Of a stretch of 64,000 bases of DNA, positions 1-64,000 are shown in pieces. The translations under genes and the position numbers were made by a program. The DNA lies in assembly GCA_030427805.1 (NCBI GenBank), contig JAUICP010000002.1, positions 434,001 through 498,000 of the forward strand, given 5' to 3'. The DNA comes from Bdellovibrionia bacterium. GTDB taxonomy: Bacteria > Bdellovibrionota > Bdellovibrionia > Bdellovibrionales > JAGQZY01. The notes under the pieces were generated by a model. That model had not been told where the DNA came from. It worked only from the letters and a program-made list of their open reading frames with translations, and did not search any database. Within the stretch, counting starts at the first letter, position 1; each line of letters begins with the position of its first letter.

Positions 1-803
1 CCGGAGTCATACTCTTCGACTTTGGTTGGTTCAGAGAACAATTCTGTATCATCATGTGCCCCTATGGTCGCTTTCAGTCCGTTCTCATGGATGAAAGCAG
101 TAAAACGGTAACCTATGACTACAATCGTGGTGAACCGCGAGGAAAAAAATCCGATCCAAATGCTGGAGATTGTGTCGACTGTTTTAAATGCGTCTCAGTT
201 TGCCCTACGGGAATTGACATCAGGCGAGGACAACAACTTGAGTGTATTGCCTGTACTCGATGTATCGATGCATGTGATGAAATTATGACAAAACTCAATC
301 GACCCAAAGGACTTATTCGCTATGCCTCGATCAATGACTTAAAAAAGATACCGAGCAAGTTACTTTCTCCACGTATCATAGGTTATGGGGTTTTACTTTT
401 GGCCATCATAGTAGGAGCGACCATTGCGATCGGTGGCAGAACTGACCTAGCAATCCATGTCACTCGAACTAAAAATAGCCCTTTTCAAATCGTCGAGGAA
501 AAGGGGCAAAAGTTTGTTCTCAATCAATTTAGCGTCAATATAAAAAACCAGAGTCACAAACCCCATAAATTGATCGCACGAATTCAAAATAGCCCAGCTC
601 ATGCTGAACTCATTTTTCCGCTGCAAAACTTAACTGTGGATACGAAGAAAAGCCAAAGAGCACCGTTCTTTATTCGAACTAAGGCTGAAGCCTTTAACGA
701 AATGAAAGACATCCGAGTCAAAGTTGAAATCATCGATTACGACTCAAAGGTCATTTATAAAACGAGAGAGTTAAAAATTGCCGGACCTTATCCTCAATCT
801 TAG
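1..803 (+). CDS. ccoG: Cytochrome c oxidase accessory protein CcoG/FixG, C-terminal part (5' end outside window)
   Basis: The frame is open from base 3, so the gene begins before the window. CcoG is a membrane iron-sulfur protein that supports copper handling during assembly of cbb3-type cytochrome oxidase. The visible part starts in the conserved stretch ending in MCPYGRFQSV, followed by two 2x[4Fe-4S]-type cysteine clusters (CVDCFKCVSVCP and CIACTRCIDAC), one transmembrane helix (IIGYGVLLLAIIVGATIAI) and the C-terminal periplasmic Ig-like domain typical of the family (PF11614-like, ending near IAGPYPQS). Its last 26 bases overlap the next gene, as expected for a cco biogenesis operon. The assignment is firm. 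The rest of the cco cluster should lie upstream. Confidence 0.95.
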   Translation, partial: GVILFDFGWFREQFCIIMCPYGRFQSVLMDESSKTVTYDYNRGEPRGKKSDPNAGDCVDCFKCVSVCPTGIDIRRGQQLECIACTRCIDACDEIMTKLNRPKGLIRYASINDLKKIPSKLLSPRIIGYGVLLLAIIVGATIAIGGRTDLAIHVTRTKNSPFQIVEEKGQKFVLNQFSVNIKNQSHKPHKLIARIQNSPAHAELIFPLQNLTVDTKKSQRAPFFIRTKAEAFNEMKDIRVKVEIIDYDSKVIYKTRELKIAGPYPQS

Positions 804-1494
804 CTCCCATATTCCTTTTTTTCTGCTCCCACTTTCGATGGTGTTTTTGGGGATTTTTTCGAGTCTCCACTGTGGAATCATGTGCGGCCCACTTTTCTCA
901 TTGGCGAAAACCTCAACCACAAAAAATGGTTTTTTCATCTACCACTTAGGGCGACTCCTCGCCTATTTGGTCGCCGCAAGTTTGTTTTCTTTAATAGGGA
1001 CACAATTATTCCAATGGAGCCAATCTTACCCTTGGCTGGGCCTTTTAGCGATTTTATTAACTCTTCTTTTGTTTTGGCAATCGAGTCGAAAAATTGCAAA
1101 ATCAGAGTTATTCTTTAACCTCAGAAAGGCAGCACAGAACCATATTACCAAGAATCAAAAACTAAGACCCTTTCTCTTCGGCTTATTTAGCCTTTTGGTT
1201 CCTTGTTCTTATTTCTACCTTGTGCTCCTTTTAACCTTCTCATTCGACTTTAATTATTCACTGCTATTAATTGCCGCCTTCTGGTTCGGCACAATTCCGA
1301 TCTTCAGTTACCAATCCTACCTATTCTCATGGATTAAAAACAAAGTAAGTCACAAAAGTCTGAACTTTATGAAAGCGGTAGTTCTAGGACTTGCTCTATT
1401 AATGATCTTGGCAAGGACACAGATCTCTGTTCCTGAAAATGGAGAAGACGTTCTTTGTGGGGCTAAAGTTTCGACGCTGCCTCTGAATGATTAG
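778..1494 (+). CDS. TauE/SafE (DsbD_2/UreH-like) membrane protein of the cco cluster
   Basis: A 238-residue polytopic membrane protein starting with TTG inside the end of ccoG, with a weak GAGAG upstream. It has about six hydrophobic segments and the family signature HCGIMCGP near residue 32, plus a second half with LVPCSYFYLVLLL, the proline-cysteine helix seen in DsbD-like transporters. Proteins of this type commonly sit beside ccoGHIS and are thought to move copper or reductant for cbb3 oxidase assembly; that role is inferred here from context. The last 32 bases overlap the convergent ankyrin gene on the other strand. Confidence 0.8.
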   Translation: MPDLILNLSSHIPFFLLPLSMVFLGIFSSLHCGIMCGPLFSLAKTSTTKNGFFIYHLGRLLAYLVAASLFSLIGTQLFQWSQSYPWLGLLAILLTLLLFWQSSRKIAKSELFFNLRKAAQNHITKNQKLRPFLFGLFSLLVPCSYFYLVLLLTFSFDFNYSLLLIAAFWFGTIPIFSYQSYLFSWIKNKVSHKSLNFMKAVVLGLALLMILARTQISVPENGEDVLCGAKVSTLPLND

Positions 1495-1975
1495 ACATGC
1501 TCGCAGCTTCTTTAGGTGTTAGGCCCGTTGCATTTTTGATGGACTTGTCAGCACCTCTAGAAATCAGCAATTCAATGGCTTCGACTTTTCCAGCCTGGGC
1601 TGAAAGAAAAAGGCAAGTTGAACCCTTTTTATTGACCGAATTGATGGCGACACCTTTATCGAGAAATTCAGCAATGACATCCTTGTGCCCAACCCGACAA
1701 GCAGCGTGAAAGGCCGTGTTTCCCTTATCATCTTCTTTTGACAGATCGGCACCTTTTGAAACGAGGTACTGGACAACCTTTAAATTTCCACTCAAGGCAG
1801 CCAGCATTAAGGGGGTAATTCCCTTTTTATTAGCATAATTAACGTCAATGCCGGCAGAAATAAGGGATTCAATTTTACCCATATCATTTTTTAATACAGA
1901 CAATATCAATTCTTTACCCGTAGCCTGCGCATAATTGGCGACAAGAAGACTAATACAAAAGATCAGAACTCGCAT
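1463..1975 (-). CDS. Exported ankyrin-repeat protein (copy 1)
   Basis: A 170-residue protein with a signal peptide (MRVLIFCISLLVANYAQA) and then four ankyrin repeats covering almost the whole mature chain. The repeats show the usual G-x-TPLMLAA, G-x-TAFHAAC and G-ADxS patterns. Ankyrin repeats bind proteins; a periplasmic location implies an envelope partner, none of which is identified. It is paralogous to the next gene on the same strand (2074-2589), about 100 bases upstream, with the same length, signal peptide and closing motif (GLTPKEAASMSNHSE versus GLSAKEAASLSNHSD). Its 3' end overlaps the cco-linked membrane protein gene tail-to-tail. Confidence 0.88.
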   Translation of the reverse strand: MRVLIFCISLLVANYAQATGKELILSVLKNDMGKIESLISAGIDVNYANKKGITPLMLAALSGNLKVVQYLVSKGADLSKEDDKGNTAFHAACRVGHKDVIAEFLDKGVAINSVNKKGSTCLFLSAQAGKVEAIELLISRGADKSIKNATGLTPKEAASMSNHSEAASKL

Positions 1976-2073
1976 TGATTCCCCTAGTTGAATCTAGACT
2001 ATATTAGACTACTTAGTCCCATAAAAGTACAGCACTAGAAGAAAAATTTTGAGCGAATGAAAAATATTGAGAA

Positions 2074-2589
2074 TTACAGCATCGAAGCTATATCAGAATG
2101 ATTAGATAGGGATGCCGCTTCTTTTGCCGAAAGCCCAGCATTGTTTTTCTTGGATTTATCGGCACCTTTCGACACAAGGAATTGTACCATGTCCTTTTTT
2201 CCAGCTTGGGCCGCTAAAAAGAGGCAAGTCGCCCCTTTTGCATTGGCATCGTTTATGTCCGAACCAGCTTTCAATAAAACATCGACAACATTAGTATGCC
2301 CCTGCTGGCACGCTGCCATCATAGCCGTGTGGCCCGATGAATCTTTGAGATTAATATCTGCAGAGCTTCCGACCAGCTTTTGAACCACCTGGGTATGCCC
2401 CTTGAGGGCGGCTAACATAAGGGGAGTTAACCCCTTACCGTTGGCAAAATTCACATTGGTTCCATTTGAGATTAATGAGTCTACCTTGGACATCTCACCC
2501 TTGAGACTCGCCAATAGAAGTTCTTTTTCGGAAGCACCCACCGAAAAAGAAATGCTGAGAATAGAAATTATCAATAATAGAGCTTTCAC
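2074..2589 (-). CDS. Exported ankyrin-repeat protein (copy 2)
   Basis: A 171-residue protein with a signal peptide (MKALLLIISILSISFSVGAS) and four ankyrin repeats (GLTPLMLAALKGH, GHTAMMAACQQGH, GATCLFLAAQAGK and a final half repeat). It is a tandem duplicate of the gene at 1463-1975 and lies upstream of it on the same strand, so the two may be co-transcribed. A ribosome-binding GGAGAATT sequence precedes the ATG. Export is inferred from the N-terminus; the binding partner is unknown. Confidence 0.88.
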   Translation of the reverse strand: MKALLLIISILSISFSVGASEKELLLASLKGEMSKVDSLISNGTNVNFANGKGLTPLMLAALKGHTQVVQKLVGSSADINLKDSSGHTAMMAACQQGHTNVVDVLLKAGSDINDANAKGATCLFLAAQAGKKDMVQFLVSKGADKSKKNNAGLSAKEAASLSNHSDIASML

Positions 2590-2715
2590 TTCAAATTCTC
2601 CTGTTCAACACTCCCTAAACAATAACATAGGATAGTGGAATGAGTCTTCTGGAAACTCATTTGTGACCGATTCTTTGCAAATATCCCCTACTTTCGGCTC
2701 AAACTGGCCCGAATC

Positions 2716-2745
2716 CTGAGAGTTCTCATAGTGGGAGAATGTCTC
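2716..2745. other. Nested hairpin in the 288-base gap before 2878
   Basis: TGAGA/TCTCA (2716-2720, 2741-2745) encloses TTCTC/GAGAA (2722-2726, 2734-2738) around a 7-base loop. There is no adjacent T-run, so it is not an obvious terminator. It may be an operator or RNA hairpin between the divergent ankyrin gene and the Arg-rich gene. The rest of this gap (2590-2877) holds nothing else recognisable except the strong ribosome-binding site GGTAAGGAGG before 2878. Confidence 0.3.
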
Positions 2746-2877
2746 AAAACCAGACAAAGCTCTAGATTCTTCTTAGTTTTTCAAGAAATCGTGAACAGTT
2801 GCAAAAAAATATATCGAACTCGCGAAACTTTCTCCTGGCTGCTGTGTTTTGGTTATGAAAGCAGGTAAGGAGGACTT

Positions 2878-3162
2878 ATGAAAACTCTAATCACACTGAT
2901 GAGCTTGGCTCTCATATTTAGTTTTAGCTTTGATGCCGACGCCAGACGCGGACAGGTATTGAGAACTGCCCATGGAGTTAAGAATGGCAGTATAGATAGC
3001 CAAGAGGCTAAGAAAATCGGTCGTAAAAGACGTCGAGCGCGAAGAGTTGAGCGTCGCGCCCTTAAAGATGGAGAAGTCACGCAAAAAGAAGCAAGACGGA
3101 TCCGCAGGGCTGAAAGACGCGAATCTAGGGCCATCTTTAAAGCCAAGCACGATAAAGAATAG
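2878..3162 (+). CDS. Small exported arginine/lysine-rich protein with two EF-like repeats
   Basis: A 94-residue protein preceded by a near-ideal ribosome-binding site (AAGGAGG, 6 bases from the ATG). A signal peptide (to about FDADA) is followed by a strongly basic mature chain with runs such as RKRRRARRVERR. Two units resemble a degenerate EF-hand loop plus helix: NGSIDSQEAKKI and DGEVTQKEARRI, about 32 residues apart. The family is not recognised. The basic charge suggests binding to nucleic acid, LPS or another polyanion, but that is only a guess. A strong intrinsic terminator follows at 3231. Confidence 0.75.
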   Translation: MKTLITLMSLALIFSFSFDADARRGQVLRTAHGVKNGSIDSQEAKKIGRKRRRARRVERRALKDGEVTQKEARRIRRAERRESRAIFKAKHDKE

Positions 3163-3230
3163 CGAGAGAATTAAATTAAACCTCAATGACTTCAATGTCT
3201 GAGATTTTAACATTTAACCCCCCCACTCTT

Positions 3231-3257
3231 AAGGGCTCCACTGGAGCCCTTTTTTTC
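3231..3257 (+). terminator. Intrinsic terminator after the Arg-rich gene
   Basis: A perfect palindrome AAGGGCTCCA-C-TGGAGCCCTT followed by seven T residues. It ends the monocistronic transcript of 2878-3162 and separates it from egtD. Confidence 0.9.
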
Positions 3258-3286
3258 GTTTGATTCCAGTCAAATCCCAGTGTCAT

Positions 3287-3336
3287 CCCTTGACCCAAGG
3301 GACTGAGACGGTAGTCTGCCCTCGGGCCCCGGCCCG
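3287..3336 (+). promoter_or_regulatory. Structured leader upstream of egtD
   Basis: Three short stems occur in a row: CCCTTGACCCAAGGG (3287-3301), GACTGAGACGGTAGTC (3301-3316) and the GC-rich CGGGCCCCGGCCCG (3323-3336). The egtD start follows 40 bases later. I do not recognise a known SAM or other riboswitch class. It could be a 5' UTR regulatory fold or a chance GC-rich patch. Confidence 0.3.
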
Positions 3337-3377
3337 TGACCAGCCGTTCCAAAAAAAAGGCCAAGTAAGGGTAAGTT

Positions 3378-4388
3378 ATGGACTACAAGGTACTCGATTC
3401 GATTCGAAATCAGAAAAAAGATGCTCTCAAGGAGCAATTCGCTCTCGATGTTCTCACGGGATTTTCAGCCCAGAAAAAATACATTCCTTCTAAGTATTTC
3501 TACGACGAGCGTGGATCTATTCTCTTCGAGAAAATCACAGATCAGGTCGATTACTATCCCACTCGGTGTGAATTCGAGGTTTTTGAGAAAAACAAAGGCA
3601 ACATTGCCGGAGCCATAGGCAAGGAACACTTTAATCTCATCGAGCTCGGCGCCGGCGATGGCCGAAAAACCAAAGTTCTTATCGACGAATTTATGCGAAA
3701 GGATATGGATTTCACCTATATCCCGGTCGATATCTCCGAATCCGCCGTAGCTAATATGACCACAAAGTTTAAAGAAGAGTTTGATGGTTTAAAAATAAAG
3801 GGTGTCGTTGGAGAGTACATTGATGCCCTCGACGACATTCGTGAAAACTCTGCAGGCCGCAATGTTTTACTATTTCTTGGCTCTAATATCGGAAACTTTA
3901 ACCCTGAAGCGGCCTTCGTTTTCTTGCGAATTATCTGGAAGCACCTCAACCCCGACGATTATATGCTTATCGGCTTTGATTTAAAAAAGGATCTTAAACG
4001 CCTCACCCAAGCCTATAATGACACCGAGGGCGTGACTGCTGATTTCAATATCAATGTACTACGTCGAATCAATAACGAACTGGGTGGGACTTTTAACTTA
4101 GAGAACTTTACCCACTATGGCTTCTATAACCCAGTCATCGGGGCCATGGAAAGCTACTTAGTCTCGTTGAAGGACCAATCCGTCTTTATCAAAGAAATCG
4201 AAAAGACCTTTCACTTCAAAGCCTATGAACCGATTCACCTCGAATATTCAAACAAATATCTTCTCGAGGATATTCAAAGCATGGCCAACGAAACGGGATT
4301 TATACAAGTCGAAAACTTCTTTGATAACGAACGAAACTTTGTCGACTCCCTTTGGCGCGTCAAAAAAACCACTGTTAACCCCCTTTAG
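3378..4388 (+). CDS. egtD: L-histidine N-alpha-methyltransferase (EgtD family)
   Basis: A 336-residue cytosolic SAM-dependent methyltransferase. EgtD trimethylates histidine to hercynine in ergothioneine synthesis. Family signatures are SKYFYDERGSILFEKIT near residue 37, the SAM-binding loop NLIELGAGDGRKT, VDISESAV for the ribose-binding acidic residue, LFLGSNIGNF, and a C-terminal YKFxxE-like region. The length matches the family (about 320-340). No EgtB-like sulfoxide synthase or EgtC/E gene is adjacent, so either the partner genes are elsewhere or the product is hercynine or a related betaine. The gene has its own leader and is followed at its stop codon by the 34-bp dispersed repeat. Confidence 0.9.
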   Translation: MDYKVLDSIRNQKKDALKEQFALDVLTGFSAQKKYIPSKYFYDERGSILFEKITDQVDYYPTRCEFEVFEKNKGNIAGAIGKEHFNLIELGAGDGRKTKVLIDEFMRKDMDFTYIPVDISESAVANMTTKFKEEFDGLKIKGVVGEYIDALDDIRENSAGRNVLLFLGSNIGNFNPEAAFVFLRIIWKHLNPDDYMLIGFDLKKDLKRLTQAYNDTEGVTADFNINVLRRINNELGGTFNLENFTHYGFYNPVIGAMESYLVSLKDQSVFIKEIEKTFHFKAYEPIHLEYSNKYLLEDIQSMANETGFIQVENFFDNERNFVDSLWRVKKTTVNPL

Positions 4389-4422
4389 GTAGAAGCTTCC
4401 TTTTGGTAGCGATCTTGCGTTA
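4389..4422 (+). repeat. 34-bp dispersed element, copy A
   Basis: The 21-bp core GTAGAAGCTTCCTTTTGGTAG starts at the base after the egtD stop codon. Seven variable bases and then GCGTTA follow. The identical core plus 7 plus GCGTTA arrangement recurs at 41322-41355 and, inverted, at 41400-41433. The core contains the palindrome GAAGCTTC. Confidence 0.85.
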
Positions 4423-4573
4423 GCCATTGATTGTTTCCGAATCTCAATTTGATACGGGACCTGTCTATATTGAAATCAACAGGCGAATCGTACTTTTGTC
4501 CCTTTCCATGTTTCATTTTGAAGCGATTAAATCTGATTTGAAGCCCCCTCCTGTCCTTTGTCTCAATTAAAGA

Positions 4574-4579
4574 TATAAT
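4574..4579 (+). promoter_or_regulatory. Candidate -10 box for the exported-protein cluster
   Basis: A perfect TATAAT lies 35 bases before the ATG at 4614. The hexamer 17 bases upstream (CTGTCC) is a poor -35, so this is a tentative sigma-70 promoter for the run of genes that begins at 4614. Confidence 0.4.
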
Positions 4580-4613
4580 AAGAGTGAGTAGATAGAGAGG
4601 GATCGGTGGTTTT

Positions 4614-5189
4614 ATGAGTAAAGCATTTCTTGCTTTAATTTTCGCTATTGCAGTTTTGGGTTTCGGCCATGATGAAGTATCTGCAAAATCAAGTCAATCA
4701 AAACAGAGCTCTAAAACGAAAAGGCTTCAGGCTGCTAAAAAAGCTCAGGCTTCAAGAAAACCTTCGAGTATTAAAAGTCCTCAACTGCCCTCGGCCCAAG
4801 AACTCAGAAACCTTCCACCAAAACAAAGACAAAAATACCTTCGAGGCTTAGTTAAAATTGCCAATAAAAAAAGGTACGCCTTTTTAGATTCCTTTTTAAT
4901 GTTTACGAGCGCTAAGCTGGTGAAAAAGTGCTTAACTCCGATATATGGCCCTAATGCATGGATCACAAATACCGACAAAAATTCTCGAATATTTTGCAAA
5001 CAGGATCTGAAAAAAGCATCGGCCCAGTTTGCTCATCCTAATCAAATACGAGAATGGACGAATTTCGCTATTAAAATAAAAATTCTCTGCTTTAAGTCAA
5101 AGAGCTGCAAAAGTTTTGTTAAAGAACAAGATCGATTAAAGAAGAAAGTTTTTGCCTCGCCAGCAGCTAAATGGGTGGTGAAGCGATGA
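4614..5189 (+). CDS. Exported basic protein, family not recognised
   Basis: A 191-residue protein with a signal peptide (cleavage likely after DEVSAK or just before). A Ser/Lys-rich, probably disordered stretch follows (about residues 24-65), then a Cys-containing C-terminal domain with LPPKQRQKYLRGL and four cysteines at about 102-167 that could form disulfides in the periplasm. It is the first gene of a same-strand run of exported proteins and its stop overlaps the next start (ATGA). No homologous family is recognised; function unknown. Confidence 0.75.
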   Translation: MSKAFLALIFAIAVLGFGHDEVSAKSSQSKQSSKTKRLQAAKKAQASRKPSSIKSPQLPSAQELRNLPPKQRQKYLRGLVKIANKKRYAFLDSFLMFTSAKLVKKCLTPIYGPNAWITNTDKNSRIFCKQDLKKASAQFAHPNQIREWTNFAIKIKILCFKSKSCKSFVKEQDRLKKKVFASPAAKWVVKR

Positions 5190-6184
5190 ATTACTTTAGG
5201 TTCATTATTGTTTGTAGCATAGTCATCTTCACTCAGAGTTTATTCGCAAACGAATGTAGTTTTTCTACCAACGGCCAAGGAGTTCCAACGATGAATTCCG
5301 GTGGCGCTAGTATCTCGACTCACTTCTCTTCTCATCTTACAAATCAAAACCAAGAAATTATGGCTTTACTAGAAGGGGCCGAGTCCCTTGATGGCTTTAG
5401 AGCTTCGATTGACGAGTACATTGCTCAACCAGATAATGCAGCTCGAATCAGAGAAGAACGAGCCGATGTCGCGCTTCTTCTTCAAAGTGTCGAAAGCGGA
5501 AGACTTCAATGGCTTGGTTTAGAAATATCTCCTGGAGAACTATCTAATGGCACGTCCCATGAGGCCATGGTAGCCGATTATACGGGCTTGCGTGGCACGT
5601 TTTCAGAAATCCTGACCCCTGAGCAAACAGATGCGGTCATGCACCTAATGTATAGCCCTGATATCATTGCACGCGCTACAAACCCAGAAGCTTTTCGATC
5701 TATCCGCAATGTTGCGCTCGACGACACGGAACAAAAGGAACTCGCGGGGGACTACATAGATATGATGGACAGAGGCTATGATAGCCTTATCGATCTCGGA
5801 ATGGCGGGTCACATGACTCCCGATCAGTTTGTTGCTTTTAGGGACTATGTCAATAGTGGTTTTGAAAACAACAGACGGTTCACTGATGAAGAAATCGATG
5901 CCTATGTCGCTCGATTTGAGCACCCAGGAGTTCGATCGGCTATTTATTCAAATTTTTATTTATTTAATTCATTCTTAGATACCTCAGATGCGAGAAGTAG
6001 GACGGCTGCACAAAGGGCTATTCAACAGCCCGGTGATGGACTCATAACTTTTGGTAGCGCCCACGGCCCCCTGATTCAGCAGGAACTTCAGAGGCTTTGC
6101 AACGAAAGAGCGAATACAGAGTTTATCAAGCCACAACCTGGAGAAACACTGATTCCAAATGCGGCGGGCGGAAATGAGAATTAA
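5186..6184 (+). CDS. Exported protein with GS-x-HG motif, TraB/EreA-like fold suspected (paralogue 1)
   Basis: Starts at the ATG overlapping the previous stop (ATGA) rather than the in-frame ATG at 5171, giving a signal peptide ending near LFA. About 332 residues. It aligns end to end with the next gene (6235-7203). Shared positions include an N-terminal SSH, QWLGLEISP (acidic residue after a short strand), IARA-xxPE, LDxxEQK and a C-terminal GLITFGSAHGPLI-xx-EL. The spaced His...Glu...GxxH pattern recalls the TraB/EreA/ChaN superfamily of metal-dependent hydrolases, but this is a weak pattern match. The substrate is unknown. Confidence 0.75.
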   Translation: MNYFRFIIVCSIVIFTQSLFANECSFSTNGQGVPTMNSGGASISTHFSSHLTNQNQEIMALLEGAESLDGFRASIDEYIAQPDNAARIREERADVALLLQSVESGRLQWLGLEISPGELSNGTSHEAMVADYTGLRGTFSEILTPEQTDAVMHLMYSPDIIARATNPEAFRSIRNVALDDTEQKELAGDYIDMMDRGYDSLIDLGMAGHMTPDQFVAFRDYVNSGFENNRRFTDEEIDAYVARFEHPGVRSAIYSNFYLFNSFLDTSDARSRTAAQRAIQQPGDGLITFGSAHGPLIQQELQRLCNERANTEFIKPQPGETLIPNAAGGNEN

Positions 6185-6234
6185 ACCCGATGACTAGCAA
6201 TCAAAAATTTTTCTGCAACCATTAAAGATAATTT

Positions 6235-7203
6235 ATGTTTTTTAAATTAATGATTTTTACAGCAGTTATTATCTCAACAGCCCCAAGAGTATTGGCCACC
6301 TGTGATTTTACTACACAAAAAGATACGCTCAATCGTCTCGATGTGGGTGGCTCGACGATATATACATACTACTCAAGCCATATTACAGGAGAGGGAGATC
6401 GAATTAACGAAATCATGGGTGAAGATATCAGCCAAGAAGAAATGATCGCCAAGATTCAAGCCTTCTTAGATGAGCCACAGGCTGCGCAAAGGATTAGTGA
6501 AGACAGGGCACAGGTTCAAAGAATTGTGAATGCTGCACGGGGCGGAGGTATCCAGTGGATTGGAATCGAAGCTTCACCGGAAGAAATGGGAAATGACCCC
6601 AATCTCAGTCAAAAAATTGCCGAATACAACAGTGTCAGAAACGCATTTTCGTACATTATTGATGATCCCAATCAGCTTGAAGAAATGCTACATATGTATT
6701 TCGACCCGCAAACAATCGCACGTGCTAGCCATCCTGAGGTTTTTGCGAATATTCCAGTTGTACCCCTTGACAATAAAGAGCAAAAAGATCGAGCCTTTGG
6801 TTATTTAGAACAACTCGATAACGGACTCTCACAACTCTACGCCCTTGAGAACTCAGGCCAACTCAGCCGTGAAGAAGCTCAAGGATTTTTTGATTACCAG
6901 TGGTCGAGCCTTGAAGGAGGCGAAAGACTTTCTGATGAAGCTATAAGTTCTTATGCGGGACGATTTGAAAATCCAGATGTTCAAAGAATCATTAGACGAA
7001 ATCTCGAAACCGTAAATTCAATTTTTGACAGCTCAGCTGCACGAAGTTTATTGGCCGCCGGTCGTGCGATCGACCAAACTGGTAATGGACTCATTCTTTT
7101 TGGAAGCGGGCACGGAGAACAAATCGATGGCGAACTAAGAAGGCATTGTTTGAGTCTTTCAGGAGGATCCGCTCCAGTTGGTGGAGGCGGAGTACAGGAT
7201 TGA
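6235..7203 (+). CDS. Exported protein with GS-x-HG motif (paralogue 2)
   Basis: A 322-residue tandem paralogue of the preceding gene with its own signal peptide (to about RVLA). It conserves the N-terminal YSSHI, QWIGIEASPEEM, the central IARASHPEVF and LDNKEQK, and the C-terminal GNGLILFGSGHGEQID. Two cysteines, one near each end (TCDF and RHC), match those of paralogue 1 and may form a disulfide. A 50-base gap separates it from paralogue 1, and it overlaps the next gene by 4 bases. The same superfamily suggestion applies, with equally low certainty. Confidence 0.75.
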   Translation: MFFKLMIFTAVIISTAPRVLATCDFTTQKDTLNRLDVGGSTIYTYYSSHITGEGDRINEIMGEDISQEEMIAKIQAFLDEPQAAQRISEDRAQVQRIVNAARGGGIQWIGIEASPEEMGNDPNLSQKIAEYNSVRNAFSYIIDDPNQLEEMLHMYFDPQTIARASHPEVFANIPVVPLDNKEQKDRAFGYLEQLDNGLSQLYALENSGQLSREEAQGFFDYQWSSLEGGERLSDEAISSYAGRFENPDVQRIIRRNLETVNSIFDSSAARSLLAAGRAIDQTGNGLILFGSGHGEQIDGELRRHCLSLSGGSAPVGGGGVQD

Positions 7204-8447
7204 TAAATGGGGAAACAACTCTGATACGAATTAGTCTTTTAATATTAAATATACTACTTCTTGGCTTTTCGACCCGTGCCCAACTCAATTGGGGAAGGGA
7301 CTGTGCTGGCGGTGAAGTGGATCGTCACCTCAATCGAGTTCATCAAGTCATTGGCGAACGCAATATGTTTCAAGATATCTCGAGTATTGCCTACGCCAGT
7401 CCCGATGGTGAAGGGCGCCTCAATGGAGAGGCAGCCCTACAAGCCACTCGGCAAAATAACGGTCGATTTCAATCATTACTAACTGTTTCAATGTGTGCTC
7501 GCTATGGAAGTGAAGAAAGGCAGCCTCCCCAAAGCCGGTGTCAACAAGCCGCCTCTGAGGCCCTTATTAGGTGGGCCCGCGAAGTTGCCCCATCGGGGAA
7601 TCCCATTAACGACCACGATTTACTTCCTTTAATAATGTCAGCCGATCTCCTCAAACCGAATATGACTCCGGCTGATCGAGAAACAATTAACAATTGGCTC
7701 AATTCAATCGTTCAATCTGGCGACTCGTACATGGCAGGCCTGCAAGCGACTAATGACGTTCGAGTTCGCATGAATTGGAATACCTGGCGCCTTGCAACCC
7801 GCGCTATGGCCGGACAAGCTATGGCTTCTGATGATCCTCGCGGAGCTGATATAGTGGCAACGACAAGAGGCTTGGTCGACGCCCACACCCATAGAAATCT
7901 AAATACCCCAAGGAACTTTAGCCCGACGAGATCCGTTTATGAAGCCAGGCAGAGGGTTTGTCAGGGTGAAGATACTTCTGGGAGCGTTAGCGAGTATGGA
8001 AGTTTTGATTTTCGACAGCGCGATGCCCTTCGCTACCACAATTACAATATGCTGGCCTACACACAAATGCAGTGGTTTGTTCCCGGAGCAGTATCGGGTT
8101 TGAGTAGTTTTGCCATTGGTGACGGCGTTAACTTTTTAGGGCCTTACGTTACTGGCGAAAGAGTTCATCAAGAGTTTTCGTGTACGACAGCTCCATTTGA
8201 TATTCGTCGTCGCGAAAATGGTGAAGCGAGTTCTGCGATTCGGCCTTGGCGGATAGAAGATGATCGCGGAGCTCGAGTGATGATGAGGTACTCGCGATTA
8301 AATCACCCCCGTTCTCATAGCTTTACCAATCAATTTGTCACCAATGAATTTACTCCCTGGGAGAAATTAATGTTTTCAATGCGCGAATGTGAAACTCCCT
8401 CAGCTCCAAGTATACCTTCTCCTCAACCACGGCCTCAAGATACGTAG
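7200..8447 (+). CDS. Exported alginate-lyase-like protein
   Basis: Best start is TTG at 7200, overlapping the previous TGA (TTGA) with GGAGGCGGA just upstream. This yields a clean signal peptide ending STRAQ; 415 residues. The region with RWAREVAP, MNWNTWRLATRAMAG and YGSFDFRQRDALRYHNYNMLAY resembles the alpha-toroid polysaccharide lyases (PL5, PF05426-like), where an Asn/His pair and an Arg...Tyr pair act in beta-elimination. The RDALRYHNY segment is the most convincing part. Context with a GH3 glycosidase supports action on a polysaccharide. The actual substrate is not determinable. Confidence 0.6.
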   Translation: MINGETTLIRISLLILNILLLGFSTRAQLNWGRDCAGGEVDRHLNRVHQVIGERNMFQDISSIAYASPDGEGRLNGEAALQATRQNNGRFQSLLTVSMCARYGSEERQPPQSRCQQAASEALIRWAREVAPSGNPINDHDLLPLIMSADLLKPNMTPADRETINNWLNSIVQSGDSYMAGLQATNDVRVRMNWNTWRLATRAMAGQAMASDDPRGADIVATTRGLVDAHTHRNLNTPRNFSPTRSVYEARQRVCQGEDTSGSVSEYGSFDFRQRDALRYHNYNMLAYTQMQWFVPGAVSGLSSFAIGDGVNFLGPYVTGERVHQEFSCTTAPFDIRRRENGEASSAIRPWRIEDDRGARVMMRYSRLNHPRSHSFTNQFVTNEFTPWEKLMFSMRECETPSAPSIPSPQPRPQDT

Positions 8448-8472
8448 GTCTAGGCCCATGGGTGAAGTCGTT

Positions 8473-8898
8473 ATGAAATTATTCCGATATTTATATATGA
8501 AAAAATTGAAACATTCCCTAGTCATATTCTTTTTACTCGCACTCCCCTTCACCGCTTCTGGAAAACTCACCCAGATACAAAGCTGTGATCAACAAATGAA
8601 AGAATTAAATAAGAAGACATGGATTCCTCTTAAGAAAGGAAAGCTGAGAACCCGCCTCACTGGACAATTTCGATCCCAGGCGCAAAACATTCTCAAGGCT
8701 GATAAACCGCACCCGAAAGAAAAGTCCTACTCGACAAACAAATACTATAAACTCCTTTACCAGACCAAAGACAAAGAAAAGTTAGAACTCTATGTAACTA
8801 AAGATGGAGCGCTCATCGCCTACCGATATTCCACTCGTGTTAAGAAAAAAAGAAAGTGGAACAATAAATGCTATTTGAAAAATTTGGAGGCTCTGTAA
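8473..8898 (+). CDS. Small exported basic protein, family not recognised
   Basis: The frame opens inside the previous gene. The ATG at 8473 is chosen because GGGTGAAG lies upstream and the downstream hydrophobic stretch (SLVIFFLLALPFTASG) then forms a signal peptide. About 141 residues, Lys-rich, with two cysteines (SCDQQ near the mature N-terminus, NKCYL near the C-terminus) that could pair. Its TAA is directly followed by the GTG of the GH3 gene, so translation is probably coupled. Function unknown. Confidence 0.65.
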   Translation: MKLFRYLYMKKLKHSLVIFFLLALPFTASGKLTQIQSCDQQMKELNKKTWIPLKKGKLRTRLTGQFRSQAQNILKADKPHPKEKSYSTNKYYKLLYQTKDKEKLELYVTKDGALIAYRYSTRVKKKRKWNNKCYLKNLEAL

Positions 8899-10428
8899 GT
8901 GCTACCCCGATTTTTCGTTGCAATAGCAGTTTTAATTGGGGGTTTGACGGCTACAGCTCTTCCAGCTGATGGCTCCCATACAACTCGCTTGCGAGCGAGT
9001 GGAACACTTGGAATTGAAGAGGCGACCTGCCGAGACGTGGAATCAAAACTGGGACAACTATTTTTTATTAATGTCGACGGTTTCCAGTACGAGGGTGGAC
9101 CAATTCACCCAACTTATATTGAATTAGTTCGTGAGTTAAATATCGGCGGAGTTTACCCAAAGATTCAACCTTGGTTTAGTCAACAACAGATTCAACAAGA
9201 TATAGGACGCTTGCAGACTGCAACCGAATTACCCCTACTCATTGGAGTTGACCGAGGTGTTGTTACTAGTGGCGGCGAATCACCGGAGACGGCTATGACG
9301 GGCCTGGGGGCCGCTTCGGGCAGCTTTAGCAATGCGAATATGTACTCACCAGAATGCTTAAGACGAAGAGCTTTTATTGAAGCCTTTCTCCACCGAGCAG
9401 CGGGACTCAACTTGGCTCTCGGTCCAACCATTGAACGAAACGCCAGTGAAGTAGCAGCCTATGATGATCCCATTGGTTCAGAGTTCTTAGGTCAAGAGGC
9501 CAGCCAAGTCGAACCATATACGAGAATGATTTTTGAGGCCTTTAATGGCATGGGCGTCGGCACTACCATGAAGCATTTTCCATACACTCCTGAAACATTT
9601 GATTTGCACGACGAGTCTCGACAACTCAGTACTCCTAGAGAAGAAATAATGGAACGTCTTGAAATTTTTCGAAGAAGCGCACCTTACTCTCCATTAGCTA
9701 TGACAACCCATATTCGTGAATCAGAAATCGACGATTCTATTGTGACCTTCTCTGAAGAGTGGGTAAATATCTTAAGAAGAGATTTAAACTTTAACGGACT
9801 CGTCATGACCGACGGCCTTTTTATGATAAGAGATCCCCAGTCCCGGGCAGATGTTCTTGCCGGGCAATGGTCAGCAGAAGATGCTCAAGTTATTCCGAAC
9901 GATCACGAACATTCTATTTTTGCTGCTCGTTCAATCCTAGCTGGTCACGACTTAATAATATTAGAAAGTCACTCCGGCCACACTCGGGAAGTCTTTACCG
10001 ATCTTCATCGCATGGCATGCCAGGACTCACCGACCGGCAACCAGTTGCGAGCGAATATATTGAGATCTTATGAGCGCATTAGACAGTTCAAAGAAACGAA
10101 TCGAGCTGCCCTGAGACCTCAGGTCAATATCCCCGATGATCTTATTGAAACAGCAATTGCAGAAAGAGGTCATATCCGACCACAAGGTTCTGGGTGTCAA
10201 CTTGTTGAAATCCCAGAAGGTGCCAGTGAAGAGGGCAAGCAAATGCTCGAAGAACTCAATAAAACCATGCAAATGAATTGCAATCACAATTTCTGTACAG
10301 ACGATAGTGCATGGAACCAATTTCACTCTCGAGTCCAAGCCCTTGGCTTTCCGAGTATTCAGACTATTCCACAGCCAGCAACACCGGTTCCCACCGCCCC
10401 TGCAGAACCGGTTGTTAACGAAAACTAA
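8899..10428 (+). CDS. Exported GH3-family beta-N-acetylhexosaminidase (NagZ-like)
   Basis: A GTG start with GGAGG 10 bases upstream; 509 residues with a signal peptide. GH3 enzymes cleave beta-linked GlcNAc, often from peptidoglycan. Visible family features are LPLLIGVDRG (sugar pocket), MKHFP (Lys225-His226), the loop D235-x-H237 that matches the NagZ Asp-His catalytic dyad, and VMTDGL with the predicted nucleophile Asp305. The canonical KHFPGHG is altered to KHFPYTP. NagZ is normally cytosolic and about 340 residues; this one is exported and has an extra C-terminal region of about 100 residues ending in a Pro-rich tail. It closes the exported cluster that starts at 4614. Confidence 0.85.
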   Translation: MLPRFFVAIAVLIGGLTATALPADGSHTTRLRASGTLGIEEATCRDVESKLGQLFFINVDGFQYEGGPIHPTYIELVRELNIGGVYPKIQPWFSQQQIQQDIGRLQTATELPLLIGVDRGVVTSGGESPETAMTGLGAASGSFSNANMYSPECLRRRAFIEAFLHRAAGLNLALGPTIERNASEVAAYDDPIGSEFLGQEASQVEPYTRMIFEAFNGMGVGTTMKHFPYTPETFDLHDESRQLSTPREEIMERLEIFRRSAPYSPLAMTTHIRESEIDDSIVTFSEEWVNILRRDLNFNGLVMTDGLFMIRDPQSRADVLAGQWSAEDAQVIPNDHEHSIFAARSILAGHDLIILESHSGHTREVFTDLHRMACQDSPTGNQLRANILRSYERIRQFKETNRAALRPQVNIPDDLIETAIAERGHIRPQGSGCQLVEIPEGASEEGKQMLEELNKTMQMNCNHNFCTDDSAWNQFHSRVQALGFPSIQTIPQPATPVPTAPAEPVVNEN

Positions 10429-10595
10429 TTCCCATCTTGAAAAATGATTCCCATTCAACTCACCGAGACTTTCCCCAGAGGAATACCCGAGCCTTTCGAT
10501 ATTCTAAATGGTTAATTTAAGTCCATTTTTTACCCCTTTAGTTACATTTTTCATTCAAGTGCGAATTAAATGATGAATACAAACAGGGGGAACCT

Positions 10596-11087
10596 ATGAA
10601 CAAATTAATTTTAACGACTTTAATCCTGATCTTTTCACAATTCGCAGTGGCCCAAGCAACGCTTGAGCAAAAGGATCGAGCTGATGTGCTTACTCACTAC
10701 AACCTAGAGCAGACTCAACTCGGACTGAAAGGCTATGACCCGGTCGCCTATTTTACCGTGGATCGAGCCATTCCAGGAAATCAAAGTATCTCTACCAACT
10801 ACGGTGGTGTCGTTTACTATTTTTCTTCTCAAGAAAATCTTAATGAATTTGTTGCGAATCCACTTAAGTACGAGCCGACCTACGGTGGCTGGTGTGCGTG
10901 GGCCATGGCAAACAATGCCTACGCCGATATTGACCCTAAGCTTTACACTCGAAATGGCGATCGCATGCACTTTTTCATCAGCCGTGGAGCTAAGGCACGA
11001 TTTGATGCTCAACTACAAAGGCGTGAAGAAGCAGCCGACAATTTCTGGTTTTCAGAAACTGGCGAAGCACCACGAGGAATCCAGTAA
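10596..11087 (+). CDS. Exported YHS-domain protein
   Basis: A 163-residue protein with a signal peptide (to about VAQA) and one YHS-type domain: GLKGYDPVAYF, then GVVYYFSSQENLNEFVANPLKYEPTYGGWCAWA. YHS domains occur in metal-handling and redox proteins; the single Cys in GGWCAWA is the usual candidate ligand. A good GGGGGAAC ribosome-binding site precedes the ATG. The next gene, 30 bases downstream, encodes a haem-motif lipoprotein, which suggests a shared envelope redox role. Confidence 0.8.
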   Translation: MNKLILTTLILIFSQFAVAQATLEQKDRADVLTHYNLEQTQLGLKGYDPVAYFTVDRAIPGNQSISTNYGGVVYYFSSQENLNEFVANPLKYEPTYGGWCAWAMANNAYADIDPKLYTRNGDRMHFFISRGAKARFDAQLQRREEAADNFWFSETGEAPRGIQ

Positions 11088-11117
11088 ATATTCCTTAGAG
11101 AAAAATAGGACTAAACT

Positions 11118-12155
11118 ATGACTAGACCTCTCCATAAAATATTAAAATCGATGATCTTGATTTGTTTTGCAATGGGCCTCTCGGCATGTGGAAGGTATTT
11201 TAGTGAAGGCTCTAGTCATGACCCTATCCCTGAAATTTTTGAAAAACCCCAAACTGAAGCACTGGGATTTGCAGGTATCAAGTCCCAGGTTCTCGATAAA
11301 TACTGCATTAGCTGTCACACTGGTCGTCATCAGGTCTTTGAAAATTACCAAGTGGTTAAAGCTTCGGCAGGCAAAATACTCGCTCGAATTAACTCTCCTG
11401 GTCCCGGACGGATGCCGCCCCTCCAAGAGGGACTATTGCCGGATCTCGAAAAACAACTTCTCACAAATTGGATCGAGTCTGGAGCCCCTGAAACCTCAGA
11501 TGATTCCAGCACTCTTCCAAAGCCAAAAGTTTATATTTCATTTCAAGAGGTTAAAGATAAGGTTCTTAAACGCAACCGCTGCCTCACCTGCCACTCTCAA
11601 TACAAGGATTACACAACAACTCGAAATGATATTTCAGAAATTTTGGGGTCTATTTTATCTAAAAGTATGCCCTTTCCAGCAAAGCCTGGCGGAGAAGCCT
11701 TAGTCGTAAGTGATGGGCAAAAAGAGTTTCTTATGAAATGGATCAACCAAGGAATGGCTGAGTACAGCGATGGCTCTTCGTATTTGAAAACGACAACTGA
11801 ACTAAAACCCAACTGGCTTTCATTGCGAAACCAAGTCTTGGGCCCGAAGTGTATTCTCTGCCACAACTCTTTCGGACTAAGAAGTCGCGGTATAGATATG
11901 AGCACCTACCAAGCCCTTCTCGGGTGGGCTCAGGCGAATCCGATACTTTTCAACAAAGAAGATCCCCACGAAAGTCACTTTATTGGTGCTTTGATCGGAA
12001 GAGTCGACGAAGATGAATTCTTCTTTGATCCTATGCCTCTTAATATATCAGCTGACGATGTAAAAAAAGAAATTCCACCGGCAACCGAAGAGGAAATTAA
12101 AGTGATAAAAGAGTGGATTCGACTTGGCCTTCCCTACTCAGAAGACGACATCTAA
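11118..12155 (+). CDS. Lipoprotein with three c-type haem motifs
   Basis: A 345-residue protein with a lipoprotein signal (LSACG lipobox near residue 24). It carries three CxxCH motifs, CISCH, CLTCH and CILCH, each heading a similar module of about 100 residues with RMPP/SMPFPA/DPMPLN as candidate distal methionines. This looks like a triplicated planctomycete-type cytochrome c domain. It probably carries electrons at the periplasmic face of a membrane. It follows the YHS gene closely and the two likely form an operon. Confidence 0.82.
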   Translation: MTRPLHKILKSMILICFAMGLSACGRYFSEGSSHDPIPEIFEKPQTEALGFAGIKSQVLDKYCISCHTGRHQVFENYQVVKASAGKILARINSPGPGRMPPLQEGLLPDLEKQLLTNWIESGAPETSDDSSTLPKPKVYISFQEVKDKVLKRNRCLTCHSQYKDYTTTRNDISEILGSILSKSMPFPAKPGGEALVVSDGQKEFLMKWINQGMAEYSDGSSYLKTTTELKPNWLSLRNQVLGPKCILCHNSFGLRSRGIDMSTYQALLGWAQANPILFNKEDPHESHFIGALIGRVDEDEFFFDPMPLNISADDVKKEIPPATEEEIKVIKEWIRLGLPYSEDDI

Positions 12156-12194
12156 TCCACTCCCATATCGAAGTACTCCTGACAGTGGTAATAC

Positions 12195-12737
12195 TTAAAG
12201 CTCATCTAAAATCACGTGCTCAACTTCACCACCACCGGCTCGCAGCTCCGCAACCTCCGCGGCAAACTCTTCTTCAAGATCAGCCCGAAGAACCTCTTCG
12301 CCGTTTTCGTCGAACATATAGGTTTCATAGTGTTCTAGAAGTGCCGCTGTTTTAGGATGACTCACAAGAATATCAAACTTCTCTTGCTCACTGAGCTCGG
12401 GTAAGTCTCTATCGTAAGCTCGAGACTTCATAGCTCGTTCGATGGCTTTCATACATGAGCTGTGGTCATGATCTTCAGCTCGCTCTTCATCGATAGAAGC
12501 AATTTCGCGAGATGGATCCAATTCGGAGTTTTCAACAGCTTTTTCAAGATTCTGATTGCCTTCTACGTGCTCCACGAGCGGTTTTATTTCATCGACGTGA
12601 GGTTTAAGAGCTACCAAATGAGGAACTGAAGGCTTGGCCTGAGATGGCCCAACCTCCATAGCTTTTCTAGCGGATACACCGACAAAAAGAACCACCAAAA
12701 CAGTAAATGACAGGTTTCTAACTTGATTAGAATTCAT
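12195..12737 (-). CDS. Acidic protein with N-terminal signal/anchor, downstream of the metzincin
   Basis: 180 residues. One N-terminal hydrophobic segment (LSFTVLVVLFVGVSA) acts as signal or anchor, followed by an acidic, His- and Glu-rich chain (ERAEDHDHSSCMKAIERAM) and a C-terminal Glu-rich helix. Its start lies 11 bases inside the upstream protease gene, so the two are translationally coupled. It may be an inhibitor, chaperone or partner of that protease; this is inferred only from the overlap. Confidence 0.65.
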   Translation of the reverse strand: MNSNQVRNLSFTVLVVLFVGVSARKAMEVGPSQAKPSVPHLVALKPHVDEIKPLVEHVEGNQNLEKAVENSELDPSREIASIDEERAEDHDHSSCMKAIERAMKSRAYDRDLPELSEQEKFDILVSHPKTAALLEHYETYMFDENGEEVLRADLEEEFAAEVAELRAGGGEVEHVILDEL

Positions 12738-13809
12738 ATCGCACCGACGTTGAATTGGTTCGAGAAGTCACTGAATTATAGAACCAAGAATGACCATCTG
12801 AACGGTTTAAGAAGTTCTCAGTACAAAGACTCGATTGCTTTTCTGGGTCTGTCGTACAGTGCCTGAGTCCAAAGACATGTCCAAGCTCATGCATGAAAAT
12901 ACCTCGGGCCGTACACTTGGTATCCTTATCGAAGCTATAGTCTTTTTTGTGCATGTCCGAACAGGACTTCATTACAAAGACTGTATTTGGTTGATTAATC
13001 CATGCAACTCCACCGGAGTCATTGGCATTTGGACTAGAAATAGCCGCTGTTAAAACACTGCTATCTCTTCTCGAAGCATAATAATCAAGGAGCGACTTTT
13101 GTGATTTATTGTAGAGAGTATCATTTTTTACAATTTGATCCCCCGGACGCTCAAAGTTTAAAACACTATTGATCGATAGTCGTGCTTGCTTGAGCACATT
13201 GGAACGAAATGATGCTCCGTCGGTCCAAAGTTGATTCCCCTTACCATTACTTTTTGTATGGAGTAAAAACTTCACTTTCGCATAGGTTTTAGGAGCCGGC
13301 TGAATTTTATTGCGATCGGCAGTGGAAATTGGAGTTTTACTTCCTATTTTTTCTAGCTGATCAAAAAAGAAAGAACGAAGTTCTTGGTAGGAATTCGTTG
13401 TCTTTGCCTGACCTCCGTTAACTTGAATATACAACGATGAGCTCTTATAGGATGAGCCCGTAATCTTAAAGTAAACGTAAAGACTATTACCCAAACACAA
13501 TCCCGCATGCCCCTTCAAGTCACAATACATATTGTATATTTTGAAGAGATGAGTACCAAAGTTGAGATCTGTTCTATTTATTGGCTTATTTGTCCAATAG
13601 GTGACGTAGTTCTGATGACCATAGAAATACATTGGATTTCCCGTGGCAGCGCCAGAGTCGTGAATCTTCTTCATAAAATTATCGATTTCTTTAACATGCT
13701 GACTGGCAGACTTCTTTGGACTTCCAGCATTACTGAGTGCAAATGCGGGTGAACAAAGACATACAAGTAGACAAGTGCCGATGATTCGGCGAACAAAAGA
13801 AACAACCAT
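12727..13809 (-). CDS. Exported metzincin-like zinc protease
   Basis: A 360-residue protein with a signal peptide (to PAFA). The zinc motif HELGHVFGLRH fits HExxHxxGxxH of metzincins (matrixin/pappalysin-like), preceded by CTARGIFM. After the third His the chain runs about 50 residues without any Met, so the Met-turn that defines metzincins is not visible. Several Cys residues (SLC, HC, CTA, SCSD) suggest disulfides. It likely cleaves proteins outside the cytoplasm. The downstream overlapping gene may encode its partner. Confidence 0.82.
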   Translation of the reverse strand: MVVSFVRRIIGTCLLVCLCSPAFALSNAGSPKKSASQHVKEIDNFMKKIHDSGAATGNPMYFYGHQNYVTYWTNKPINRTDLNFGTHLFKIYNMYCDLKGHAGLCLGNSLYVYFKITGSSYKSSSLYIQVNGGQAKTTNSYQELRSFFFDQLEKIGSKTPISTADRNKIQPAPKTYAKVKFLLHTKSNGKGNQLWTDGASFRSNVLKQARLSINSVLNFERPGDQIVKNDTLYNKSQKSLLDYYASRRDSSVLTAAISSPNANDSGGVAWINQPNTVFVMKSCSDMHKKDYSFDKDTKCTARGIFMHELGHVFGLRHCTTDPEKQSSLCTENFLNRSDGHSWFYNSVTSRTNSTSVRYEF

Positions 13810-14046
13810 AAATTTCCCATTTTTCAGAAAGCCATTTCAATACCCCTATTGAAATAACTTTTTTCCCCCGACATAGAACGCTGCAGTTTGCAGACCGGCC
13901 CATTGTTGATTGAATTAGGATTCGACTGATTAAGGTTTTACAACTGTAAAATCACTGAACAAATTCAATGATTTAGGTTATTTAAGAAATTTCGAAACTT
14001 TTAAACTTGTGAGGTGTTCCAGTGTTATGGGGTTTTTATTTCGAAT

Positions 14047-14097
14047 AAAAAATCTAAAAACAAGAGCCCCCAAGGTTTAATTGGGGGCATAGATTTT
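14047..14097 (-). terminator. Intrinsic terminator of the DUF4214 gene
   Basis: On the minus strand GCCCCCAA...TTGGGGGC (8-bp stem, 7-base loop) is followed by T-rich sequence, and an outer AAAATCTA/TAGATTTT pair extends the stem. It overlaps the stop codon of the gene at 14096. The remainder of the 13810-14046 gap shows nothing I can name. Confidence 0.8.
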
Positions 14098-14842
14098 ACT
14101 GGTACCACTGCGGGGTTGAATTGACCTCATCAAAAATTTCTTCGGCCCAAGCCCTTCGGTTGGCATTGATAAGAACTGCCGTTTGATCATTACCTTGGGC
14201 TCCGTGAAGGAGGTCCGATTCAAACTGGATATTCGCAGAAAACTGACTTGCTCGATTGTACTGAGTTAACCAGTAGTCCAAACCCGCTGGCTCTGCATTT
14301 CTACCGAAATAAAGCAAATACATGGCATTGATATACTCTTCCCGCAAAAAGTTGGGGAAGGTTCTATCAGCGTCTCTAATTAAATCGATGGCTTCATTGA
14401 TTTTATTGTCGTTATTGATGGACTTGGCCCTATCCCCATTTGCAACATTTGAGTTAATGACTATATCGGCCAATACACTGATCCGAGATTCACTGTCGTT
14501 ACCACGATTGACAATTTGTTGAACCCAGTAATCGAGACCAGCTTGCTCAGCATCTCTTTCGAAAAAGAATTGATAGGCGTCATTGACCACTTTTTGATTA
14601 CCTGTGAGGGCAACGGGAGTCGGTGTCGGCGTCGGGCTTGGAGTGGGCGTAGGAGTCGGTGTCGGACTTGGAGAGTTGTTGCCGTTGTCAGACTCTGGCT
14701 CGCTCGGAATAGTTCCTCCTCGGTTACCAGACTCTCTATCTGTATTAACATTCTTCTTTGTTGGTAATCGATTACTGGATTGAGAACAATTCACAGAAAA
14801 AATAAGTGCGATGGTCATCGCAAAAACGAAACTAAGCTTCAT
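14096..14842 (-). CDS. DUF4214-type lipoprotein with Pro-Thr linker
   Basis: The ATG at 14842 is chosen over 14956 because a GGGGGG ribosome-binding patch precedes it and it starts the signal peptide. A lipobox-like FSVNCS is followed by a Ser/Pro/Thr linker (PTPTPTPSP), then two DUF4214-like units: YQFFFERDAEQAGLDYWVQQ and YLLYFGRNAEPAGLDYWLTQ. DUF4214 modules occur in secreted and surface proteins, often with S-layer or RTX proteins. An anchored surface role is likely; the ligand is unknown. Confidence 0.8.
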   Translation of the reverse strand: MKLSFVFAMTIALIFSVNCSQSSNRLPTKKNVNTDRESGNRGGTIPSEPESDNGNNSPSPTPTPTPTPSPTPTPTPVALTGNQKVVNDAYQFFFERDAEQAGLDYWVQQIVNRGNDSESRISVLADIVINSNVANGDRAKSINNDNKINEAIDLIRDADRTFPNFLREEYINAMYLLYFGRNAEPAGLDYWLTQYNRASQFSANIQFESDLLHGAQGNDQTAVLINANRRAWAEEIFDEVNSTPQWYQ

Positions 14843-15006
14843 TCGGCCCCCCAATTTAATTAACTTTTTCAAACCACCCAGTGACAATAAAGAGCAAGGC
14901 CTATTCCATAGTTTTACAGCTGAGAACTCAAATATTTCGATCTGAGACTCATTCACTGTATAAACGGTTTCTATTTGAGTTGATGATTTGCGACTGTATT
15001 AAAGAT

Positions 15007-15249
15007 CTACGTATTATCTTGAGACGGTATAAGTCGAAAGCGATCGACTGTTTTTCCATCCAACTCCAGGGTTTCAAGGAACATTTCTTTGGGTCGCACC
15101 CAGAGGGGACCCAATTCACTTTTGTAGAGAGTTTTGTAAAGCACCATTTCTTCAAGAGTTTCACTATGTCTCACCACATCGATAACCTCATAGCGCTTAC
15201 CTTTATAGTGCTCGTAAATCCCACCCAATTTTAAGTCTTTATTTGCCAT
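15007..15249 (-). CDS. DUF1653 domain protein
   Basis: 80 residues covering one complete DUF1653 domain: GGIYEHYKGKRYEVIDVVRHSETLEEMVLYK...LWVRPKEMF...DRFRLI. These small cytosolic proteins are widespread and functionally uncharacterised. It sits alone between the DUF4214 gene and the tRNA. Confidence 0.9.
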   Translation of the reverse strand: MANKDLKLGGIYEHYKGKRYEVIDVVRHSETLEEMVLYKTLYKSELGPLWVRPKEMFLETLELDGKTVDRFRLIPSQDNT

Positions 15250-15422
15250 GGAATTAGGAGTACTCCAAAGCTCAATTCATAGCAAGGCCCCCCCTCTCAC
15301 AAAGAGAAACGAGTGAATTTGATTTTTATGAGGTGAGAGGTGAAGGGAGTGTGGACCAAGCCACATGACCGAACCCGAACCGAAATATAGAATTAAATTC
15401 ACGAAGTTTATCTGAAGTGAGA

Positions 15423-15507
15423 TGGTGCCCGCGGAGGGAGTCGAACCCCCACGCCTTGCGGCACTAGATCCTAAGTCTAGCGTGTCTGCCAATTCCACCA
15501 CGCGGGC
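15423..15507 (-). tRNA. tRNA-Leu (anticodon UAG), CCA encoded
   Basis: Cloverleaf on the minus strand: acceptor GCCCGCG/CGCGGGC, D-arm in GGTGGAATTGGCAGACAC, anticodon stem CTAGA/TCTAG with loop CTTAGGA giving anticodon TAG, a long class II variable arm (TGCCGCAAGGCG), T-loop GGTTCGACTCC, discriminator A and genomic CCA. Length 85. Confidence 0.96.
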
Positions 15508-15572
15508 AATGCAAATGAGCCACTAGTTGTAAGGGAAAATTGCCTGCAGATCAATGATTCTTTGAGTGGAAT

Positions 15573-15603
15573 AAAAAAAAGCAGCGACTTTTTATCGCTG
15601 CTT
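15573..15603 (-). terminator. Intrinsic terminator of gcvTH
   Basis: AAGCAGCGA-CTTTTTA-TCGCTGCTT hairpin; read on the minus strand it is followed by a run of eight T. It lies 30 bases after the gcvH stop. Confidence 0.9.
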
Positions 15604-15632
15604 ATTTAAAACCCTGATTTTATTTAAGAACT

Positions 15633-16019
15633 CTAGTTACCAATGAGCTTCTTATAATCGACTGATTTCATGAGATTGGCGAGTTCTTTCTCAGTTTCCA
15701 TCTCTATACGAATCATCCAGCCTTGGTTCATTTGATCGTCATTCAAAATATTGAGGTCGTTTTCAAGCTCCGAATTGACCTCAATAACAGTACCAGAAAC
15801 GGGAGCAATTAAATCGCTCATGGCCTTTGTACTTTCAACCACGCCAAAAGCTTCGTTTTGCGTGACCTTTTGGCCCTCTTCAGGAAGCTCAATATAAACG
15901 ATTTCACCGAGTTGATCGTGGGCGAACTCAGTAATCCCAACAGTTACGATATTCTCGTCAACTTGGGCCCATTCATGATCTTTTGTATAATAATTTTCTT
16001 CTGGTATATGAAATCCCAT
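15633..16019 (-). CDS. gcvH: Glycine cleavage system H protein
   Basis: 128 residues, the usual size. GcvH carries the lipoyl arm that shuttles the aminomethyl group between the P, T and L proteins. The lipoylation site is Lys65 in VESTKAMSDL, preceded by GVVE and followed by the conserved PVSG turn. A ribosome-binding GAGGGAA precedes the ATG. The gene lies 11 bases after gcvT, and a terminator follows. The glycine dehydrogenase gene gcvP is not in the window. Confidence 0.97.
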   Translation of the reverse strand: MGFHIPEENYYTKDHEWAQVDENIVTVGITEFAHDQLGEIVYIELPEEGQKVTQNEAFGVVESTKAMSDLIAPVSGTVIEVNSELENDLNILNDDQMNQGWMIRIEMETEKELANLMKSVDYKKLIGN

Positions 16020-16030
16020 TTTTCCCTCAA

Positions 16031-17119
16031 CTATACGAAAGGAGTTTTAACGACCTTAGCCTTAACTTTCCGAGAGCGAATTTCAACATAAAATTCGCTA
16101 CCCACCTCACTGTGACCCGCGTCAATGTAGGCGATGCCGATGGGGCGATCCAGAGAAGGCGACATTGTCCCACTAGTTACCTTGCCGATTTCCTGATTGT
16201 CAAAGGAAATCAAGGAGTAACCGGTTCTGGGTACCCCCTTTTCGATCAGTTCAAAGCCAATCATTTTCTGCTTAATTCCAGCTTCTTTTTCCGCCAGGAC
16301 TTTATCCCTCCCGAGGAAGTCTTTGGCTTTTGGTTTTGTAACCCAACCGAGCCCGGCCGAATAGGGATTGGTCGAATCCGTAAGTTCCTGCCCGTAGAGA
16401 GGAAACTTCTTTTCGAGGCGCAAGGTATCTCGAGCCCCCAATCCACAGGCAATCAGGTCTTCAGATTTACCGGCCTCAAGAAGGTCTTCCCAAAGATTCA
16501 AAGTCTGATCCCATTTTACAAAAATCTCCACTCCATCTTCGCCTGTATAGCCCGTTCGAGCGATCATACTCGGAGTTCCTTTATAGGGAGTCGGCATGAC
16601 GTAAAATCCAGCCAGATCTTTGACTTCATCACCGTAAACCCGCGCTAAGATTTCCATGGCCTTGGGACCTTGAAGAGCGATTTGCCCCCACTCTGAACTC
16701 ACATTGCGAAGCTCTGCCCCTTTATTATGTTGCTGAATAAACTCCCAGTCCTTAGCTTCGTTGGCCGCATTCACACACAGAAGAAACTTGGTATGATTTT
16801 TATCTAAGCAATAAACGATCATATCATCGACGATTCCGCCATCGGGATTCATGAGCAAAGTGTATTGCGCTTGGTATTCCTTGAGTTTTGAAACATCGTT
16901 GCTCGTCAGCCACTGAAGGGTTTCTAAAGCCTTGGGACCTTCAACAAGAATTTCTCCCATGTGAGAGACATCAAAAAGCCCAGCGCGCTCGCGAACCGCC
17001 TGGTGTTCGTTTTTAATTCCTACGTACTGCACGGGCATCTGCCAACCAGCAAAATCAACGATTCGCCCCTGGTGATCTTTATGCCATTGATATAGTGGGG
17101 TCCTTTTAGAGTCTGACAC
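16031..17119 (-). CDS. gcvT: Aminomethyltransferase (glycine cleavage T protein)
   Basis: GcvT transfers the one-carbon unit from the H protein arm to tetrahydrofolate, releasing ammonia. About 362 residues with family signatures [45 protein letters not shown] and the C-terminal barrel with [11 protein letters not shown]. The start is taken as GTG at 17119, 5-6 bases after AAGGAG; the GTG at 17125 is too close to it. Forms an operon with gcvH. The upstream 169-base gap (17126-17294) shows no glycine riboswitch I can recognise. Confidence 0.95.
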
Positions 17120-17294
17120 GGCCACTCCTTTTCCTTATTACGAAAGCCTCTTGCAGGCTAGATCCAGCAAAATAAGGCAAACTTAGGCCCGAAAAAGGGT
17201 TTCGACAAGGGCAATTCCCCGGTTGTGGCTGCGTTGCGCTAAAATCCAACAGAGAGCCCAACAGATCATTGCCACTAAACAAGTTGAAGACTCC

Positions 17295-18287
17295 CTATCG
17301 AGAAAATAGAGACTCGCAACGGGAAGGTCCTTTTGAAAAAAAGGCGCGAATATCTCGGTATTTAATAAAGCGGCGTGATTCCGACACTTGGCCATTGGAG
17401 TAGCTGAAGTACCAACCGCGATTCATTAGAAAACGAGAGCTAAAAAAGACCTTGAGGGGACGAGTGACCCCGGCAATCAATGTATTTAAAGCCACCGCGG
17501 TCGGGGCCGAAAGGGCAATGCTTCTACCGACTAGGGGCAAAAGGTTTGGCGCTAATCCCGCATCACCCGGAAAAATATTAAACAGAGCTTGCAAAACATC
17601 GGGAGACTGAAGTGCTGCAGCTGTGATTGCTGTCGACATTATAGCCGTAATCACCAGTGAAGATTTTATGAGTGTTCTCAGATTGGGAAGAAAGTACTTA
17701 AATTTTAAATATTCGGGCTGATCAAAAAGCATGGAGACTTCTTTTGTATTGGCCCCGTATATTCCACCTTCAGTCGCCGAAAAGAAATTAAGAAGAGATT
17801 TTCCCCGCAGAGAAGCGCTTTCTTTAGTTCCGCAAAAAACAGAGCAACTATTGAGAAGAATTTGTAAATTGCGACTGGTTTTATTTTTTATTGGCTCTAA
17901 AGCAAAAGCCAGTTCATCGCTAATTTTATCTTCGTAAATCTTACCTAAACCAACCAACTCAGTTGTGGGTTTGCTGTTACGATTGCGAGTATAGCCATGG
18001 GTTCCCACAACTAAAAATTGAATCTCATCGTTCTCGTTAATAGTGCTCTGAAGGCGCTGGCGCAAAGCCTTACGAAAACCACGGTTGGTGAAATATCTCC
18101 CCGGTCGCATTTTAATAACTTTGTACTCAAGATCGGGGCGCAAGTCGGATACTAAAGCTTCTGTTAGTTCGGATTCATGGGTGGTAAATGCGGTATCATC
18201 TACCAGTAGAATTTCAAGGGCCACTGGGTTTTGCCCAAAGCTCACATTTGAAATTAACAACAGAGTTAAAAAAACAAGGAATCGCAT
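17295..18287 (-). CDS. Exported caspase-like (clan CD/CHAT-like) protein with membrane segments
   Basis: Start at ATG 18287, which begins a signal peptide (MRFLVFLTLLLISNVSFGQ); 330 residues. The central domain has a hydrophobic strand ending in VVGTHG (His97) and about 50 residues later ILLNSCS (Cys148), with LVGLG and a run of alternating strands and helices between. His-Gly then a strand-turn-Cys is the clan CD cysteine peptidase (caspase, CHAT) layout. Downstream are two hydrophobic stretches (about 205-230 and 250-280) that may be membrane segments. It may be an envelope-located protease, or a pseudo-enzyme. Divergent from the lytic transglycosylase gene. Confidence 0.6.
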   Translation of the reverse strand: MRFLVFLTLLLISNVSFGQNPVALEILLVDDTAFTTHESELTEALVSDLRPDLEYKVIKMRPGRYFTNRGFRKALRQRLQSTINENDEIQFLVVGTHGYTRNRNSKPTTELVGLGKIYEDKISDELAFALEPIKNKTSRNLQILLNSCSVFCGTKESASLRGKSLLNFFSATEGGIYGANTKEVSMLFDQPEYLKFKYFLPNLRTLIKSSLVITAIMSTAITAAALQSPDVLQALFNIFPGDAGLAPNLLPLVGRSIALSAPTAVALNTLIAGVTRPLKVFFSSRFLMNRGWYFSYSNGQVSESRRFIKYRDIRAFFSKGPSRCESLFSR

Positions 18288-18437
18288 GGGCCAATCAGGT
18301 TGCAATAGGTGTACTCACTCAAAGGAAACCTCCGGCTTTTTTCAAAGACTTATGGGGTGATTGCAGGCAAATTGCCGCCTCTTCGAGTAATAATTTCCTA
18401 GTTCCCGGTTTCACTCTACGACTCGTTCTTCTTCTCG

Positions 18438-18453
18438 TGGCACTTCCATTGCT
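18438..18453 (+). promoter_or_regulatory. Sigma-54-like -24/-12 element
   Basis: TGGCACTTCCATTGCT matches TGGCAC-N5-TTGCT exactly at the -24 GG and -12 GC. The implied start site (about 18464) leaves only about 4 bases before the ATG at 18468, so either the transcript is leaderless or the match is fortuitous. Confidence 0.35.
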
Positions 18454-18467
18454 CCTTAGTTCGGCGT

Positions 18468-20108
18468 ATGGGTTGGTCGCGTGGTTTAGTATCCATTTTT
18501 GTAATTCTAATTTCGGCCCTTCTCGGTGGTTGTACTGCTGGTATGGAGGCCTCTGATAGTCTGATGCTCAGGCAGCTTCGCGACTATACCGGAGGAATTC
18601 GCCCTAGTGACCACGTCGCCTATACTGCTGCCTCTAATGATCACCTCTTGCAAAATGTAAAAACCAAAATTGATGCCGATAACTTTGGAAATCAAAAATT
18701 GGGGAACTCACTCATCCAAGTAAAGAATTCCTACAAGAATGAAGTCTATGAACTAGAAATCGAGTTGATCGATCCTTTCAGTGAGCAAAAAACGCTTCTC
18801 AAGTTTTCTGGAAAAATGGAAGAAGACGGAAATCACCTCAAATCGGAAGAACTCAAAGACCCTTCGAATCACAAGTACACTACCATGCTGACCTGTTTTG
18901 ATCGAAAGTGCCATCTCAGTATGATTATGCTCTTTTTAGGAGGAGCAAAAAATCCAAACGCTGTCGCTGGTTTTGTTTTGCGAAATAATAAAGCCCATTT
19001 TAAAACTTACGGAGCCAGTCCTTCGAGTCACTCGGCGCAGCTCAAGGCACACACCCGATCTATAACAGAAGTAAACGTTACGAGTGTCGAAGTCGCCCAT
19101 GGCCCGGCTTGGATCCAGGCCAATGTTTCGGATCAATTTTGCTTTCGCGCAGAACTCATTGAAACCAACGAAACCGATGAAAGCCTTAACCTAGCCTGCG
19201 CAAAATCAGACTTTGAAGAGGAGTTTCAAATCAAATCAGCCTTTCTCGTTGGAAACACCAACAGCGGTGATTGGATTTTTCAGATTTTCTTTAAAGATGA
19301 CTCAAGCCTTTTTATGAGTTTGTTTACGACTGATCGCGAACTCGATCTGGTTGCTGATTTTCCACTCGAGGACGAACCGCCCCACATCGACGACGGTAAA
19401 AACGAAGGTTATTTAAGAATCAATTGGAACTCTTATGTTACAAAAAAATTCAGAGAGTCCTTTACTCGCGACAAGGTCATCGAAAAACGAAACTCCTTTA
19501 AGACGACCGATCGTGTGCAGAACTATATCAATGGTTTGATTCCACGATTGGGTGAGATCACACCTTACTTTGATGAACATGGAGTTCCCCAGGAATTAAT
19601 AATGGTTACTTGGACGGAGTCCGATTACTTTTCGAGCCCTGGCTACCCGGTTCGCATTGGAGCCGACGGTGAAGTCGGTCCCTACCAAATTATGAAAGCC
19701 ACGGGCCGAGGAAACCCAATGAATCTTCGCGTTTTTGATTTGATTAACTCAAACGGTAGGAAAGTTCATAACCGCTGTGACGAACGAGCCAATTTAAAGA
19801 AGGCTTCTGAAGCTGCCGCCAAATACTTTGCCTGGCTTTTAAAAAGTTTTCCGAAAGATCCACACCTGGCTGTACTCTCATACAACTGGGGAATCGGTCA
19901 TGTTCGCGGAAAAGTTTCGAGTCTTGAACGAGCTCACGACGAGGGCTTTCAGTTTTGGACTATGGTGCAATTTAATATGATTCCAAAGTTTCGCGTTAGT
20001 TATGTGACTAAGTTTTTGGGAATTTTTTCACTCATAGGTGACCCAGAAGCCAATGGATACAGTATTCCCAGGGCACGCCCCTACACTCCAAGTGAACCTG
20101 AGTGTTAA
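18468..20108 (+). CDS. Lipoprotein with C-terminal lytic transglycosylase (SLT) domain
   Basis: 546 residues, with a lipobox LLGGC at Cys22. The N-terminal 350 residues form an unrecognised, probably beta-rich region. The C-terminal domain is SLT-like: PQELIMVTWTESDYFS with predicted catalytic Glu384, then VGPYQIM in the place of the usual GLMQLM, and AVLSYNWGIGHV matching the AYNAG-type motif. Such enzymes cut peptidoglycan glycan strands with 1,6-anhydro products; a lipid anchor places this one at a membrane. No clear ribosome-binding site precedes the ATG. Confidence 0.82.
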   Translation: MGWSRGLVSIFVILISALLGGCTAGMEASDSLMLRQLRDYTGGIRPSDHVAYTAASNDHLLQNVKTKIDADNFGNQKLGNSLIQVKNSYKNEVYELEIELIDPFSEQKTLLKFSGKMEEDGNHLKSEELKDPSNHKYTTMLTCFDRKCHLSMIMLFLGGAKNPNAVAGFVLRNNKAHFKTYGASPSSHSAQLKAHTRSITEVNVTSVEVAHGPAWIQANVSDQFCFRAELIETNETDESLNLACAKSDFEEEFQIKSAFLVGNTNSGDWIFQIFFKDDSSLFMSLFTTDRELDLVADFPLEDEPPHIDDGKNEGYLRINWNSYVTKKFRESFTRDKVIEKRNSFKTTDRVQNYINGLIPRLGEITPYFDEHGVPQELIMVTWTESDYFSSPGYPVRIGADGEVGPYQIMKATGRGNPMNLRVFDLINSNGRKVHNRCDERANLKKASEAAAKYFAWLLKSFPKDPHLAVLSYNWGIGHVRGKVSSLERAHDEGFQFWTMVQFNMIPKFRVSYVTKFLGIFSLIGDPEANGYSIPRARPYTPSEPEC

Positions 20109-20175
20109 TCGAAATAATATTTGTTCCACAATTTACGAAGTAAAAACAAATTACTAATGCACAGTTGCACAGAAT

Positions 20176-20204
20176 TTGACTTGCGTAGCCATAACAATTT
20201 TTAA
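20176..20204 (+). promoter_or_regulatory. Tentative sigma-70 promoter for ecotin
   Basis: TTGACT, 17 bases, TTTTAA, ending 63 bases before the ATG. The -35 is good and the -10 is weak. Confidence 0.35.
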
Positions 20205-20267
20205 AAACCCTACTTTCCAAAATAGAATTAATTTAGTCTCCAGCCAAATTTTTCTAAGGAGAAACAA

Positions 20268-20750
20268 ATGAAATTTCTGGTTATCTTGATGATGGTTTTG
20301 GGAGCTCAGTTCGCTCAAGCTGATATTACAACCGTGTACAATTCAATGGACGGTACAAAAGAAGCAAAAGGTTATCTTAAAGCTTTCCCTATGCCTGAAG
20401 CTGATGAAGTTAGAAACGTCATCTACCTCAAACCTCTAAAAAAAGAACACATGTCTAAAGTTGAAATCATGGTTGGAAGCATGATGAAAACTGATGCTTG
20501 TAACCACTATCACACCTACGGCGAAATCGAAGAAGTGAATGTTGATGGTTGGGGTTTTACGGCTTATCTCTCTAAGCTCGGTATGACGACAACAACTCTC
20601 ATGGGTTGCAATGATCCTACAATGACAACTCGATTTGTTGGTGGACCTGTACTTACGGTTCGATACAACTCTCGTCTTCCACTCGTTGTTTACACGAAAA
20701 AAGGCGAAGTTCTTAAGTACAGAATTTGGAAGACTAAAAAGAGCTTCTAA
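20268..20750 (+). CDS. eco: Ecotin (periplasmic serine protease inhibitor)
   Basis: 160 residues with a signal peptide (to FAQA), preceded by AAGGAG. The mature chain matches ecotin throughout: YLKAFPMPEADEVRNVIYL, VEIMVGS, a Cys at TDACNHY, VDGWGFTAY, the reactive loop TTTTLMGC with Met112 at the P1 position (as Met84 in E. coli ecotin), VLTVRYNSRLPLVVYT and KYRIWK. The two loop-bracing cysteines are conserved. Ecotin dimers inhibit trypsin-like proteases. Ends one base from the convergent folD. Confidence 0.93.
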   Translation: MKFLVILMMVLGAQFAQADITTVYNSMDGTKEAKGYLKAFPMPEADEVRNVIYLKPLKKEHMSKVEIMVGSMMKTDACNHYHTYGEIEEVNVDGWGFTAYLSKLGMTTTTLMGCNDPTMTTRFVGGPVLTVRYNSRLPLVVYTKKGEVLKYRIWKTKKSF

Positions 20751-20751
20751 T

Positions 20752-21609
20752 TTATTGATTTCTCAATTCAGCCAGATGCAAAGTGTTTTCTAAAAGCATC
20801 TGGATTGTCATCGGGCCAACCCCACCAGGAACGGGGGTGGCCGCAGATGCCAGCCCTTCAAGCTCCTCATAGCGAACATCACCGCAAAGTTTATTTTTAC
20901 CATCCACTTCAATTCGGTGAATACCCACATCAACAACGACGACACCTTCTTTAAAAGCTTCTTTACCAACAAACCGCGGTTTACCTGCAGCAACAACGAC
21001 GATATCAGCCTCTTTAGTATAGGCGTGAAGATCTTTGGTTCGCGAATGACAAATACTAACGGTTGCATTGGCTTCGTTAAGTAGTTGTGCCATGGGTTTA
21101 CCCACAATATTACTTCGACCGATAACAACGGCCCGCTTTCCTTCGATCGGAATCTGATAGTGTTCTAGAATTTTCATCACCCCGAGTGGTGTGCACGAAG
21201 CCACTCGTGTTTGTCCCGCCCAAAGTAGACCAAGGTTTTCGTAGGTAAGACCGTCTGGATCTTTCATGGGTTGGATTCGCGCTAGTACTTTTTCTTTAGA
21301 AAGGTGCCCTGGCAGTGGGAACTGCACAAGAATTCCATCAACCGTGTTACTTTCGTTAAATTCATCGATGAGTTTAAAAAGTTCAACTTCAGAAATCTCG
21401 GCTGGTACCTTTTTTTCGATGGAGTGGATACCCACTTTTTCGCAGGCTTTGCCCTTGTTGCGAACATAGACTTGAGAGGCAGGGTCTTCTCCGACCAGGA
21501 TCACCGCCAGTTCGGGGGCTCGGCCTTTGGCTTCTTTAAACTGGGCCACCCGGGCCTTGAGGTCATCGGATCGAACTTTTGCGACTTCTTTTCCACTCAA
21601 AACTTTCAT
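20752..21609 (-). CDS. folD: Bifunctional methylene-THF dehydrogenase/methenyl-THF cyclohydrolase
   Basis: FolD interconverts 5,10-methylene-, methenyl- and 10-formyl-tetrahydrofolate with NADP. The start is ATG 21609, which has GGAGG upstream; 285 residues. Family marks: VGEDPASQVYVRNKGKACEKVGI with the catalytic Lys in the YVRNK/KACE region, DGILVQFPLPGHL, the Rossmann loop VVIGRSNIVGKPMAQLL, and TPVPGGVGPMT at the C-terminus. Functionally linked to the glycine-cleavage genes nearby through one-carbon units, though not co-transcribed. Confidence 0.97.
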   Translation of the reverse strand: MKVLSGKEVAKVRSDDLKARVAQFKEAKGRAPELAVILVGEDPASQVYVRNKGKACEKVGIHSIEKKVPAEISEVELFKLIDEFNESNTVDGILVQFPLPGHLSKEKVLARIQPMKDPDGLTYENLGLLWAGQTRVASCTPLGVMKILEHYQIPIEGKRAVVIGRSNIVGKPMAQLLNEANATVSICHSRTKDLHAYTKEADIVVVAAGKPRFVGKEAFKEGVVVVDVGIHRIEVDGKNKLCGDVRYEELEGLASAATPVPGGVGPMTIQMLLENTLHLAELRNQ

Positions 21610-21729
21610 GGGTACCTCCCAATTGGCCACTTTCACAGGAATTTGTAACACAAATCCCACCAAAACCAAGGTCCTAACTTGACCAGAACCGGTTTTGACC
21701 GATAGAACTAGGTCCAGGGGAGAAATTCT

Positions 21730-21945
21730 ATGACTAAAAGCAGAAAAAAGGTTCGCGTAGCTAGCGACGGTACAATTGACTTCACCACCAGCGAAAACAT
21801 GCCTTCTTCTATGAAGAAGTTCCGTCAGAGCCCCGAAATTGAGGGATTTTATCGTTTTGTCTACGAAAACGACCTTCGCGCCGAAGCTTTTGCCATTCTC
21901 GACCAGATCTCCCAGCGACGTAAAGCCAGCAAAAAGAAGAAGTAA
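21730..21945 (+). CDS. Small basic protein, family not recognised
   Basis: 71 residues, cytosolic, with a GGGGAGAA ribosome-binding site. Both ends are lysine-rich (MTKSRKKVR and KASKKKK). The middle, PSSMKKFRQSPEIEGFYRFVYENDLRAEAFAILDQI, looks like a compact helical domain. Divergent from folD. Codon use and a clean start support a real gene. The function is unknown; a nucleic-acid-associated role is possible from the charge. Confidence 0.7.
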   Translation: MTKSRKKVRVASDGTIDFTTSENMPSSMKKFRQSPEIEGFYRFVYENDLRAEAFAILDQISQRRKASKKKK

Positions 21946-22031
21946 CTTAATGCACTTTTTAGGACCCGTCGAAGGTCCGAATTAGACTCCAGAAACGCCA
22001 ATAAAAAGCTAGCTATTCCGATAAGTTAGAT

Positions 22032-24455
22032 GTGGATCGCTGGCTAATATCAATCGCAACTAGCATATTAATTATTCTGAGCACTTGGTTACTCAATGAC
22101 CTACAAGTGATCCACATCCCATGGCTTTCTAAAAACAAGATTGAGAATAGCGAGGCCATCATTGGCCAAATTCAATTTGTTCACAACAACGTTCGCAGGC
22201 GATCACTCAACAATCTGATTTGGGAAGACGGAAGAGCCGCTTCAAAAATTTACAACAAAGACACTTTACTGACCCTCGACAACTCTTCGGCAAAAATAAT
22301 TCTCGATAATGAAGTCGAACTTTCTCTATCAGAAAACACTCTTGTGTTTTTAGAACAGGAGCAAACCGAACAGGCCGATAAAAAGATTCGTTTAAAGTTT
22401 GAGCAGGGGGCCCTTCGCACTGGGAGACTTTCAAAGAACACGACTCTAGAAACCAAATCCTATAGTATTTCGGCCGAAGAAGGTTCGCAGATTGAAATCA
22501 GGTCCTTCAAAGATAATTTCGAACTTGAAGTCATCGATGGAGCTGTCGAACTCTCATCTCCTGAAACAGAAAAGGTCACACGAATTGACTCGGGAACACT
22601 CACCCAGTTCAATAGCGATCAAAGTTTTGAGGTGAATGAGGTCTCCCTTGAAATGCGAGTTAAGGGTAATGAATTTGAAAGAGTCTACTCCCATACGTTC
22701 CCGATCCGCTATCCCATTCAATGGGAAGGGCCTGCAGAGAGTATTAGCCTCGAAAAACTAGGAAACGAGGAAACTATAATCCCCATCCGCTCTGATTTTT
22801 CGGAGCAAGATGTATTTCTTTTTCCGGGGACCTACTACGTCAGAGTCGCTGGTCAAAATGAACTCTCCTTAGCAAAAACCATTGAGGTCAGACCAGCGCC
22901 CATCGTTCATCTGATTTCTCCATTACCGCGGGACCGAGTGCCTGCGGGAACTGATGTTTCTTTTAAATGGTTGAGTCGGGCACAAATTGATCAATTCAAA
23001 TTAAAACTTAAAAACGAATCCGATGAAAAAAGTTTTGAAGCTAAAGGAACGAGCAAAAATATTCGCCCGAGCGAAGTCGGCCAAAAACAATGGGAAGTGA
23101 TCGCCCTTGATGAAGATGGCTTTGAAATTCCTCCCCTTTATTCAAATCCAATTTTTATCACTCCAAAACCTCTAAGTGCTCCAAAGTTAAAATCCACATC
23201 GGCAGTTAAAAGATCGAAAATTGAAGAGTCAAAAAGAAGTCCATCAAACACTCAAGAAAAATCTGAACCTGGAACAAGTGACCCTCATGACTCTTCAAAG
23301 AGTGATCAAGAGCAGGACAAAAAAGAAGAGCAAGGAAGTTATAAAAATTCTTCGAATCGATTTGGCTTAGTAGCGGCCCTATCCACAATGATCTTTGAAA
23401 AATCAGCGGCCCAATCTAAGAAGAAAAGTAGTAAAGATTTTCAGCGCATAGAGATTGGATTTGCTTGGGAGAAAGTTGACGGAGCTGATCACTATGTCAT
23501 CGAAATTTCAAAGCGCTCGGATTTTAGGGATCTTCTGCACACCCAAAAGGTCAAAACGACGCGCTATTTTTGGGAGACGACTGCTGAAGGAAATATCTAT
23601 TGGCGGGTTGCCGGTGGCGCCAATGATGGTCGTATGGGTTTATTTAGTGAAATCGAAGAACTCAATATGCGAGATCTTCGAGCCAAGGCTAAATCCATAA
23701 CTCCCGTGCGCATCAGTAAGAGCATTAATGTGAGAAAAGCGCCGCCAAAGCCAAAGCCGACTCCAACACCAAAACCTGTGGCCAAACCTAAGCCAACGCC
23801 GACCCCCGAGCCCGTCGTGGATACACCACCGACTCCAGAGGAACCGCCACAAAATCGTTTTTGGATGAGCTATGGAGCAGCCTATGTCGTCAACGAACTG
23901 GAAGGATCCGAAAGTTCTAGTGGCGAATTTGCGGGCCTTCAACTTGTAAACGGAAAGCTCGGTATGGCGCTTGATTATTTTGGCAGTCACTTATTGTATC
24001 TCGATGCTGAATACCACGAAAGTACATGGAAAGAGGTGGTCTTTGGGCAAACCGAGGGAACACCTCGCCTCAAAGAAACTGTTTGGTCCGTCGATTTGGG
24101 AGCTGAACAGAAGGACTACTTTTTTAATTATGGTATTAGTTTTGGTGAGGTCAGTGAAATTTACAGAGCGAGTGCTGAGGCCATCGCCTTTAGGCAAAAA
24201 TTTGTTTACGGAGCCTATGTCATGGTCGACTACCCATTGAGTCGCAACCACCGCTTCAAAACTGAGTTGAGTCTTCGAGCTGGTGATAAAGTTTTAGAGT
24301 GGGGAATCCAACCCTCTTGGCATGTGATCCTATTTGATTTTGAACACTTTCTATTAACTTTAGAACCGCGAGCCAACTACAGACAAATAAAATTCGGTGA
24401 AAGAGACTTCTCCTCAAGCCTTAAAGGCGAAGTCTTTCTAGGCATTCAATTCTAA
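22032..24455 (+). CDS. Large FecR-domain protein with Pro-rich hinge and beta-rich C-terminus
   Basis: A GTG start; 807 residues. An N-terminal membrane anchor (WLISIATSILIILSTWLL) is followed by a FecR-type domain (about residues 40-190: AIIGQIQFV, LLTLDNSSAKIIL, LRTGRLS, VIDGAVELS). Then come two Ig/FN3-like stretches (APIVHLISPLPRDRVPAG and FAWEKVDGADHYVIEISK), a charged Ser/Glu linker, a PKPTPTPKP hinge, and a C-terminal part of alternating strands that ends in Phe (FLGIQF), as outer-membrane barrels do. No ECF sigma factor is adjacent, so a FecR signalling role is not supported; an envelope-spanning structural role is more likely. Confidence 0.75.
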   Translation: MDRWLISIATSILIILSTWLLNDLQVIHIPWLSKNKIENSEAIIGQIQFVHNNVRRRSLNNLIWEDGRAASKIYNKDTLLTLDNSSAKIILDNEVELSLSENTLVFLEQEQTEQADKKIRLKFEQGALRTGRLSKNTTLETKSYSISAEEGSQIEIRSFKDNFELEVIDGAVELSSPETEKVTRIDSGTLTQFNSDQSFEVNEVSLEMRVKGNEFERVYSHTFPIRYPIQWEGPAESISLEKLGNEETIIPIRSDFSEQDVFLFPGTYYVRVAGQNELSLAKTIEVRPAPIVHLISPLPRDRVPAGTDVSFKWLSRAQIDQFKLKLKNESDEKSFEAKGTSKNIRPSEVGQKQWEVIALDEDGFEIPPLYSNPIFITPKPLSAPKLKSTSAVKRSKIEESKRSPSNTQEKSEPGTSDPHDSSKSDQEQDKKEEQGSYKNSSNRFGLVAALSTMIFEKSAAQSKKKSSKDFQRIEIGFAWEKVDGADHYVIEISKRSDFRDLLHTQKVKTTRYFWETTAEGNIYWRVAGGANDGRMGLFSEIEELNMRDLRAKAKSITPVRISKSINVRKAPPKPKPTPTPKPVAKPKPTPTPEPVVDTPPTPEEPPQNRFWMSYGAAYVVNELEGSESSSGEFAGLQLVNGKLGMALDYFGSHLLYLDAEYHESTWKEVVFGQTEGTPRLKETVWSVDLGAEQKDYFFNYGISFGEVSEIYRASAEAIAFRQKFVYGAYVMVDYPLSRNHRFKTELSLRAGDKVLEWGIQPSWHVILFDFEHFLLTLEPRANYRQIKFGERDFSSSLKGEVFLGIQF

Positions 24456-25630
24456 TTGGTTTGTGGTCTATAGTAGAACTCTTCAATGGGAGTTATTTCT
24501 TTTTGCTCTCCGGTATCTGCAGACAGAGTCGGTTGCGGCGAAACCTCTTGATAAGCTCCGGTATAAACCAGCAAATAGCCCATTTTTAATTCTTCCAGTC
24601 CACGCTTCCACTCATCGTAGTTACTGGGATTGAGTCCATAGGAAAGAGCCTGCCAACTATCAAATTTTTGATTGAGCTTTGCAACCTTGTCTCTGGCCCA
24701 AGCCACTGAGGTACTTGTTCCCATGTTGTCGAGAAGTTCTAAAAGACCACCTTCTCCTTTGATGACATCCTGAGTGTGGTCGAGCCAGTTATACATAGTG
24801 GCTTGGAATTCAGGATTTATCTCGACGGCTTGACCAGAGCGATTTTTATCTGAAAAGTTGAATTGAGAAACGATTGAAAAACCATTCCGATAACCAAGCT
24901 CCGTATCTGCGGGAATTCTAAAAAAGGGCACAAACTCATCTCTTAAATTGGGGCGGTTCGGATTCTCTGGATCTTCAACAAAAGTTCCATCTGTTGGAAG
25001 GTCGCTTGAGTATACAAAGAGTTTACCATCAGGGTAGGTGATTGAGGGAATACTCATAACGGGATCTTCACTAGTGACAGTCCCTTCATAGGTCTGTTCA
25101 AACATTTGCTGTAAGGCCGCAAATCCAAAAACCACATCCACAAATTTTTTCTTTAAGGGGTTGAGCCGATACTGATGGAATTCTTCTCTGGTGTAGACCA
25201 CTTTGTCGAAATGTTCTGGAGTGCGATTTCTAGCATTACAATATTGTTGAGCCGACATGATGCTTGTGTCGATATGACCTTCAAAGGCAATCACATTTTC
25301 TTGGGCGCTCAGATCACAGTAACGACAAACCATGATATGACCAATTAAACATCGCTCGTGAATATTACCTTGATCAGAAAGGGTTCCACAAAAGCCAAGC
25401 TCGACACGACCACTACTACAGGCTTGATCTCTTTCAGAGTCATCGACTCGCTGGTCTCCATCGATATCAAAAATCATGGTCTGACCGCGGAAACACATTC
25501 TGTCCTTGGGCTGCAAGCGAGCATCATTTTCAGTATTCTCTCGGCAGTACAGCCTGGCTTGAGCGCTCGATGCAATAATTAATAGAAGTGACACAAATTG
25601 AATGGTCTGTCTGATCAGTGAATAGTTCAC
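24452..25630 (-). CDS. Exported Cys-containing protein, family not recognised
   Basis: Start uncertain: GTG 25630 has AAGGA 7 bases upstream and gives MNYSLIRQTIQFVSLLLIIASSAQA as signal peptide; ATG 25636 is two codons earlier. About 392 residues. The N-terminal third of the mature chain has many Cys (LYCREN, MCFRG, QACSSG, GFCG, RCLIGHIMVCRYCDL), suggesting disulfides or a metal site, and includes DIDGDQRVDDSERDQ, an EF-hand-like calcium loop. No family recognised. Its stop overlaps the convergent FecR gene by 4 bases. Confidence 0.72.
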   Translation of the reverse strand: MNYSLIRQTIQFVSLLLIIASSAQARLYCRENTENDARLQPKDRMCFRGQTMIFDIDGDQRVDDSERDQACSSGRVELGFCGTLSDQGNIHERCLIGHIMVCRYCDLSAQENVIAFEGHIDTSIMSAQQYCNARNRTPEHFDKVVYTREEFHQYRLNPLKKKFVDVVFGFAALQQMFEQTYEGTVTSEDPVMSIPSITYPDGKLFVYSSDLPTDGTFVEDPENPNRPNLRDEFVPFFRIPADTELGYRNGFSIVSQFNFSDKNRSGQAVEINPEFQATMYNWLDHTQDVIKGEGGLLELLDNMGTSTSVAWARDKVAKLNQKFDSWQALSYGLNPSNYDEWKRGLEELKMGYLLVYTGAYQEVSPQPTLSADTGEQKEITPIEEFYYRPQTN

Positions 25631-25700
25631 GGGCATTTCCTTTACGCATATTAATAACAAGGCTTATATGAGCAAGGACTACGCCAGGTTTAATACTACT

Positions 25701-27467
25701 TTATGACAGTGATTTCTGAATATATGTGACCGAATTCCTTCTAATCAGAACAAGACTCAATGGTGCGAGGAGTAGGGTCAAAAGTAGAAGAGACTGCCAC
25801 CAGAGGGATTCTCTTAAACCATCGGCATTACCGGATCCCGGTCCTCCTGAACCTGAGCCCCCGAGCGGCAATATCGCTCCGCAACCGCCCCCATCACTTT
25901 TGAATTCAAAACTATTCACCTGGGACTTTGAGAAATTAACAACCAATCCAGTGATTTGAAGTGGATTCTGTCGACTGGTATTTGTGGCTCGTACCCTTAC
26001 TTTATAAAAACGAGAGTCTTGAAAGACCTTGGTTGTTCCCGAAGCCAAAGTTTCGTAATCAGTCAGCTCTAGAGCTGCCTCGGTACGAGCACCCTTCATT
26101 TGCACGACCACTATTCCATTACCAGGATTATTACTAAGTACGGTAAAGTCTGTGACCTCAAAGGAACGAGCTTCTGTATCGAGAACTTGAGTTTCGATTT
26201 CGTAGTAATCAGCGGGACTCACCTCGGTTGGATCGGCAGCCGCCGCTGGTCCGGCAACTCGAGAAAGGGTCTTACCCCAGTCCGCAAAAAGTGCAGGTGG
26301 AAGAACATTGGCTGCAACACCCGTAAAGCCAAAGTCATTGTCGTCGGTCAAATCGTTAACGAAAGTTCGACCTTGGCCTCCATCACCATCATTACCAGCG
26401 CTACTACCGCCTTGGCCCCTTTCGGCATTGACGTTACCCGCGACACTGATAATACCTCGAGAAATTATAAAGACGGTACCACCACCGCCGCCGCCACCGG
26501 GGCCGCTAGTGTCCGCTTCAGCTCCACCATCACCGCCACTGGCATCTATAAAACCATCAATATCAATATCACCGCGAGCAAAAATGTAAACTGAGCCACC
26601 GCCAGCACCGCCACCGCCGCCAGTTCCACCGGAACCGCCGAAATCTGCGTAACCGCCGCCGCCGCCACCGGAACCACCACCTTGTGTGGCAATCACATTA
26701 TCTTCAAATGAAGTTCCTCGGGGACCGCCGAGGGCAAAACCACCGTTGTCTTTTCCGTCAGAAGGGCCATCGAGCCCAGGGGTATCGGGAGCAAATGCAC
26801 CGCCGCCGCCGCCACCGCCGGCTCCGTTGGCATCAGCGGTATTACGACCGCCCGCCTGACCGGGTCCGATGGGTAAAACACCGACTTCGGAACCATTGGT
26901 TGCATTTTCTGACTGGTAACCACCGTTACCGCCATTACCACCACCGCAAACACCTTGGCCACCCAATGAAACCACATCGCGATCGCCAATACCAGCGCGT
27001 CCGTCCTCGCCATCTTCTCCAGAACAATCGATGGTTCCAGCGATATTAACAGTTCCAGTACTCCGAATAATCAAAGGTGTGTTGCCGATGGGTTCAATGG
27101 TCCATCCGGCTTCAAGGTCAAACTCGGTCACATTGAGTTCCGGATAGGTAGTCAGATTCAGGCGAATGATATTTCCAGAGACATCGCCACCTTCACTAAA
27201 CTGAGCGTAAGTCGTCGCATTAAACGCTCCATCACTACCGTCACCCACATCAATGTTTTTGTTAAACATTCCCGTGAGACCATCATTGGCCTGGTAGACA
27301 TAAAATGGAGGCTCCAATAATTCATCTTGATCGTTTATGAAAAACGTCGAAGTTGATCGGTCGATCAAATCAAAAGTGATATCCACTGCAAAGCTATCAC
27401 CCACCTGAGCACTTGCCGGTGACGATACTAAGAAGATTAAAATTAAAGTGCCTAAAAGGATTCTCAT
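25701..27467 (-). CDS. Exported glycine-rich protein with CTERM-like C-terminal anchor
   Basis: The ATG at 27467 is preferred (GAGGA upstream, start of signal peptide to ASAQ); 588 residues. After a beta-rich N-terminal domain comes a long Gly/Asn-rich stretch with poly-Gly runs (about residues 175-375), of the kind seen in surface and fibre-forming proteins. A further folded domain follows. The tail is GGGCGAILPLGG, a Gly/Ser spacer, one transmembrane helix (WWQSLLLLTLLLAPLSLVLI) and a basic end (RRNS), the layout of sorting signals such as MYXO-CTERM. Likely displayed on the cell surface. The GC-rich Gly tract creates long spurious antisense frames. Confidence 0.78.
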   Translation of the reverse strand: MRILLGTLILIFLVSSPASAQVGDSFAVDITFDLIDRSTSTFFINDQDELLEPPFYVYQANDGLTGMFNKNIDVGDGSDGAFNATTYAQFSEGGDVSGNIIRLNLTTYPELNVTEFDLEAGWTIEPIGNTPLIIRSTGTVNIAGTIDCSGEDGEDGRAGIGDRDVVSLGGQGVCGGGNGGNGGYQSENATNGSEVGVLPIGPGQAGGRNTADANGAGGGGGGGAFAPDTPGLDGPSDGKDNGGFALGGPRGTSFEDNVIATQGGGSGGGGGGYADFGGSGGTGGGGGAGGGSVYIFARGDIDIDGFIDASGGDGGAEADTSGPGGGGGGGTVFIISRGIISVAGNVNAERGQGGSSAGNDGDGGQGRTFVNDLTDDNDFGFTGVAANVLPPALFADWGKTLSRVAGPAAAADPTEVSPADYYEIETQVLDTEARSFEVTDFTVLSNNPGNGIVVVQMKGARTEAALELTDYETLASGTTKVFQDSRFYKVRVRATNTSRQNPLQITGLVVNFSKSQVNSFEFKSDGGGCGAILPLGGSGSGGPGSGNADGLRESLWWQSLLLLTLLLAPLSLVLIRRNSVTYIQKSLS

Positions 27468-27601
27468 CCAGTTCCTCTTTCTCACTTTAATTATCCCACA
27501 CCTTAAAAATTTCACACAGTCCTACAAACCTTTATCGAGGACACTTACTGACTAAAATCGAGTTCCCAAATCTCACTTAAAAGGGAACTGAGTTCACATA
27601 A

Positions 27602-28027
27602 TTAGCTGACCTGTTTCGCTCTTTCCCGCATGGCACTTTGGGCGAGTTCGTCTACTTTTTCGCGCAAGACTTTACCTCGAAACGGCTTAATCAAATAAGC
27701 ATCGACCCGCCATTTAGCAGCCTGAGAAATTTTAAATCGCTCCTGGGAGCGCTGGCTTGTGACCATCATAAAGTGAAGGTCCTTGCGAACGGTATTACAG
27801 CGTACTGCTTTTAATAAACTCAAACCTGTACCATTGGGCATTTCCCAATCGGAAAGCACAAGATCCACAGGGTTATTCACATCCTGTATATATTTGATTG
27901 CCTGATCTCCAGAACCAAATTGCTTAATCTTCGAGTATCCAAAGGATTGTAGGAACTCGACGATAATTGATCTGGCCAATGCGTCGTCATCGACGACAAC
28001 GATGCTCAAATCACTTTCACTACTCAC
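27602..28027 (-). CDS. CheY-like single-domain response regulator
   Basis: 141 residues making one receiver domain: acidic triad in VVVDDDA, phospho-acceptor Asp in LVLSDWEMPNGTG, switch Thr/Ser in MMVTSQ and Lys in YLIKPF. The length and the GTGLSLLK helix fit the CheY group. It is the last gene of a four-gene operon (31400-32554, 29321, 28020, this gene) and overlaps the hybrid kinase by 8 bases, so it is probably the output or phosphate sink of that pathway. Confidence 0.93.
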   Translation of the reverse strand: MSSESDLSIVVVDDDALARSIIVEFLQSFGYSKIKQFGSGDQAIKYIQDVNNPVDLVLSDWEMPNGTGLSLLKAVRCNTVRKDLHFMMVTSQRSQERFKISQAAKWRVDAYLIKPFRGKVLREKVDELAQSAMRERAKQVS

Positions 28028-29324
28028 TTTTCCCCTCCCATGCCTGCGTTTTTGGCACTCTGATCACAAATTCTGCGCCTTGCTGACAATGGTTTTTAAC
28101 AACGAACTCACCACCGTGCTCGATTTCAACAATCTCGCGGCAGATGGCTAATCCTAAACCTGTCCCGTTGTTTCCCTTAGTTGTGAAAAATGCTTCTGTG
28201 ACGTGATCAATTATGTGTTCTGGAATTCCTGGGCCAAAATCCCTCACTCGATACTCAACCCAATCTCCATCATCTTTTAATGAAATATCTATGCGGCCAC
28301 TTTCGCCCATGGCGTCCATGGCATTCATAATTAAATTTACAAAAACTTGTACCAATGAATGACTGGAAGCCTCACAAGTTAGCACTTCATCTTCATTAGC
28401 TTTGATATTGACTTCAAAACTCATCAATTGATGAGACATCAAATCTAAAGCTTCATTCAGTGGCTGCATGGCCAATATACTCTGGTGTTTTTTCTTTTCT
28501 TCACTCGGCTTTGCAAGTCCGTTAAATTTTTCTAGAATTCCCGTGGCCGTTTCACAGGCTTTAAGAATGACATCGAGACCGTGTTTCATGTCTTCCTCTT
28601 CGCCCATTCGTGAAAGCTCTGCTCGCCCCATGATATGTAAGAGTATATTTCCAAATTCATGACCAACACCTCGGGCGACAGCTGCCACCGAGACCATTCT
28701 TTCAGAACTCAGTAATCGAGATCGCGCCTCAGATAGTTCCTGTTGTTTGAGATCCCTTTGTTGCCTCATGTTCCAAAGACTAATCGAACTTCGAGCCTTT
28801 TGCAGAATCTCCCCATCAGAGAAGGGCTTATTAAGGTAATCCCAACGGTTGCTATTCTCTTGTCCGAGGAGATCGTGGATCGAATCAACTGAACGATCTT
28901 GGTAAGCTGTAACAAATACGCAATTGATGTCACTATCCATGCTAAATATTTCGCGAACAAGCTCAATTCCATCTTTTCCCTCACCGAGTAAGACATCCAC
29001 AAAGGCCATGGCATAGGGTCGATTCTCATCAATAGAATCTTCGATGCGCACAAGGGCATCTTCAGCCGTGTGGACAATATCGATAATAAACTTTTCTCTT
29101 TCTAAACTCTCACTCCCGGCAGACGCCATCTTTTGCAATCCGCCTCGCGAAGATCTTCTTAGTTTTCTTTGCTGAATGGGTTGCCCAAGAAGTCTGCGAT
29201 AGGAGTCGGCAATCTCCGGCTCATCCTCGACGACTAGAATTCGACGATTGTAGGAGACGTCTCTTAACTTATTTTTCTTCTGCTCTTCAATCTCTTGAAG
29301 GCTCTTTGCTCTCTCGCTACTCAT
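28020..29324 (-). CDS. Receiver-histidine kinase hybrid
   Basis: 434 residues, cytosolic. The N-terminal receiver domain (ILVVEDEP, FVDVLLGEGKDG with the phospho-Asp, FVTAY, YLNKPF) contains an unusual basic insertion of about 30 residues (GQPIQQRKLRRSSRGG and following) after the first helix. A coiled-coil region leads to a kinase core with the phospho-accepting His in ARGVGHEFGN, an N-box NLIMNAMDAMG, and G-boxes DFGPGIPEH and GTGLGLAI. It overlaps its neighbours by 4 and 8 bases. Confidence 0.92.
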   Translation of the reverse strand: MSSERAKSLQEIEEQKKNKLRDVSYNRRILVVEDEPEIADSYRRLLGQPIQQRKLRRSSRGGLQKMASAGSESLEREKFIIDIVHTAEDALVRIEDSIDENRPYAMAFVDVLLGEGKDGIELVREIFSMDSDINCVFVTAYQDRSVDSIHDLLGQENSNRWDYLNKPFSDGEILQKARSSISLWNMRQQRDLKQQELSEARSRLLSSERMVSVAAVARGVGHEFGNILLHIMGRAELSRMGEEEDMKHGLDVILKACETATGILEKFNGLAKPSEEKKKHQSILAMQPLNEALDLMSHQLMSFEVNIKANEDEVLTCEASSHSLVQVFVNLIMNAMDAMGESGRIDISLKDDGDWVEYRVRDFGPGIPEHIIDHVTEAFFTTKGNNGTGLGLAICREIVEIEHGGEFVVKNHCQQGAEFVIRVPKTQAWEGKSE

Positions 29325-31399
29325 GCTGCGGCCTCCATCGGTCTTTCAACTTCTTTTGCCGGAAGCGTAATACGAAAGACCGCGTTCCAATTATCATTGT
29401 CACCCATGAATTTGATATCACCACCGTAGGCGCGAATAAATCGTCTTGAGATACTTAAGCCCAAGCCGGTACCCTCTTCGCGATCTTTTGTAGAAAACTG
29501 GGTTTCAAAAAGTTTGGTTCTATGTTCTGGCTCGATCCCTGTGCCGTTATCAACAACTTCAATAATCAATTCGCCTTCTTCGATTCGTGTTAACAAACCA
29601 ATTTTCGGCTTGTAACCTTCTCTGTCGATTTCTTGAACTGCTTGCAGAGAATTACGCAGAAGGTTCGTCAAACTCTGGATGAATTCATCGCGATCAACAA
29701 CAATTTCATCCTGTTTGGCTTCGTACCACTCAACGACTTCAACGTCATTTTGTGCAAAGAGGTCACCCATTATGTTCACAGACTCGTGCAGAAGTTTATG
29801 GGCCGAATACTTGGCTTTATTACCCTTAACTATAGACAGGGATCTCATACTCTGAACAATCTTACTAATTCTCTGAGACTCACTCAGCAAGAACTTCATA
29901 TCGCTCGTCAGTGAGGTCAGCTGATCGACAACATTTTTATTCACCTCTTTTAGGTGACTCATGTCTTCGTTCCACAGATTACTGTCTCGATCCACTTCTG
30001 AGGGCTTCTGCCACTCTTCAATCAACTTCTCAAATCCACCCGACTTAAAGTCGTTTTCCCAACTCGATTGAATTTCGGCCAGAAACTGAATATCTGTGAC
30101 CGCATTGCCTTCTATCTTATCGCTCACCTTCTTAATTCTCGTCATAATCGAGGTTAAGGGGTTGAGAATTTCATGGGCCGCACGACCCGCAATTTCTCCA
30201 ACCGAGGCGAGTCGAGTCGTCTTCAGCAATGCCTCTTGGGCTTGTTTGACGGCTCGATTCTGTTCTTCGAGCATTTTAGTACGGTCTTTAACCTTTTGCT
30301 CGAGATCGCGATTAATCTCTTCAAGTTGATCTCGGGATTCTTTTAAATCATCAATCATTCGGTTAAATGAAGAGGCTAAAACGGCTGTTTCATCGACCGT
30401 TCGTAATTCGATATGTTTTGATAATGTTCCTCCCGAAACTTCTTTCATACCATCAACAAGGGTGTCTAGAGGTCGGGTAATAGAACGTGAAAATAATATC
30501 GCCGCTATAAAGGTCAACGTCACAATAATAAGGCCGAATACAATTGAGCGATAGACGAGATTCTCAACCACAGCGAATACTTTGTCGGATGCGACCCGTG
30601 AAAGAACATAAAAACGATTCTTCGTACTCTTTGAAAATCCGCCAAGCATTTTTTTGCCCTGTTGATCTTGATACTCAAGAACACCTAAATTCAAAGGATT
30701 CTTCTGAGCGAGACTGAAGAGCTCCCATCGCTTTGCATCCTTGGCTCCGTAGCCAACAATAACTTGCCCTTGATCACTGACAATACTCACCTCGTTGGTT
30801 CGAAGTTCATTTATCATTTTTGCGACGCGATCCATGCGCACATAACTAATGACAGCGAACTGTGAAACGGCCACGCCACGGGCATCTTCTTGTACAACAC
30901 TTCGACCCACACCAACAAGAAATGGACCGCCATCCACCGTCGCATTCCAATAGGCAAGACCATTGGATTTGATCTCATCCATGGGAACGGGTCTTATACC
31001 CGGCAGAGTTTCTTTAAAATACTTTTCCTCAAGACCATAGGTCTGAAGAAACTTCTTTTGACTGTATTCACTGGTCTTTTGAAATTTATTGGAATTCGTA
31101 GAATGGACATAAACTATTGTGTCGTCATTATCGAGAATGCGATGAAATTCTTTTTTAACTTTGAGCTTAGACTGAGAAATCAAAGCAAAGAGCTCTAACT
31201 TATCACTCACAGAAGAAAAGACCGCTTCCATCTCTGAGCGAATATTATGAACAGTGGACTTGTTTAAATCAAAAACAAGCTCTGTCTTATCGCGACTAAA
31301 AATAGTTGAAGCGAGAAGCAAATATAAAGTTACACAACTCAGCAAGAGCAAAGTGGTAACAGCCAAAAACTTATATCGAATCGAAAATTTTACTTTCAT
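29321..31399 (-). CDS. Membrane sensor histidine kinase (CACHE-like sensor, HAMP)
   Basis: 692 residues. Two transmembrane helices (about 11-32 and 285-305) bracket a periplasmic region of about 250 residues with CACHE/PAS-like features (GVAVSQFAVISYVRMDRV, VSIVSDQGQVIVGYG). Next are a HAMP domain (SRSITRPLDTLVDGM...), a coiled coil, HisKA with the acceptor His in GRAAHEILNPL, and HATPase_c (NLLRNSLQAVQEI, DNGTGIEPEH, GTGLGLSISRRF). An insertion of about 70 residues separates the His box from the rest of the dimerisation helices. Directly abuts the PA14 lipoprotein gene upstream. Confidence 0.93.
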   Translation of the reverse strand: MKVKFSIRYKFLAVTTLLLLSCVTLYLLLASTIFSRDKTELVFDLNKSTVHNIRSEMEAVFSSVSDKLELFALISQSKLKVKKEFHRILDNDDTIVYVHSTNSNKFQKTSEYSQKKFLQTYGLEEKYFKETLPGIRPVPMDEIKSNGLAYWNATVDGGPFLVGVGRSVVQEDARGVAVSQFAVISYVRMDRVAKMINELRTNEVSIVSDQGQVIVGYGAKDAKRWELFSLAQKNPLNLGVLEYQDQQGKKMLGGFSKSTKNRFYVLSRVASDKVFAVVENLVYRSIVFGLIIVTLTFIAAILFSRSITRPLDTLVDGMKEVSGGTLSKHIELRTVDETAVLASSFNRMIDDLKESRDQLEEINRDLEQKVKDRTKMLEEQNRAVKQAQEALLKTTRLASVGEIAGRAAHEILNPLTSIMTRIKKVSDKIEGNAVTDIQFLAEIQSSWENDFKSGGFEKLIEEWQKPSEVDRDSNLWNEDMSHLKEVNKNVVDQLTSLTSDMKFLLSESQRISKIVQSMRSLSIVKGNKAKYSAHKLLHESVNIMGDLFAQNDVEVVEWYEAKQDEIVVDRDEFIQSLTNLLRNSLQAVQEIDREGYKPKIGLLTRIEEGELIIEVVDNGTGIEPEHRTKLFETQFSTKDREEGTGLGLSISRRFIRAYGGDIKFMGDNDNWNAVFRITLPAKEVERPMEAAA

Positions 31400-32554
31400 C
31401 TATGGACGCGTCCTAAAGTTGAGTGGGGCGCTTCTCGTCTCTCTTCCTGAAACACTACTCGCGACTATTTCTGCCTTATAAAGTGTAAATGGCTCCAGAC
31501 CTGTAACTGAACCCATATGATTTCTAACGTAGTTATCACTCACCGGAGATTGAATGACCTCACTGGTGGCTAAGTTTGTGACCTCGATGTAAAACTTAGA
31601 CGGTATGTTCGTAGAGAACATGAGCTCCACAAAGGTCGACCCTAAATCGTTAAACTGAATGCTAGAAATTGTTGGAGCTGGAAAATTACACATATTAATG
31701 ATGTCACCAGGCACCTTGAAATTAGCTGCTCCCAGGGGGGCCCACCCACGATTGAGTAAATCTTGATACTTGGGTTGCGGTGTTGGAGGATCCTGGGTTG
31801 AATCAAAATATCGCGAATTCCCCTGCTTCCCACACTCAGGATCATCGACATCGGCAATGTTCTCCGGCCAAGGACGCCACATAACAATCATGGCGATGTG
31901 GTAACGAGGCCCCTGGTAGTACTTGATATTCGCCTCAAGGCGACTGGCCTGATCGATACTGATCGGCGTATCGGCGCAACCAAACCGAGTTGGGTGATCT
32001 CCATCATTATCGACGATGACTTGTCCATCAATCGTAAGTACCGCGCCATCATCGGATAGTATGGCGAACTGATAATCTCCCTCGGGCTCTTCGCTGGTTA
32101 AAACAATATCCGTATCCATGTTCATGGCAAACCACTCATACAAAGTATCTCCACTCTCTGTTTGAATGACTTCTCCATCGCGTGTTACAAAACCGCGATC
32201 CCACGGTCGGGTCGGAATGTTAATTTGGTTAAAAAAGAGAGAGACATCGGTCACTTCAGTACCGAGATTGATATAGTCGTGGACGTTTCCATAGGGAGTC
32301 ACCCCGTCTTCAAGATAAAACAGGGACCCTACGATACCCTGACTGACATCAGTGATATCGTCCGCGCCACTAAAGGCGTCACATACGAATGCTCCGGGGA
32401 AGAAAGGGTCATCCGGATCGGACGGAATGACGTCGACCGTGGAACCCCCATCCTCCACCGTGTTTTCCTCGCAACCGAGCGAAAACACAACGAAAGAGGC
32501 TAGCAAGATCCTCCATAGGAGAATCCTTGCGGCCCGTTCAGTCAACGTTCTCAT
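31400..32554 (-). CDS. Lipoprotein with PA14-like and FN3-like domains
   Basis: 384 residues, with a lipobox near SLGCEEN (Cys about 28). The middle part is PA14-like: YQFAILSDDGAVLTIDGQ, VIVDNDGDH and YYQGPRYHIAMIVMW, matching the sugar-binding DDG...IDG pattern of PA14/GLEYA. The C-terminal 90 residues form an FN3-like domain (APTISSIQFNDLGSTFVELMF ... LRTRP). The stop codon abuts the kinase start, so it is the first gene of the signalling operon and may present a carbohydrate signal to the kinase sensor domain; this pairing is inferred from gene order. Confidence 0.8.
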   Translation of the reverse strand: MRTLTERAARILLWRILLASFVVFSLGCEENTVEDGGSTVDVIPSDPDDPFFPGAFVCDAFSGADDITDVSQGIVGSLFYLEDGVTPYGNVHDYINLGTEVTDVSLFFNQINIPTRPWDRGFVTRDGEVIQTESGDTLYEWFAMNMDTDIVLTSEEPEGDYQFAILSDDGAVLTIDGQVIVDNDGDHPTRFGCADTPISIDQASRLEANIKYYQGPRYHIAMIVMWRPWPENIADVDDPECGKQGNSRYFDSTQDPPTPQPKYQDLLNRGWAPLGAANFKVPGDIINMCNFPAPTISSIQFNDLGSTFVELMFSTNIPSKFYIEVTNLATSEVIQSPVSDNYVRNHMGSVTGLEPFTLYKAEIVASSVSGRETRSAPLNFRTRP

Positions 32555-32781
32555 TTTTTAGGCCCTCAACAAATTGATCTCTAATTGTATAATAAATCGG
32601 TATTTTGGTCGGGATTTTTCACCCTTTCGTCGCAAAATTTCTGCGTTTTTTCCACTAATGTTTTTCTTTGAAACGTTCAATTTTCGAACGGGTCAACCGA
32701 ATGAAACAGTTCTTCTTATATCCTGACTCATTCTGAGAGGGCCCCCTATTTTGAAGTCTTTCCGGCCATCGAGGAGGATTT

Positions 32782-33036
32782 ATGCGAAAACACCTATTCC
32801 ACAAAAATGAAAACGGCCAGGGCTTGATTGAATATTTATTATTGGTTGCCTTGATGGGCGTTGCAACCATCGCCATTGTTAGAACGCTTAATCAAACGGT
32901 CAGTGCCAAATTCGCCCAAGTCACCTATGCCATTCAAGGGGGAAGCAAAAAACGTATCAAAGTCGCTCCTGTGCAAGAAAGCCACACCAAGAAAAAAGAC
33001 ATGTCTGACTTTTTCAATGGCGTAGCAACACAGTAA
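32782..33036 (+). CDS. Flp-type class III prepilin-like protein
   Basis: 84 residues with GAGGAGG before the ATG. A short basic leader ends in NENGQGLIEYLLLVALMGVATIAIV: Gly at the predicted TadV/CpaA cleavage site and Glu in the +5 region followed by a hydrophobic helix, as in Flp pilins and TadE-like pseudopilins. The C-terminal extension is Lys-rich. First gene of a six-gene same-strand cluster (to 35367). Confidence 0.8.
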   Translation: MRKHLFHKNENGQGLIEYLLLVALMGVATIAIVRTLNQTVSAKFAQVTYAIQGGSKKRIKVAPVQESHTKKKDMSDFFNGVATQ

Positions 33037-33051
33037 AAAACGAGAGAGTCG

Positions 33052-33441
33052 ATGAAGATCTGTTTAAAAAACGAAAAGGGACAATCCACGGTCGAAGCGC
33101 TCCTTTGCCTTCCCATTTTGCTGCTGTTTTCTTTTAGTTTTATACTTCTAAGTCTTTTGAGCATGGCCCGACAGCTTCACCTTTTTGCCGGCCATGAATT
33201 ACTTCTTTGCCACAGCATTGTCGAGAGAGAAAGCCCCTGTCTTGATGAGTACCGCAAAAGAAGTCGCCTCTTCTTTCCACTCATAGAGTCTCACGTCAAA
33301 ATTGACAAGGGCTTCGACCGTCAACTGCATTTAACACAAGTGCTGAAGGGACACCCTATTCCTTTTATTAGCCATCCCCTCAGGATTATTAACACCATGT
33401 CTATGAAACCTTTTGAAAGAACCGCAAATGACAAAAGATGA
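33052..33441 (+). CDS. TadE-like pseudopilin
   Basis: 129 residues. N-terminus NEKGQSTVEALLCLPILLLFSFSFILLSLL has the class III prepilin leader (Gly, then Glu at about +5) and a transmembrane helix, followed by about 90 extracytoplasmic residues. Similar in layout to TadE/TadF minor pseudopilins. Starts 15 bases after the Flp-like gene. Confidence 0.72.
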   Translation: MKICLKNEKGQSTVEALLCLPILLLFSFSFILLSLLSMARQLHLFAGHELLLCHSIVERESPCLDEYRKRSRLFFPLIESHVKIDKGFDRQLHLTQVLKGHPIPFISHPLRIINTMSMKPFERTANDKR

Positions 33442-34138
33442 AAATGGAAGCCTACTGATCAGTTTCAGTTTCCTTCTTCCCGTAATAATTTTGTCGATCC
33501 TAGCGAGCTTGCTTTTTCGGTATTCACTGGGAAACCATTTTGCGCAAAAACAACTCTGCCGCGAAACTATTGTTAAACACCACTGGATTCTTGCTAAGGC
33601 TTCGCAAAAACTCATAGATACTAATGGGCAAATCTACCGATTGCGAGCGAAAATAGCTCTTGAGATTGCTAAGTTGGGAGCCCACCCCTCTCCAGCCCAT
33701 AAAGCTAAAATTATGATTCGACTCAATCGGCTGCGAAAGAACTTGCAAAACATCGCAAAAAAACAAGACCTCATTGAACTGAAGGCTCAAGGAACGAGCC
33801 GACTTCACATCAGTCGATTTAAAGTCAAACTTAAGAGGTCTTTTTGCCGAGGCAACTCGGTTCTGAAAAGAAAGTGTCGTGTTCACATCAAACCGGGTTT
33901 TCACCAACTCCTGGTGAACAAAACCGAGTCCCTTAAGGGGCTCGGAAGGACTTACTCCTGGGACACTCGTCGCAGATACTCAAAACCACTGAGCTGGATA
34001 AACAAAATCACTTACATAGATCCATTTATAAAAAAATTAGGAGGTTTGACCAATGATCCTATTCGTTGCCAAGCACAAATCGGTTTTAAAGGAGAGGCTC
34101 CATGGCGCATTTATCTGAAAAGGGCCAGGGCCTCCTAG
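33428..34138 (+). CDS. TadG/TadE-like pseudopilin with large basic extracytoplasmic domain
   Basis: The ATG at 33428 (rather than TTG 33413) gives DENGSLLISFSFLLPVIIL, a prepilin-like N-terminus that lacks the usual Glu at +5. 236 residues; the remainder is strongly basic with many Lys/Arg (RLNRLRKNLQNIAKKQ) and two Cys near its middle (SFCRGN, RKCRV). Overlaps the upstream gene by 14 bases and the hidden 48-residue gene downstream by 37 bases. The family link is by N-terminal layout and context only. Confidence 0.62.
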   Translation: MTKDENGSLLISFSFLLPVIILSILASLLFRYSLGNHFAQKQLCRETIVKHHWILAKASQKLIDTNGQIYRLRAKIALEIAKLGAHPSPAHKAKIMIRLNRLRKNLQNIAKKQDLIELKAQGTSRLHISRFKVKLKRSFCRGNSVLKRKCRVHIKPGFHQLLVNKTESLKGLGRTYSWDTRRRYSKPLSWINKITYIDPFIKKLGGLTNDPIRCQAQIGFKGEAPWRIYLKRARAS

Positions 34139-34248
34139 AGTTTTTAATCATCATCATGATTCTTTCGGCCCTTCTTTTTCTTTTTTTTGATTTTGAAACA
34201 ACTTCTACCGAGGTCATAGAAAATGGATTTCACACTAAAAGCTCCTGA
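34102..34248 (+). CDS. Very short class III prepilin-like protein (48 residues)
   Basis: Found by reading all frames. ATG at 34102 with AAAGGAGAGG 6-8 bases upstream, TGA ending at 34248. The product begins MAHLSEKGQGLLEFL and continues with an Ile/Leu/Phe helix, ending HTKSS. EKGQGLLEF is the same Gly/Glu prepilin cleavage signature as in the two genes upstream (NGQGLIEY, KGQSTVEA). It overlaps the preceding gene by 37 bases and the following one by 26, in a different frame, as in a tightly coupled operon. Confidence 0.72.
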   Translation: MAHLSEKGQGLLEFLIIIMILSALLFLFFDFETTSTEVIENGFHTKSS

Positions 34249-34753
34249 AATAATTGCTCCTAGCACGCTACTAATTAAAACCACTAAAGCAAAGATCCTT
34301 AAATTCAGGTGGCCCATTTATGGCGCTCTCCTAATTGTTACTTCTAGTTTCATTGCCCATAGCTTCAAAGAGGTCGATGGCCACACTCCGCCCATTGAGC
34401 AGTTGGTCGATACTTACATTCCCCAAGGCTACGTCCTCGTTCCCCTTGAAATTCAAAATTCTAAGAATCTAGACTCGATAATTGGAAATAAAGCGGTTGT
34501 GGATCTTTACGGAAAAAATCCAGACGAAAAGGCCACACGAAGAATTGGTTCAGCCCTGCGCCTTCTCAGGTCCCCACAGAAGGCATCTGAAGTCAGTATT
34601 TTAATCCCAGAGACTGAAGTTCCACGAGTTCTCAGTGAAGATCGCCTCTACTGGGTTGCCGTTCACAACCCAAATAAACTTGGTACTAAAATTGATAAAG
34701 ATCCAAACAAAGATCGCATCATTTATCTAAAAAGGAACTCGGGGGAACTATGA
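34223..34753 (+). CDS. CpaB/RcpC-like protein of the Tad-like cluster
   Basis: 176 residues with one transmembrane helix (about 32-48: IYGALLIVTSSFIAH) and an extracytoplasmic part with YIPQGYVLVPLEIQN and a DSIIGNKAVVDLYG stretch, then LRLLRSPQ...EVSILIPETEV. This recalls the SAF/RcpC domain of CpaB, which works with the secretin in Tad pilus export. Shorter than typical CpaB (about 250-300). Overlaps the next gene by ATGA. Confidence 0.6.
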   Translation: MDFTLKAPEIIAPSTLLIKTTKAKILKFRWPIYGALLIVTSSFIAHSFKEVDGHTPPIEQLVDTYIPQGYVLVPLEIQNSKNLDSIIGNKAVVDLYGKNPDEKATRRIGSALRLLRSPQKASEVSILIPETEVPRVLSEDRLYWVAVHNPNKLGTKIDKDPNKDRIIYLKRNSGEL

Positions 34754-35367
34754 ATCTTTTGAAAACACTTATTGTTTTTATCACACTGAATGGAGGAACC
34801 CTTCACTGGGCCAATGCCTCTCAAGAAATAGAGGCATTTCTCATCAAGGATTTCGAAAAAGCACAGAAAACCTATCACGAGGGAACTCTCAAAGAGGCCC
34901 GAGATCAATTTATGTCTCTGGTAGAGAAATACGAAACTCAGTCGCTCACAGGTTCGACAAAAGAATTACTTCATTATGCCCTCCTTCGATGTGCCCAGTT
35001 AACATCGAGTGAGCAATTGCGATCAGCCCTTCTGGCAAAAGCCTGGAAATTTGCAGACTCCAGTGGGATTGACTTGGAGCTCTTCCCACCCCCCTTAGTT
35101 CTCGAGTACATCAACCAAAAACCATCCGATGAATCAATGAAAGCAAACGAAAAAGAACTCGCGGTAAACTCCGTAAGAGTATTAGATTCCCCAAAACCTT
35201 CCGAGACCGAACAAAGAGCTGCAGGGTCCTCGAAGAAAAAATGGCTTTACTGGGGACTGGGTGCCCTTGGTGTAGTCGCAGGGGTTAAGATTTATCAGCA
35301 TAATTTCAACAGGGGATCTGATACAGGGAGAGTGTCGCGCGTGCCCCAGACCAGTATCAGCTTCTAA
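34750..35367 (+). CDS. Exported/anchored protein of the Tad-like cluster
   Basis: 205 residues. A signal peptide (to NAS) is followed by helical repeats resembling TPRs (KAQKTYHEGTLKEARDQFMSLVEKY), a linker, and a second hydrophobic helix near the C-terminus (WLYWGLGALGVVAGVKIY) with a short basic tail. Start codon overlaps the stop of the CpaB-like gene. The last gene of the cluster; a bidirectional terminator follows. Possibly an assembly factor; not recognised further. Confidence 0.65.
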   Translation: MNLLKTLIVFITLNGGTLHWANASQEIEAFLIKDFEKAQKTYHEGTLKEARDQFMSLVEKYETQSLTGSTKELLHYALLRCAQLTSSEQLRSALLAKAWKFADSSGIDLELFPPPLVLEYINQKPSDESMKANEKELAVNSVRVLDSPKPSETEQRAAGSSKKKWLYWGLGALGVVAGVKIYQHNFNRGSDTGRVSRVPQTSISF

Positions 35368-35370
35368 AAA

Positions 35371-35400
35371 AAAAATGGGGCTCGTAAAAGCCCCATTGTT
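35371..35400. terminator. Bidirectional terminator
   Basis: ATGGGGCT-CGTAAA-AGCCCCAT (35375-35396). Eight or more A on its left side give a strong T-run for the minus-strand gene ending at 35421; the right side is T-rich for the plus-strand cluster. Confidence 0.85.
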
Positions 35401-35420
35401 AAATTCAATTTTTTAAATTT

Positions 35421-37778
35421 TTATCGACTTCGCGAAGGAGTCGTTCCCGATCCAGGGAACGAATTAATTGGGGTCGTAGGACTTGTCGGAAGAAGAGTTC
35501 CGCCACCGAGGGCCCCACCGATTCCACCGAGTCCTCCAACTCCGCCGAGACCACCAACTCCGCCGAGTCCGTTAAACTGCATCAGTCTCAATTGAAGTGA
35601 TTGGTATTCTTGCATCAGAGATGTGTACTCTCGTAATTGGGCAGCTTGCTGCTGTTGCTGTTGCATTTGTAACTGCAGAAGTTGTTGTGTGTATTGACCA
35701 CCAAGTGCTCCTCCAAGGCCACCACCGAGGGCACCCAGACCACCACCTAAAGCACCAAGGGCTCCGAGTCCGCCGCCAAGGGCGCCAAGACCACCGCCTA
35801 AGGCTCCAAGTCCGCCACCAAGGGCGCCAAGACCACCGCCTAAGGCTCCGAGTCCACCACCGAGAGCGCCAAGACCACCAATGGTTCCGAGGGCTCCGAG
35901 TCCACCGCCGAGGGCTCCGTATCCACCGAGCACTCCAACCTGAACCCCACCAATCATACCGAGACCGCCAATGGGTCCGCCTAAAGCACCAATTCCACCG
36001 AGTTGTCCACCGAGAGCACCGTAGGCTCCAAGGGCACCCATGTAACCGAGTCCGCCAAGAGTTCCGTAGGCACCGAGTCCGCCGAGAGCCATAGCTCCAC
36101 CGATGGCACCAAAGCCACCGAGTGCGCCCATTCCCATTCCAGGAATGCCGCCGCCAAGGCCAGCCATTCCCCATGGTCCCATTCCAGGCATAAACATTCC
36201 ACCGCCAAGACCGCCACCGTACATACCGAGGGCAGCAAGAGGTGATGCCATTCCCAATGGACCGAGTCCACCAGCACCGCAACCAAAGCCACCAGCGCCG
36301 AGTCCGCCATTAAGTGCTCCGTATAAACCGGCAGCAACATATGGAAAACCAAAGCCACTGGCGAGGTATGGGTTGGTCGGCCAACCCAAGTCGGCATTCG
36401 TATTGATCGCTTCTTTGGCTCGACGATTTCCTAAGTAAAGTCCTAAAGCACCAAGGCCAATTGATCCAATTGTACCAATGATACTTGAAGTAGAACTATT
36501 TCTATCGCGATCTCTTCTGTGGCGACGAGTGTAACATTCACCATCAGCACAGTCCGCTTCGAGGTCATCGTCAAAGTCTCTACGAAATTCTGCATCGGCA
36601 AGATCATCTTCGATCGTACCGAGTTGATCATTATATTCTGCTAATCTTCGCTCGAGAGAAGCTCTACGATCTTGAGCCTGGCGCAATCGATTGAGGGCAT
36701 TTCGACAATCGGAACGATCTCGTGAACTTACACCGTTTCTTGTATAGGCAGCTCCATCACAGACAGCCGAGCGAATACCACCATTCGAGATACAAATTCG
36801 TCTCCAGTTGTCAGTGACAACAATGGGAGCTGTTTCTGGTGATACACAAAAAGGTGATCCGCCATCATCATAACCTGCATTTACCGAACTCGGAGCACAG
36901 TTACGTGCAATATAGGATTCGTCAGTAACACCGACTCCTCTTAAGCGCTCAGCACAATTTGGTTCAGAAGCTGGAACTCGACCCGTCGGAGCAGGGTCTA
37001 CTGCAACTTCTCTTGGAGTACAACCGGGACTTCCCGCTTCACAATATCCATCCGTAGAAACTTCGATGGTTTCTTCAGATCGGCCCACTTGTACCGGCTC
37101 AGCTGCCGTCGCACAGGCTTGGTTGCTTTGATTTTCTGGACGACTACAATCAATCTCTGTAGCCGCTTGTTGTGGAGGTCCGCAATCTAAATCTGTATTT
37201 TCATAACGAAGATCACATGCGCCATCACAATCGGGATCAATAATATCTTGAGCCGTATTACAGACGCCATCTGGTGCTTGCTCTTCGGCATTCACACCAG
37301 CCGGTCCACGGTTTACAGACGCCGGAGCTCTTGTTGATCTCGGGGTCATAGTAGTAACCATAACTTTGCTGCCTCTTGTGGGAGCGACAATAGAAGGAGC
37401 AAATGATGGATCAAGAAGTTGTACACTATAATCGCAAGAACAGTTTTTCTGATCGCGAATATGTTCTTCAACAGCCGGCCAGTAGTCGCTATTCACAACC
37501 CTTTGCACTTTGTCCTGAAGTTCTAGAATGCGATCATCAGCGCGACCAATCAGTCGTTCTAAGTCTCTAATTTGATCTTGCAATTCACGACGATCCCCTC
37601 GAAGTTCATCGATAGCATCTTCGTCGTCACTCGCTCCATTGGCTCCTGAAACGCCAAAAGGGCAAGCTTGCATGGCTCCATACATTCCGTATCCATAACC
37701 AGTAAATGCTTCTGACTTTTGTGTCGTCAGCAGAAAGGTCATGCTTACTAAAATTGCCAAAATACTTGTATATTTCAT
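35421..37778 (-). CDS. Giant exported Gly-Leu-Ala repeat protein
   Basis: The start is ATG 37778 (GGGAG 9 bases upstream); 785 residues. A signal peptide ends near KSEA. The N-terminal part has a coiled coil (about 55-95: DELRGDRRELQDQIRDLERLIGR), then a Cys-rich region with D-x-D-x-D calcium-like loops (DPDCDGACD, DLDCG), a second coiled coil (about 365-400), a hydrophobic stretch (IIGTIGSIGLGALGLYLG), then about 230 residues of GGLGALG-type repeats, a Gln run (QMQQQQQQ) and a further Gly-rich end. The Gly repeats are hydrophobic rather than soluble and may form fibres or insert in membrane. Family not recognised; a surface or envelope structure is likely. Confidence 0.78.
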   Translation of the reverse strand: MKYTSILAILVSMTFLLTTQKSEAFTGYGYGMYGAMQACPFGVSGANGASDDEDAIDELRGDRRELQDQIRDLERLIGRADDRILELQDKVQRVVNSDYWPAVEEHIRDQKNCSCDYSVQLLDPSFAPSIVAPTRGSKVMVTTMTPRSTRAPASVNRGPAGVNAEEQAPDGVCNTAQDIIDPDCDGACDLRYENTDLDCGPPQQAATEIDCSRPENQSNQACATAAEPVQVGRSEETIEVSTDGYCEAGSPGCTPREVAVDPAPTGRVPASEPNCAERLRGVGVTDESYIARNCAPSSVNAGYDDGGSPFCVSPETAPIVVTDNWRRICISNGGIRSAVCDGAAYTRNGVSSRDRSDCRNALNRLRQAQDRRASLERRLAEYNDQLGTIEDDLADAEFRRDFDDDLEADCADGECYTRRHRRDRDRNSSTSSIIGTIGSIGLGALGLYLGNRRAKEAINTNADLGWPTNPYLASGFGFPYVAAGLYGALNGGLGAGGFGCGAGGLGPLGMASPLAALGMYGGGLGGGMFMPGMGPWGMAGLGGGIPGMGMGALGGFGAIGGAMALGGLGAYGTLGGLGYMGALGAYGALGGQLGGIGALGGPIGGLGMIGGVQVGVLGGYGALGGGLGALGTIGGLGALGGGLGALGGGLGALGGGLGALGGGLGALGGGLGALGALGGGLGALGGGLGGALGGQYTQQLLQLQMQQQQQQAAQLREYTSLMQEYQSLQLRLMQFNGLGGVGGLGGVGGLGGIGGALGGGTLLPTSPTTPINSFPGSGTTPSRSR
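35701..35920 (-). repeat. In-gene tandem repeat, 21/42-bp period
   Basis: Within the gene at 35421-37778, a 21-bp unit coding GGLGALG is repeated about ten times, with neighbouring pairs more alike at 42 bp (third-position differences alternate). This pattern favours slipped-strand length changes between strains. Confidence 0.8.
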
Positions 37779-37970
37779 ACAGTGCACTCCCGTGGAGAAA
37801 ATCTCCTATCAACTTCTTTTCGACACTTTAGGAGTGAACCTTGACTCAATTCAGCGCAATTCAGACCTAAGGCTTGATTTTACAATTAAGATACAAAGCG
37901 ACTGGGGCCATAGTCCCCTTATTGATCTTCCTGTTGAACTGTAAGTAGCTCAAATTTATTATAAAACTTC

Positions 37971-39074
37971 ATGAAGCATGCAATTCTCTGTGTTGACGAT
38001 GAAGTGGATAATGTAGACGCACTCGAGCGTCTATTTAGGAAGAAGTTTAAGGTTTTTAAAGCCACTTCCGGTCCAGAAGCGATTTCTATACTGGACGAAA
38101 ATCCAGTTACAGTTATCATTAGCGACCAAAGAATGCCAGAAATGACAGGAGTTGAATTTCTTAGCCGATCGCTAAAAATTCAACCCAATACAATTCGGAT
38201 TCTACTCACTGGTTATACCGATATCGATTCGGTCATCGATGCCATCAACTCGGGTCAAGTCTATCGATATGTGACTAAACCTTGGGATCCTGTGGATTTA
38301 ACCACGGCAGTGGACCGGGCTGTCGAACGCTACGAACTGCAAGAAGAAATTAAACAGAAAAATATCGAACTTGAAAAAGCACTCGAAGAGCTTAAAAGTC
38401 TCGACGCTGCAAAAATGAATTTTATGTACCTGGTGAACCATGAGTTGAAGACTCCCCTAACTGCTATTTTAAGTTTCGTTGAACTTCTCGGGGAAAGTAA
38501 TATGGATCCCGAACAAGAACTCTATGTGGATCGAATTTCTAAAAGTTCATATCGTCTCAAACGTCTCGTCGAAGATGTTCTGCAAATTGTCTCCGCCGAA
38601 ACCGGACAAATTAAAATTAAAAAAGAAACCTGCCTCCTCAAGGACCTCATTGAGCCCATTCCTAAAGACGTACAAAGTCTGATCGAGAAAAAAGGCTTAA
38701 AAATTAAAAAGTCCCTCAAGAAGGTTCACCTCAAGGCAGACCCAAAGGCGATTCGCAATGTCACCCATCGACTTTGGCAAAACGCCGCCAAATTTACCCC
38801 CGAAGGTGAAACCATTCAAATCACCTGTAAAGTTAGTAAGGGAAATTGTACTCTCACTTTTTCTAATTCTTCAGACCCCATTCCAGAAGATAGAATTAAA
38901 CAACTCCTAGAACCCTTTACAATTGACGAAGACTTTATGAATCACAGCCAGGGAACGGGCCTGGGTTTAGCCGTGTCACAGAGTCTTCTAAAACTTCACG
39001 GTAGCTCCCTGGATATCAAGTTTGATAATGGGGCTATTTACGTCGAATTCACTCTACCGATTGCAGATAAGTAA
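37971..39074 (+). CDS. Receiver-histidine kinase hybrid
   Basis: 367 residues, cytosolic. Receiver domain (ILCVDDEVDN, VIISDQRMPEMTG with phospho-Asp, LLTGYTD, YVTKPWDP), a coiled coil, HisKA (NFMYLVNHELKTPLTAIL with acceptor His) and an HATPase domain (WQNAAKFTPEGE for the N-box, GTGLGLAVSQSLLKLHG). The RMPEMTG...YVTKPWDP version of the receiver is the RpfG/HD-GYP-like group. The G1 box is weak (FSNSSDPIPEDR instead of DxGxG), so ATP binding may be altered. No clear ribosome-binding site. Confidence 0.88.
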   Translation: MKHAILCVDDEVDNVDALERLFRKKFKVFKATSGPEAISILDENPVTVIISDQRMPEMTGVEFLSRSLKIQPNTIRILLTGYTDIDSVIDAINSGQVYRYVTKPWDPVDLTTAVDRAVERYELQEEIKQKNIELEKALEELKSLDAAKMNFMYLVNHELKTPLTAILSFVELLGESNMDPEQELYVDRISKSSYRLKRLVEDVLQIVSAETGQIKIKKETCLLKDLIEPIPKDVQSLIEKKGLKIKKSLKKVHLKADPKAIRNVTHRLWQNAAKFTPEGETIQITCKVSKGNCTLTFSNSSDPIPEDRIKQLLEPFTIDEDFMNHSQGTGLGLAVSQSLLKLHGSSLDIKFDNGAIYVEFTLPIADK

Positions 39075-39191
39075 TAGAAATCTTTACAGGACTCTGGTCT
39101 CTTGCGGCCTGTGGTTTGCCATATTTGTCATTGTAAATAGGGCCAATAATTATATCTCGCCCCCCATTCGACCGAGTGCTAGAACGCCTCT

Positions 39192-40181
39192 GTGAAATAT
39201 CTAAAGCCCTTAGCACCCTTTTTAATTTCAATTTCTTTGCTATTTTCGAGTAGCCACTCTGTGGCCGAAGATGCTTTTACGGGCACCTTTGACCCCAATG
39301 GGGCTTTTAATCCTTTTTCGGGTTCAGGTTTCGCAGCGCCAGAGGCCGAGGCTGAAGAGGACCCAGCGTTGGCTGATAGTCCTTTTCCCACAGTCGAAGA
39401 AACCGAGCCAGAACCGGTTAATCCAGGGCTTCCGGGCGACGAAGATCCCGAAGCTGAAGCTCCTCCCGTACAGGTCGAGCTGCCATTCACTCAGGACATC
39501 GAAAAGCTATCTGAAGATGTGAGAAATCTTCACACTCTGATGGCTCCCTATGAACTCCTTTGGAGCCAAGTGATTAAAACTAAAAAGAGTCTCCTGCGCA
39601 GTCCTTCTCTCGGACAGATCGATGCACAAAAAACACTGAATCAATACCAAACTCTAATGAGTCTCGATCTCGATCTTTATAGCTATGATCGAATTCATGA
39701 TCGAATTTTTGTCGAAATCGATCAATTAAAGGAAACATATAAAGATATTGATCCTGAGCAATTATTAGTCCTTCAGGAGCAAAGTCAGCAACTTAAAGAT
39801 TCAATTGCAGGAATTCAGGGACGAGCACGATTGATCTTAAATATTGCCTACCGAGAACTCGAAAATGGCTTTGCCAACTTTTCTCCTTCAGCTCCAATGG
39901 TTTATGAACAAATCGATCAAAAAGACTGGCGCAGAGAATTTTTCGAAGCCGGTTTGCTTGTGGTTTTAAAAATTGGTGACTTAATCGATCAGGCACTGAA
40001 CCTACTTTCAAACGACGAAAGCCGACTTTCTGAGCCGGCTATCGCTGTTATTGAAACAGCTCGAAGTAAAATTGAAGAGAGTCAGGCCAATCAAACGGCG
40101 AATGTTCTTCGAGAGTGGATGGAATGCTCTCTAGGTTCTAACGATCAAGAACTTTCCTACTGCTCTATTTCTATCCATTGA
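39192..40181 (+). CDS. Exported acidic protein with helical C-terminal domain
   Basis: A GTG start; 329 residues. The signal peptide ends near SVAE. An acidic, Pro-rich disordered region follows (to about residue 95: EAEAEEDPALADSP, EETEPEPVNPG), then a mostly helical domain (coiled-coil-like QLKETYKDIDPEQLLVLQEQSQQLKDSI split across it). Two Cys near the end (MECSLG, SYCSI). The family is not recognised. No strong ribosome-binding site is seen, so the start is less certain than the frame. Confidence 0.65.
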   Translation: MKYLKPLAPFLISISLLFSSSHSVAEDAFTGTFDPNGAFNPFSGSGFAAPEAEAEEDPALADSPFPTVEETEPEPVNPGLPGDEDPEAEAPPVQVELPFTQDIEKLSEDVRNLHTLMAPYELLWSQVIKTKKSLLRSPSLGQIDAQKTLNQYQTLMSLDLDLYSYDRIHDRIFVEIDQLKETYKDIDPEQLLVLQEQSQQLKDSIAGIQGRARLILNIAYRELENGFANFSPSAPMVYEQIDQKDWRREFFEAGLLVVLKIGDLIDQALNLLSNDESRLSEPAIAVIETARSKIEESQANQTANVLREWMECSLGSNDQELSYCSISIH

Positions 40182-40254
40182 TTCAATCCCTGGATTCCGC
40201 TTTTAACAATTGATTCCATCCATAAAAGACCGAAGATTCTATTAAAAGAAAACT

Positions 40255-40683
40255 CTACGCAGAGTAATCAATAAAAGATCCCTTGGGATAGAGTCCTGTT
40301 TGCAAGTCTTCTTCCGTAAAGCCCACATCTTCAATGATGGCTTCTCTTTGCTCAAGGCTCGGCTCAATCTTTGTAGAACCTATGACTTTAGGAGCAGGAT
40401 CTAGAGGATCATCCATCGGAATTTCACTGACCGAAAGTTGATCCGGTTTAATTTGGTTTCTAACAAAAAAGTCAGTGGCGATTCCATCGGCCATTCGGGC
40501 GTGGGCTAAATCTTTTTGCCGCCAATCTCTGCGCTCGCGATGGGCTCTAACACTTGCTTCAATTGAACTGGGCATTGGCTTCGAGGGAACGGCCCCAGCT
40601 TCGGTTCTTCTTTGGGGACCATCGATGTTGTTTTTTATTCCCAGGCGTCCTGCCTTCGGAATAATACCGCTAATCTTTTCCAT
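40255..40683 (-). CDS. Cytosolic protein, family not recognised
   Basis: 142 residues with AGGAGG 7 bases before the ATG and no signal peptide. Arg-rich centre (VRAHRERRDWRQKDLAHARMADGIATDFF) and acidic C-terminal half (DDPLDPAPK, EDVGFTEEDL). The strong ribosome-binding site and coding bias support a real gene. Function unknown. Confidence 0.68.
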   Translation of the reverse strand: MEKISGIIPKAGRLGIKNNIDGPQRRTEAGAVPSKPMPSSIEASVRAHRERRDWRQKDLAHARMADGIATDFFVRNQIKPDQLSVSEIPMDDPLDPAPKVIGSTKIEPSLEQREAIIEDVGFTEEDLQTGLYPKGSFIDYSA

Positions 40684-40862
40684 ATCCGACCTCCTGTCGA
40701 ACTAAAGGGTTACTATTTATTCGGTTGTTTCAAAATGAAATGAACAGGACCGAGGTCTAAATCTGAATTGACTTCACCCCATTCCCAGCTAGGCTAAAGA
40801 CCTTATTAAAATTACTCTGTGAATTCCACCGGTTAGCTGCAGAATTAAAGGATCACACCAGT

Positions 40863-41342
40863 ATGACAAACTTCAATCGATCAAACCTTTACCTCTTGCT
40901 CTTGTTTATTGTCTTCATACTTGGTTTTAACGAACTGGCTAGAGCTCAGTCCCAAGGCTCTTCCTGGACCTGCCAAGCAAACACTCCTCTCTTTAATACC
41001 AAGACAACTTTCGGAGAACGACCGACCTCACCAGTGGTCACTCAAATTCGAAACACACTCTGGACCCACGAAGATAACCAGTACCTTTTTGCCCCTCAAC
41101 AAACTTTGTTTTGTGGCGTCATTCAAATTTCTTCTCAAGATTACTATTTTCTGATTAAAATAGATTCACCAAGCTTTCCCGCCCGTCCCATTAGCTCCAG
41201 TGGAAAGCTCAATATCATTTCATCTGATGTCGAAAACCCGAGTTGTGTCCTACTCGATTTTTTAAAAGAAAGACAATTGGCAGAAGTACTCTTCGAAGAA
41301 GATCACCTCTGCCACCTATCTGTAGAAGCTTCCTTTTGGTAG
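40863..41342 (+). CDS. Small exported Cys-containing protein, 3' end encoded by the dispersed repeat
   Basis: 159 residues with a signal peptide (to ARAQ) and four Cys in the mature part (WTCQA, LFCGV, PSCVL, HLCHL), probably two disulfides; a beta-rich small domain. The last six codons (VEASFW) and the stop codon are the 21-bp core of the dispersed element, so the natural C-terminus may have been replaced. Function unknown. A bidirectional terminator follows. Confidence 0.7.
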   Translation: MTNFNRSNLYLLLLFIVFILGFNELARAQSQGSSWTCQANTPLFNTKTTFGERPTSPVVTQIRNTLWTHEDNQYLFAPQQTLFCGVIQISSQDYYFLIKIDSPSFPARPISSSGKLNIISSDVENPSCVLLDFLKERQLAEVLFEEDHLCHLSVEASFW

Positions 41343-41355
41343 TGCAGTAGCGTTA
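41322..41355 (+). repeat. 34-bp dispersed element, copy B
   Basis: Same 21-bp core as copy A, identical over all 21 bases, then 7 variable bases and GCGTTA. Its core forms the end of the gene at 40863-41342, including the TAG stop. Confidence 0.85.
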
Positions 41356-41370
41356 ACAATTCAGTCAAAC

Positions 41371-41400
41371 AAAAAAGCCACTCAGTGAGTGGCTTTTTTT
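41371..41400. terminator. Bidirectional terminator between repeat copies B and C
   Basis: AAAAAAGCCACTC-AGT-GAGTGGCTTTTTTT: perfect stem with A and T tracts on both sides, serving the plus-strand gene ending at 41342 and aspS on the minus strand. Confidence 0.9.
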
Positions 41401-41433
41401 AACGCGATTGCACTACCAAAAGGAAGCTTCTAC
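41400..41433 (-). repeat. 34-bp dispersed element, copy C (inverted)
   Basis: The same core, 7 variable bases and GCGTTA on the minus strand, starting 6 bases after the aspS stop. With copy B it forms an inverted pair with 44 bases between, containing the terminator. Confidence 0.85.
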
Positions 41434-41439
41434 CGGTGG

Positions 41440-43275
41440 CTAAAGTTCGTTATCGACAGGGGTGGATTCGCCTTCGGCGAGTTTTTTCTCAACCGATGGT
41501 GCGAGGCGAATTCCTAACTCCAAAAGTTGTTGCTGCTCAACACGCGAAGGTGCTTTTGCCATAAGATCTGTTGCCTTAGTTGTTTTTGGAAAGGCAATCA
41601 CATCTCGAATGGCGTCAGTTCCACAAAGAATCATTGAAAGTCGATCCATTCCCCAGGCGATTCCACCGTGGGGAGGAGTTCCGTATTTCAAGGCCTCCAA
41701 GAAAAATCCAAATTTAGCTTCGGCTTCTTCTTTGCTCATACCAAGAAGGTTAAACATCTCCTGCTGAACTTCGTTCTTATGAATACGAACACTTCCTCCA
41801 GCCAACTCATAACCGTTGCAAACAAGGTCATAGGCTTTGGCCAAATAAGTGTCCGGAGATTGATTTTGCTTATCACCGAGAAGGTTGTCGACAAATTCAT
41901 CTTTAACCATGGTGAATGGGTGATGTCTTGCCACCCAACGCTTTTCTTCGGGGGCATACTCGAGAAGCGGAAAGTCAGTCACCCAACAAAAGGCATCTTT
42001 CGATGTATCAATGAGTTCAAACTCTCTACCCAGATGAAGGCGCAAACCACTGAGCACGTTACTTGCGGTATCATAGGTATCAGCGACCAGGAGTGCGAGA
42101 CCCTTCTTGGCATCTGTAAGGGCAGAGAATAATTTCTGACATTTTTCTTCGCCAAGAGCTTTTAGAATTGGCGATGTCAATGCACCAGACTCGTCGACCT
42201 TGATCCAAACAAGTCCCTTAGCGCCGGCTTTCTTAGCCATGCTGGTCAGCTTATCGAGTTTGCCGCGCGAAAAGCCATGGGCTTCTTCGAGAGCAATACC
42301 TCGAACAATTCCACCAGAAGAAAGACAATCGTCAAAAACGCGAAAGCCCATACTTCCGGCAACATCTTTTAAATCTGTTATCTCTAAACCAAAGCGAATA
42401 TCTGGTTTGTCAGAACCATAACGATCCATGGCTTGGTGATAGGTCATGCGAGGAATCTCGGTCACCTCCACACCCTTCAACTCTTTCCAAATTTTCTGCA
42501 ACATTTCTTCAGTCATGCTCATAATGTCTTCGGCTTCGACAAAGCTCATCTCAATATCGATTTGAGTGAATTCTGGCTGACGATCGGCGCGCAAATCTTC
42601 GTCACGAAAACAGCGAGCAATTTGAAAGTAACGATCCATTCCACCAATCATTAAAAGCTGCTTCAATGTTTGCGGCGATTGAGGAAGGGCAAAGAAATGT
42701 CCCTGATGAACCCGAGAAGGAACCAAGTAATCACGTGCTCCCTCTGGAGTGCTCTTATAGAGAATCGGAGTTTCCACTTCAAAAAAATCGTTCTCGGTCA
42801 GATACTGTCGCACCTTCTGCATGAGAAGATGGCGCGTTTTAATATAGTTGGTGAGTTTCGGCGTGCGAAAATCGAGATAGCGGTATTGAAGCCTGAGTAC
42901 CTCTGACACATTTGTCGAATGGATCTGAAAGGGTGGTGTTTCTGCCTGGGAGAGAATCTCACAGGTTTCTGCCAAAACCTCAACGGCTCCTGTTGGGATC
43001 TTTTTATTGATCATACCCTCGGGGCGAGCTTTGACCTCTCCGCGAATGGCAACGACGGTTTCGTGCTTGAAATCCTTGGCAATTTTCATGGCACCTTGGT
43101 TCGGGTCCAGTACAACTTGCACGGTACCCTCCCGATCTCTGAGATCCACGAACACCAGGCCTCCATGGTCCCTCCGATTATCGACCCAGCCCATAAGATT
43201 AATGGTTTCACCAACTTGCTCCGTTGAAACTCTTCCACAGTAGCTGGATCTCTTCCATTCCTTCATAAAACTCAT
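41440..43275 (-). CDS. aspS: Aspartyl-tRNA synthetase
   Basis: Charges tRNA-Asp. The frame is open well upstream, but ATG 43275 with AAGGAG 6 bases before it gives the normal bacterial length of 611 residues and N-terminus (YCGRVSTEQVGETINLMGWVDNRRDHGGLVF, OB-fold anticodon domain). Class II motifs: FLEVETP-like FFEVETPIL, the motif 2 loop FRDEDLRADRQPEFTQIDIEMSF, and motif 3 GIAWGMDRLSMIL. A GAD insertion domain lies between (about residues 300-420), as in bacterial enzymes. Whether it also charges tRNA-Asn cannot be told here. Confidence 0.97.
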   Translation of the reverse strand: MSFMKEWKRSSYCGRVSTEQVGETINLMGWVDNRRDHGGLVFVDLRDREGTVQVVLDPNQGAMKIAKDFKHETVVAIRGEVKARPEGMINKKIPTGAVEVLAETCEILSQAETPPFQIHSTNVSEVLRLQYRYLDFRTPKLTNYIKTRHLLMQKVRQYLTENDFFEVETPILYKSTPEGARDYLVPSRVHQGHFFALPQSPQTLKQLLMIGGMDRYFQIARCFRDEDLRADRQPEFTQIDIEMSFVEAEDIMSMTEEMLQKIWKELKGVEVTEIPRMTYHQAMDRYGSDKPDIRFGLEITDLKDVAGSMGFRVFDDCLSSGGIVRGIALEEAHGFSRGKLDKLTSMAKKAGAKGLVWIKVDESGALTSPILKALGEEKCQKLFSALTDAKKGLALLVADTYDTASNVLSGLRLHLGREFELIDTSKDAFCWVTDFPLLEYAPEEKRWVARHHPFTMVKDEFVDNLLGDKQNQSPDTYLAKAYDLVCNGYELAGGSVRIHKNEVQQEMFNLLGMSKEEAEAKFGFFLEALKYGTPPHGGIAWGMDRLSMILCGTDAIRDVIAFPKTTKATDLMAKAPSRVEQQQLLELGIRLAPSVEKKLAEGESTPVDNEL

Positions 43276-43431
43276 TAATTTCTCCTTATTGGGTCCTGGG
43301 CGGGACGCTAAAAACCAAAGTCTTAAATACCTGATACAACACAGCTTGGCAAAGCCTCTCAGCGAGAAATTCGACACAGACCGATATATATTCTGATGAC
43401 AGAAGGGCAATTTCTCGATAATTTCGTATCT

Positions 43432-43737
43432 ATGCCAAAAGTAACAGTTAATTCCAAATCTGCTAAGACCCAAGCCGAAGCCTTTGAGGTGGTTAAGGAC
43501 TTTATTTCTAACGACCCGGACCTTAAAAAATTGGATCCATCCTACAAGGTTGATTTTAACGAATCCAATCATTCTGGTCAGGCCAAGGGAAAACAGTTTT
43601 CCGCCCAGTTGAGAGTCAGTGGTGATGGCGATGGTTCCAGTGTTGAAATCGTGGTTGATTTGCCCTTCATGCTCTCTCCCTTTAAAGGGAAAATTCAATC
43701 GAGCCTCAAAGAAAAACTCGATAATGCTCTAGCTTAG
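43432..43737 (+). CDS. PHA-system (PF09650-like) small protein
   Basis: About 101 residues from ATG 43432 (an upstream ATG at 43396 adds 12 residues; neither has a clear ribosome-binding site). It fits the polyhydroxyalkanoic-acid system family: an N-terminal AEAFEVVKDFI helix, a strand pair FSAQLRVSGDGDGSSVEIVVDLPF, and a C-terminal amphipathic helix SPFKGKIQSSLKEKLDNAL. The biochemical role of this family is unclear; some members are tied to PHA granules. Ends 8 bases before the sigma-factor gene. Confidence 0.65.
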   Translation: MPKVTVNSKSAKTQAEAFEVVKDFISNDPDLKKLDPSYKVDFNESNHSGQAKGKQFSAQLRVSGDGDGSSVEIVVDLPFMLSPFKGKIQSSLKEKLDNALA

Positions 43738-43745
43738 GAAATCCT

Positions 43746-45266
43746 ATGGCCGCAGCAAAAAAGAAAAAGGCCTCGGAGAAAAAATCTTCGAGCAAAAAGA
43801 AAAAAACGGCCATAAAAAAGAAATCGTCCGCTAAAAAGGCGGCCGCTAAAAAATCTTCGACAAAGAAGAAGAAATCTACGGCGAAGAAATCCACAAAGAA
43901 ACTAGCAAAGAAAAAATCGACAACTAAAAAGTCGACATCAAAAAAAACCACGAAAAAGAAATTCGCAAAAAAGTCGATGACGAAGAAGAAGGCTTCTACA
44001 AAGAAGGCTTCTACAAAGAAAGTTAGTAAAAAGAAATCGACTCTTTCTGAGAAAAAAGCCACTGCGAAGAAAAAAACTGCCACTAAAAGCTCAAGAAAAG
44101 CCTCAGCGAAGAAGGCATCAAGAAAAAAAATCCACTCAAATAGTCCTTCGGAAGTGCCAACGGCGAGCGAAGCTAAAAAAGTCGAAGTCGAAATTCTTGA
44201 CGATGACTCTTGGGAAAGCGAAGGCACCTCGCAAAAGGAAAGAGTTAGCCAACAAAAAGACAAATCAAAGGACCATGACTCCATTGAAGTTCATTCGCGA
44301 GGAGTCGACAACGAATCTTCAGACCTAAAAAAACACTCTGGAGAAAAGGCCCTCAAGGCCGAAGTCGTCGACAAAATCCCGGAACCCACGAAAGAAGAAA
44401 CCGAAGAAGAATACTCTCACCTCCCAACGAGCGTTACCGATGGGCTTGGGATGTATCTTGCAGAAATTCGCAAGTACCCGCTTCTGACCAAAGAACAAGA
44501 GCAAATAATAGCCAAACGCTATAAAGAAAAGGGTGACCCCAAAGATGCAGAGATTTTGGTGACGTCCAATTTGCGCTTTGTGGTCAAGGTGGCGTCCGAA
44601 TACGCAAAGTTTGGAGCAAAGCTCATTGATCTCATTCAAGAAGGCAACGTAGGCCTCATGCATGCGGTTAAAGAGTTTAACCCCTATAAAGGTGTGCGCC
44701 TTATTACCTATGCCGTTTGGTGGATTCGCGGATACATTCAAGAGTATCTTATGAAGCAGTACTCAATGGTAAAAATTGGAACGACGGCCAACCAAAGAAA
44801 GCTTTTCTATCGCCTTGAAAAAGAAAAAAAGAAAATCGAGCAAGAAGGCCTTGAGCCAACCGTCAAATTGCTCAGTGCGCGCCTTGGTGTCGGTGACGAT
44901 GATGTCAAACTAATGGAAAAGCGCATGCAGGGCCGAGATATTAGTCTTGATGCCCCTGTCGATGCCAGTGGAAGTACGCGCCTTCTCGATTTTGAAAGCT
45001 CCGATGATGTGAGCCCCGATGAACTTCTTGGCCACTTTGAGGAAATCGCCACTCTCAACAATATGGTTGAAGAGCTGAAGCCGACCCTTAACGAAAAAGA
45101 AAATTATATTCTCGAAGAACGCATTCTTTCTGAAGACCCTAAAAAGTTGCAAGAAATCGGCGAAGAGTGGGGAGTGACCCGCGAGGCGGTCCGGCAAATG
45201 GAAGCCCGAGTGATTAAGAAAATCAAAGATAAGGTTCTTTCCAACCAAGGCGGAACCCGAGTATAA
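43746..45266 (+). CDS. rpoH: RpoH-type (sigma-32) sigma factor with histone H1-like N-terminal tail
   Basis: 506 residues, versus about 285-300 for sigma-32. Residues about 1-128 are almost only Lys, Ser, Thr and Ala (AKKSTKK, TKKASTKK patterns), as in histone H1 and bacterial H1-like tails. Residues 129-225 are an acidic linker. From about 230 comes a normal sigma-70 family core: region 1.2 GMYLAEIRKYPLL, region 2 LVTSNLRFVVKVA and DLIQEGNVGLMHAV, 2.4 TYAVWWIRGYIQEY, the RpoH box NQRKLFYRLEK, region 3, and the 4.2 helix-turn-helix IGEEWGVTREAVRQME. It directs heat-shock-type promoters in known cases. AGGA lies 6 bases before the ATG. Confidence 0.85.
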   Translation: MAAAKKKKASEKKSSSKKKKTAIKKKSSAKKAAAKKSSTKKKKSTAKKSTKKLAKKKSTTKKSTSKKTTKKKFAKKSMTKKKASTKKASTKKVSKKKSTLSEKKATAKKKTATKSSRKASAKKASRKKIHSNSPSEVPTASEAKKVEVEILDDDSWESEGTSQKERVSQQKDKSKDHDSIEVHSRGVDNESSDLKKHSGEKALKAEVVDKIPEPTKEETEEEYSHLPTSVTDGLGMYLAEIRKYPLLTKEQEQIIAKRYKEKGDPKDAEILVTSNLRFVVKVASEYAKFGAKLIDLIQEGNVGLMHAVKEFNPYKGVRLITYAVWWIRGYIQEYLMKQYSMVKIGTTANQRKLFYRLEKEKKKIEQEGLEPTVKLLSARLGVGDDDVKLMEKRMQGRDISLDAPVDASGSTRLLDFESSDDVSPDELLGHFEEIATLNNMVEELKPTLNEKENYILEERILSEDPKKLQEIGEEWGVTREAVRQMEARVIKKIKDKVLSNQGGTRV

Positions 45267-45294
45267 AAAAAGGTCTAGTGAAGCACTAGACCTT
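45265..45294 (-). terminator. Terminator of the flagellar operon (and possibly rpoH)
   Basis: AAGGTCTAGTG-AAG-CACTAGACCTT, 11-bp perfect stem. On the minus strand it is followed by a T run, closing the operon after fliA. In the plus direction the T run is poor. Confidence 0.85.
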
Positions 45295-45322
45295 GGTAAT
45301 TTCTGAATTAAAAAACTATCTT

Positions 45323-46102
45323 TTAAGAAGCTTCCATTTCTTGCTCGCCAAAAACGATCTGCAACTTAGCTCTAAGTCTTGCGACGGCCTGAGCGTGGAG
45401 CTGAGAAACTCGACTTTCTGTCACGCGAAGCACTTTACCGATTTCTTTCAAGTTTAAGTCCTCATAGTAGTAAAGAGAAAGAACGAGTCTTTGTCTCTCA
45501 GGAAGCTCCTCGATAGCTCGAGTGACGACTTCTTTTACTGACTTAGAGTTTAACTGATTAAATGGATTATTTAATTTAGCACCCTCTAGGATGCTTAGAA
45601 TAGACTTCTTATCGACATTACTAAATGTAGCTCGCTCATCAATTGAGAGAACACTTACCGGTCGAACCTGATTAACCAGATCGTAGAACTCGTCCATGGT
45701 CATACCAAGCTTCGCTGCCACTTCTTCGTCCTCAGGCGAACGTCCAAGTTCAGTCTCCAGCTCACCAATAGTTCGATCTAAGAGCTTAGCTTTATCTCGA
45801 ACCGAACGGGGCACCCAATCCTGAGCTCTGAGTTCATCGAGAATCGAACCACGAATACGAAATTCTGCATAAGTCTTAAACTTATTATCACGTGTCGGAT
45901 CGTATTTCTCGATGGCATCCATTAGGCCTATTACTCCACTTGAAATAAGGTCATCGAGCTCGATATTAGAAGGTAGTCTCACGGCTATCTTCTGAGCGAT
46001 AAACTTAATGAGCGGCGCATACTCCATGATCAACTTATCTTTTTGTTGAGGAGTTAACTTACTAGGCTCTTCTTTATATTTTTTAAGTAAGCTTGAGGAC
46101 AT
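45323..46102 (-). CDS. fliA: Flagellar sigma-28 factor
   Basis: Directs late flagellar genes. The start is ATG 46102 with AAGGAAGG upstream, giving 259 residues. Region 2 (LIKFIAQKIAVRLP, DDLISSGVIGLMDAIEKYDPTRDNKFKTYAEFRIRGSILDELR across two stretches), VPRSVRDKAK, region 3 LGRSPEDEEVAAKLGM, and region 4 LPERQRLVLSLYYYEDLNLKEIG followed by LRVTESRVSQLHAQA are all in place. Last gene of the flagellar operon; a 61-base gap after flhG precedes it. Confidence 0.96.
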   Translation of the reverse strand: MSSSLLKKYKEEPSKLTPQQKDKLIMEYAPLIKFIAQKIAVRLPSNIELDDLISSGVIGLMDAIEKYDPTRDNKFKTYAEFRIRGSILDELRAQDWVPRSVRDKAKLLDRTIGELETELGRSPEDEEVAAKLGMTMDEFYDLVNQVRPVSVLSIDERATFSNVDKKSILSILEGAKLNNPFNQLNSKSVKEVVTRAIEELPERQRLVLSLYYYEDLNLKEIGKVLRVTESRVSQLHAQAVARLRAKLQIVFGEQEMEAS

Positions 46103-46163
46103 TCTACCTTCCTTATAACTTAAAGGTATCAAACAGAACGAGTTCTCAAAAGTCCAAATCTTT

Positions 46164-47006
46164 TCATGCCACACCTAAGAGCTGGCGCCAGAAAAATTGT
46201 AGACTTCCTTTACAACTGTCTATTTGATTGTAACCACTTAATTCATTTGCAATTTCTCGTATTGAGACAGTCGAGATAGCGTCTGGATGGGATCTAACTA
46301 CAAGCTTTTGTGTTTGTGTTGTTTGCCTCAGAACTTTATCTTGAGGGATTGAACCCAAATAATCAAGACTCAAGTACAGAAACTTTGAACAGATATCGTT
46401 AATTTTGGAAAACAAACGCTTTCCTTGTGCAACATCTGATACTTGATTGCAAATAATAGAAAATCTTTGTTCACGATAGTGCTGATTCAACACCTTCATC
46501 AGTGCATAGGAGTCAGCAATCGATGCAGGGTCCGGGGTAATAACAACACAAATCTGTTGAGCAGCACTATTTAAGAAGAGGACTTGGTCACTAATACCAG
46601 GAGCCGTATCGACTAACATATAGTCATAGTGAGTTCCGATCTCACTTATTTGCTCTATAAGTTGTGCTTTTTCTACTGTAGATATTTTTGACATCTCGTA
46701 GAGCCCACTACCACCAGACAATAGGTCTATATTTTTATCGATTCTATGAATCGCATCCTCGACACTCACTCTCCCTTGAAGAATATCTCCAATGTGATGC
46801 TGAGACCTTACTCCAAACATAATATCTACATTCGCCATGCCAAGGTCACCGTCTAGTATAAGAACCTTGTGACCCTGAGATGCTAGGCTGAGTGCTAGAT
46901 TTGAAGTAATTGTCGTCTTCCCTACCCCACCTTTACCTGAGGCAATACTCAAAACTTTTGTGTGGGAACCGTGTTGGCCATATAAATTTGGACTCTGATA
47001 ACTCAT
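46164..47006 (-). CDS. flhG: FlhG (FleN/MinD-like) flagellar number regulator
   Basis: 280 residues, ParA/MinD ATPase. Deviant Walker A SGKGGVGKTTITSNLA near residue 23, Walker B-like ILDGDLGMANVDIMFG, and LVDTAPGIS. FlhG works with FlhF to set flagellum number and place at the pole and can inhibit the master EBP in polar flagellates. Lies 6 bases after flhF. The N-terminus lacks an obvious long DQAxxLR FliM/EBP-binding motif. Confidence 0.94.
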   Translation of the reverse strand: MSYQSPNLYGQHGSHTKVLSIASGKGGVGKTTITSNLALSLASQGHKVLILDGDLGMANVDIMFGVRSQHHIGDILQGRVSVEDAIHRIDKNIDLLSGGSGLYEMSKISTVEKAQLIEQISEIGTHYDYMLVDTAPGISDQVLFLNSAAQQICVVITPDPASIADSYALMKVLNQHYREQRFSIICNQVSDVAQGKRLFSKINDICSKFLYLSLDYLGSIPQDKVLRQTTQTQKLVVRSHPDAISTVSIREIANELSGYNQIDSCKGSLQFFWRQLLGVA

Positions 47007-47011
47007 AAAAC

Positions 47012-48526
47012 TTAACCTCTTTGACCCTTTAAACTTGATAACTTAAATATGAGATCGAGAACTCTCTCTTTCGTTGCAAACTCAAAATCTTCAGGAACTC
47101 TTGATCCAGTCCCAAAAGAATGAAGTGGACAGCCTGTCTTTTGCTGAACGCTATAGATCAGGCCATGCTGCCTTGATAGATCAAGGCCCGTAAAAATAAT
47201 GTCGTTAAACTTAGCGACTTTAAATCTTTGAGCCAACTCAATACAATCCTGTTCCTTGAAAGAACAAGACAATACGAGGTGAACCTTGTGATCAGTGATG
47301 CCTGGAAGCAGGCTTCCCTTTGTAAAGTCGATTTCTTCAATGCTCGACATAGACATTCCAGGGTGATCAATCAATACATGGTCGCATCCATGGAGTTGGT
47401 TAATGAGATCACTATTATCCTCTCCTGGTCGCATCACAAAACAAGGGATGTTCAAAATCTTACAGTAAATTTTTAACTGATCGACGGCTCCGACTTTGAA
47501 AATGTCAGAACTAAGGATGGCAATTTTCTTTTTCTTCTTAATCACTAAGTAACTGGCCATCTTGACGAGACTCGAGGTTTTACCCCCACCCGATGGACCA
47601 ATAAAGGAGTGGAACTTGCTTTCAAGGGGCTTATCAGTCGTTGCCACATGATCGAGAATGTAACGAGCGGCGAAAGCATCTACCATTGGTGTTTTTACTA
47701 ACTGATCTCCTGGCATTGTGGCTTGAGCTGCCTTAATAATTTCAACAACACATTCAGTGCTGACTCCGGCTTGACTCAGCTTTTCGAAAACGGGATTCAA
47801 TTCGTAAGGAATGCCGAATTGAGCTCCTGGGTGAGCGGTCACAAAAGTCTGTGGCATTTTCTGAAAGCCCTGAATCACAGATTGAAGGCGGGCTATTTCT
47901 TGTTTCAACTGATGAACCTCAACATCGGACGAACTAGAAGTGACTTGAGAGCTCGAAGCCTGAGCACCCTTTGGGGCTGTGCCTTTAGGTGCAGCAGTCT
48001 TTTGTTCGTCCGCAAAAAGATCCCTACCGGCATCAAGTGCCGTCTTAGCGGCATTTTGAACTCTTTTACGGGCATCCTCATCTCTATTCACCTGGGTCTC
48101 TGCTTGCTTGACCTGCTTTAGACTCTTATTGATGACCTCATCGATAAGTTGCTCCCGAGAATGGGTCGCTTCCCCAGCTTCGTCATCAGAAATTGATATA
48201 TAAGGTTTCGCAGTAATATTCGCATTTTTATTGTTGTTATTTGAATAGCGACCAACAACCTTCTCGATCATTTCTTTTTGTCGCCTAGCCGGAATCGCTG
48301 AAAAACGTTCTTTATCAACCGCTCTCATTCGCGATTCAACGAGCTGCTTTTTCTTCAAGACGCCTTCAGAAACCGCCGCAGTGACTTCTACACTTCCCTG
48401 GTTCATAAGACCAAAACCCTTTGAAAGGTTTTTAGCCTGGAGAATAATGGCCTCTGGGCCGAGCTCCATTTTAATCATTTTAAGTGCATCTTGCATCGAT
48501 TTGGCTTCGTACTTCTTAACCTGCAT
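47012..48526 (-). CDS. flhF: FlhF-type flagellar GTPase with altered G3 and G4 motifs
   Basis: 504 residues from ATG 48526 (GGAG upstream), the normal N-terminus MQVKKYEAKSMQDALKMIK-type B domain, a long linker, and an SRP-like NG domain with G1 FIGPSGGGKTSSLVKMA. FlhF sets polar flagellum position. Two signature sites differ from the family: the usual DTAGR (G3) reads DHPGM, and the usual TKLD (G4) reads TGLD. The overall length is longer than the 360-450 typical, mostly in the linker. Overlaps flhA by 11 bases. Nucleotide hydrolysis may be reduced; binding could persist through G1. Confidence 0.9.
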   Translation of the reverse strand: MQVKKYEAKSMQDALKMIKMELGPEAIILQAKNLSKGFGLMNQGSVEVTAAVSEGVLKKKQLVESRMRAVDKERFSAIPARRQKEMIEKVVGRYSNNNNKNANITAKPYISISDDEAGEATHSREQLIDEVINKSLKQVKQAETQVNRDEDARKRVQNAAKTALDAGRDLFADEQKTAAPKGTAPKGAQASSSQVTSSSSDVEVHQLKQEIARLQSVIQGFQKMPQTFVTAHPGAQFGIPYELNPVFEKLSQAGVSTECVVEIIKAAQATMPGDQLVKTPMVDAFAARYILDHVATTDKPLESKFHSFIGPSGGGKTSSLVKMASYLVIKKKKKIAILSSDIFKVGAVDQLKIYCKILNIPCFVMRPGEDNSDLINQLHGCDHVLIDHPGMSMSSIEEIDFTKGSLLPGITDHKVHLVLSCSFKEQDCIELAQRFKVAKFNDIIFTGLDLSRQHGLIYSVQQKTGCPLHSFGTGSRVPEDFEFATKERVLDLIFKLSSLKGQRG

Positions 48527-50612
48527 GGGCCATCTCCACCTGTCCGATCGAGCTGACATTTACGTCAGCAGTAAGTTCATTGTGAGATAAAACAATAAGC
48601 TGCGGCAAAAATCGGTTTACGAGTTTATAAATATGTCTTCTAGCGGTCGGGCTGGTTAACAAAATAGGCTGCCCGGCTATTTCAGGATTCGTTTCTATAG
48701 TGTCAGCAATATTTCCGATCAAGGCCTGGGCCTGATGGGGATCCATCACCAACTGCACACCCTGCTCCGTTTGAATCAGAGAGTTATTAATTAATTCTTC
48801 TAGGTGGGGAGCTAAGGTCATTACCGCAACCGCATTGTCTTCGGACTTAACCTTAGATGTGATATTTCTCGCCAAATTCTTGCGAACACTCTCTGTCAAC
48901 ATCTCTGAGTCTTTGGTACGAGTCGATTCATCGGCTAAGGTTTCGAAGATCGTTAATAGATCGCGAATAGAAACTTGTTCTTGTAACAGGTTCTGCATGA
49001 CCTTCACGACCGTACCCAATGGCAATTGATCCGGAATTAGCTCCTCGACAACCTTGGGATAAGACTTCTTAAAGTTATCAATGAGATTCGAAGCCTCTTG
49101 TCGACCCAAAAGTTCGTGAGCGTGAGTTCTAATAATTTCCGTAATATGAGTCGCCATTACCGTTGGCAAATCGACCACGGTGTAGCCAATTATTTCAGCC
49201 TCTTCCCTTTGTGTTGGATTAATCCAAAGGGCATCTAAGCCAAAGGCCGGCTCTCTTGTTGGAATACCATCAATTGGATCCATAACATTGCCCGGGTCCA
49301 TCGCTAGCATATAATCAGGCTTAAGAGTTCCACCAGCTACTCGGTTCCCTTTAATAAGCACTTGATAGTCACCAGGAGCTAGTTGCAAATTATCTCTGAT
49401 ATGAATACTCGGAACAATAATCCCTAAGTCCATCGCAAATTGCTTTCGAATAGAAAGAATTCTCTCAAGGAGGTCACCGGACTCTTCGCTCTCAACGATA
49501 TTAATCAATCCGTAACCAACTTCTAATTCGACGAGATCGAGTGGGAGAAGACTTTCAATTTTTTCTTTTGGAGTTTCTTCAGAGTCGGTCAACTCAGCAG
49601 CCTCTTGTTGAGCCACTTCCTCTTTCTTATACTCAAAGAGCATGTAGGAGATTATCCCAAGCACCATGGCAATTCCTAAAAACGGAGCCGTCGGAAGCCC
49701 TGGCACCAAACCGAGTACTGTGAGAATTCCCGCAACAATGGCTACAGCTTTTGGCGAAACAAGTAACTGACTGGCCATCTCCGAACCAACATTCTTAGGC
49801 GAAGAGGATCGAGTTACAACGATACCAGCGGCCGTTGATATAATAAGCGCTGGAATCTGCGAAACGAGCCCATCACCTATTGTCAACTTCGTGTAATAGT
49901 CAGCAGCCGTACTGGCATCCAGACCCATTTGAATCACACCAATTGCTAACCCCCCAATTAGGTTAACGACCGTGATAATAATTCCAGCAATGGCGTCACC
50001 GCGAACGAATTTACTGGCACCATCCATTGATCCATAAAAATCTGCTTCGGCCTCGATTTCTTTTCGACGATTTCGAGCATCCTCTTCGCTGATCAATCCA
50101 GCATTTAAATCGGCATCGATCGACATCTGCTTACCAGGCATAGCATCGAGAGTAAATCGAGCCGCCACTTCAGCAACGCGACCAGAACCTTTGGTAATCA
50201 CGACAAAGTTAATTACGACCAAGATTACGAAGACAATAAAACCTATGGTGTAGTTGTTCCCCACCACGAAGTTTCCGAATGATGAAATAACAGCACCGGC
50301 GGCGGCCTCTCCTCTATGCCCCTCTGATAGAATCAATCGCGTAGAGGCCACGTTCAAAGAAAGTCTAAATAGTGTCGTCACCAATAAAAGAGACGGAAAG
50401 ACACTGAAGTCTAAGGTCTTATTTATGTAAATACTCACCAACAAAACGAGTAGAGAAAGTGTGAGTGAACCGGTTAAAGCGATATCTAAAAGATAGGATG
50501 GGAGAGGAACCAACATCACGCCGAGAACACAAACAAGACCAATTGCGATTAAAAGATCGGTGTTCTTCGTATATTTTTCAAATCGTTTGAAAAATAAAAA
50601 TACCTGTTCCAT
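48516..50612 (-). CDS. flhA: Flagellar export apparatus protein FlhA
   Basis: 698 residues. Eight transmembrane helices in the first half (from TDLLIAIGLVCVLGVMLVPLP), the FHIPEP signature region PSLLLVTTLFRLSLNVASTRLIL, the conserved cytoplasmic loop GRVAEVAARFTLDAMPGKQMSIDADLNAG (split) with the essential Asp, then the cytoplasmic domain that docks chaperone-substrate complexes. Directly abuts flhB. Confidence 0.98.
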   Translation of the reverse strand: MEQVFLFFKRFEKYTKNTDLLIAIGLVCVLGVMLVPLPSYLLDIALTGSLTLSLLVLLVSIYINKTLDFSVFPSLLLVTTLFRLSLNVASTRLILSEGHRGEAAAGAVISSFGNFVVGNNYTIGFIVFVILVVINFVVITKGSGRVAEVAARFTLDAMPGKQMSIDADLNAGLISEEDARNRRKEIEAEADFYGSMDGASKFVRGDAIAGIIITVVNLIGGLAIGVIQMGLDASTAADYYTKLTIGDGLVSQIPALIISTAAGIVVTRSSSPKNVGSEMASQLLVSPKAVAIVAGILTVLGLVPGLPTAPFLGIAMVLGIISYMLFEYKKEEVAQQEAAELTDSEETPKEKIESLLPLDLVELEVGYGLINIVESEESGDLLERILSIRKQFAMDLGIIVPSIHIRDNLQLAPGDYQVLIKGNRVAGGTLKPDYMLAMDPGNVMDPIDGIPTREPAFGLDALWINPTQREEAEIIGYTVVDLPTVMATHITEIIRTHAHELLGRQEASNLIDNFKKSYPKVVEELIPDQLPLGTVVKVMQNLLQEQVSIRDLLTIFETLADESTRTKDSEMLTESVRKNLARNITSKVKSEDNAVAVMTLAPHLEELINNSLIQTEQGVQLVMDPHQAQALIGNIADTIETNPEIAGQPILLTSPTARRHIYKLVNRFLPQLIVLSHNELTADVNVSSIGQVEMAHAG

Positions 50613-51683
50613 CTAAGCTCTTACCCTTTTCTTTAACTTAAATACATATGAGAGAACCTGAGCTACCGCTGTAAAAAGCTCTCTCGGAATAACTTCACCA
50701 ATTTTCATTGTTTTAAATATTGTGCGTGCTAGAGGCTTATTTTCTACAACAGGCACATTGTTCTCTCTAGCCACCTCTTTTATCTTTTGAGCGATGGCAC
50801 CTGCGCCGGCAGCTATTAACCGAGGAGCCGCAAACTTAGAAGGATCGTACTGAAGAGCCACGGCAATATGAGTGGGATTTGTAATAATCACATCGGCTTT
50901 GGGCACATCTTCCATCATCCTTCGTTGTGCCATTTCTCTTTGCACACGACGAATTCGAGCTTTTACAAGCGGGTCACCCTCTCGAGACTTAGTTTCTTCT
51001 TTGACTTCTTGTTTAGACATACGCATTTGCTTTTCGAGCTCAAAGCGCTGGAAGAAGTAATCGAAAGCGGCAAGAAAACCCATTAGAATTCCCACGGCTC
51101 CTAGGATCTTAACACTGAGCTCACCCACGTAAGTAAACGTCTGCCCTACAGTAAAGTGCATAAGCTGGGGAACTCTAAAAATCTCTTTTTCTAATACGAG
51201 ATAGACAACCGCTACGACCAATATCACTTTAAAGACAGCCTTAATCCCCTCGACAAGCGAGCGAAGACTAAAAATTCTTTTCAATCCCTTGGTAGGATCC
51301 AACTTCTCAAGCTTTGGCTTCATCGCCTCTTCATTTTGCAGAATCCCCACTTGAACCAAAGAGGACATAATAGACATGATCATGAACATGAGACCCAGTG
51401 GAGCTATAATATTAAGTGCCTTTGCACTCACATAATGAACTGCGGGCCATAAAGAGGCATCCTTTGAAGCCGCTACGAAGAAGTCGTCAAATGAAGATGT
51501 AAAAATCTCCATAACTTGAGACATGAAAAATCGGCCCAAGAAAAACAAGGCAAATGCCATAGAAAAGAGCACAAGAACTGTTGCCAGCTCTTTTGTCTGA
51601 GCGACTTGCCCTCTCTTACGAAAGTCTTCGCGACGCTGTTGTGTCGCTTCTTCCGTCTTTTCCTGTTGATCCGATTCAGCCAT
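50613..51683 (-). CDS. flhB: Flagellar export switch protein FlhB
   Basis: 356 residues. Four transmembrane helices then the cytoplasmic domain with the self-cleaving NPTH motif (ITNPTHIAVALQYDP) that switches substrates from hook to filament. Basic linker ahead of it (SKQEVKEETKSREGDP). Lies 3 bases after fliR and abuts flhA. Confidence 0.98.
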   Translation of the reverse strand: MAESDQQEKTEEATQQRREDFRKRGQVAQTKELATVLVLFSMAFALFFLGRFFMSQVMEIFTSSFDDFFVAASKDASLWPAVHYVSAKALNIIAPLGLMFMIMSIMSSLVQVGILQNEEAMKPKLEKLDPTKGLKRIFSLRSLVEGIKAVFKVILVVAVVYLVLEKEIFRVPQLMHFTVGQTFTYVGELSVKILGAVGILMGFLAAFDYFFQRFELEKQMRMSKQEVKEETKSREGDPLVKARIRRVQREMAQRRMMEDVPKADVIITNPTHIAVALQYDPSKFAAPRLIAAGAGAIAQKIKEVARENNVPVVENKPLARTIFKTMKIGEVIPRELFTAVAQVLSYVFKLKKRVRA

Positions 51684-51686
51684 TAC

Positions 51687-52463
51687 CTAGTACTCTTTAA
51701 TAAATGCAAATAAGTGTTCCGCCATCAACTCAACGAGTTCACCCATCTGCGCGATTAATAGTGGTATAGAAATAATCAAAACTAACAAACCCACCAAAAT
51801 ATTGGCTGGGAGTGCAGTGATCAAAACATTAATTTGTGGTACCGCTCGACCAATAATACCCATAGCGATATTGGCGAATAAAATTGTTACCAACACGGGA
51901 CCCGCCATGCGAACACCAAACTCGAAGAGCTGATTCACTACCATTCCAAAGTTCGCGAAAATCTCAACTTTCCCGAAAGCCGTCGCAACAGGAATGAACT
52001 CAAAACTCTTTTGAAGTCCCACTAACATGTAGTGGTGACCATTGATCGCGAGAAAAAATAGGGTTCCGAGGATTACATAAAACTGTTCGACCGAATTTCC
52101 GGTGGCATTCAAAGCCGGATTGTACAATTGCCCTTGGGATAATCCCATGGTCAAAGAAATGATGTTTCCCGCCATACTGACTACAAAAAAGAAGAGTCGA
52201 CAGAGATAACCCATTACCAATCCGGTAAAGACTTCTTTTAATGCGAAGCTTATCATCTCTAAGGACTCAAGCTCAGGCAAAGTGGCTTGAAAAGTTATAA
52301 CCGGGAATATCAAAATAGTGACGATGAGGGCGAGAAGAATTTTAACTGGCCCAGGCACATTCACACTACCAAACACCGGCCAACTGACAATGAATGCCGA
52401 AATTCTTAGAAGCACTAAGAAGAACGCAATAATTTCGTATTCATTGAAGTTAAACAAATTCAC
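51687..52463 (-). CDS. fliR: Flagellar export protein FliR
   Basis: 258 residues, six transmembrane helices, with the FliR signature GLVMGYLCRLFFFVVSMAG and the C-terminal NILVGLLVLIISIPLL region. Part of the FliPQR export gate. Start shares one base with the fliQ stop. Confidence 0.96.
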   Translation of the reverse strand: MNLFNFNEYEIIAFFLVLLRISAFIVSWPVFGSVNVPGPVKILLALIVTILIFPVITFQATLPELESLEMISFALKEVFTGLVMGYLCRLFFFVVSMAGNIISLTMGLSQGQLYNPALNATGNSVEQFYVILGTLFFLAINGHHYMLVGLQKSFEFIPVATAFGKVEIFANFGMVVNQLFEFGVRMAGPVLVTILFANIAMGIIGRAVPQINVLITALPANILVGLLVLIISIPLLIAQMGELVELMAEHLFAFIKEY

Positions 52464-52735
52464 TACTGCCTCACCCAGTCTGCAATATTTTCGAACAAAC
52501 CTGTTGAGAAAACCGTCAATACATCAAGCATCCAGCTTCCTGCGACTAAAAGAACGGCTGCAACAACAAACATCTTGGGAATAAAAGTTAAGGTTGCCTC
52601 ATTGATTTGAGTGATGGCCTGAAGAACACTAATAATCAAACCAATTGCGAGGGCCGCGATGAGCATCGGTGAGGCGACCAGCGCCGTAGTCTTTAATGTC
52701 TCCGCTCCTAATGTCATAACTAAATCAGTATTCAT
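52463..52735 (-). CDS. fliQ: Flagellar export protein FliQ
   Basis: 90 residues, two transmembrane helices forming a hairpin, with the signature SPMLIAALAIGLIISVLQAITQINEATLTFIPK in two stretches. Export gate component. Overlaps fliR by one base and is 3 bases after fliP. Confidence 0.96.
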   Translation of the reverse strand: MNTDLVMTLGAETLKTTALVASPMLIAALAIGLIISVLQAITQINEATLTFIPKMFVVAAVLLVAGSWMLDVLTVFSTGLFENIADWVRQ

Positions 52736-52738
52736 AGA

Positions 52739-53488
52739 CTATCCAAAACTCTTTACAACTGAGCCTACAAGGAGACTCCATCCATCTATCAAAACAAAAA
52801 GCATAATCTTAAAGGGCAGTGATATTACAACTGGAGGTAACATCATCATCCCCATGGCCATCAAGACACTTGCTATGACCATATCAATCACCAAAAAAGG
52901 TAAATAAATAATGAATCCAATCTGAAAAGCGGTCTTCAGTTCAGAAATTACAAATGCCGGAATTAAAACCATTGTGGGTACATCGGCTCGAGTCCGCGGG
53001 CTATCGACTTTAGACATCTTTAAGAAGAGCATGAGATCTTCTTCTCTCGTCTGGTTAAACATAAACTGACGAAGTGGCTTGGCTGCCTCATCAAGGGCGG
53101 CCGACTGACTCAATTCTGAACTTAAATAGGGTTTCAAGGCCTTTTCATTTATTTCAGAAAAAGCGGGACCCATAATAAAGAACGTCAAAAAGAGAGATAA
53201 TCCAATCAATAGCTGATTGGGCGGCATCTGCTGAGTTCCGAGTGCTTGTCGTAGAAAAGAAAAGACGACTATGATTCGCGTAAAGGAAGTCATCAATATA
53301 AGGATTGCCGGCGCTAGAGTCAGTACCGTTAGCATTAAAATGATTTTAATTGTACTAACGACTTCCTCGGGGTTTTCAGTCGACTTAAAACCCAAAGTAA
53401 CGTCGGGCAAAGTCATTTGCGCATCGGCAAGTTCCGGAGCAATTAAAATGAGTAATGTAATCTTGATGAAAACGAGCCATCCTGGCAT
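52739..53488 (-). CDS. fliP: Flagellar export protein FliP
   Basis: 249 residues with a signal peptide typical of FliP and four transmembrane helices. Signatures: LAPAILILMTSFTRIIVVFSFLR (in part), GTQQMPPNQLLIGLSLFLTFF (in part), MVIASVLMAMGMMMLPP. The export gate core. AAGGAT precedes the ATG. Confidence 0.97.
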   Translation of the reverse strand: MPGWLVFIKITLLILIAPELADAQMTLPDVTLGFKSTENPEEVVSTIKIILMLTVLTLAPAILILMTSFTRIIVVFSFLRQALGTQQMPPNQLLIGLSLFLTFFIMGPAFSEINEKALKPYLSSELSQSAALDEAAKPLRQFMFNQTREEDLMLFLKMSKVDSPRTRADVPTMVLIPAFVISELKTAFQIGFIIYLPFLVIDMVIASVLMAMGMMMLPPVVISLPFKIMLFVLIDGWSLLVGSVVKSFG

Positions 53489-53511
53489 TGTTTTATCCTT
53501 CTGTATTCGAA

Positions 53512-54729
53512 TTAAATCTGCTTCATTCCTTGAAGGCGAGTATTAATTCGATCTCTAATTTCACTTAAGCCCGTTAGAGCATAATTATCTTCGTTATTAC
53601 TTACTTTGGCCGAAATCGCTGGCTGGGCAGGTTGAGGCCTTCCACTACTTATGAATGCGTCATTCTCTTGGTCAAACTGTGATAATGCCCCTGTAAAACT
53701 CTTTTGTGGAATATCTTCATCTAAAAGGTTCAAAGTTTTGAGCATGCTAATATTCTGCTCGGTAATTCCCACAAGAAGGCTCTCTCCTGCAACCTGAATA
53801 ATCGCAATACTTCGCTTTGGCCCAAGGTGGTGCTGAGCGATGATTTTTATACTTCGATTGCTATTTGTGATGCCCTTTTTATTGCCCCACTTTTTAATGG
53901 CATAGGCTGCCACTACGAAACTCATTAGAATAACAGCGAGAGAAATTAGAATCTTCTGTAGTGACGGCTGAACAGAGCTCGTCTCCTCTGTTTTAGATGT
54001 TTTGAAAAGAGGAATCTCAGCCTCGGTCTTTTTGTCGTCTTTTGTCTTTGAAATTAGGATTTCAGATTCTTCTTCAGATCCTTTAACCTCTTTCTTAACT
54101 TCTTCTTTTGTCTTTGCAATCAACTCTTCGCTGGACTTCTCAATTGTGGCTGAACCCACCGTCTCTCGAGATGGTAACACCGTTGGCATTACAATTGACT
54201 TAGTATTTTTAATGGCTGACGGGATTGTTGGGTTTAATTTAACCTGACTGATTAATTTTTCTGGCTTTATCTCTTCAACCGGAAGAATCACAGAAACTTC
54301 CTCGCCCGTTCTTGAGGCAAGGGCAGCATCACCCTTTCCATCGACCACAACTCTGATTTTATTGGCGTATCTTTCAAAAGAAACAGAATGTAAGAAGCGC
54401 GCCGCCTCAATGCCCTTCTTAAGAATAACCCGGGTTCGCAAGATTCGACCACTTGGTTCGTAGGTATAGATACTTCTCACTGTCTTATCCGATACTCGCG
54501 TCAGACTCTTACCTTTAGGTATTTTAACTCCAGGGATATTTACCTGGATTGTTTCGCGAATGAAATCAACCTCAAGAGAACTTTTCTTTGGGGGATTGTT
54601 CATGAAAAGGTCGACTACAAATCGATCTCCCTCGCGAAATACCTTCACATCATCCACCGCCACCTTCGAAGCGGCTGAAAGTGGTAAAAGTAACATTATT
54701 AGACTGAGTAATAAGTGAGTTTTCTTCAT
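53512..54729 (-). CDS. fliO: FliO with long N-terminal AMIN-like extracytoplasmic domain
   Basis: 405 residues, much longer than FliO of enterics (about 120). A signal peptide is followed by an AMIN-like beta domain (about 20-140: FREGDRFVVDLFMN, LEVDFIRETIQVNIPGVKI, FERYANKIRVVVDG), a charged linker (about 150-250), one transmembrane helix (ILISLAVILMSFVVAAYAI) and a short cytoplasmic FliO domain (IKIIAQHHLGPKRSIAIIQVAGESLLVGITEQNISML, in parts). FliO assists FliP assembly. Position between fliN and fliP confirms identity. Confidence 0.88.
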   Translation of the reverse strand: MKKTHLLLSLIMLLLPLSAASKVAVDDVKVFREGDRFVVDLFMNNPPKKSSLEVDFIRETIQVNIPGVKIPKGKSLTRVSDKTVRSIYTYEPSGRILRTRVILKKGIEAARFLHSVSFERYANKIRVVVDGKGDAALASRTGEEVSVILPVEEIKPEKLISQVKLNPTIPSAIKNTKSIVMPTVLPSRETVGSATIEKSSEELIAKTKEEVKKEVKGSEEESEILISKTKDDKKTEAEIPLFKTSKTEETSSVQPSLQKILISLAVILMSFVVAAYAIKKWGNKKGITNSNRSIKIIAQHHLGPKRSIAIIQVAGESLLVGITEQNISMLKTLNLLDEDIPQKSFTGALSQFDQENDAFISSGRPQPAQPAISAKVSNNEDNYALTGLSEIRDRINTRLQGMKQI

Positions 54730-54737
54730 AACAATTC

Positions 54738-55112
54738 CTACTTGAGTTGTTCTACTCTTTCTCTTGGAGAAATGATGTCAGTTAGACGAACACCAAATTT
54801 CTCGTTCACAACAACGGCTTCGCCGCGTGCAACTAATTTGTCATTGACGAGAACTTCCATCGGTTCACCGGCCAGTTTATTCAATTCGATCACTGATCCC
54901 TGCCCGAGATTGAGAAGTTCACTCACAACCATTTTTGTTCGACCTAGCTCAACAGTAACTTTCAGAGGAATGTCTAGAATCAATTCTAGATTTCGATCTT
55001 GCTTCTCCGATTTCGCTTCTTCCGTTTCCGGTTCAGCAGGAGCTGCTTGCTTTGAATCCTCTTCTGATTCCTCAAGACTATTTAAAAGGTCATCAATTTT
55101 ATCTTCTGCCAT
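54738..55112 (-). CDS. fliN: Flagellar motor switch protein FliN
   Basis: 124 residues. Acidic N-terminal extension (to about 40), then the SpoA domain LELILDIPLKVTVELG, GQGSVIELNKLAGEPMEVLVND, VARGEAVVVNEKFGVRLTDI in parts, the C-ring base of the rotor. Lies 8 bases after fliM. Confidence 0.97.
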   Translation of the reverse strand: MAEDKIDDLLNSLEESEEDSKQAAPAEPETEEAKSEKQDRNLELILDIPLKVTVELGRTKMVVSELLNLGQGSVIELNKLAGEPMEVLVNDKLVARGEAVVVNEKFGVRLTDIISPRERVEQLK

Positions 55113-55120
55113 AACTCCCC

Positions 55121-56116
55121 CTAATCACGATCTTTCTTATTGGTTACTTGCACGGCAACCGTACCGTGATTAATTCCATAAAAACCCTTAAATTTCTTTA
55201 CACCCTCGACCTGAACATCGAATTCACCCGTCGCATCCTGATCGAGGGGAATGACATCCCCAACCTTTAAATCCATCAAATCGCGGAGAGTAATTTCTGT
55301 TTGCCCAAGATCGACTTGAATATCGAGCTCAGTGTCTAACATTTGCTGTTCAATAATTGAGGTCCATAATTTTTTATCAGTCTGATCTGATTCCACCTGG
55401 AAACCAGTTGATAACTTTTGTTTGATAGGCTCGATCGTCGCATAGGGAATGACCAGCGTTATTGTTCCGTTGGCATTTTCAAGTTCCACGTCAAAAGTTG
55501 ATGCGATGACTACGTCCGTAGGCGGAACGATTCCAACAAACTGTGGATTCACTTCGGTCCTAACAAAACTAGCATCGATTCTCTCAACCGAGGCCCATGC
55601 ACTTTCAAGGTCTTCTATTGCAAGTTCAACAACTTTTCTAACAATCGAAAGTTCGATGGGCGTAAAGTCTTTGCCCTCGATTTTCGTATAAGGCCTATCA
55701 TCTCCTCCGAAAAAGGAATCTACTAGGGCGTAGGCAAGCTTACTCTCAATAACGAAAAGAGCCGAACCCCTGAGGGCATTGAATCGCAAAACACTCATGC
55801 ACGTGGGCATAGGAAGAGTATTAATAAACTCACCAAACTTTAGAAAGTCTGTACTCGCATGGTTGAGAGCTGCGATTTTTCTCAGTGCCGACGACAATGA
55901 AACCCTGAAAGATCTCATAAATTTTTCATATATGACATCAAGCTGAGGAAGTCGCCCTCGAATAATCCGATCTTGGCTCGTTAAATCATAGACGACGACG
56001 ACCCTATCATCATCCGGATTATTCGCATCAGGGTTTTCACTCGACTCCCCGAGCTCACCTTCAGAGACCGCCGATAATAGCGCATCAACTTCTGATTGTG
56101 ATAGAACCTGATTCAT
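55121..56116 (-). CDS. fliM: Flagellar motor switch protein FliM
   Basis: 331 residues. N-terminal CheY-binding helix MNQVLSQSEVDALLSAVSEG, the middle domain with GSALFVIESKLAYALVDSFFGGDDRP (in parts) and the C-terminal SpoA domain. Rotor switch component that binds phospho-CheY and FliG. The N-terminal LSQSEVDALL motif is intact, so chemotactic control is expected. Confidence 0.97.
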   Translation of the reverse strand: MNQVLSQSEVDALLSAVSEGELGESSENPDANNPDDDRVVVVYDLTSQDRIIRGRLPQLDVIYEKFMRSFRVSLSSALRKIAALNHASTDFLKFGEFINTLPMPTCMSVLRFNALRGSALFVIESKLAYALVDSFFGGDDRPYTKIEGKDFTPIELSIVRKVVELAIEDLESAWASVERIDASFVRTEVNPQFVGIVPPTDVVIASTFDVELENANGTITLVIPYATIEPIKQKLSTGFQVESDQTDKKLWTSIIEQQMLDTELDIQVDLGQTEITLRDLMDLKVGDVIPLDQDATGEFDVQVEGVKKFKGFYGINHGTVAVQVTNKKDRD

Positions 56117-56128
56117 TGATCGTCCCCT

Positions 56129-56680
56129 CTAGCTAAAGATGAATTCCGTGAAAAGTACTCGTCTGACTTTTCCGCGTGTTAAAAATGAATTCAAAGTGTC
56201 TTTAATTTCTTCTCTTAAATATTCTTTTCCGTCTTTCGAACTAATTTGCGAATAGGTCTTACTAGACAGAAGTACGATAATAATGTCTCGGATTTGTGGC
56301 TTTCGCTTTTCGATTTCTTCTTGGACCATCTCACCGTCGATTTCTAGTTCCATACTGACTTTAAGAAGACGGTTTCCTCGGTCGCCCGATAAGTTAACAA
56401 GGAACATTTCCAGTGGCACGAGCTGTCCAATGAAGTCTTGTGCGACTTCAGCATCCTTCTCTTGATTCGCCACTTCCCCTTCGACGATTTTATCAAGAGT
56501 TGACCCCTTTTGCTCTTCCGTGCGCGTTTGATAAACCATGTACCCTACCGCAGCTACCACAAGCATATTAATGATAAGGAGTGCAAATAGAAGTGCACTC
56601 TGCTTTCCCCCGCCCGCTTTTTTTGCTGGTTTCTCTTCTGCTGGCTTGGCTGCGTTTTCTTCTGCTTTTTCCTCGGCCAC
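56129..56680 (-). CDS. fliL: Flagellar basal body-associated protein FliL
   Basis: Start chosen as GTG 56680 because AGGAGG lies 6 bases upstream; upstream in-frame ATGs lack one. 183 residues: a short cytoplasmic Lys/Glu/Pro-rich part, one transmembrane helix (LLFALLIINMLVVAAVGYMVY), and the periplasmic FliL domain (LVPLEMFLVNLSGDRGNRLLKVSMELE, ending VLFTEFIFS). Stabilises stators. First gene of the operon; the sigma-54 promoter is 67 bases upstream. Confidence 0.93.
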   Translation of the reverse strand: MAEEKAEENAAKPAEEKPAKKAGGGKQSALLFALLIINMLVVAAVGYMVYQTRTEEQKGSTLDKIVEGEVANQEKDAEVAQDFIGQLVPLEMFLVNLSGDRGNRLLKVSMELEIDGEMVQEEIEKRKPQIRDIIIVLLSSKTYSQISSKDGKEYLREEIKDTLNSFLTRGKVRRVLFTEFIFS

Positions 56681-56746
56681 TGGAATCCTCCTTGACTCGA
56701 CAGTTGTCTGCATCACTCAAGCAGACACTCCCTTACCCACAGATAA

Positions 56747-56762
56747 AGCAACTGGAGTGCCA
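56747..56762 (-). promoter_or_regulatory. Sigma-54 promoter of the flagellar operon
   Basis: On the minus strand TGGCACTCCAGTTGCT matches the TGGCAC-N5-TTGCT consensus at every conserved position, with correct GG-N10-GC spacing. Predicted start near 56736, giving a leader of about 55 bases to the fliL GTG. Sigma-54 control of this gene set is established in many polar flagellates. Confidence 0.8.
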
Positions 56763-56842
56763 TAGAGACATTAGTCTGCGAGTCTAGTTGGAATGACCGG
56801 GCAATAAGATAAAAGCCTTCTGTATTGAAGATAAGAACCACA

Positions 56843-56899
56843 AGTCCTGCTGGACGTGGCGTCACCCTTTAGGGTCGAGGTCAGTAGATTGACAGGACT
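56843..56899. promoter_or_regulatory. Inverted repeats upstream of the sigma-54 promoter
   Basis: AGTCCTG (56843-56849) pairs with CAGGACT (56893-56899) and encloses two small palindromes, GACGTGGCGTC and ACCCTTTAGGGT. Lying roughly 105-165 bases before the predicted start site, it is where a sigma-54 activator would bind; it could instead be an RNA fold at the end of the suhB-like transcript. Confidence 0.4.
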
Positions 56900-56902
56900 C
56901 AC

Positions 56903-57718
56903 TTAGAGCTTCGGCAATTTTAGAATTTCTCTCAGCAAGGGAAGTGAGTTGGGAGAACCAGCAATGATAGACTTCATTCTAGGATCATAGTCTGGGTTAT
57001 CAAAGCTCTGAACGATTCCGCCCGCTTCGCGCACGAGAAGTGCACCTGCTGCCGTATCCCAGGGACTCAAATTTGATTCCCAAAATCCATCAAAAACACC
57101 TTGGGCAACAAAACATAAATCGAGAGCCGCTGCACCACCACGTCGAATCCCCCGTGTCTTTTGCAAAATCTCACCAAGGTGTTCGAGTTGTTTATCAATT
57201 TCAACCTTCTTTTGTGATGCAAAACCGGTGGCAAAAAGGGTTTTCCCCAAGCCTTCTCTCTGACTGACCTGAATCTTCTTGCCATTGAGCTGCGTCCCCT
57301 CACCCTTGATCGCTGTCCAGCGCATGCGCAAAAGCGGAGCATCGATCAGAGCAACGACAAGTTCTCCCTCATACTCGACACCAATAGATATACAAAAAAG
57401 TGGAAAACTATGAACAAAGTTGGTGGTTCCGTCTAAAGGGTCGACAATCCACAAAAAAGGACCGTCTTGTTTTCGTCCGGTATGGTGTCCAGTTTCTTCA
57501 CCCAAAAAGCTATGATCTGGGTAATTTTCAGCAATGATATTTCTTATCGTTTCTTCGCTTTTTTGATCCGCCTCGGTAACAAGACCAGCCTGCTCTTTCT
57601 CTCCGACCCAAGCTAAGTTATCAAAATAACTCAGTAAGATTTGGGAGGCTTGATCGGCAGCCCGATGGGCCGTGGATAAAATTTCACTTAAATTTTGACT
57701 CTCAAGAGATTCAGACAT
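56903..57718 (-). CDS. suhB: Inositol monophosphatase family protein (SuhB-like)
   Basis: 271 residues from ATG 57718. Metal-binding signatures of the family: LVTEADQKSEETI, GEETG, DPLDGTTNFVHSFPLFCISI (WIVDPLDGTTNF), and the second motif SPWDTAAGALLVREAGG. Hydrolyses inositol-1-phosphate or similar sugar phosphates with Mg; SuhB members also take part in rRNA transcription complexes. Whether this copy does both is unknown. Upstream of the flagellar operon on the same strand, but the promoter between makes co-regulation doubtful. Confidence 0.93.
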   Translation of the reverse strand: MSESLESQNLSEILSTAHRAADQASQILLSYFDNLAWVGEKEQAGLVTEADQKSEETIRNIIAENYPDHSFLGEETGHHTGRKQDGPFLWIVDPLDGTTNFVHSFPLFCISIGVEYEGELVVALIDAPLLRMRWTAIKGEGTQLNGKKIQVSQREGLGKTLFATGFASQKKVEIDKQLEHLGEILQKTRGIRRGGAAALDLCFVAQGVFDGFWESNLSPWDTAAGALLVREAGGIVQSFDNPDYDPRMKSIIAGSPNSLPLLREILKLPKL

Positions 57719-57829
57719 ACTCCCATCAACTCCCCCAATGACCAGCTTGTCAAGACTTTGACACATTGACCTAGCAACCACTGGGTCATAGAATTAGAAG
57801 GTACACCTTTGTTTCCTGAGGAGCTTGTA

Positions 57830-58570
57830 ATGAGTGAACAAAAAAATTACTCGAAACTGGATTCAATTCTCAAAATGTTGCTAATTGCATTTGTCTGCAT
57901 CCTTTCTTTCAGTTTCGGAGTTATTGCCGGTAAGGGCTTGAGTGATAAAGAGCACAGTCTTCAATCTTTGAACGAATCAGAATACTCTTCTGAGAAGTTT
58001 ACTGAAAATGCCCAAGTCAAAAGAATGCCTGTCGAAAAAAACAAGCAAGTTAAAACTTCTGATGCTAACAAAGTCGTCAATCAAGTTCTGAATAAAACGC
58101 GCAAAGAAATGAGCGATGCCTCTAAAAAGAAGCAAGCTATGAAAAAGCCTCTTCTTCCACGAAAGGTCGCATCTAACTCTTCAACAAAAGTCAAAGAAGC
58201 CAAACCCGACATTAAGGGTGTGCAAAAGGCGGCTGCACGAATCGCTATGGGCAATTCACCTTCAACGAAAAAAGCGAGCACTAAACCAAGAGTTCCCTCG
58301 AGCCTTCCCAAGTCTGTGGGCAAAAGAAGAATCGAATATACAGTTCAAATCGCTTCTTACCCAACTCCAGAAGATGCCAACCGTCACTCTGCAGAACTCA
58401 TTGAGAAAGGCTTTCCCGCATTTCCGGTAACAGCAACTGTTAAAGGTCGCACTTGGTATCGCGTCAGCGTTGGAACTTTTAAATCGAGAAAAGAGGCGAC
58501 TCAGTACAAGTCGCAAATACTTAAGCACAACAGTGTTAAGACGGCCATCGTTCAAAAAATCGGTCGTTAA
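57830..58570 (+). CDS. SPOR-domain membrane protein
   Basis: Start ATG 57830, 6 bases after GAGGAG; about 246 residues. One transmembrane helix (about 17-35, LLIAFVCILSFSFGVIAG), a long Lys/Ser-rich linker, and a C-terminal SPOR domain (YTVQIASYPTPEDANRHSAEL, RVSVGTFKSRKEATQYKSQI). SPOR domains bind denuded glycan strands at division sites, so this may be a cell-division or septation protein (FtsN-like layout). Four bases separate its stop from the convergent gene. Confidence 0.88.
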   Translation: MSEQKNYSKLDSILKMLLIAFVCILSFSFGVIAGKGLSDKEHSLQSLNESEYSSEKFTENAQVKRMPVEKNKQVKTSDANKVVNQVLNKTRKEMSDASKKKQAMKKPLLPRKVASNSSTKVKEAKPDIKGVQKAAARIAMGNSPSTKKASTKPRVPSSLPKSVGKRRIEYTVQIASYPTPEDANRHSAELIEKGFPAFPVTATVKGRTWYRVSVGTFKSRKEATQYKSQILKHNSVKTAIVQKIGR

Positions 58571-58574
58571 TTGT

Positions 58575-59531
58575 CTAAAAGAAATACCTGAAGCGAATGA
58601 GGGCCATGAATATGTTCTGTCTCATTCGCATTTCTTCTTGTAGCTTCATCATCACTTCAAGGTATTGAGTTGCTCGCAGGTTCTCTGGCGTTACTGGCTG
58701 ACTTTGAAATTCCAAATACAGATCATTCAAAGAGTTGTTAATCTGCTCACTTCTCCACACAATGATATCAAAAGCTTCTTCGAAATCTTTTTCTTGCGCA
58801 ACTCGGTCTTGAAGTTCAAGCTCACCTCTTTCTAAAGCCGAATTTAACTCACGAGATGCCTGCCGAATCATGTGCATTCCGTCCCGGTTCGTCGTCATTA
58901 GAAAGCGAATTTCATCGATAACGTTGGGACTCGTTAACTGAGTGAAGAAAGCATCAAAGTCATAATCGGGTACGTCTCTCTCTGGCACCGGATAGTCATG
59001 GAGAATCGTGTGCATCATTAAAAAAATTGGAATTGACGCCCCCAAGGTTTCAAAAGCCTCGATAACTCGGTGGGGCGGCACCGGTAGAGCAAAGACTGAA
59101 TAGAAACGACTTAACTGATCAAGTTCAGATGGGATGGGCTCTCGCCCCAAAGCACTTCTCAAATCAACTAGGTCTGCATTCGTCAAAGGAACCGCAATGA
59201 CTCGATCGATTTTGGCTTCAACGATTCGCGACAACTCTCGAAAAACCTCTCCTCTGAGTTCTATGCGTTCACTGAAATTGAGAGTGTCACTCCGCTGTTG
59301 AATTTCATGGTCCACACGATCATCGAGTAAGTGGTGTAGAAATCCCTCGAGATCTCCCTCACCAGGCGAGGATCTTCTCTGTAAATAGGTTTTAAAAGCG
59401 GTATCAAGGTATCTAAGTCGCTCACTCTGCAGACCATTTTCGAAAATACCCTCACATCGAACTGAGTTTCCATGGGCCAAGCCTGAAACCAATAGAAGGA
59501 CGGCCACCAAGAGGGTTAAGTAGGTTCTCAT
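58575..59531 (-). CDS. Exported helical protein, family not recognised
   Basis: 318 residues with a signal peptide (MRTYLTLLVAVLLLVSGLAHG). The mature chain is almost all helix, rich in Glu/Arg/Leu, with no Cys except near the N-terminus (VRCEG). Repeated hydrophobic spacing suggests a helical bundle. Function unknown. Convergent with the SPOR gene. Confidence 0.68.
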   Translation of the reverse strand: MRTYLTLLVAVLLLVSGLAHGNSVRCEGIFENGLQSERLRYLDTAFKTYLQRRSSPGEGDLEGFLHHLLDDRVDHEIQQRSDTLNFSERIELRGEVFRELSRIVEAKIDRVIAVPLTNADLVDLRSALGREPIPSELDQLSRFYSVFALPVPPHRVIEAFETLGASIPIFLMMHTILHDYPVPERDVPDYDFDAFFTQLTSPNVIDEIRFLMTTNRDGMHMIRQASRELNSALERGELELQDRVAQEKDFEEAFDIIVWRSEQINNSLNDLYLEFQSQPVTPENLRATQYLEVMMKLQEEMRMRQNIFMALIRFRYFF

Positions 59532-59603
59532 AATGGTGGGCCTAGAGGGATACATCATCCCATTCTATTAAGCACAATTGATTCCAAGAATGGTGATTGG
59601 AGT

Positions 59604-59640
59604 AAAAAAATGGGGCACTCCTTGCCCCTTCTGTTTTATT
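59604..59640. terminator. Hairpin terminator near 59.6 kb
   Basis: GGGGC-ACTCCTT-GCCCC (59612-59628). On the minus strand it is followed by seven T, which suits the gene ending at 59761; the plus side is also T-rich. The rest of the 59532-59760 gap shows nothing else. Confidence 0.7.
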
Positions 59641-59760
59641 TGAGCGACCTTGAAAACATCTCATCCATGGTTTTCTAAAAAAATATGAAAAGCATTTCTT
59701 ATCTTATTCAAGACACCCCAATTTGAAGATCTGGGTCTCTTGAATGGGCCCTTTTAAGTC

Positions 59761-60363
59761 CTAGAGGTGAATCGAAAATGAAACTTGTAATTCATTGGGA
59801 TTTCCAAGAAATCGATCTCCCTTACCCAGAACGTATTCGTAGTTGTACTCAAGCCCTACGGCAACCTCAGGAATGATAAAATACTTAACACCGATTCGAG
59901 ACTCACCGGTAAAGTTCGAATTATAATAAGAGGGATAGCCATCGTCATAATCGAAATTGGCCTCACCCCAATTCAATGACTGACCGACGTAGCTGGTCCA
60001 CTTTTCGTTCTTCCAAAAGTAATATGTTAGTGAGGGCCCAAAGCTAAAACTTTGACCGTATTCATTGAAATAAAGATTTATGTTTCCGCCCAGCGAAAAC
60101 TGATCCGAAATAAAGTACTCGTACCGGTTGTTAAGTCCAATTGTATTTCTCGAGTCGTAATTCATATAGCTAAGCGTTCCGCTAATTTCAAAGTTCCCTT
60201 GATAAATATTAGCTTCTGTCGGCTCCGATCCCATGGCATTCTGACTTATTTCAATTTCTTGCTCTAAGGGTGCAGCTTTGGCCTCCATGGCTAAAAAAAT
60301 AAAGATTAAACTTCCGAGACTTAAAATTCTAAATAACGATTTTCTTTTTCCACTTACGTTCAC
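59761..60363 (-). CDS. Outer-membrane beta-barrel protein
   Basis: Start chosen as GTG 60363 with AAGGA 6 bases upstream; 200 residues. A signal peptide (to AKA) is followed by alternating strands with aromatic girdles (YEYFISDQFSLGGNINLYF, FSFGPSLTYYFW, VAVGLEYNYEYVLG) and a C-terminal VSFSIHL, the signature of OmpA/OmpW-like eight-stranded barrels. Likely an outer membrane porin-like protein; function unknown. Confidence 0.82.
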   Translation of the reverse strand: MNVSGKRKSLFRILSLGSLIFIFLAMEAKAAPLEQEIEISQNAMGSEPTEANIYQGNFEISGTLSYMNYDSRNTIGLNNRYEYFISDQFSLGGNINLYFNEYGQSFSFGPSLTYYFWKNEKWTSYVGQSLNWGEANFDYDDGYPSYYNSNFTGESRIGVKYFIIPEVAVGLEYNYEYVLGKGDRFLGNPNELQVSFSIHL

Positions 60364-60510
60364 AGTACTTCCTTTGTTCTCATTGAATGATTCCTTAAGG
60401 CGACAGAACACCCCTGACTGCTCGCCTCTTACAGAGAAAGCAGCTTAGGCCTACAACTTCTGAAATACCCCTGGTCGAGCCCGGCATTTTACAAAGTGCT
60501 TACCCAGGGG

Positions 60511-60539
60511 GTGACAATTTTACATTGAAGAACTATAAA
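60511..60539 (+). promoter_or_regulatory. Sigma-70 promoter for pcrA/uvrD
   Basis: GTGACA, 17 bases, TATAAA, ending 25 bases before the ATG at 60565. Both boxes are close to consensus with ideal spacing. Confidence 0.6.
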
Positions 60540-60564
60540 CGAGCCTGTTATCGGGAAGGGGATC

Positions 60565-62817
60565 ATGTCGGAAATTCAAAGTGATTTAGACCATTTAAAT
60601 CCTAAACAAAGAGAAGCCGCCGAATGCCTCGAAGGCCCACTTTTGATTCTTGCCGGTGCTGGCTCCGGAAAAACCCGAGTTTTGACATTTCGCACAGCAC
60701 AATTGATCCAACAGGGACTCGCCGCACCTAACGAAATTCTGGCCGTCACCTTTACCAATAAAGCGGCCCGGGAGATGGAAAGCCGGATCACAAGCCTGCT
60801 CGCCGAAAAGGGAATTCCCATTCACGAACCCATGTGGATATCAACCTTCCACTCCATTTGCGCAAGACTTCTTAGGCAACACATCCACCTACTGGAATAC
60901 GAGCCCTACTTTTCGATTTACGATCAAGCCGATCAACTCTCGATGATTAAAAAGGTGCTCTCCGCTCTAAAGATCGATGAAAAGATGAACCCCGCCAAAT
61001 CCTTTCAAGGTCGTATTAACTCCGCCAAAACTCGTGGTCTCGACCCTATTGGCGTCCGTAAACAAAAAAACTTTATGATGGATCCCAGAACTTTGGAAGT
61101 TTACGAGCGCTATGAACAAGAAATGAAATCGGCCAATGCCTTAGACTTTGCCGACCTTTTGCTTAAGACCTACGAGATCTTCGTGAGTTACCCGGTCGTT
61201 CTTGAGTCATTGCAAAATCAATTTCGCTTTATCATGATCGACGAGTATCAAGATACCAATCGCATCCAATACCTCATCATCAAAGCCCTTTCAAAGGGGC
61301 ATAGAAACCTCTGTGTCGTTGGTGACGAGGACCAAAGTATTTACAGCTGGCGTGGCGCCGATATCGCAAACATTCTGGAGTTCGAAAAGGACTTCCCGGA
61401 AGCCAAGGTTGTAAAGCTCGAGCAAAATTACCGTTCCAGCCAAGTCATTGTCTCTGCTTCTACGGAATTAATTAAGAATAACGAAATTAGAAAAGATAAG
61501 ACTCTTTTTACACAAAATGATCCCGGCTCGTTGATTCAGGTCTGCGAAGAAAACACCGAGTACGATGAAGCTCGAATGATTGTTAAAAATATCGAATCAC
61601 TTTCTCAGTCTGGAGAGTACGCCTACAAAGATTTCGCTATTTTCTATCGAACCAATGCTCAATCGAGGGTTCTTGAGGAACAACTTCGCTTGCGAAGTAT
61701 CCCCTACCGAATTGTCGGTGGCCTCAAGTTCTACGAACGGATGGAAATCAAAGACGTCATCGCCTACCTTAAATTAATTATCAATCCCGGTGACGACGTC
61801 GCACTTAAAAGAGTTATTAATGTTCCTGCAAGGGGAATCGGTAAAACCACCATTGAGAAGATCGAAAACTATGCTAATGCCGCCGGAATCAGAATGGTTG
61901 AGGCCTGCGCCCGTTGTATAGAAGAGAAGGTTTTCCATAAAGGAGCACAAACGAAGGTCGGCGGCTTCCTCGATCTTTTAGTAAAACTCCGCACTCGGGC
62001 TGAAGACCTCACCCTAGTTGAACTTTACACCGAAATTCTCGCTGAGACCGGCTACGTCGCCAAGCTTAAAAATGAAGGCACCCAAGAGGCCGAAAGCCGA
62101 ATCGATAACCTCGAAGAATTTAATAATGCGATCACCCAGTTTTGTGATGAGCGAGGTGAAGAGGGAACCTTACAGAATTTTCTCGAAGAGATGGCTCTCG
62201 TCCAAGATGTCGATCGCATGAGTGACGAGGAGGACTCTGTTACTTTGATGACCCTCCACATCTCTAAGGGTTTAGAGTTTCCCATTGTTTTTGTTGCCGG
62301 AATGGAGCAGGGCTTATTTCCAACAGCGCGGGCCATAGACAATTCGGACCCCAATGGACTCGAAGAAGAGCGACGCCTGTGCTACGTCGGCATGACTCGG
62401 GCCCAGGAACATTTGTTTTTGAGTTATGCCCGGCAAAGAAAGCAATGGGGATCGAGCCAGTTCAATCCCCCAAGTCAGTTCCTGCAAGAAATTCCTGAAG
62501 ACTATGTAGAGTTTAAGACATCGGTTCGTAGACCGAAGTTCATGGACAATGCAGGAATCCAGTCCGGAGCAAATTGGAACTCTAATCAAGAACCCACCTT
62601 CGATGCCATGCCTTCATACGAGGACTACAGCGATCTTTTTGATGAGTCTTCGGCCAGTCAGTTTAAAAAAGGGCAGCGGGTTAGACACCCCTCCTATGGC
62701 GTCGGTGCTATCTACCGTGTCGATGGCAATGGAGAAGATGCGCGAGTGAGTGTTTTGTTTGACGATAAGACCTTGAAAAAATTTGTTGTAAAGTACGCTC
62801 GACTGGAGCGACTTTAA
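60565..62817 (+). CDS. pcrA: UvrD/PcrA-type 3'-5' DNA helicase
   Basis: 750 residues, SF1A helicase acting in repair and replication restart. GAGSGKT (31-37) is Walker A; AVTFTNKAAREM, IMIDEYQDTN (Walker B), VVGDEDQSIYSWRGAD (motif III), LEQNYRSS (IV), VTLMTLHISKGLEFPIVFVAG (V, in parts) and RRLCYVGMTRAQEHL (VI) are all present. A C-terminal Tudor-like tail (FKKGQRVRHPSYGVGAIYRV) is typical of PcrA and binds RNA polymerase in known members. GGGAAGGGG precedes the ATG. Its stop overlaps the convergent gene by 4 bases. Confidence 0.97.
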   Translation: MSEIQSDLDHLNPKQREAAECLEGPLLILAGAGSGKTRVLTFRTAQLIQQGLAAPNEILAVTFTNKAAREMESRITSLLAEKGIPIHEPMWISTFHSICARLLRQHIHLLEYEPYFSIYDQADQLSMIKKVLSALKIDEKMNPAKSFQGRINSAKTRGLDPIGVRKQKNFMMDPRTLEVYERYEQEMKSANALDFADLLLKTYEIFVSYPVVLESLQNQFRFIMIDEYQDTNRIQYLIIKALSKGHRNLCVVGDEDQSIYSWRGADIANILEFEKDFPEAKVVKLEQNYRSSQVIVSASTELIKNNEIRKDKTLFTQNDPGSLIQVCEENTEYDEARMIVKNIESLSQSGEYAYKDFAIFYRTNAQSRVLEEQLRLRSIPYRIVGGLKFYERMEIKDVIAYLKLIINPGDDVALKRVINVPARGIGKTTIEKIENYANAAGIRMVEACARCIEEKVFHKGAQTKVGGFLDLLVKLRTRAEDLTLVELYTEILAETGYVAKLKNEGTQEAESRIDNLEEFNNAITQFCDERGEEGTLQNFLEEMALVQDVDRMSDEEDSVTLMTLHISKGLEFPIVFVAGMEQGLFPTARAIDNSDPNGLEEERRLCYVGMTRAQEHLFLSYARQRKQWGSSQFNPPSQFLQEIPEDYVEFKTSVRRPKFMDNAGIQSGANWNSNQEPTFDAMPSYEDYSDLFDESSASQFKKGQRVRHPSYGVGAIYRVDGNGEDARVSVLFDDKTLKKFVVKYARLERL

Positions 62818-64000
62818 TCTCTGCCAATCAAATTAGAGACTTCTTCGCGGTACTGCTGTCCCCTTTTCAGGAGTTCAGATGGGGATTCTCTCGTTTCTGT
62901 TTCTCCTAAACTATGCCTGACTTCGATTAAAGTTTCGTAGGTATGGGTAAAGGACTCATCAATCGAACGAACGCGACCAAGACTTTTTCGCAAGGCAGCC
63001 GATTCTCGAAGGACACCATATACTGCGTCCGATAAATCAACACGGTTGTCGACGCGTTCGAGGGCATTTATTTTTTCATCCAATCCCTCGATGAGGCTCT
63101 CAATTTTGAGCAGCATTCCAGTAATGGGATAAAACAATGGAAGACTCTCTGTCATCTGCCGCACTTGAGAGTTAAGGCTCCGCCGCATTTCATTCAGTTG
63201 TTTTCGAGTCATTGACTCGCTTCTCGCATTAGAAAAAGCCTCAAAGTAGTTGGAACCAAAATCATCTTGTAGAACTTCCGATTGAAAAGCCGTGACCTGA
63301 TCAAATATTTTTCGATTGATTACCTGTAGAGTTCTCTCGACTTCTTCGAGAGTGCCTTGGTTCAAATCACCATCAGACAGTATAGATTCAAGGCGCTCCA
63401 AAGCTGCTCTAATCTCTTTTATGCCATTATTCATTCCATTGATCCGGCCCACAGATTCAATTGAACGACTCCCTAGTTGGCGAATACCTTGGACCCCATA
63501 TTTTCGTAGAAGGTAGCGATTTCGTGAGTCTGAAAGCCTCGCTCTAATCCCGGGCAAGGTGGCGCTTAGGACGTACTTTCCAGCTCCCGACCACAAGACC
63601 AAGAATAGATCCGCCGACATGGCCGCCAGTGGGTCAATAAACGCCCCGATGATGCTAACAGGAGGTATAGCGACAAATGAAAGAATCATATTCGCTAAAT
63701 TAATGCGGTCCATACTCGCTTTAGCCTGGGTCATAAAATGTCTATGAAGACTCGGAGTTGTAACAACCAAAAGGCCTTTTAAAAGTTCTGGGCCTCCCGG
63801 AGTTTCAAGGAGCTCACTCAAAATTTTCTTTTGAACACCAAATTCTCCTAAATTGAGATTAAAATGATGGGCGCGCCAGGCCTCTGAGTTTTCATGCCTT
63901 CGCTCATCTGAATCCCCTAAGAAATAGAAATCCAGAAGATAAGAGTACATTTGATCGACCATGGGGCTAATATCAAAATTACCACCACTTTCTTGCTGCA
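62814..64000 (-). CDS. Large helical protein, 5' part outside the window
   Basis: The frame is open to the window edge without a stop, so the true start lies beyond 64000; at least 394 residues. One long hydrophobic stretch (MILSFVAIPPVSIIGAFIDPLAAMSADLFLVLWSGAGKYVL, in parts) suggests membrane segments. The C-terminal half is coiled-coil rich (EIRAALERLESILSDGD, LIEGLDEKINALERVD). Family not recognised. Overlaps the end of pcrA by 4 bases. Confidence 0.65.
   Translation of the reverse strand, partial: QQESGGNFDISPMVDQMYSYLLDFYFLGDSDERRHENSEAWRAHHFNLNLGEFGVQKKILSELLETPGGPELLKGLLVVTTPSLHRHFMTQAKASMDRINLANMILSFVAIPPVSIIGAFIDPLAAMSADLFLVLWSGAGKYVLSATLPGIRARLSDSRNRYLLRKYGVQGIRQLGSRSIESVGRINGMNNGIKEIRAALERLESILSDGDLNQGTLEEVERTLQVINRKIFDQVTAFQSEVLQDDFGSNYFEAFSNARSESMTRKQLNEMRRSLNSQVRQMTESLPLFYPITGMLLKIESLIEGLDEKINALERVDNRVDLSDAVYGVLRESAALRKSLGRVRSIDESFTHTYETLIEVRHSLGETETRESPSELLKRGQQYREEVSNLIGRD

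What the first reader, a model, noticed from the sequence alone, without database searches (positions are those of the whole stretch)
17295..18287. Exported caspase-like protein with His97/Cys148
The VVGTHG and ILLNSCS motifs sit in the order and spacing of clan CD peptidases, behind a signal peptide and ahead of hydrophobic segments. Exported caspase-fold proteins are uncommon and mostly known as gingipain-like proteases. It is divergently arranged with a lytic transglycosylase lipoprotein, so both may work in the envelope, perhaps during prey or host attack.
Basis: inference. Interest (0 to 1): 0.58.

Follow-up and report, generated by a model that had tools for sequence, protein, structure and literature searches.

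The report
Exported caspase-fold peptidase in gene island
This bacterium, a relative of Bdellovibrio, carries an exported protein that very probably folds and cuts other proteins like the caspase enzymes of our own cells; it belongs to a so far unnamed family and sits in a gene slot that a sister species has filled with a different exported protein.

Summary
The gene at 17295-18287 (-) encodes 330 residues: a signal peptide, a caspase-type alpha/beta core with His97 and Cys148 at the ends of strands 3 and 4, and a hydrophobic stretch before the last strand. AlphaFold2 models of this protein and of a homologue both match clan CD peptidases. The best match is Tce1, a type VI effector (Z 12.5 and 12.0), then CHAT, C11, C80, metacaspases and caspases. 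Across 19 family members at 22% mean column identity only three columns are invariant, and His97 and Cys148 are two of them. No member tested matches a known clan CD Pfam family, so this looks like an unnamed clan CD family, found so far only in Bdellovibrionota (19 of 368 genomes). In sister genera folD adjoins gcvT. In this genus an island (ecotin, transglycosylase lipoprotein, one variable slot) lies between them, and the nearest relative fills the slot with an unrelated exported protein. Best explanation: an accessory, Sec-exported, envelope-associated cysteine peptidase. Proteolysis, substrate and any role in predation are untested.

The parts
17295..18287 (-). exported clan-CD-type cysteine peptidase gene, 330 aa plus stop
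   Evidence: ORF; homologues; model
18234..18287 (-). signal peptide, residues 1-18 (predicted cleavage VSFG|Q)
   Evidence: sequence; heuristic positive in 15 of 19 family members
17748..18230 (-). caspase-type core, strands 1-5 (residues 20-180), pLDDT mostly 85-96
   Evidence: structural matches
18198..18200 (-). Asp30 codon, end of strand 1; candidate S1-pocket acidic residue (D in 14 of 17 filled rows)
   Evidence: position logic from PMC4357240 section 17
17997..17999 (-). His97 codon, predicted catalytic histidine at the end of strand 3 (19 of 19)
17844..17846 (-). Cys148 codon, predicted catalytic nucleophile at the end of strand 4 (19 of 19)
17832..17834 (-). Cys152 codon, candidate disulfide partner of Cys324 (10 of 19 have C152, all 10 also C324)
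17427..17714 (-). hydrophobic helical stretch between strands 5 and 6 (residues 192-287), low model confidence; possible membrane hairpin in place of helix 5
17364..17423 (-). last strands (residues 289-308) with near-invariant Asn289 (18 of 19) and invariant Gly291
17316..17318 (-). Cys324 codon in the C-terminal tail
17129..18432 (.). variable slot: this stretch is replaced by an unrelated 2.4-kb stretch in the sister species (flanks about 93% identical)
18468..20108 (+). lipoprotein with SLT transglycosylase domain; kept in the sister species (96% aa)
20268..20750 (+). ecotin-family protease inhibitor, last gene of the island
   Evidence: Pfam Ecotin E 2.6e-31

Best explanation
It is an accessory, horizontally exchanged cysteine peptidase of clan CD (caspase/haemoglobinase fold) that is exported by Sec and works outside the cytoplasm, most likely held at the periplasmic face of a membrane. 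The signal peptide is removed. Strands 1-5 and the last strand form one sheet; the His97 base and Cys148 nucleophile sit at the ends of strands 3 and 4 and hydrolyse a peptide bond. Asp30 (loop 1) and Asn146 (loop 4) would line the S1 pocket and favour a basic P1 residue. A hydrophobic helical hairpin replaces helix 5 and would hold the enzyme to a membrane; an even number of crossings is needed because strands 5 and 6 must lie on the same side. A Cys152-Cys324 disulfide would pin the C-terminal tail. Shown here: the gene, its conservation, the predicted fold (twice), lack of any matching Pfam family, the patchy distribution and the slot exchange. Inferred: proteolysis, P1 preference, hairpin topology, disulfide. 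The role (dispensable weapon, defence or envelope-remodelling protease) is a guess.
For: Fold: the model from 6 sequences has core pLDDT 85-96 and the order b1-a1-b2-a2-b3-(three small strands)-a3-b4-a4-b5-...-b6, which matches the caspase topology described in PMC4357240, dyad positions and small L3 sheet included. Foldseek's best PDB hits are Arabidopsis metacaspase 9 (E 4.3e-4, prob 1.00), then MALT1 and caspases, with one unrelated ExoVII chain at rank 9. VIA-align gives Tce1 Z 12.5 over 164 residues (rmsd 3.6), SAVED-CHAT 9.2, C11 iotapain 9.0, TcdB CPD 8.8. A model of homologue L029 repeats this (Tce1 Z 12.0, 161 residues). Dyad: H97 and C148 in 19 of 19, G98 in 17 of 19. Tce1's His186/Cys240 (PMC13323088) lie at nearly the same offsets from the aligned start as H97/C148. 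Export: heuristic signal peptide in 15 of 19, against 8-40 of 500 shuffles per row. Accessory status: 19 of 368 genomes, slot swap, adjacent tyrosine recombinases at 2 homologues (expected 0.11, P about 0.006), and the window's nearest relative lies in another family.
Against: No activity data exist. Only 3 of 955 PDB matches reach E<=1e-3, and whole-model TM-scores are low (0.15-0.27), with the C-terminal half poorly modelled. The hydrophobic stretch has pLDDT about 37-57, and two hydrophobic peaks occur in only 7 of 19 members (one in 6, none in 6), so membrane anchoring is not a family trait. D30 is not universal (Q or G in 2 of 17 filled rows). Position 146 varies (N, E, D, S, R and others), so the basic P1 preference is weak. 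The Cys152/Cys324 pattern may only reflect descent. Two members with complete-looking starts (L016, L008) gave no signal peptide by the heuristic. Slot exchange shows dispensability, not function.
Confidence: 0.66

Rival explanations
1. It is a weapon: exported and then released or delivered to prey or competitors, where the hydrophobic hairpin inserts into the target membrane and the caspase-fold domain cleaves a target protein, as a Sec-exported counterpart of T6SS effectors such as Tce1.
For: Closest structure is the effector Tce1 (Z 12.5 and 12.0). Patchy, swappable slot of exported proteins. The alternative slot protein also starts with a signal-peptide-like stretch and has hydrophobic segments. 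Recombinases lie next to 2 homologues.
Against: Signal peptide and no T6SS sheath gene (VipB) in 9 of 9 carrier genomes searched argue against Tce1's own delivery route. No immunity-like partner recurs. The hairpin is not conserved in the family. Nothing shows secretion beyond the periplasm, and whether these organisms are predators is unknown.
Confidence: 0.3
2. It is a self-acting envelope protease (maturation, shedding or stress response, or defence against invaders at the envelope), comparable to clan CD processing enzymes such as the GPI transamidase subunit or PorU (these two recalled).
For: Signal peptide plus possible membrane hairpin fit a resident periplasmic enzyme; GPI transamidase appears in the structural list for the homologue model (7w72_K, Z 6.5, rmsd 10.5).
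Against: Missing from the four other genomes of its family searched, G001-G004, and replaced by an unrelated gene in the sister species, so no fixed housekeeping role. The GPI transamidase match is within background. No defence model matched significantly (PADLOC best E 0.033).
Confidence: 0.28
3. It is a catalytically dead caspase-fold protein used as a scaffold or binding domain.
For: Pseudo-orthocaspases exist (PMC6426788, start of abstract). No activity has been measured.
Against: His97 and Cys148 are 2 of only 3 invariant columns among 19 highly divergent members; a dead scaffold would not be expected to keep just these.
Confidence: 0.07
4. Divergent transglycosylase and caspase-like protein form a functional pair.
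For: They share an intergenic region of about 180 bp and are both predicted to be exported.
Against: In G001 the transglycosylase (96% identical) keeps its place beside a different gene. At 31 homologue loci none of 7 window neighbours was found.
Confidence: 0.06

Closest known systems
Tce1 (PA0256) of Pseudomonas aeruginosa, putative cysteine protease cargo of the H3 type VI secretion system (PDB 9qpe; PMC13323088)
   Same: Best structural match of both models (Z 12.5 and 12.0 over 161-164 of 178 residues); His/Cys dyad at corresponding offsets; no adjacent immunity gene reported there or seen here
   Different: Tce1 has an N-terminal domain and loads into Hcp3 rings; this protein has a signal peptide and a hydrophobic insert, and no T6SS sheath gene was found in 9 of 9 carrier genomes. 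No sequence match (PDB searches).
Clan CD family C14 (metacaspases, orthocaspases, paracaspases, caspases)
   Same: Same core topology with dyad at ends of strands 3 and 4, Gly after His, small sheet between strand 3 and helix 3
   Different: No Pfam match to any peptidase family at E<=1; helix 5 replaced by a long hydrophobic stretch; exported
Secreted clan CD peptidases of bacteria: C11 (iotapain), C25 (gingipain)
   Same: Exported caspase-fold peptidases; iotapain Z 9.0
   Different: No sequence match to C11 or C25 Pfam models
Autoprocessing C80 domains of large toxins
   Same: Same clan; TcdB CPD Z 8.8
   Different: Here a stand-alone exported protein; no toxin architecture; no sequence match

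Membership tests
Peptidase clan CD | caspase/haemoglobinase core: strand order and helices 1-3 around a parallel sheet | tested here: met
   two predicted models; matches; topology text
[quoted passage not shown]
   His97 after E87-95, Cys148 after E137-145; 19 of 19 conserved
Peptidase clan CD | glycine adjacent to the catalytic histidine | tested here: met
   G98 in 17 of 19; A and R in one row each
Peptidase clan CD | P1-directed endopeptidase activity | not testable with these tools
   needs biochemistry
Pfam-covered clan CD families (C11, C13, C14, C25, C80 and others) | significant sequence similarity to the family profile | tested here: not met
   hmmscan at E<=1: window protein 0 families; 10 further members, none hits a peptidase model; one weak DUF4347 hit at E 0.18; NCBIfam none for the window protein
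Gingipain (C25) | C25 domain order with Ig-like domain and type IX secretion tail (recalled) | tested here: inconclusive
   no Pfam match and no such domains visible in 330 aa, but no direct fold comparison with gingipain was printed
Tce1-type T6SS effector | same catalytic-domain fold | tested here: met
   Z 12.5 and 12.0
Tce1-type T6SS effector | delivery by a type VI secretion system | tested here: not met
   VipB absent in 9 of 9 carrier genomes, E. coli control positive; signal peptide present
Known anti-phage defence effector | match to a PADLOC model | tested here: not met
   best E 0.033 to an unrelated Cas2 model

The most novel reading that the evidence does not exclude
A new clan CD family in Bdellovibrionota: Sec-exported, sometimes membrane-hairpin-bearing relatives of T6SS caspase-fold effectors, carried as exchangeable cargo in a slot between gcvT and a transglycosylase-ecotin island, and used against other cells without any contractile secretion system.
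Probability: 0.2. Interest if true: 0.68.

Novelty: new variant of a known kind. Interest (0 to 1): 0.45.

Why it matters
It adds an unnamed family, not recognised by sequence profiles, to the caspase clan in bacteria, found so far only in Bdellovibrionota, a phylum known for predation. Its nearest fold is a recently solved type VI effector, but it carries an export signal instead of a delivery module, so it offers a way to ask how caspase-fold enzymes move between being injected weapons and resident envelope enzymes. The folD-gcvT island with its swappable slot gives a place to look for further exported accessory proteins in this genus.

Tried and rejected
Sequence-only routes gave nothing. 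Pfam and NCBIfam at E<=1, PHROGs and PADLOC and PDB sequence searches with the single protein and with two profiles found no clan CD relative. Plasmids and phages by tblastn: no match. Viral contigs: 104 pattern matches, none a relative. Genome contigs: 34 pattern matches, 5 relatives, all titled Bdellovibrionota-type MAGs. That pattern was strict and so cannot prove absence from other phyla.

A shared operon or neighbour was looked for and not found. Promoter and terminator scans gave no more sites than shuffles and were not used. A gene tree has long branches, and only the pairing of the window protein with L017 is used.

The gingipain reading was dropped for lack of any sequence match. A T6SS cargo reading was dropped because of the signal peptide and the missing VipB. 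The viral structure library gave one hit at E<=1e-3, a Tupanvirus ORFan, with a caspase-domain and a metacaspase-like protein next; these add nothing beyond the clan.

Literature: (Bdellovibrio with caspase-like) listed 2 papers and (Bdellovibrionota with caspase) counted 11 and listed 8; by the titles and abstract starts shown none describes such a family. One search, with six terms and any two required, listed 15 of 152; none of the 15 contains the word Bdellovibrio. Subscription papers and preprints are not held, so 'undescribed' means not seen in these searches.

Rows dropped before counts: L018 was left out of the 19-member alignment because its frame holds a stop. L009-L015 and L023 repeat places already held as L001-L007. 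G101 (the carrier of L018) was not among the 18 genomes searched for recombinases.

Full report
What is there. Residue and codon positions were checked against the raw sequence: His97 is 17997-17999, Cys148 is 17844-17846. The N-terminus reads as a type I signal peptide ending VSFG|Q. A plain heuristic finds a signal-peptide-like start in 15 of 19 family members, against 8 to 40 of 500 shuffled controls per row. The four without one are a copy truncated at its N-terminus (L005), a piece of a fusion protein (L019), and L016 and L008.

Relatives. The window genome has one copy. A single-protein search of 59 genomes, its own included, found it in 8. A 7-sequence profile found it in 15 of 143 genomes of the class and 19 of 368 of the phylum, 20 genes in all. 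None of the four other genomes of its own family that were searched, G001-G004, has it. Named contigs are all Bdellovibrionota-type MAGs. No relative was found in viral contigs, plasmids or phages.

Conservation. I aligned 19 of the 20 genes, leaving out L018, whose frame has a stop. Mean column identity is 22%. Of 115 gap-free columns three are invariant: H97, C148 and G291; the probability that both predicted catalytic residues fall among three random columns is about 5e-4, and dropping one or two short rows does not change the three columns. The glycine after the histidine is kept in 17 of 19, Asn289 in 18 of 19, and an acidic residue at position 30 in 15 of 17 filled rows.

Fold. The order of elements is that of caspases as described in a review of clan CD (PMC4357240, abstract, passages and section 17 seen), including the small three-stranded sheet between strand 3 and helix 3. 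Foldseek against the PDB ranks Arabidopsis metacaspase 9, MALT1 and caspases highest, with one unrelated ExoVII chain at rank 9. VIA-align on those candidates puts Tce1 first at Z 12.5 (164 residues, rmsd 3.6), clear of SAVED-CHAT (9.2), iotapain (9.0) and TcdB CPD (8.8). A model of homologue L029 repeats Tce1 first at Z 12.0. For that model AMPA-receptor N-terminal domains reach Z 7.6, and an FMN reductase reaches 8.3, so only Tce1 stands clearly above background; the others count because nearly all high ranks are clan CD. Tce1 is described as a putative cysteine protease with His186 and Cys240, loaded into Hcp3 rings (PMC13323088, abstract and passages). From the aligned starts (20 and 110) the dyad offsets are 77/128 here and 76/130 in Tce1; this is arithmetic on ranges, not a printed residue map.

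Membrane part. Two hydrophobic peaks lie between strands 5 and 6 in the window protein. Since both strands belong to one sheet, the chain must cross a membrane an even number of times or not at all. Two peaks occur in 7 of 19 members, one in 6, none in 6, so the hairpin is a feature of some members only. Cys152 occurs in 10 of 19, always together with Cys324, which 12 have; a disulfide is plausible in an exported protein but the pattern may follow descent.

Setting. In three genomes of sister genera, folD is followed directly by gcvT and gcvH. In the window and in the nearest relative (G001), an island lies between folD and gcvT: ecotin, the SLT lipoprotein, and one further gene next to gcvT. 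In G001 the lipoprotein is 96% and gcvT 99% identical, and the flanking DNA is about 93% identical, but window 17129-18432 is replaced by 2.4 kb encoding an unrelated 604-residue protein with a signal-peptide-like start. That protein was found in 1 of 143 genomes, G001 itself, and has no significant Pfam match. Two other homologues have a tyrosine recombinase gene directly downstream (L030, L033); with 114 recombinase hits in 18 carrier genomes about 0.11 such neighbours were expected (P about 0.006). The window protein's nearest relative belongs to another family of the order. These facts make the gene accessory and probably mobile, and they argue against a fixed partnership with the transglycosylase.

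Mechanism. I think it most likely that this is an active Sec-exported clan CD peptidase of the envelope. The basic-P1 guess rests on Asp30 and the loop positions named in PMC4357240 and is weak, since position 146 varies. Whether it acts on its own envelope or on other cells is open; no T6SS sheath gene was found in 9 of 9 carriers searched, so delivery in the Tce1 manner is unlikely.

Known or new. MEROPS lists eight clan CD families (PMC12445089, passages). No member tested (11 proteins) matches a peptidase profile in Pfam at E<=1. The clan is known; the family appears unnamed in the searches made. Exported or membrane-linked caspase homologues as such are already known from surveys (PMC3501461, passages).

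Noticed in passing
L019:1279-3177 (-), also L048:3415-5313: A 633-residue open frame joins a MutS domain V ATPase (Pfam E 2.6e-14) to a C-terminal domain of this caspase-like family, with no signal peptide seen; H and C are kept.
   Followed up: partly
L024:2142-3491 (-): A protein-kinase-domain gene (Pkinase E 1.1e-13) with a signal-peptide-like start lies directly upstream of the homologue in L024, on the same strand; an exported kinase beside an exported caspase-like protein is odd.
   Followed up: no
L046:6468-8279 (+): Orphan 604-residue protein with a signal-peptide-like start that fills the same slot in the sister species; found in 1 of 143 genomes, no significant family match.
   Followed up: partly
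window 17126-20751: Island of ecotin, SLT lipoprotein and a variable gene inserted between folD and gcvT in this genus; sister genera have folD and gcvT adjacent.
   Followed up: yes
L033:5881-6726: Homologue lacking strands 1-2 and the signal peptide, beside a recombinase gene: probably a decaying copy.
   Followed up: partly
L018:1435-2214: Homologue whose frame is broken by one stop codon; decay or assembly error.
   Followed up: no
L003:958-1392 and L004:2442-2843: By eye, similar small exported proteins lie next to the homologue in two species of one genus, upstream in one and downstream in the other; no Pfam match.
   Followed up: no
window 14096-14956 (-): DUF4214 protein with a long Pro-Thr/Ser repeat linker near the N-terminus, likely surface-exposed.
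   Followed up: no

Follow-up and report, generated by a model that had tools for sequence, protein, structure and literature searches.

A lysine-rich tail and a conserved linker motif ahead of the sigma-32 core in a Bdellovibrionota sigma factor

Introduction

Why does a sigma-32-type factor carry, ahead of its core, a long lysine-rich tail of the histone H1-like kind? Few alternative sigma factors have been studied as well as sigma-32, and whereas E. coli RpoH has no such extension, most of its relatives in this phylum have one. The extension sits on a gene that resists deletion in the model predator Bdellovibrio, and it offers a testable handle on how a sigma factor is brought to DNA in predatory bacteria with histone-bearing chromatin. 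We approached the question from the window, the whole stretch of 64,000 nucleotides analysed from contig JAUICP010000002.1 of a Bdellovibrionia bacterium, where a sequence-only reading had marked a fusion of this kind. In window coordinates, the locus comprises:

43396..43737, plus strand: PHA_gran_rgn gene (PF09650, Pfam), its 3' end 8 bp before the sigma-32 gene
43746-45266, plus strand: sigma-32-like gene, 506 aa, ATG start
43746..44135, plus strand: Lys-rich H1-like N-terminal tail, residues 1-130 (composition, charge, dN/dS 0.29, predicted disorder)
44136..44429, plus strand: acidic linker, residues 131-228 (net charge -12, pI 4.7, dN/dS 0.13)
44175..44207, plus strand: linker motif copy 1, KKVEVEILDDD, residues 144-154 (fits the orthologue motif)
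44346..44375, plus strand: linker motif copy 2, KALKAEVVDK, residues 201-210 (fits the orthologue motif)
44430..45266, plus strand: sigma-32-like core (regions 1.2, 2, 3-like and 4) and stop codon (Pfam, NCBIfam, PDB 8hkc at E=6.9e-48)
44790..44828, plus strand: RpoH box NQRKLFYRLEKEK, residues 349-361 (alignment with E. coli RpoH)
45323..46174, minus strand: FliA/WhiG-family sigma factor, a convergent neighbour without a Lys-rich tail (NCBIfam TIGR02479 above cut-off; synteny)

Sigma-32 core and N-terminal extension

The C-terminal part of the protein (residues 229-506) is recognisable as a sigma-32 core, with Pfam matches to Sigma70 regions 1.2, 2 and 4, a score of 272.8 bits with the NCBIfam sigma-32 model NF005143 (cut-off 241), and E. 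coli RpoH (8hkc) as its closest solved relative. It falls below the cut-offs of the proteobacterial RpoH equivalog TIGR02392 (275.5 vs 323.1 bits) and of the actinobacterial SigA/HrdB primary-sigma equivalogs (108 to 122 vs 484 to 779 bits). Between regions 2.4 and 3 the RpoH box reads QRKLFYRLEKEK, and its E. coli RpoH counterpart is QRKLFFNLRKTK (PDB 8hkc). The Pfam regions, the NF005143 score and the box aligned with 8hkc thus uphold the sigma-32 core with an RpoH box proposed in the sequence-only reading. When the source genome was searched with this core, only the protein itself was returned at E 1e-60; the genome holds ten sigma-region-2 matches. Judged by sequence, the window protein is the sole sigma-32-family factor of this Bdellovibrionota genome, and it is probably essential. 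A Lys-rich tail is not a general trait of the sigma factors of this genome, as RpoD (which begins MKIDGVGMAKEKNSSASEL as called) and FliA have none. No sigma-32-type promoter or CIRCE element was found in the 260 bp upstream of the operon to which the sigma-32 gene belongs, or in the 350 bp upstream of a groES gene described below.

The tail contains 58 Lys, 23 Ser, 20 Ala and 16 Thr in its 130 residues, giving a net charge of +58 and a pI of 11.6. Composition, charge and domain matches bear out the suggested layout of H1-like Lys tail, acidic linker and sigma-32 core; the interval first assigned to the tail, 43746-44440, captures a real extension, but its end takes in the tail plus the linker. 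AlphaFold modelling (37 orthologues, a shallow alignment) returned a confident core and left residues 1-230 mostly disordered (block pLDDT 34-56), with a low-confidence helix at residues 4-26. Neither tail nor motif was seen to dock onto the sigma core in this shallow-alignment model, which does not support a motif that folds back on the core. Membership of the Pfam family HC2 (PF07382, histone H1-like) was rejected on a sub-threshold score for the tail (24.6 vs a cut-off of 40 bits), and an HC2 search of the source genome gave no matches. Nor does the tail have a recognisable homologue among solved proteins, the sole match being eS8 at E 0.6, and a tandem-repeat origin was likewise rejected, since the DNA shows just short imperfect repeats of 11-15 nt.

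Could the tail simply be an artefact of a wrong start, a frameshift or an assembly error? The ATG is preceded by an AGGA ribosome-binding-like sequence (upstream letters TTAGGAAATCCT), an in-frame stop lies 5' of the ORF at 43722-43724, and no in-frame ATG, GTG or TTG was found between residues 137 and 236, which excludes translation from near residue 225, one of two ways in which the sequence-only reading might have failed. The other, a sequencing error, is countered by a separate congener genome (locus L009, also L048/G004) that carries the same tail before a core 99% identical to that of the window protein. Nei-Gojobori dN/dS between the two is 0.016 for the core, 0.13 for the linker and 0.29 for the tail, where the changes over 125 codons number 16.5 synonymous and 19.5 non-synonymous. 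An indel of 5 codons leaves the reading frame intact. Tail sites differ at 3 of 58 Lys-containing positions against 13 of 65 others (Fisher p 0.017); Lys is thus preferentially retained, even though more synonymous codons are available to Ala, Ser and Thr. Because a separate genome shares the tail, with this substitution pattern (omega 0.29) and an in-frame indel, the tail is not an artefact, and it is both translated and under purifying selection. The second genome, the synonymous excess and the in-frame indel rule out a wrong start, frameshift or assembly error, and the end of the upstream gene 8 bp before the ATG and the conserved synteny count against one as well. With nothing found in its favour, and with the congener data, start-codon scan and synteny all opposed, we give an artefact virtually no credence.

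Orthologues and the linker motif

Relatives were gathered by a contig scan and by searches of the family, order and phylum, in which 211 places were read; for counting, some genomes that bear two locus ids were merged on the basis of their core sequence. A sigma-32 match was present in 102/103 good genomes of the order and 232/235 of the phylum, as a single copy in almost every genome, and no plasmid record covered 80% of the tailed sigma-32 query. Among the 211 loci, many of them incomplete, the arrangement AspS(-), PHA_gran(+), sigma(+), FliA(-) has been conserved: PHA_gran lies on the sigma-32 strand in 160 of these often incomplete loci, and the gene that we take from its sequence, without a profile-library scan, to be AspS lies on the opposite strand in 152. 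In most of the Bdellovibrionota examined the PHA_gran_rgn and sigma-32 genes are neighbours on one strand, which suggests an old two-gene operon. The same locus and neighbours also occur in CALQIT020000010.1 (L023), which is titled Streptomyces griseus, an organism label that is probably wrong.

We compared 121 distinct orthologues, belonging to roughly the same order, whose cores are 54% or more identical and whose extensions reach 25 aa or more. Their median extension has 89 aa and 13 Lys. The longest is that of the window protein, with 70 Lys and 225 aa ahead of the query core, followed by that of L115 (191 aa, 40 Lys). Most share a Lys-rich start followed by an acidic linker, with 31% Lys and 5.5% Asp plus Glu before the motif described below and 6% Lys and 27% Asp plus Glu after it. 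The extension is usual and not universal, because some members have one that is very short, mainly acidic or nearly absent: L116, L154 and L172 have almost no Lys stretch (the extensions of L116 and L172 being very short or mainly acidic), and L174-L176 and the outgroup members L187 and L216 have a very short extension or almost none. The fusion singled out in the sequence-only reading is therefore unusual in its length, but a Lys-rich/acidic extension as such is usual among orthologues of the order, the tail itself recurring in the congener and most orthologues of the order having the same layout in shorter form. The tail exaggerates, within one genus, an order-wide extension that has a weaker form across the phylum, and its H1-like extreme length is confined to the genus of the window protein.

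At the Lys-rich/acidic border of these extensions lies a conserved short motif, [KR]xVx[AP]E[IV]V[DE], which is without description in any profile library used. These same sequences served to define the pattern, by eye, and its figures describe conservation and not independent prediction: a relaxed form occurs in 84% of the 121 extensions against 4.6% in residue shuffles (sd 1.9, maximum 11.6%), a four-residue core pattern in 34/62 after thinning to <70% core identity (2.4 expected, maximum 9), and the same core pattern in 16/43 outside the order-level set (1.5 expected). Conservation of the motif within the order far exceeds chance expectation; the motif persists weakly across the phylum, and several copies are present in L115. 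The linker of the window protein, at first read as acidic, is indeed acidic, but it also carries this motif, which had gone unseen.

The family includes Bd3314 of Bdellovibrio bacteriovorus, as four published bd3314 primers (strain HD100) match locus L080 (genome G008) exactly. Bd3314, of 373 aa as annotated, is transcribed constitutively and was thought by its authors to be an alternative sigma 70, and its deletion failed in 287 isolates (PMC3464611). Its extension (G008, L087) begins MAKTKAKSPSTPKTKSPSKTASAKK, has KSVVAELVDD, then turns acidic, and spans 97 aa in all; it is not discussed in the passages of PMC3464611 consulted. Bd3314 is absent from the main text of the Bdellovibrio proteome and Tn-seq papers, and literature searches on lysine-rich sigma N-termini found nothing relevant.

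Lysine-rich tails elsewhere in the source genome

A KKxxKK-type codon pattern matched the source genome (G000) 85 times against 20 for a reversed control, which is high and not unique in the order (G098, 108 vs 11). The following list of tailed proteins is partial, as it comes from reading a subset of the places in G000:

L251:1153-1938 (contig 1 near 513 kb), minus strand: GroES, N-terminal Lys-rich tail, about 165 residues (Cpn10 E=2e-24)
G000: PDH E1-alpha, Lys-rich tail
G000: AhpC/TSA peroxiredoxin, Bcp-type, Lys-rich tail
G000: L21 and a KOW/L24-like protein, C-terminal Lys-rich tails
G000: TopA, C-terminal Lys-rich tail
G000: ExoVII large subunit, Lys-rich tail
G000: SWIB protein, Lys-rich tail
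G000: IF-2-like protein, Lys-rich tail
L264:80-1282, plus strand: Topoisomerase VI-B transducer-like protein, C-terminal Lys-rich tail (PF09239, E=7e-46)
L267:1071-1310 (contig 9 near 35.7 kb), minus strand: bacterial histone-fold protein, 79 aa, DUF1931-like

The loci are L255 (PDH E1-alpha), L258 (KOW/L24-like protein), L261 (peroxiredoxin), L262 (L21), L256 (TopA), L253 (ExoVII large subunit), L265 (SWIB protein) and L268 (IF-2-like protein); the IF-2, L24 and Bcp-type names, based on sequence or on a broad Pfam domain, are presumptive. A Lys-rich tail on the co-chaperonin GroES was unexpected. A further protein, at L266:1317-2147 (plus strand), joins a Lys-rich tail and an acidic stretch, KEVELLEDEEYEE, to a small possible zinc-binding domain; it has no confident family match, and its layout recalls that of the sigma-32 extension. 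The 79-aa histone matches PDB 9qt0 (E=5.6e-12) and Bdellovibrio HBb 8cmp (E=5.6e-5), and its N-terminal Lys-rich tail has 18 residues; positively charged tails are reported to be common in bacterial FtF histones (PMC11390915). G000 also has a basic-acidic protein with counterparts in other genera, and such proteins were seen in three genera:

L263:1112-1939, minus strand; L274:1277-1873, plus strand; L278:1246-1815, minus strand: a long Lys-rich half, then a half rich in Asp/Glu with GYF or GLF at its end; no match in Pfam

These are possibly a conserved, unnamed chromatin-like protein. As Lys-rich tails occur on many unrelated proteins, that of the sigma-32 factor is part of a wider habit of the genome, and if functional these genome-wide H1-like tails, GroES included, would represent a new targeting principle. 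By itself, however, a Lys-rich tail is no argument for DNA anchoring, because unrelated GroES, PDH E1-alpha and peroxiredoxin carry one too.

A possible role for the extension

Taken together, we propose that the extension is a putative disordered polyanion (nucleoid) tether that bears a docking motif and is moderated by the acidic linker, an account to which we give about an even chance. The Lys stretch would bind polyanions in a sequence-independent manner, with nucleoid DNA the likeliest ligand, although RNA or polyphosphate (polyP) is possible and would serve equally well, and would thereby raise the local concentration of the sigma-32 factor or holoenzyme at DNA. The acidic linker would act as a spacer able to neutralise or compete with the tail, and the motif would dock a putative partner protein; in the genus of the window protein, the tail would have grown within the genome-wide habit of Lys-rich tails. 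This account is consistent with the purifying selection on tail and linker, the retention of Lys, the order-wide layout, the motif, the predicted disorder and the resistance of Bd3314 to deletion, and several tailed proteins of the genome act on DNA or RNA (TopA, ExoVII, SWIB, L21, L24 and the histone). The lysine repeats of TopA and the basic disordered domain of CarD, both compared below, are precedents for it. Against it, DNA tethering does not explain the tails of GroES, PDH E1-alpha and peroxiredoxin, and some orthologues have almost no Lys stretch or extension.

The confinement of the extreme length to one genus could also mean that just a short ancestral Lys patch and the motif matter, the 130-residue length being a low-complexity expansion of this lineage that adds little function, within a genome-wide inflation of Lys-rich tails. 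The faster evolution of the tail relative to linker and core, and the many unrelated proteins of the genome that are tailed, would fit; yet a tail dN/dS of 0.29, the preferential keeping of Lys across the congener divergence and the scarcity of internal DNA repetition argue otherwise, and we consider such an expansion somewhat unlikely. A different role is suggested by the family itself, as E. coli sigma-32 is under regulated turnover and the family is known for chaperone and protease control: the extension might be a stability or chaperone handle, with its disordered N-terminus an FtsH/Lon start site and the motif a DnaK/DnaJ or protease-adaptor site. The motif is a short hydrophobic strand preceded by basic residues, as such a site could be, but the acidic residues that follow it are unfavourable for DnaK and a handle has no need of Lys-rich composition, making this very unlikely.

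The tail may instead be a polyphosphate- or RNA-binding tag, tying a stress sigma factor to polyP/RNA condensates and not to DNA. Windows within residues 1-44 qualify as PASK as published (D/E/S/K making up 75% or more of 20 aa; PMC12345225), through Lys and Ser rather than acidic residues, although PASK-like composition is not specific. The Lys-rich disordered N-terminus of E. coli YihI binds polyP (PMC12345225), the H1-like tail of AlgP acts on and positions polyP granules (PMC9239181), and tails on GroES and peroxiredoxin suit stress better than DNA. The neighbouring PHA_gran gene, on the other hand, concerns another polymer, and overall we regard a polyP or RNA tag as rather improbable. 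We would hold out about as little hope for a bolder scheme, a new kind of phylum-wide sigma-32 control module, formed by the disordered extension, in which VxAEIVD docks a lineage-specific partner, the lysine tail sits on nucleoid or polyphosphate, and in this genus a Lys-rich tail is a proteome-wide address tag, a reading that takes in GroES, peroxiredoxin, ribosomal proteins, topoisomerases and a bacterial histone.

Comparison with known systems

Actinobacterial SigA/HrdB N-termini are also Lys/Ala-rich and then acidic, and the alignment with NCBIfam NF004565 starts at residue 7 of the window protein; however, SigA/HrdB are Group 1 sigma factors and the window protein scores 108 vs 484 bits with NF004565, so that this is a resemblance of layout alone and not homology of the tails. 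E. coli RpoH (8hkc) shares the core regions and the RpoH box, but has 284 aa and no N-terminal extension, compared with 506 aa here. The lysine repeats that keep Streptomyces TopA on DNA (PMC7398561) and the tails of AlgP/PhaF (PMC9239181) are H1-like Lys/Ala low-complexity sequences similar to the window tail, although these are different proteins with C-terminal tails and without a sigma core. Myxococcus CarD (HMGA/H1-like) is likewise a transcription protein in which a basic disordered DNA-binding region lies next to an acidic segment, and this basic domain maximises sigma-dependent activation (PMC4374960); CarD, however, is not a sigma factor, belongs to another family, and carries its AT-hooks and basic region at the C-terminus. 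Bd3314 and the other Bdellovibrionota orthologues have in common with the window protein core identity, gene order, a Lys-rich start, the motif (VVAELVDD) and an acidic linker, and differ in scale, with an extension of about 97 aa and 15 Lys in Bd3314 against about 228 aa and 70 Lys in the window protein.
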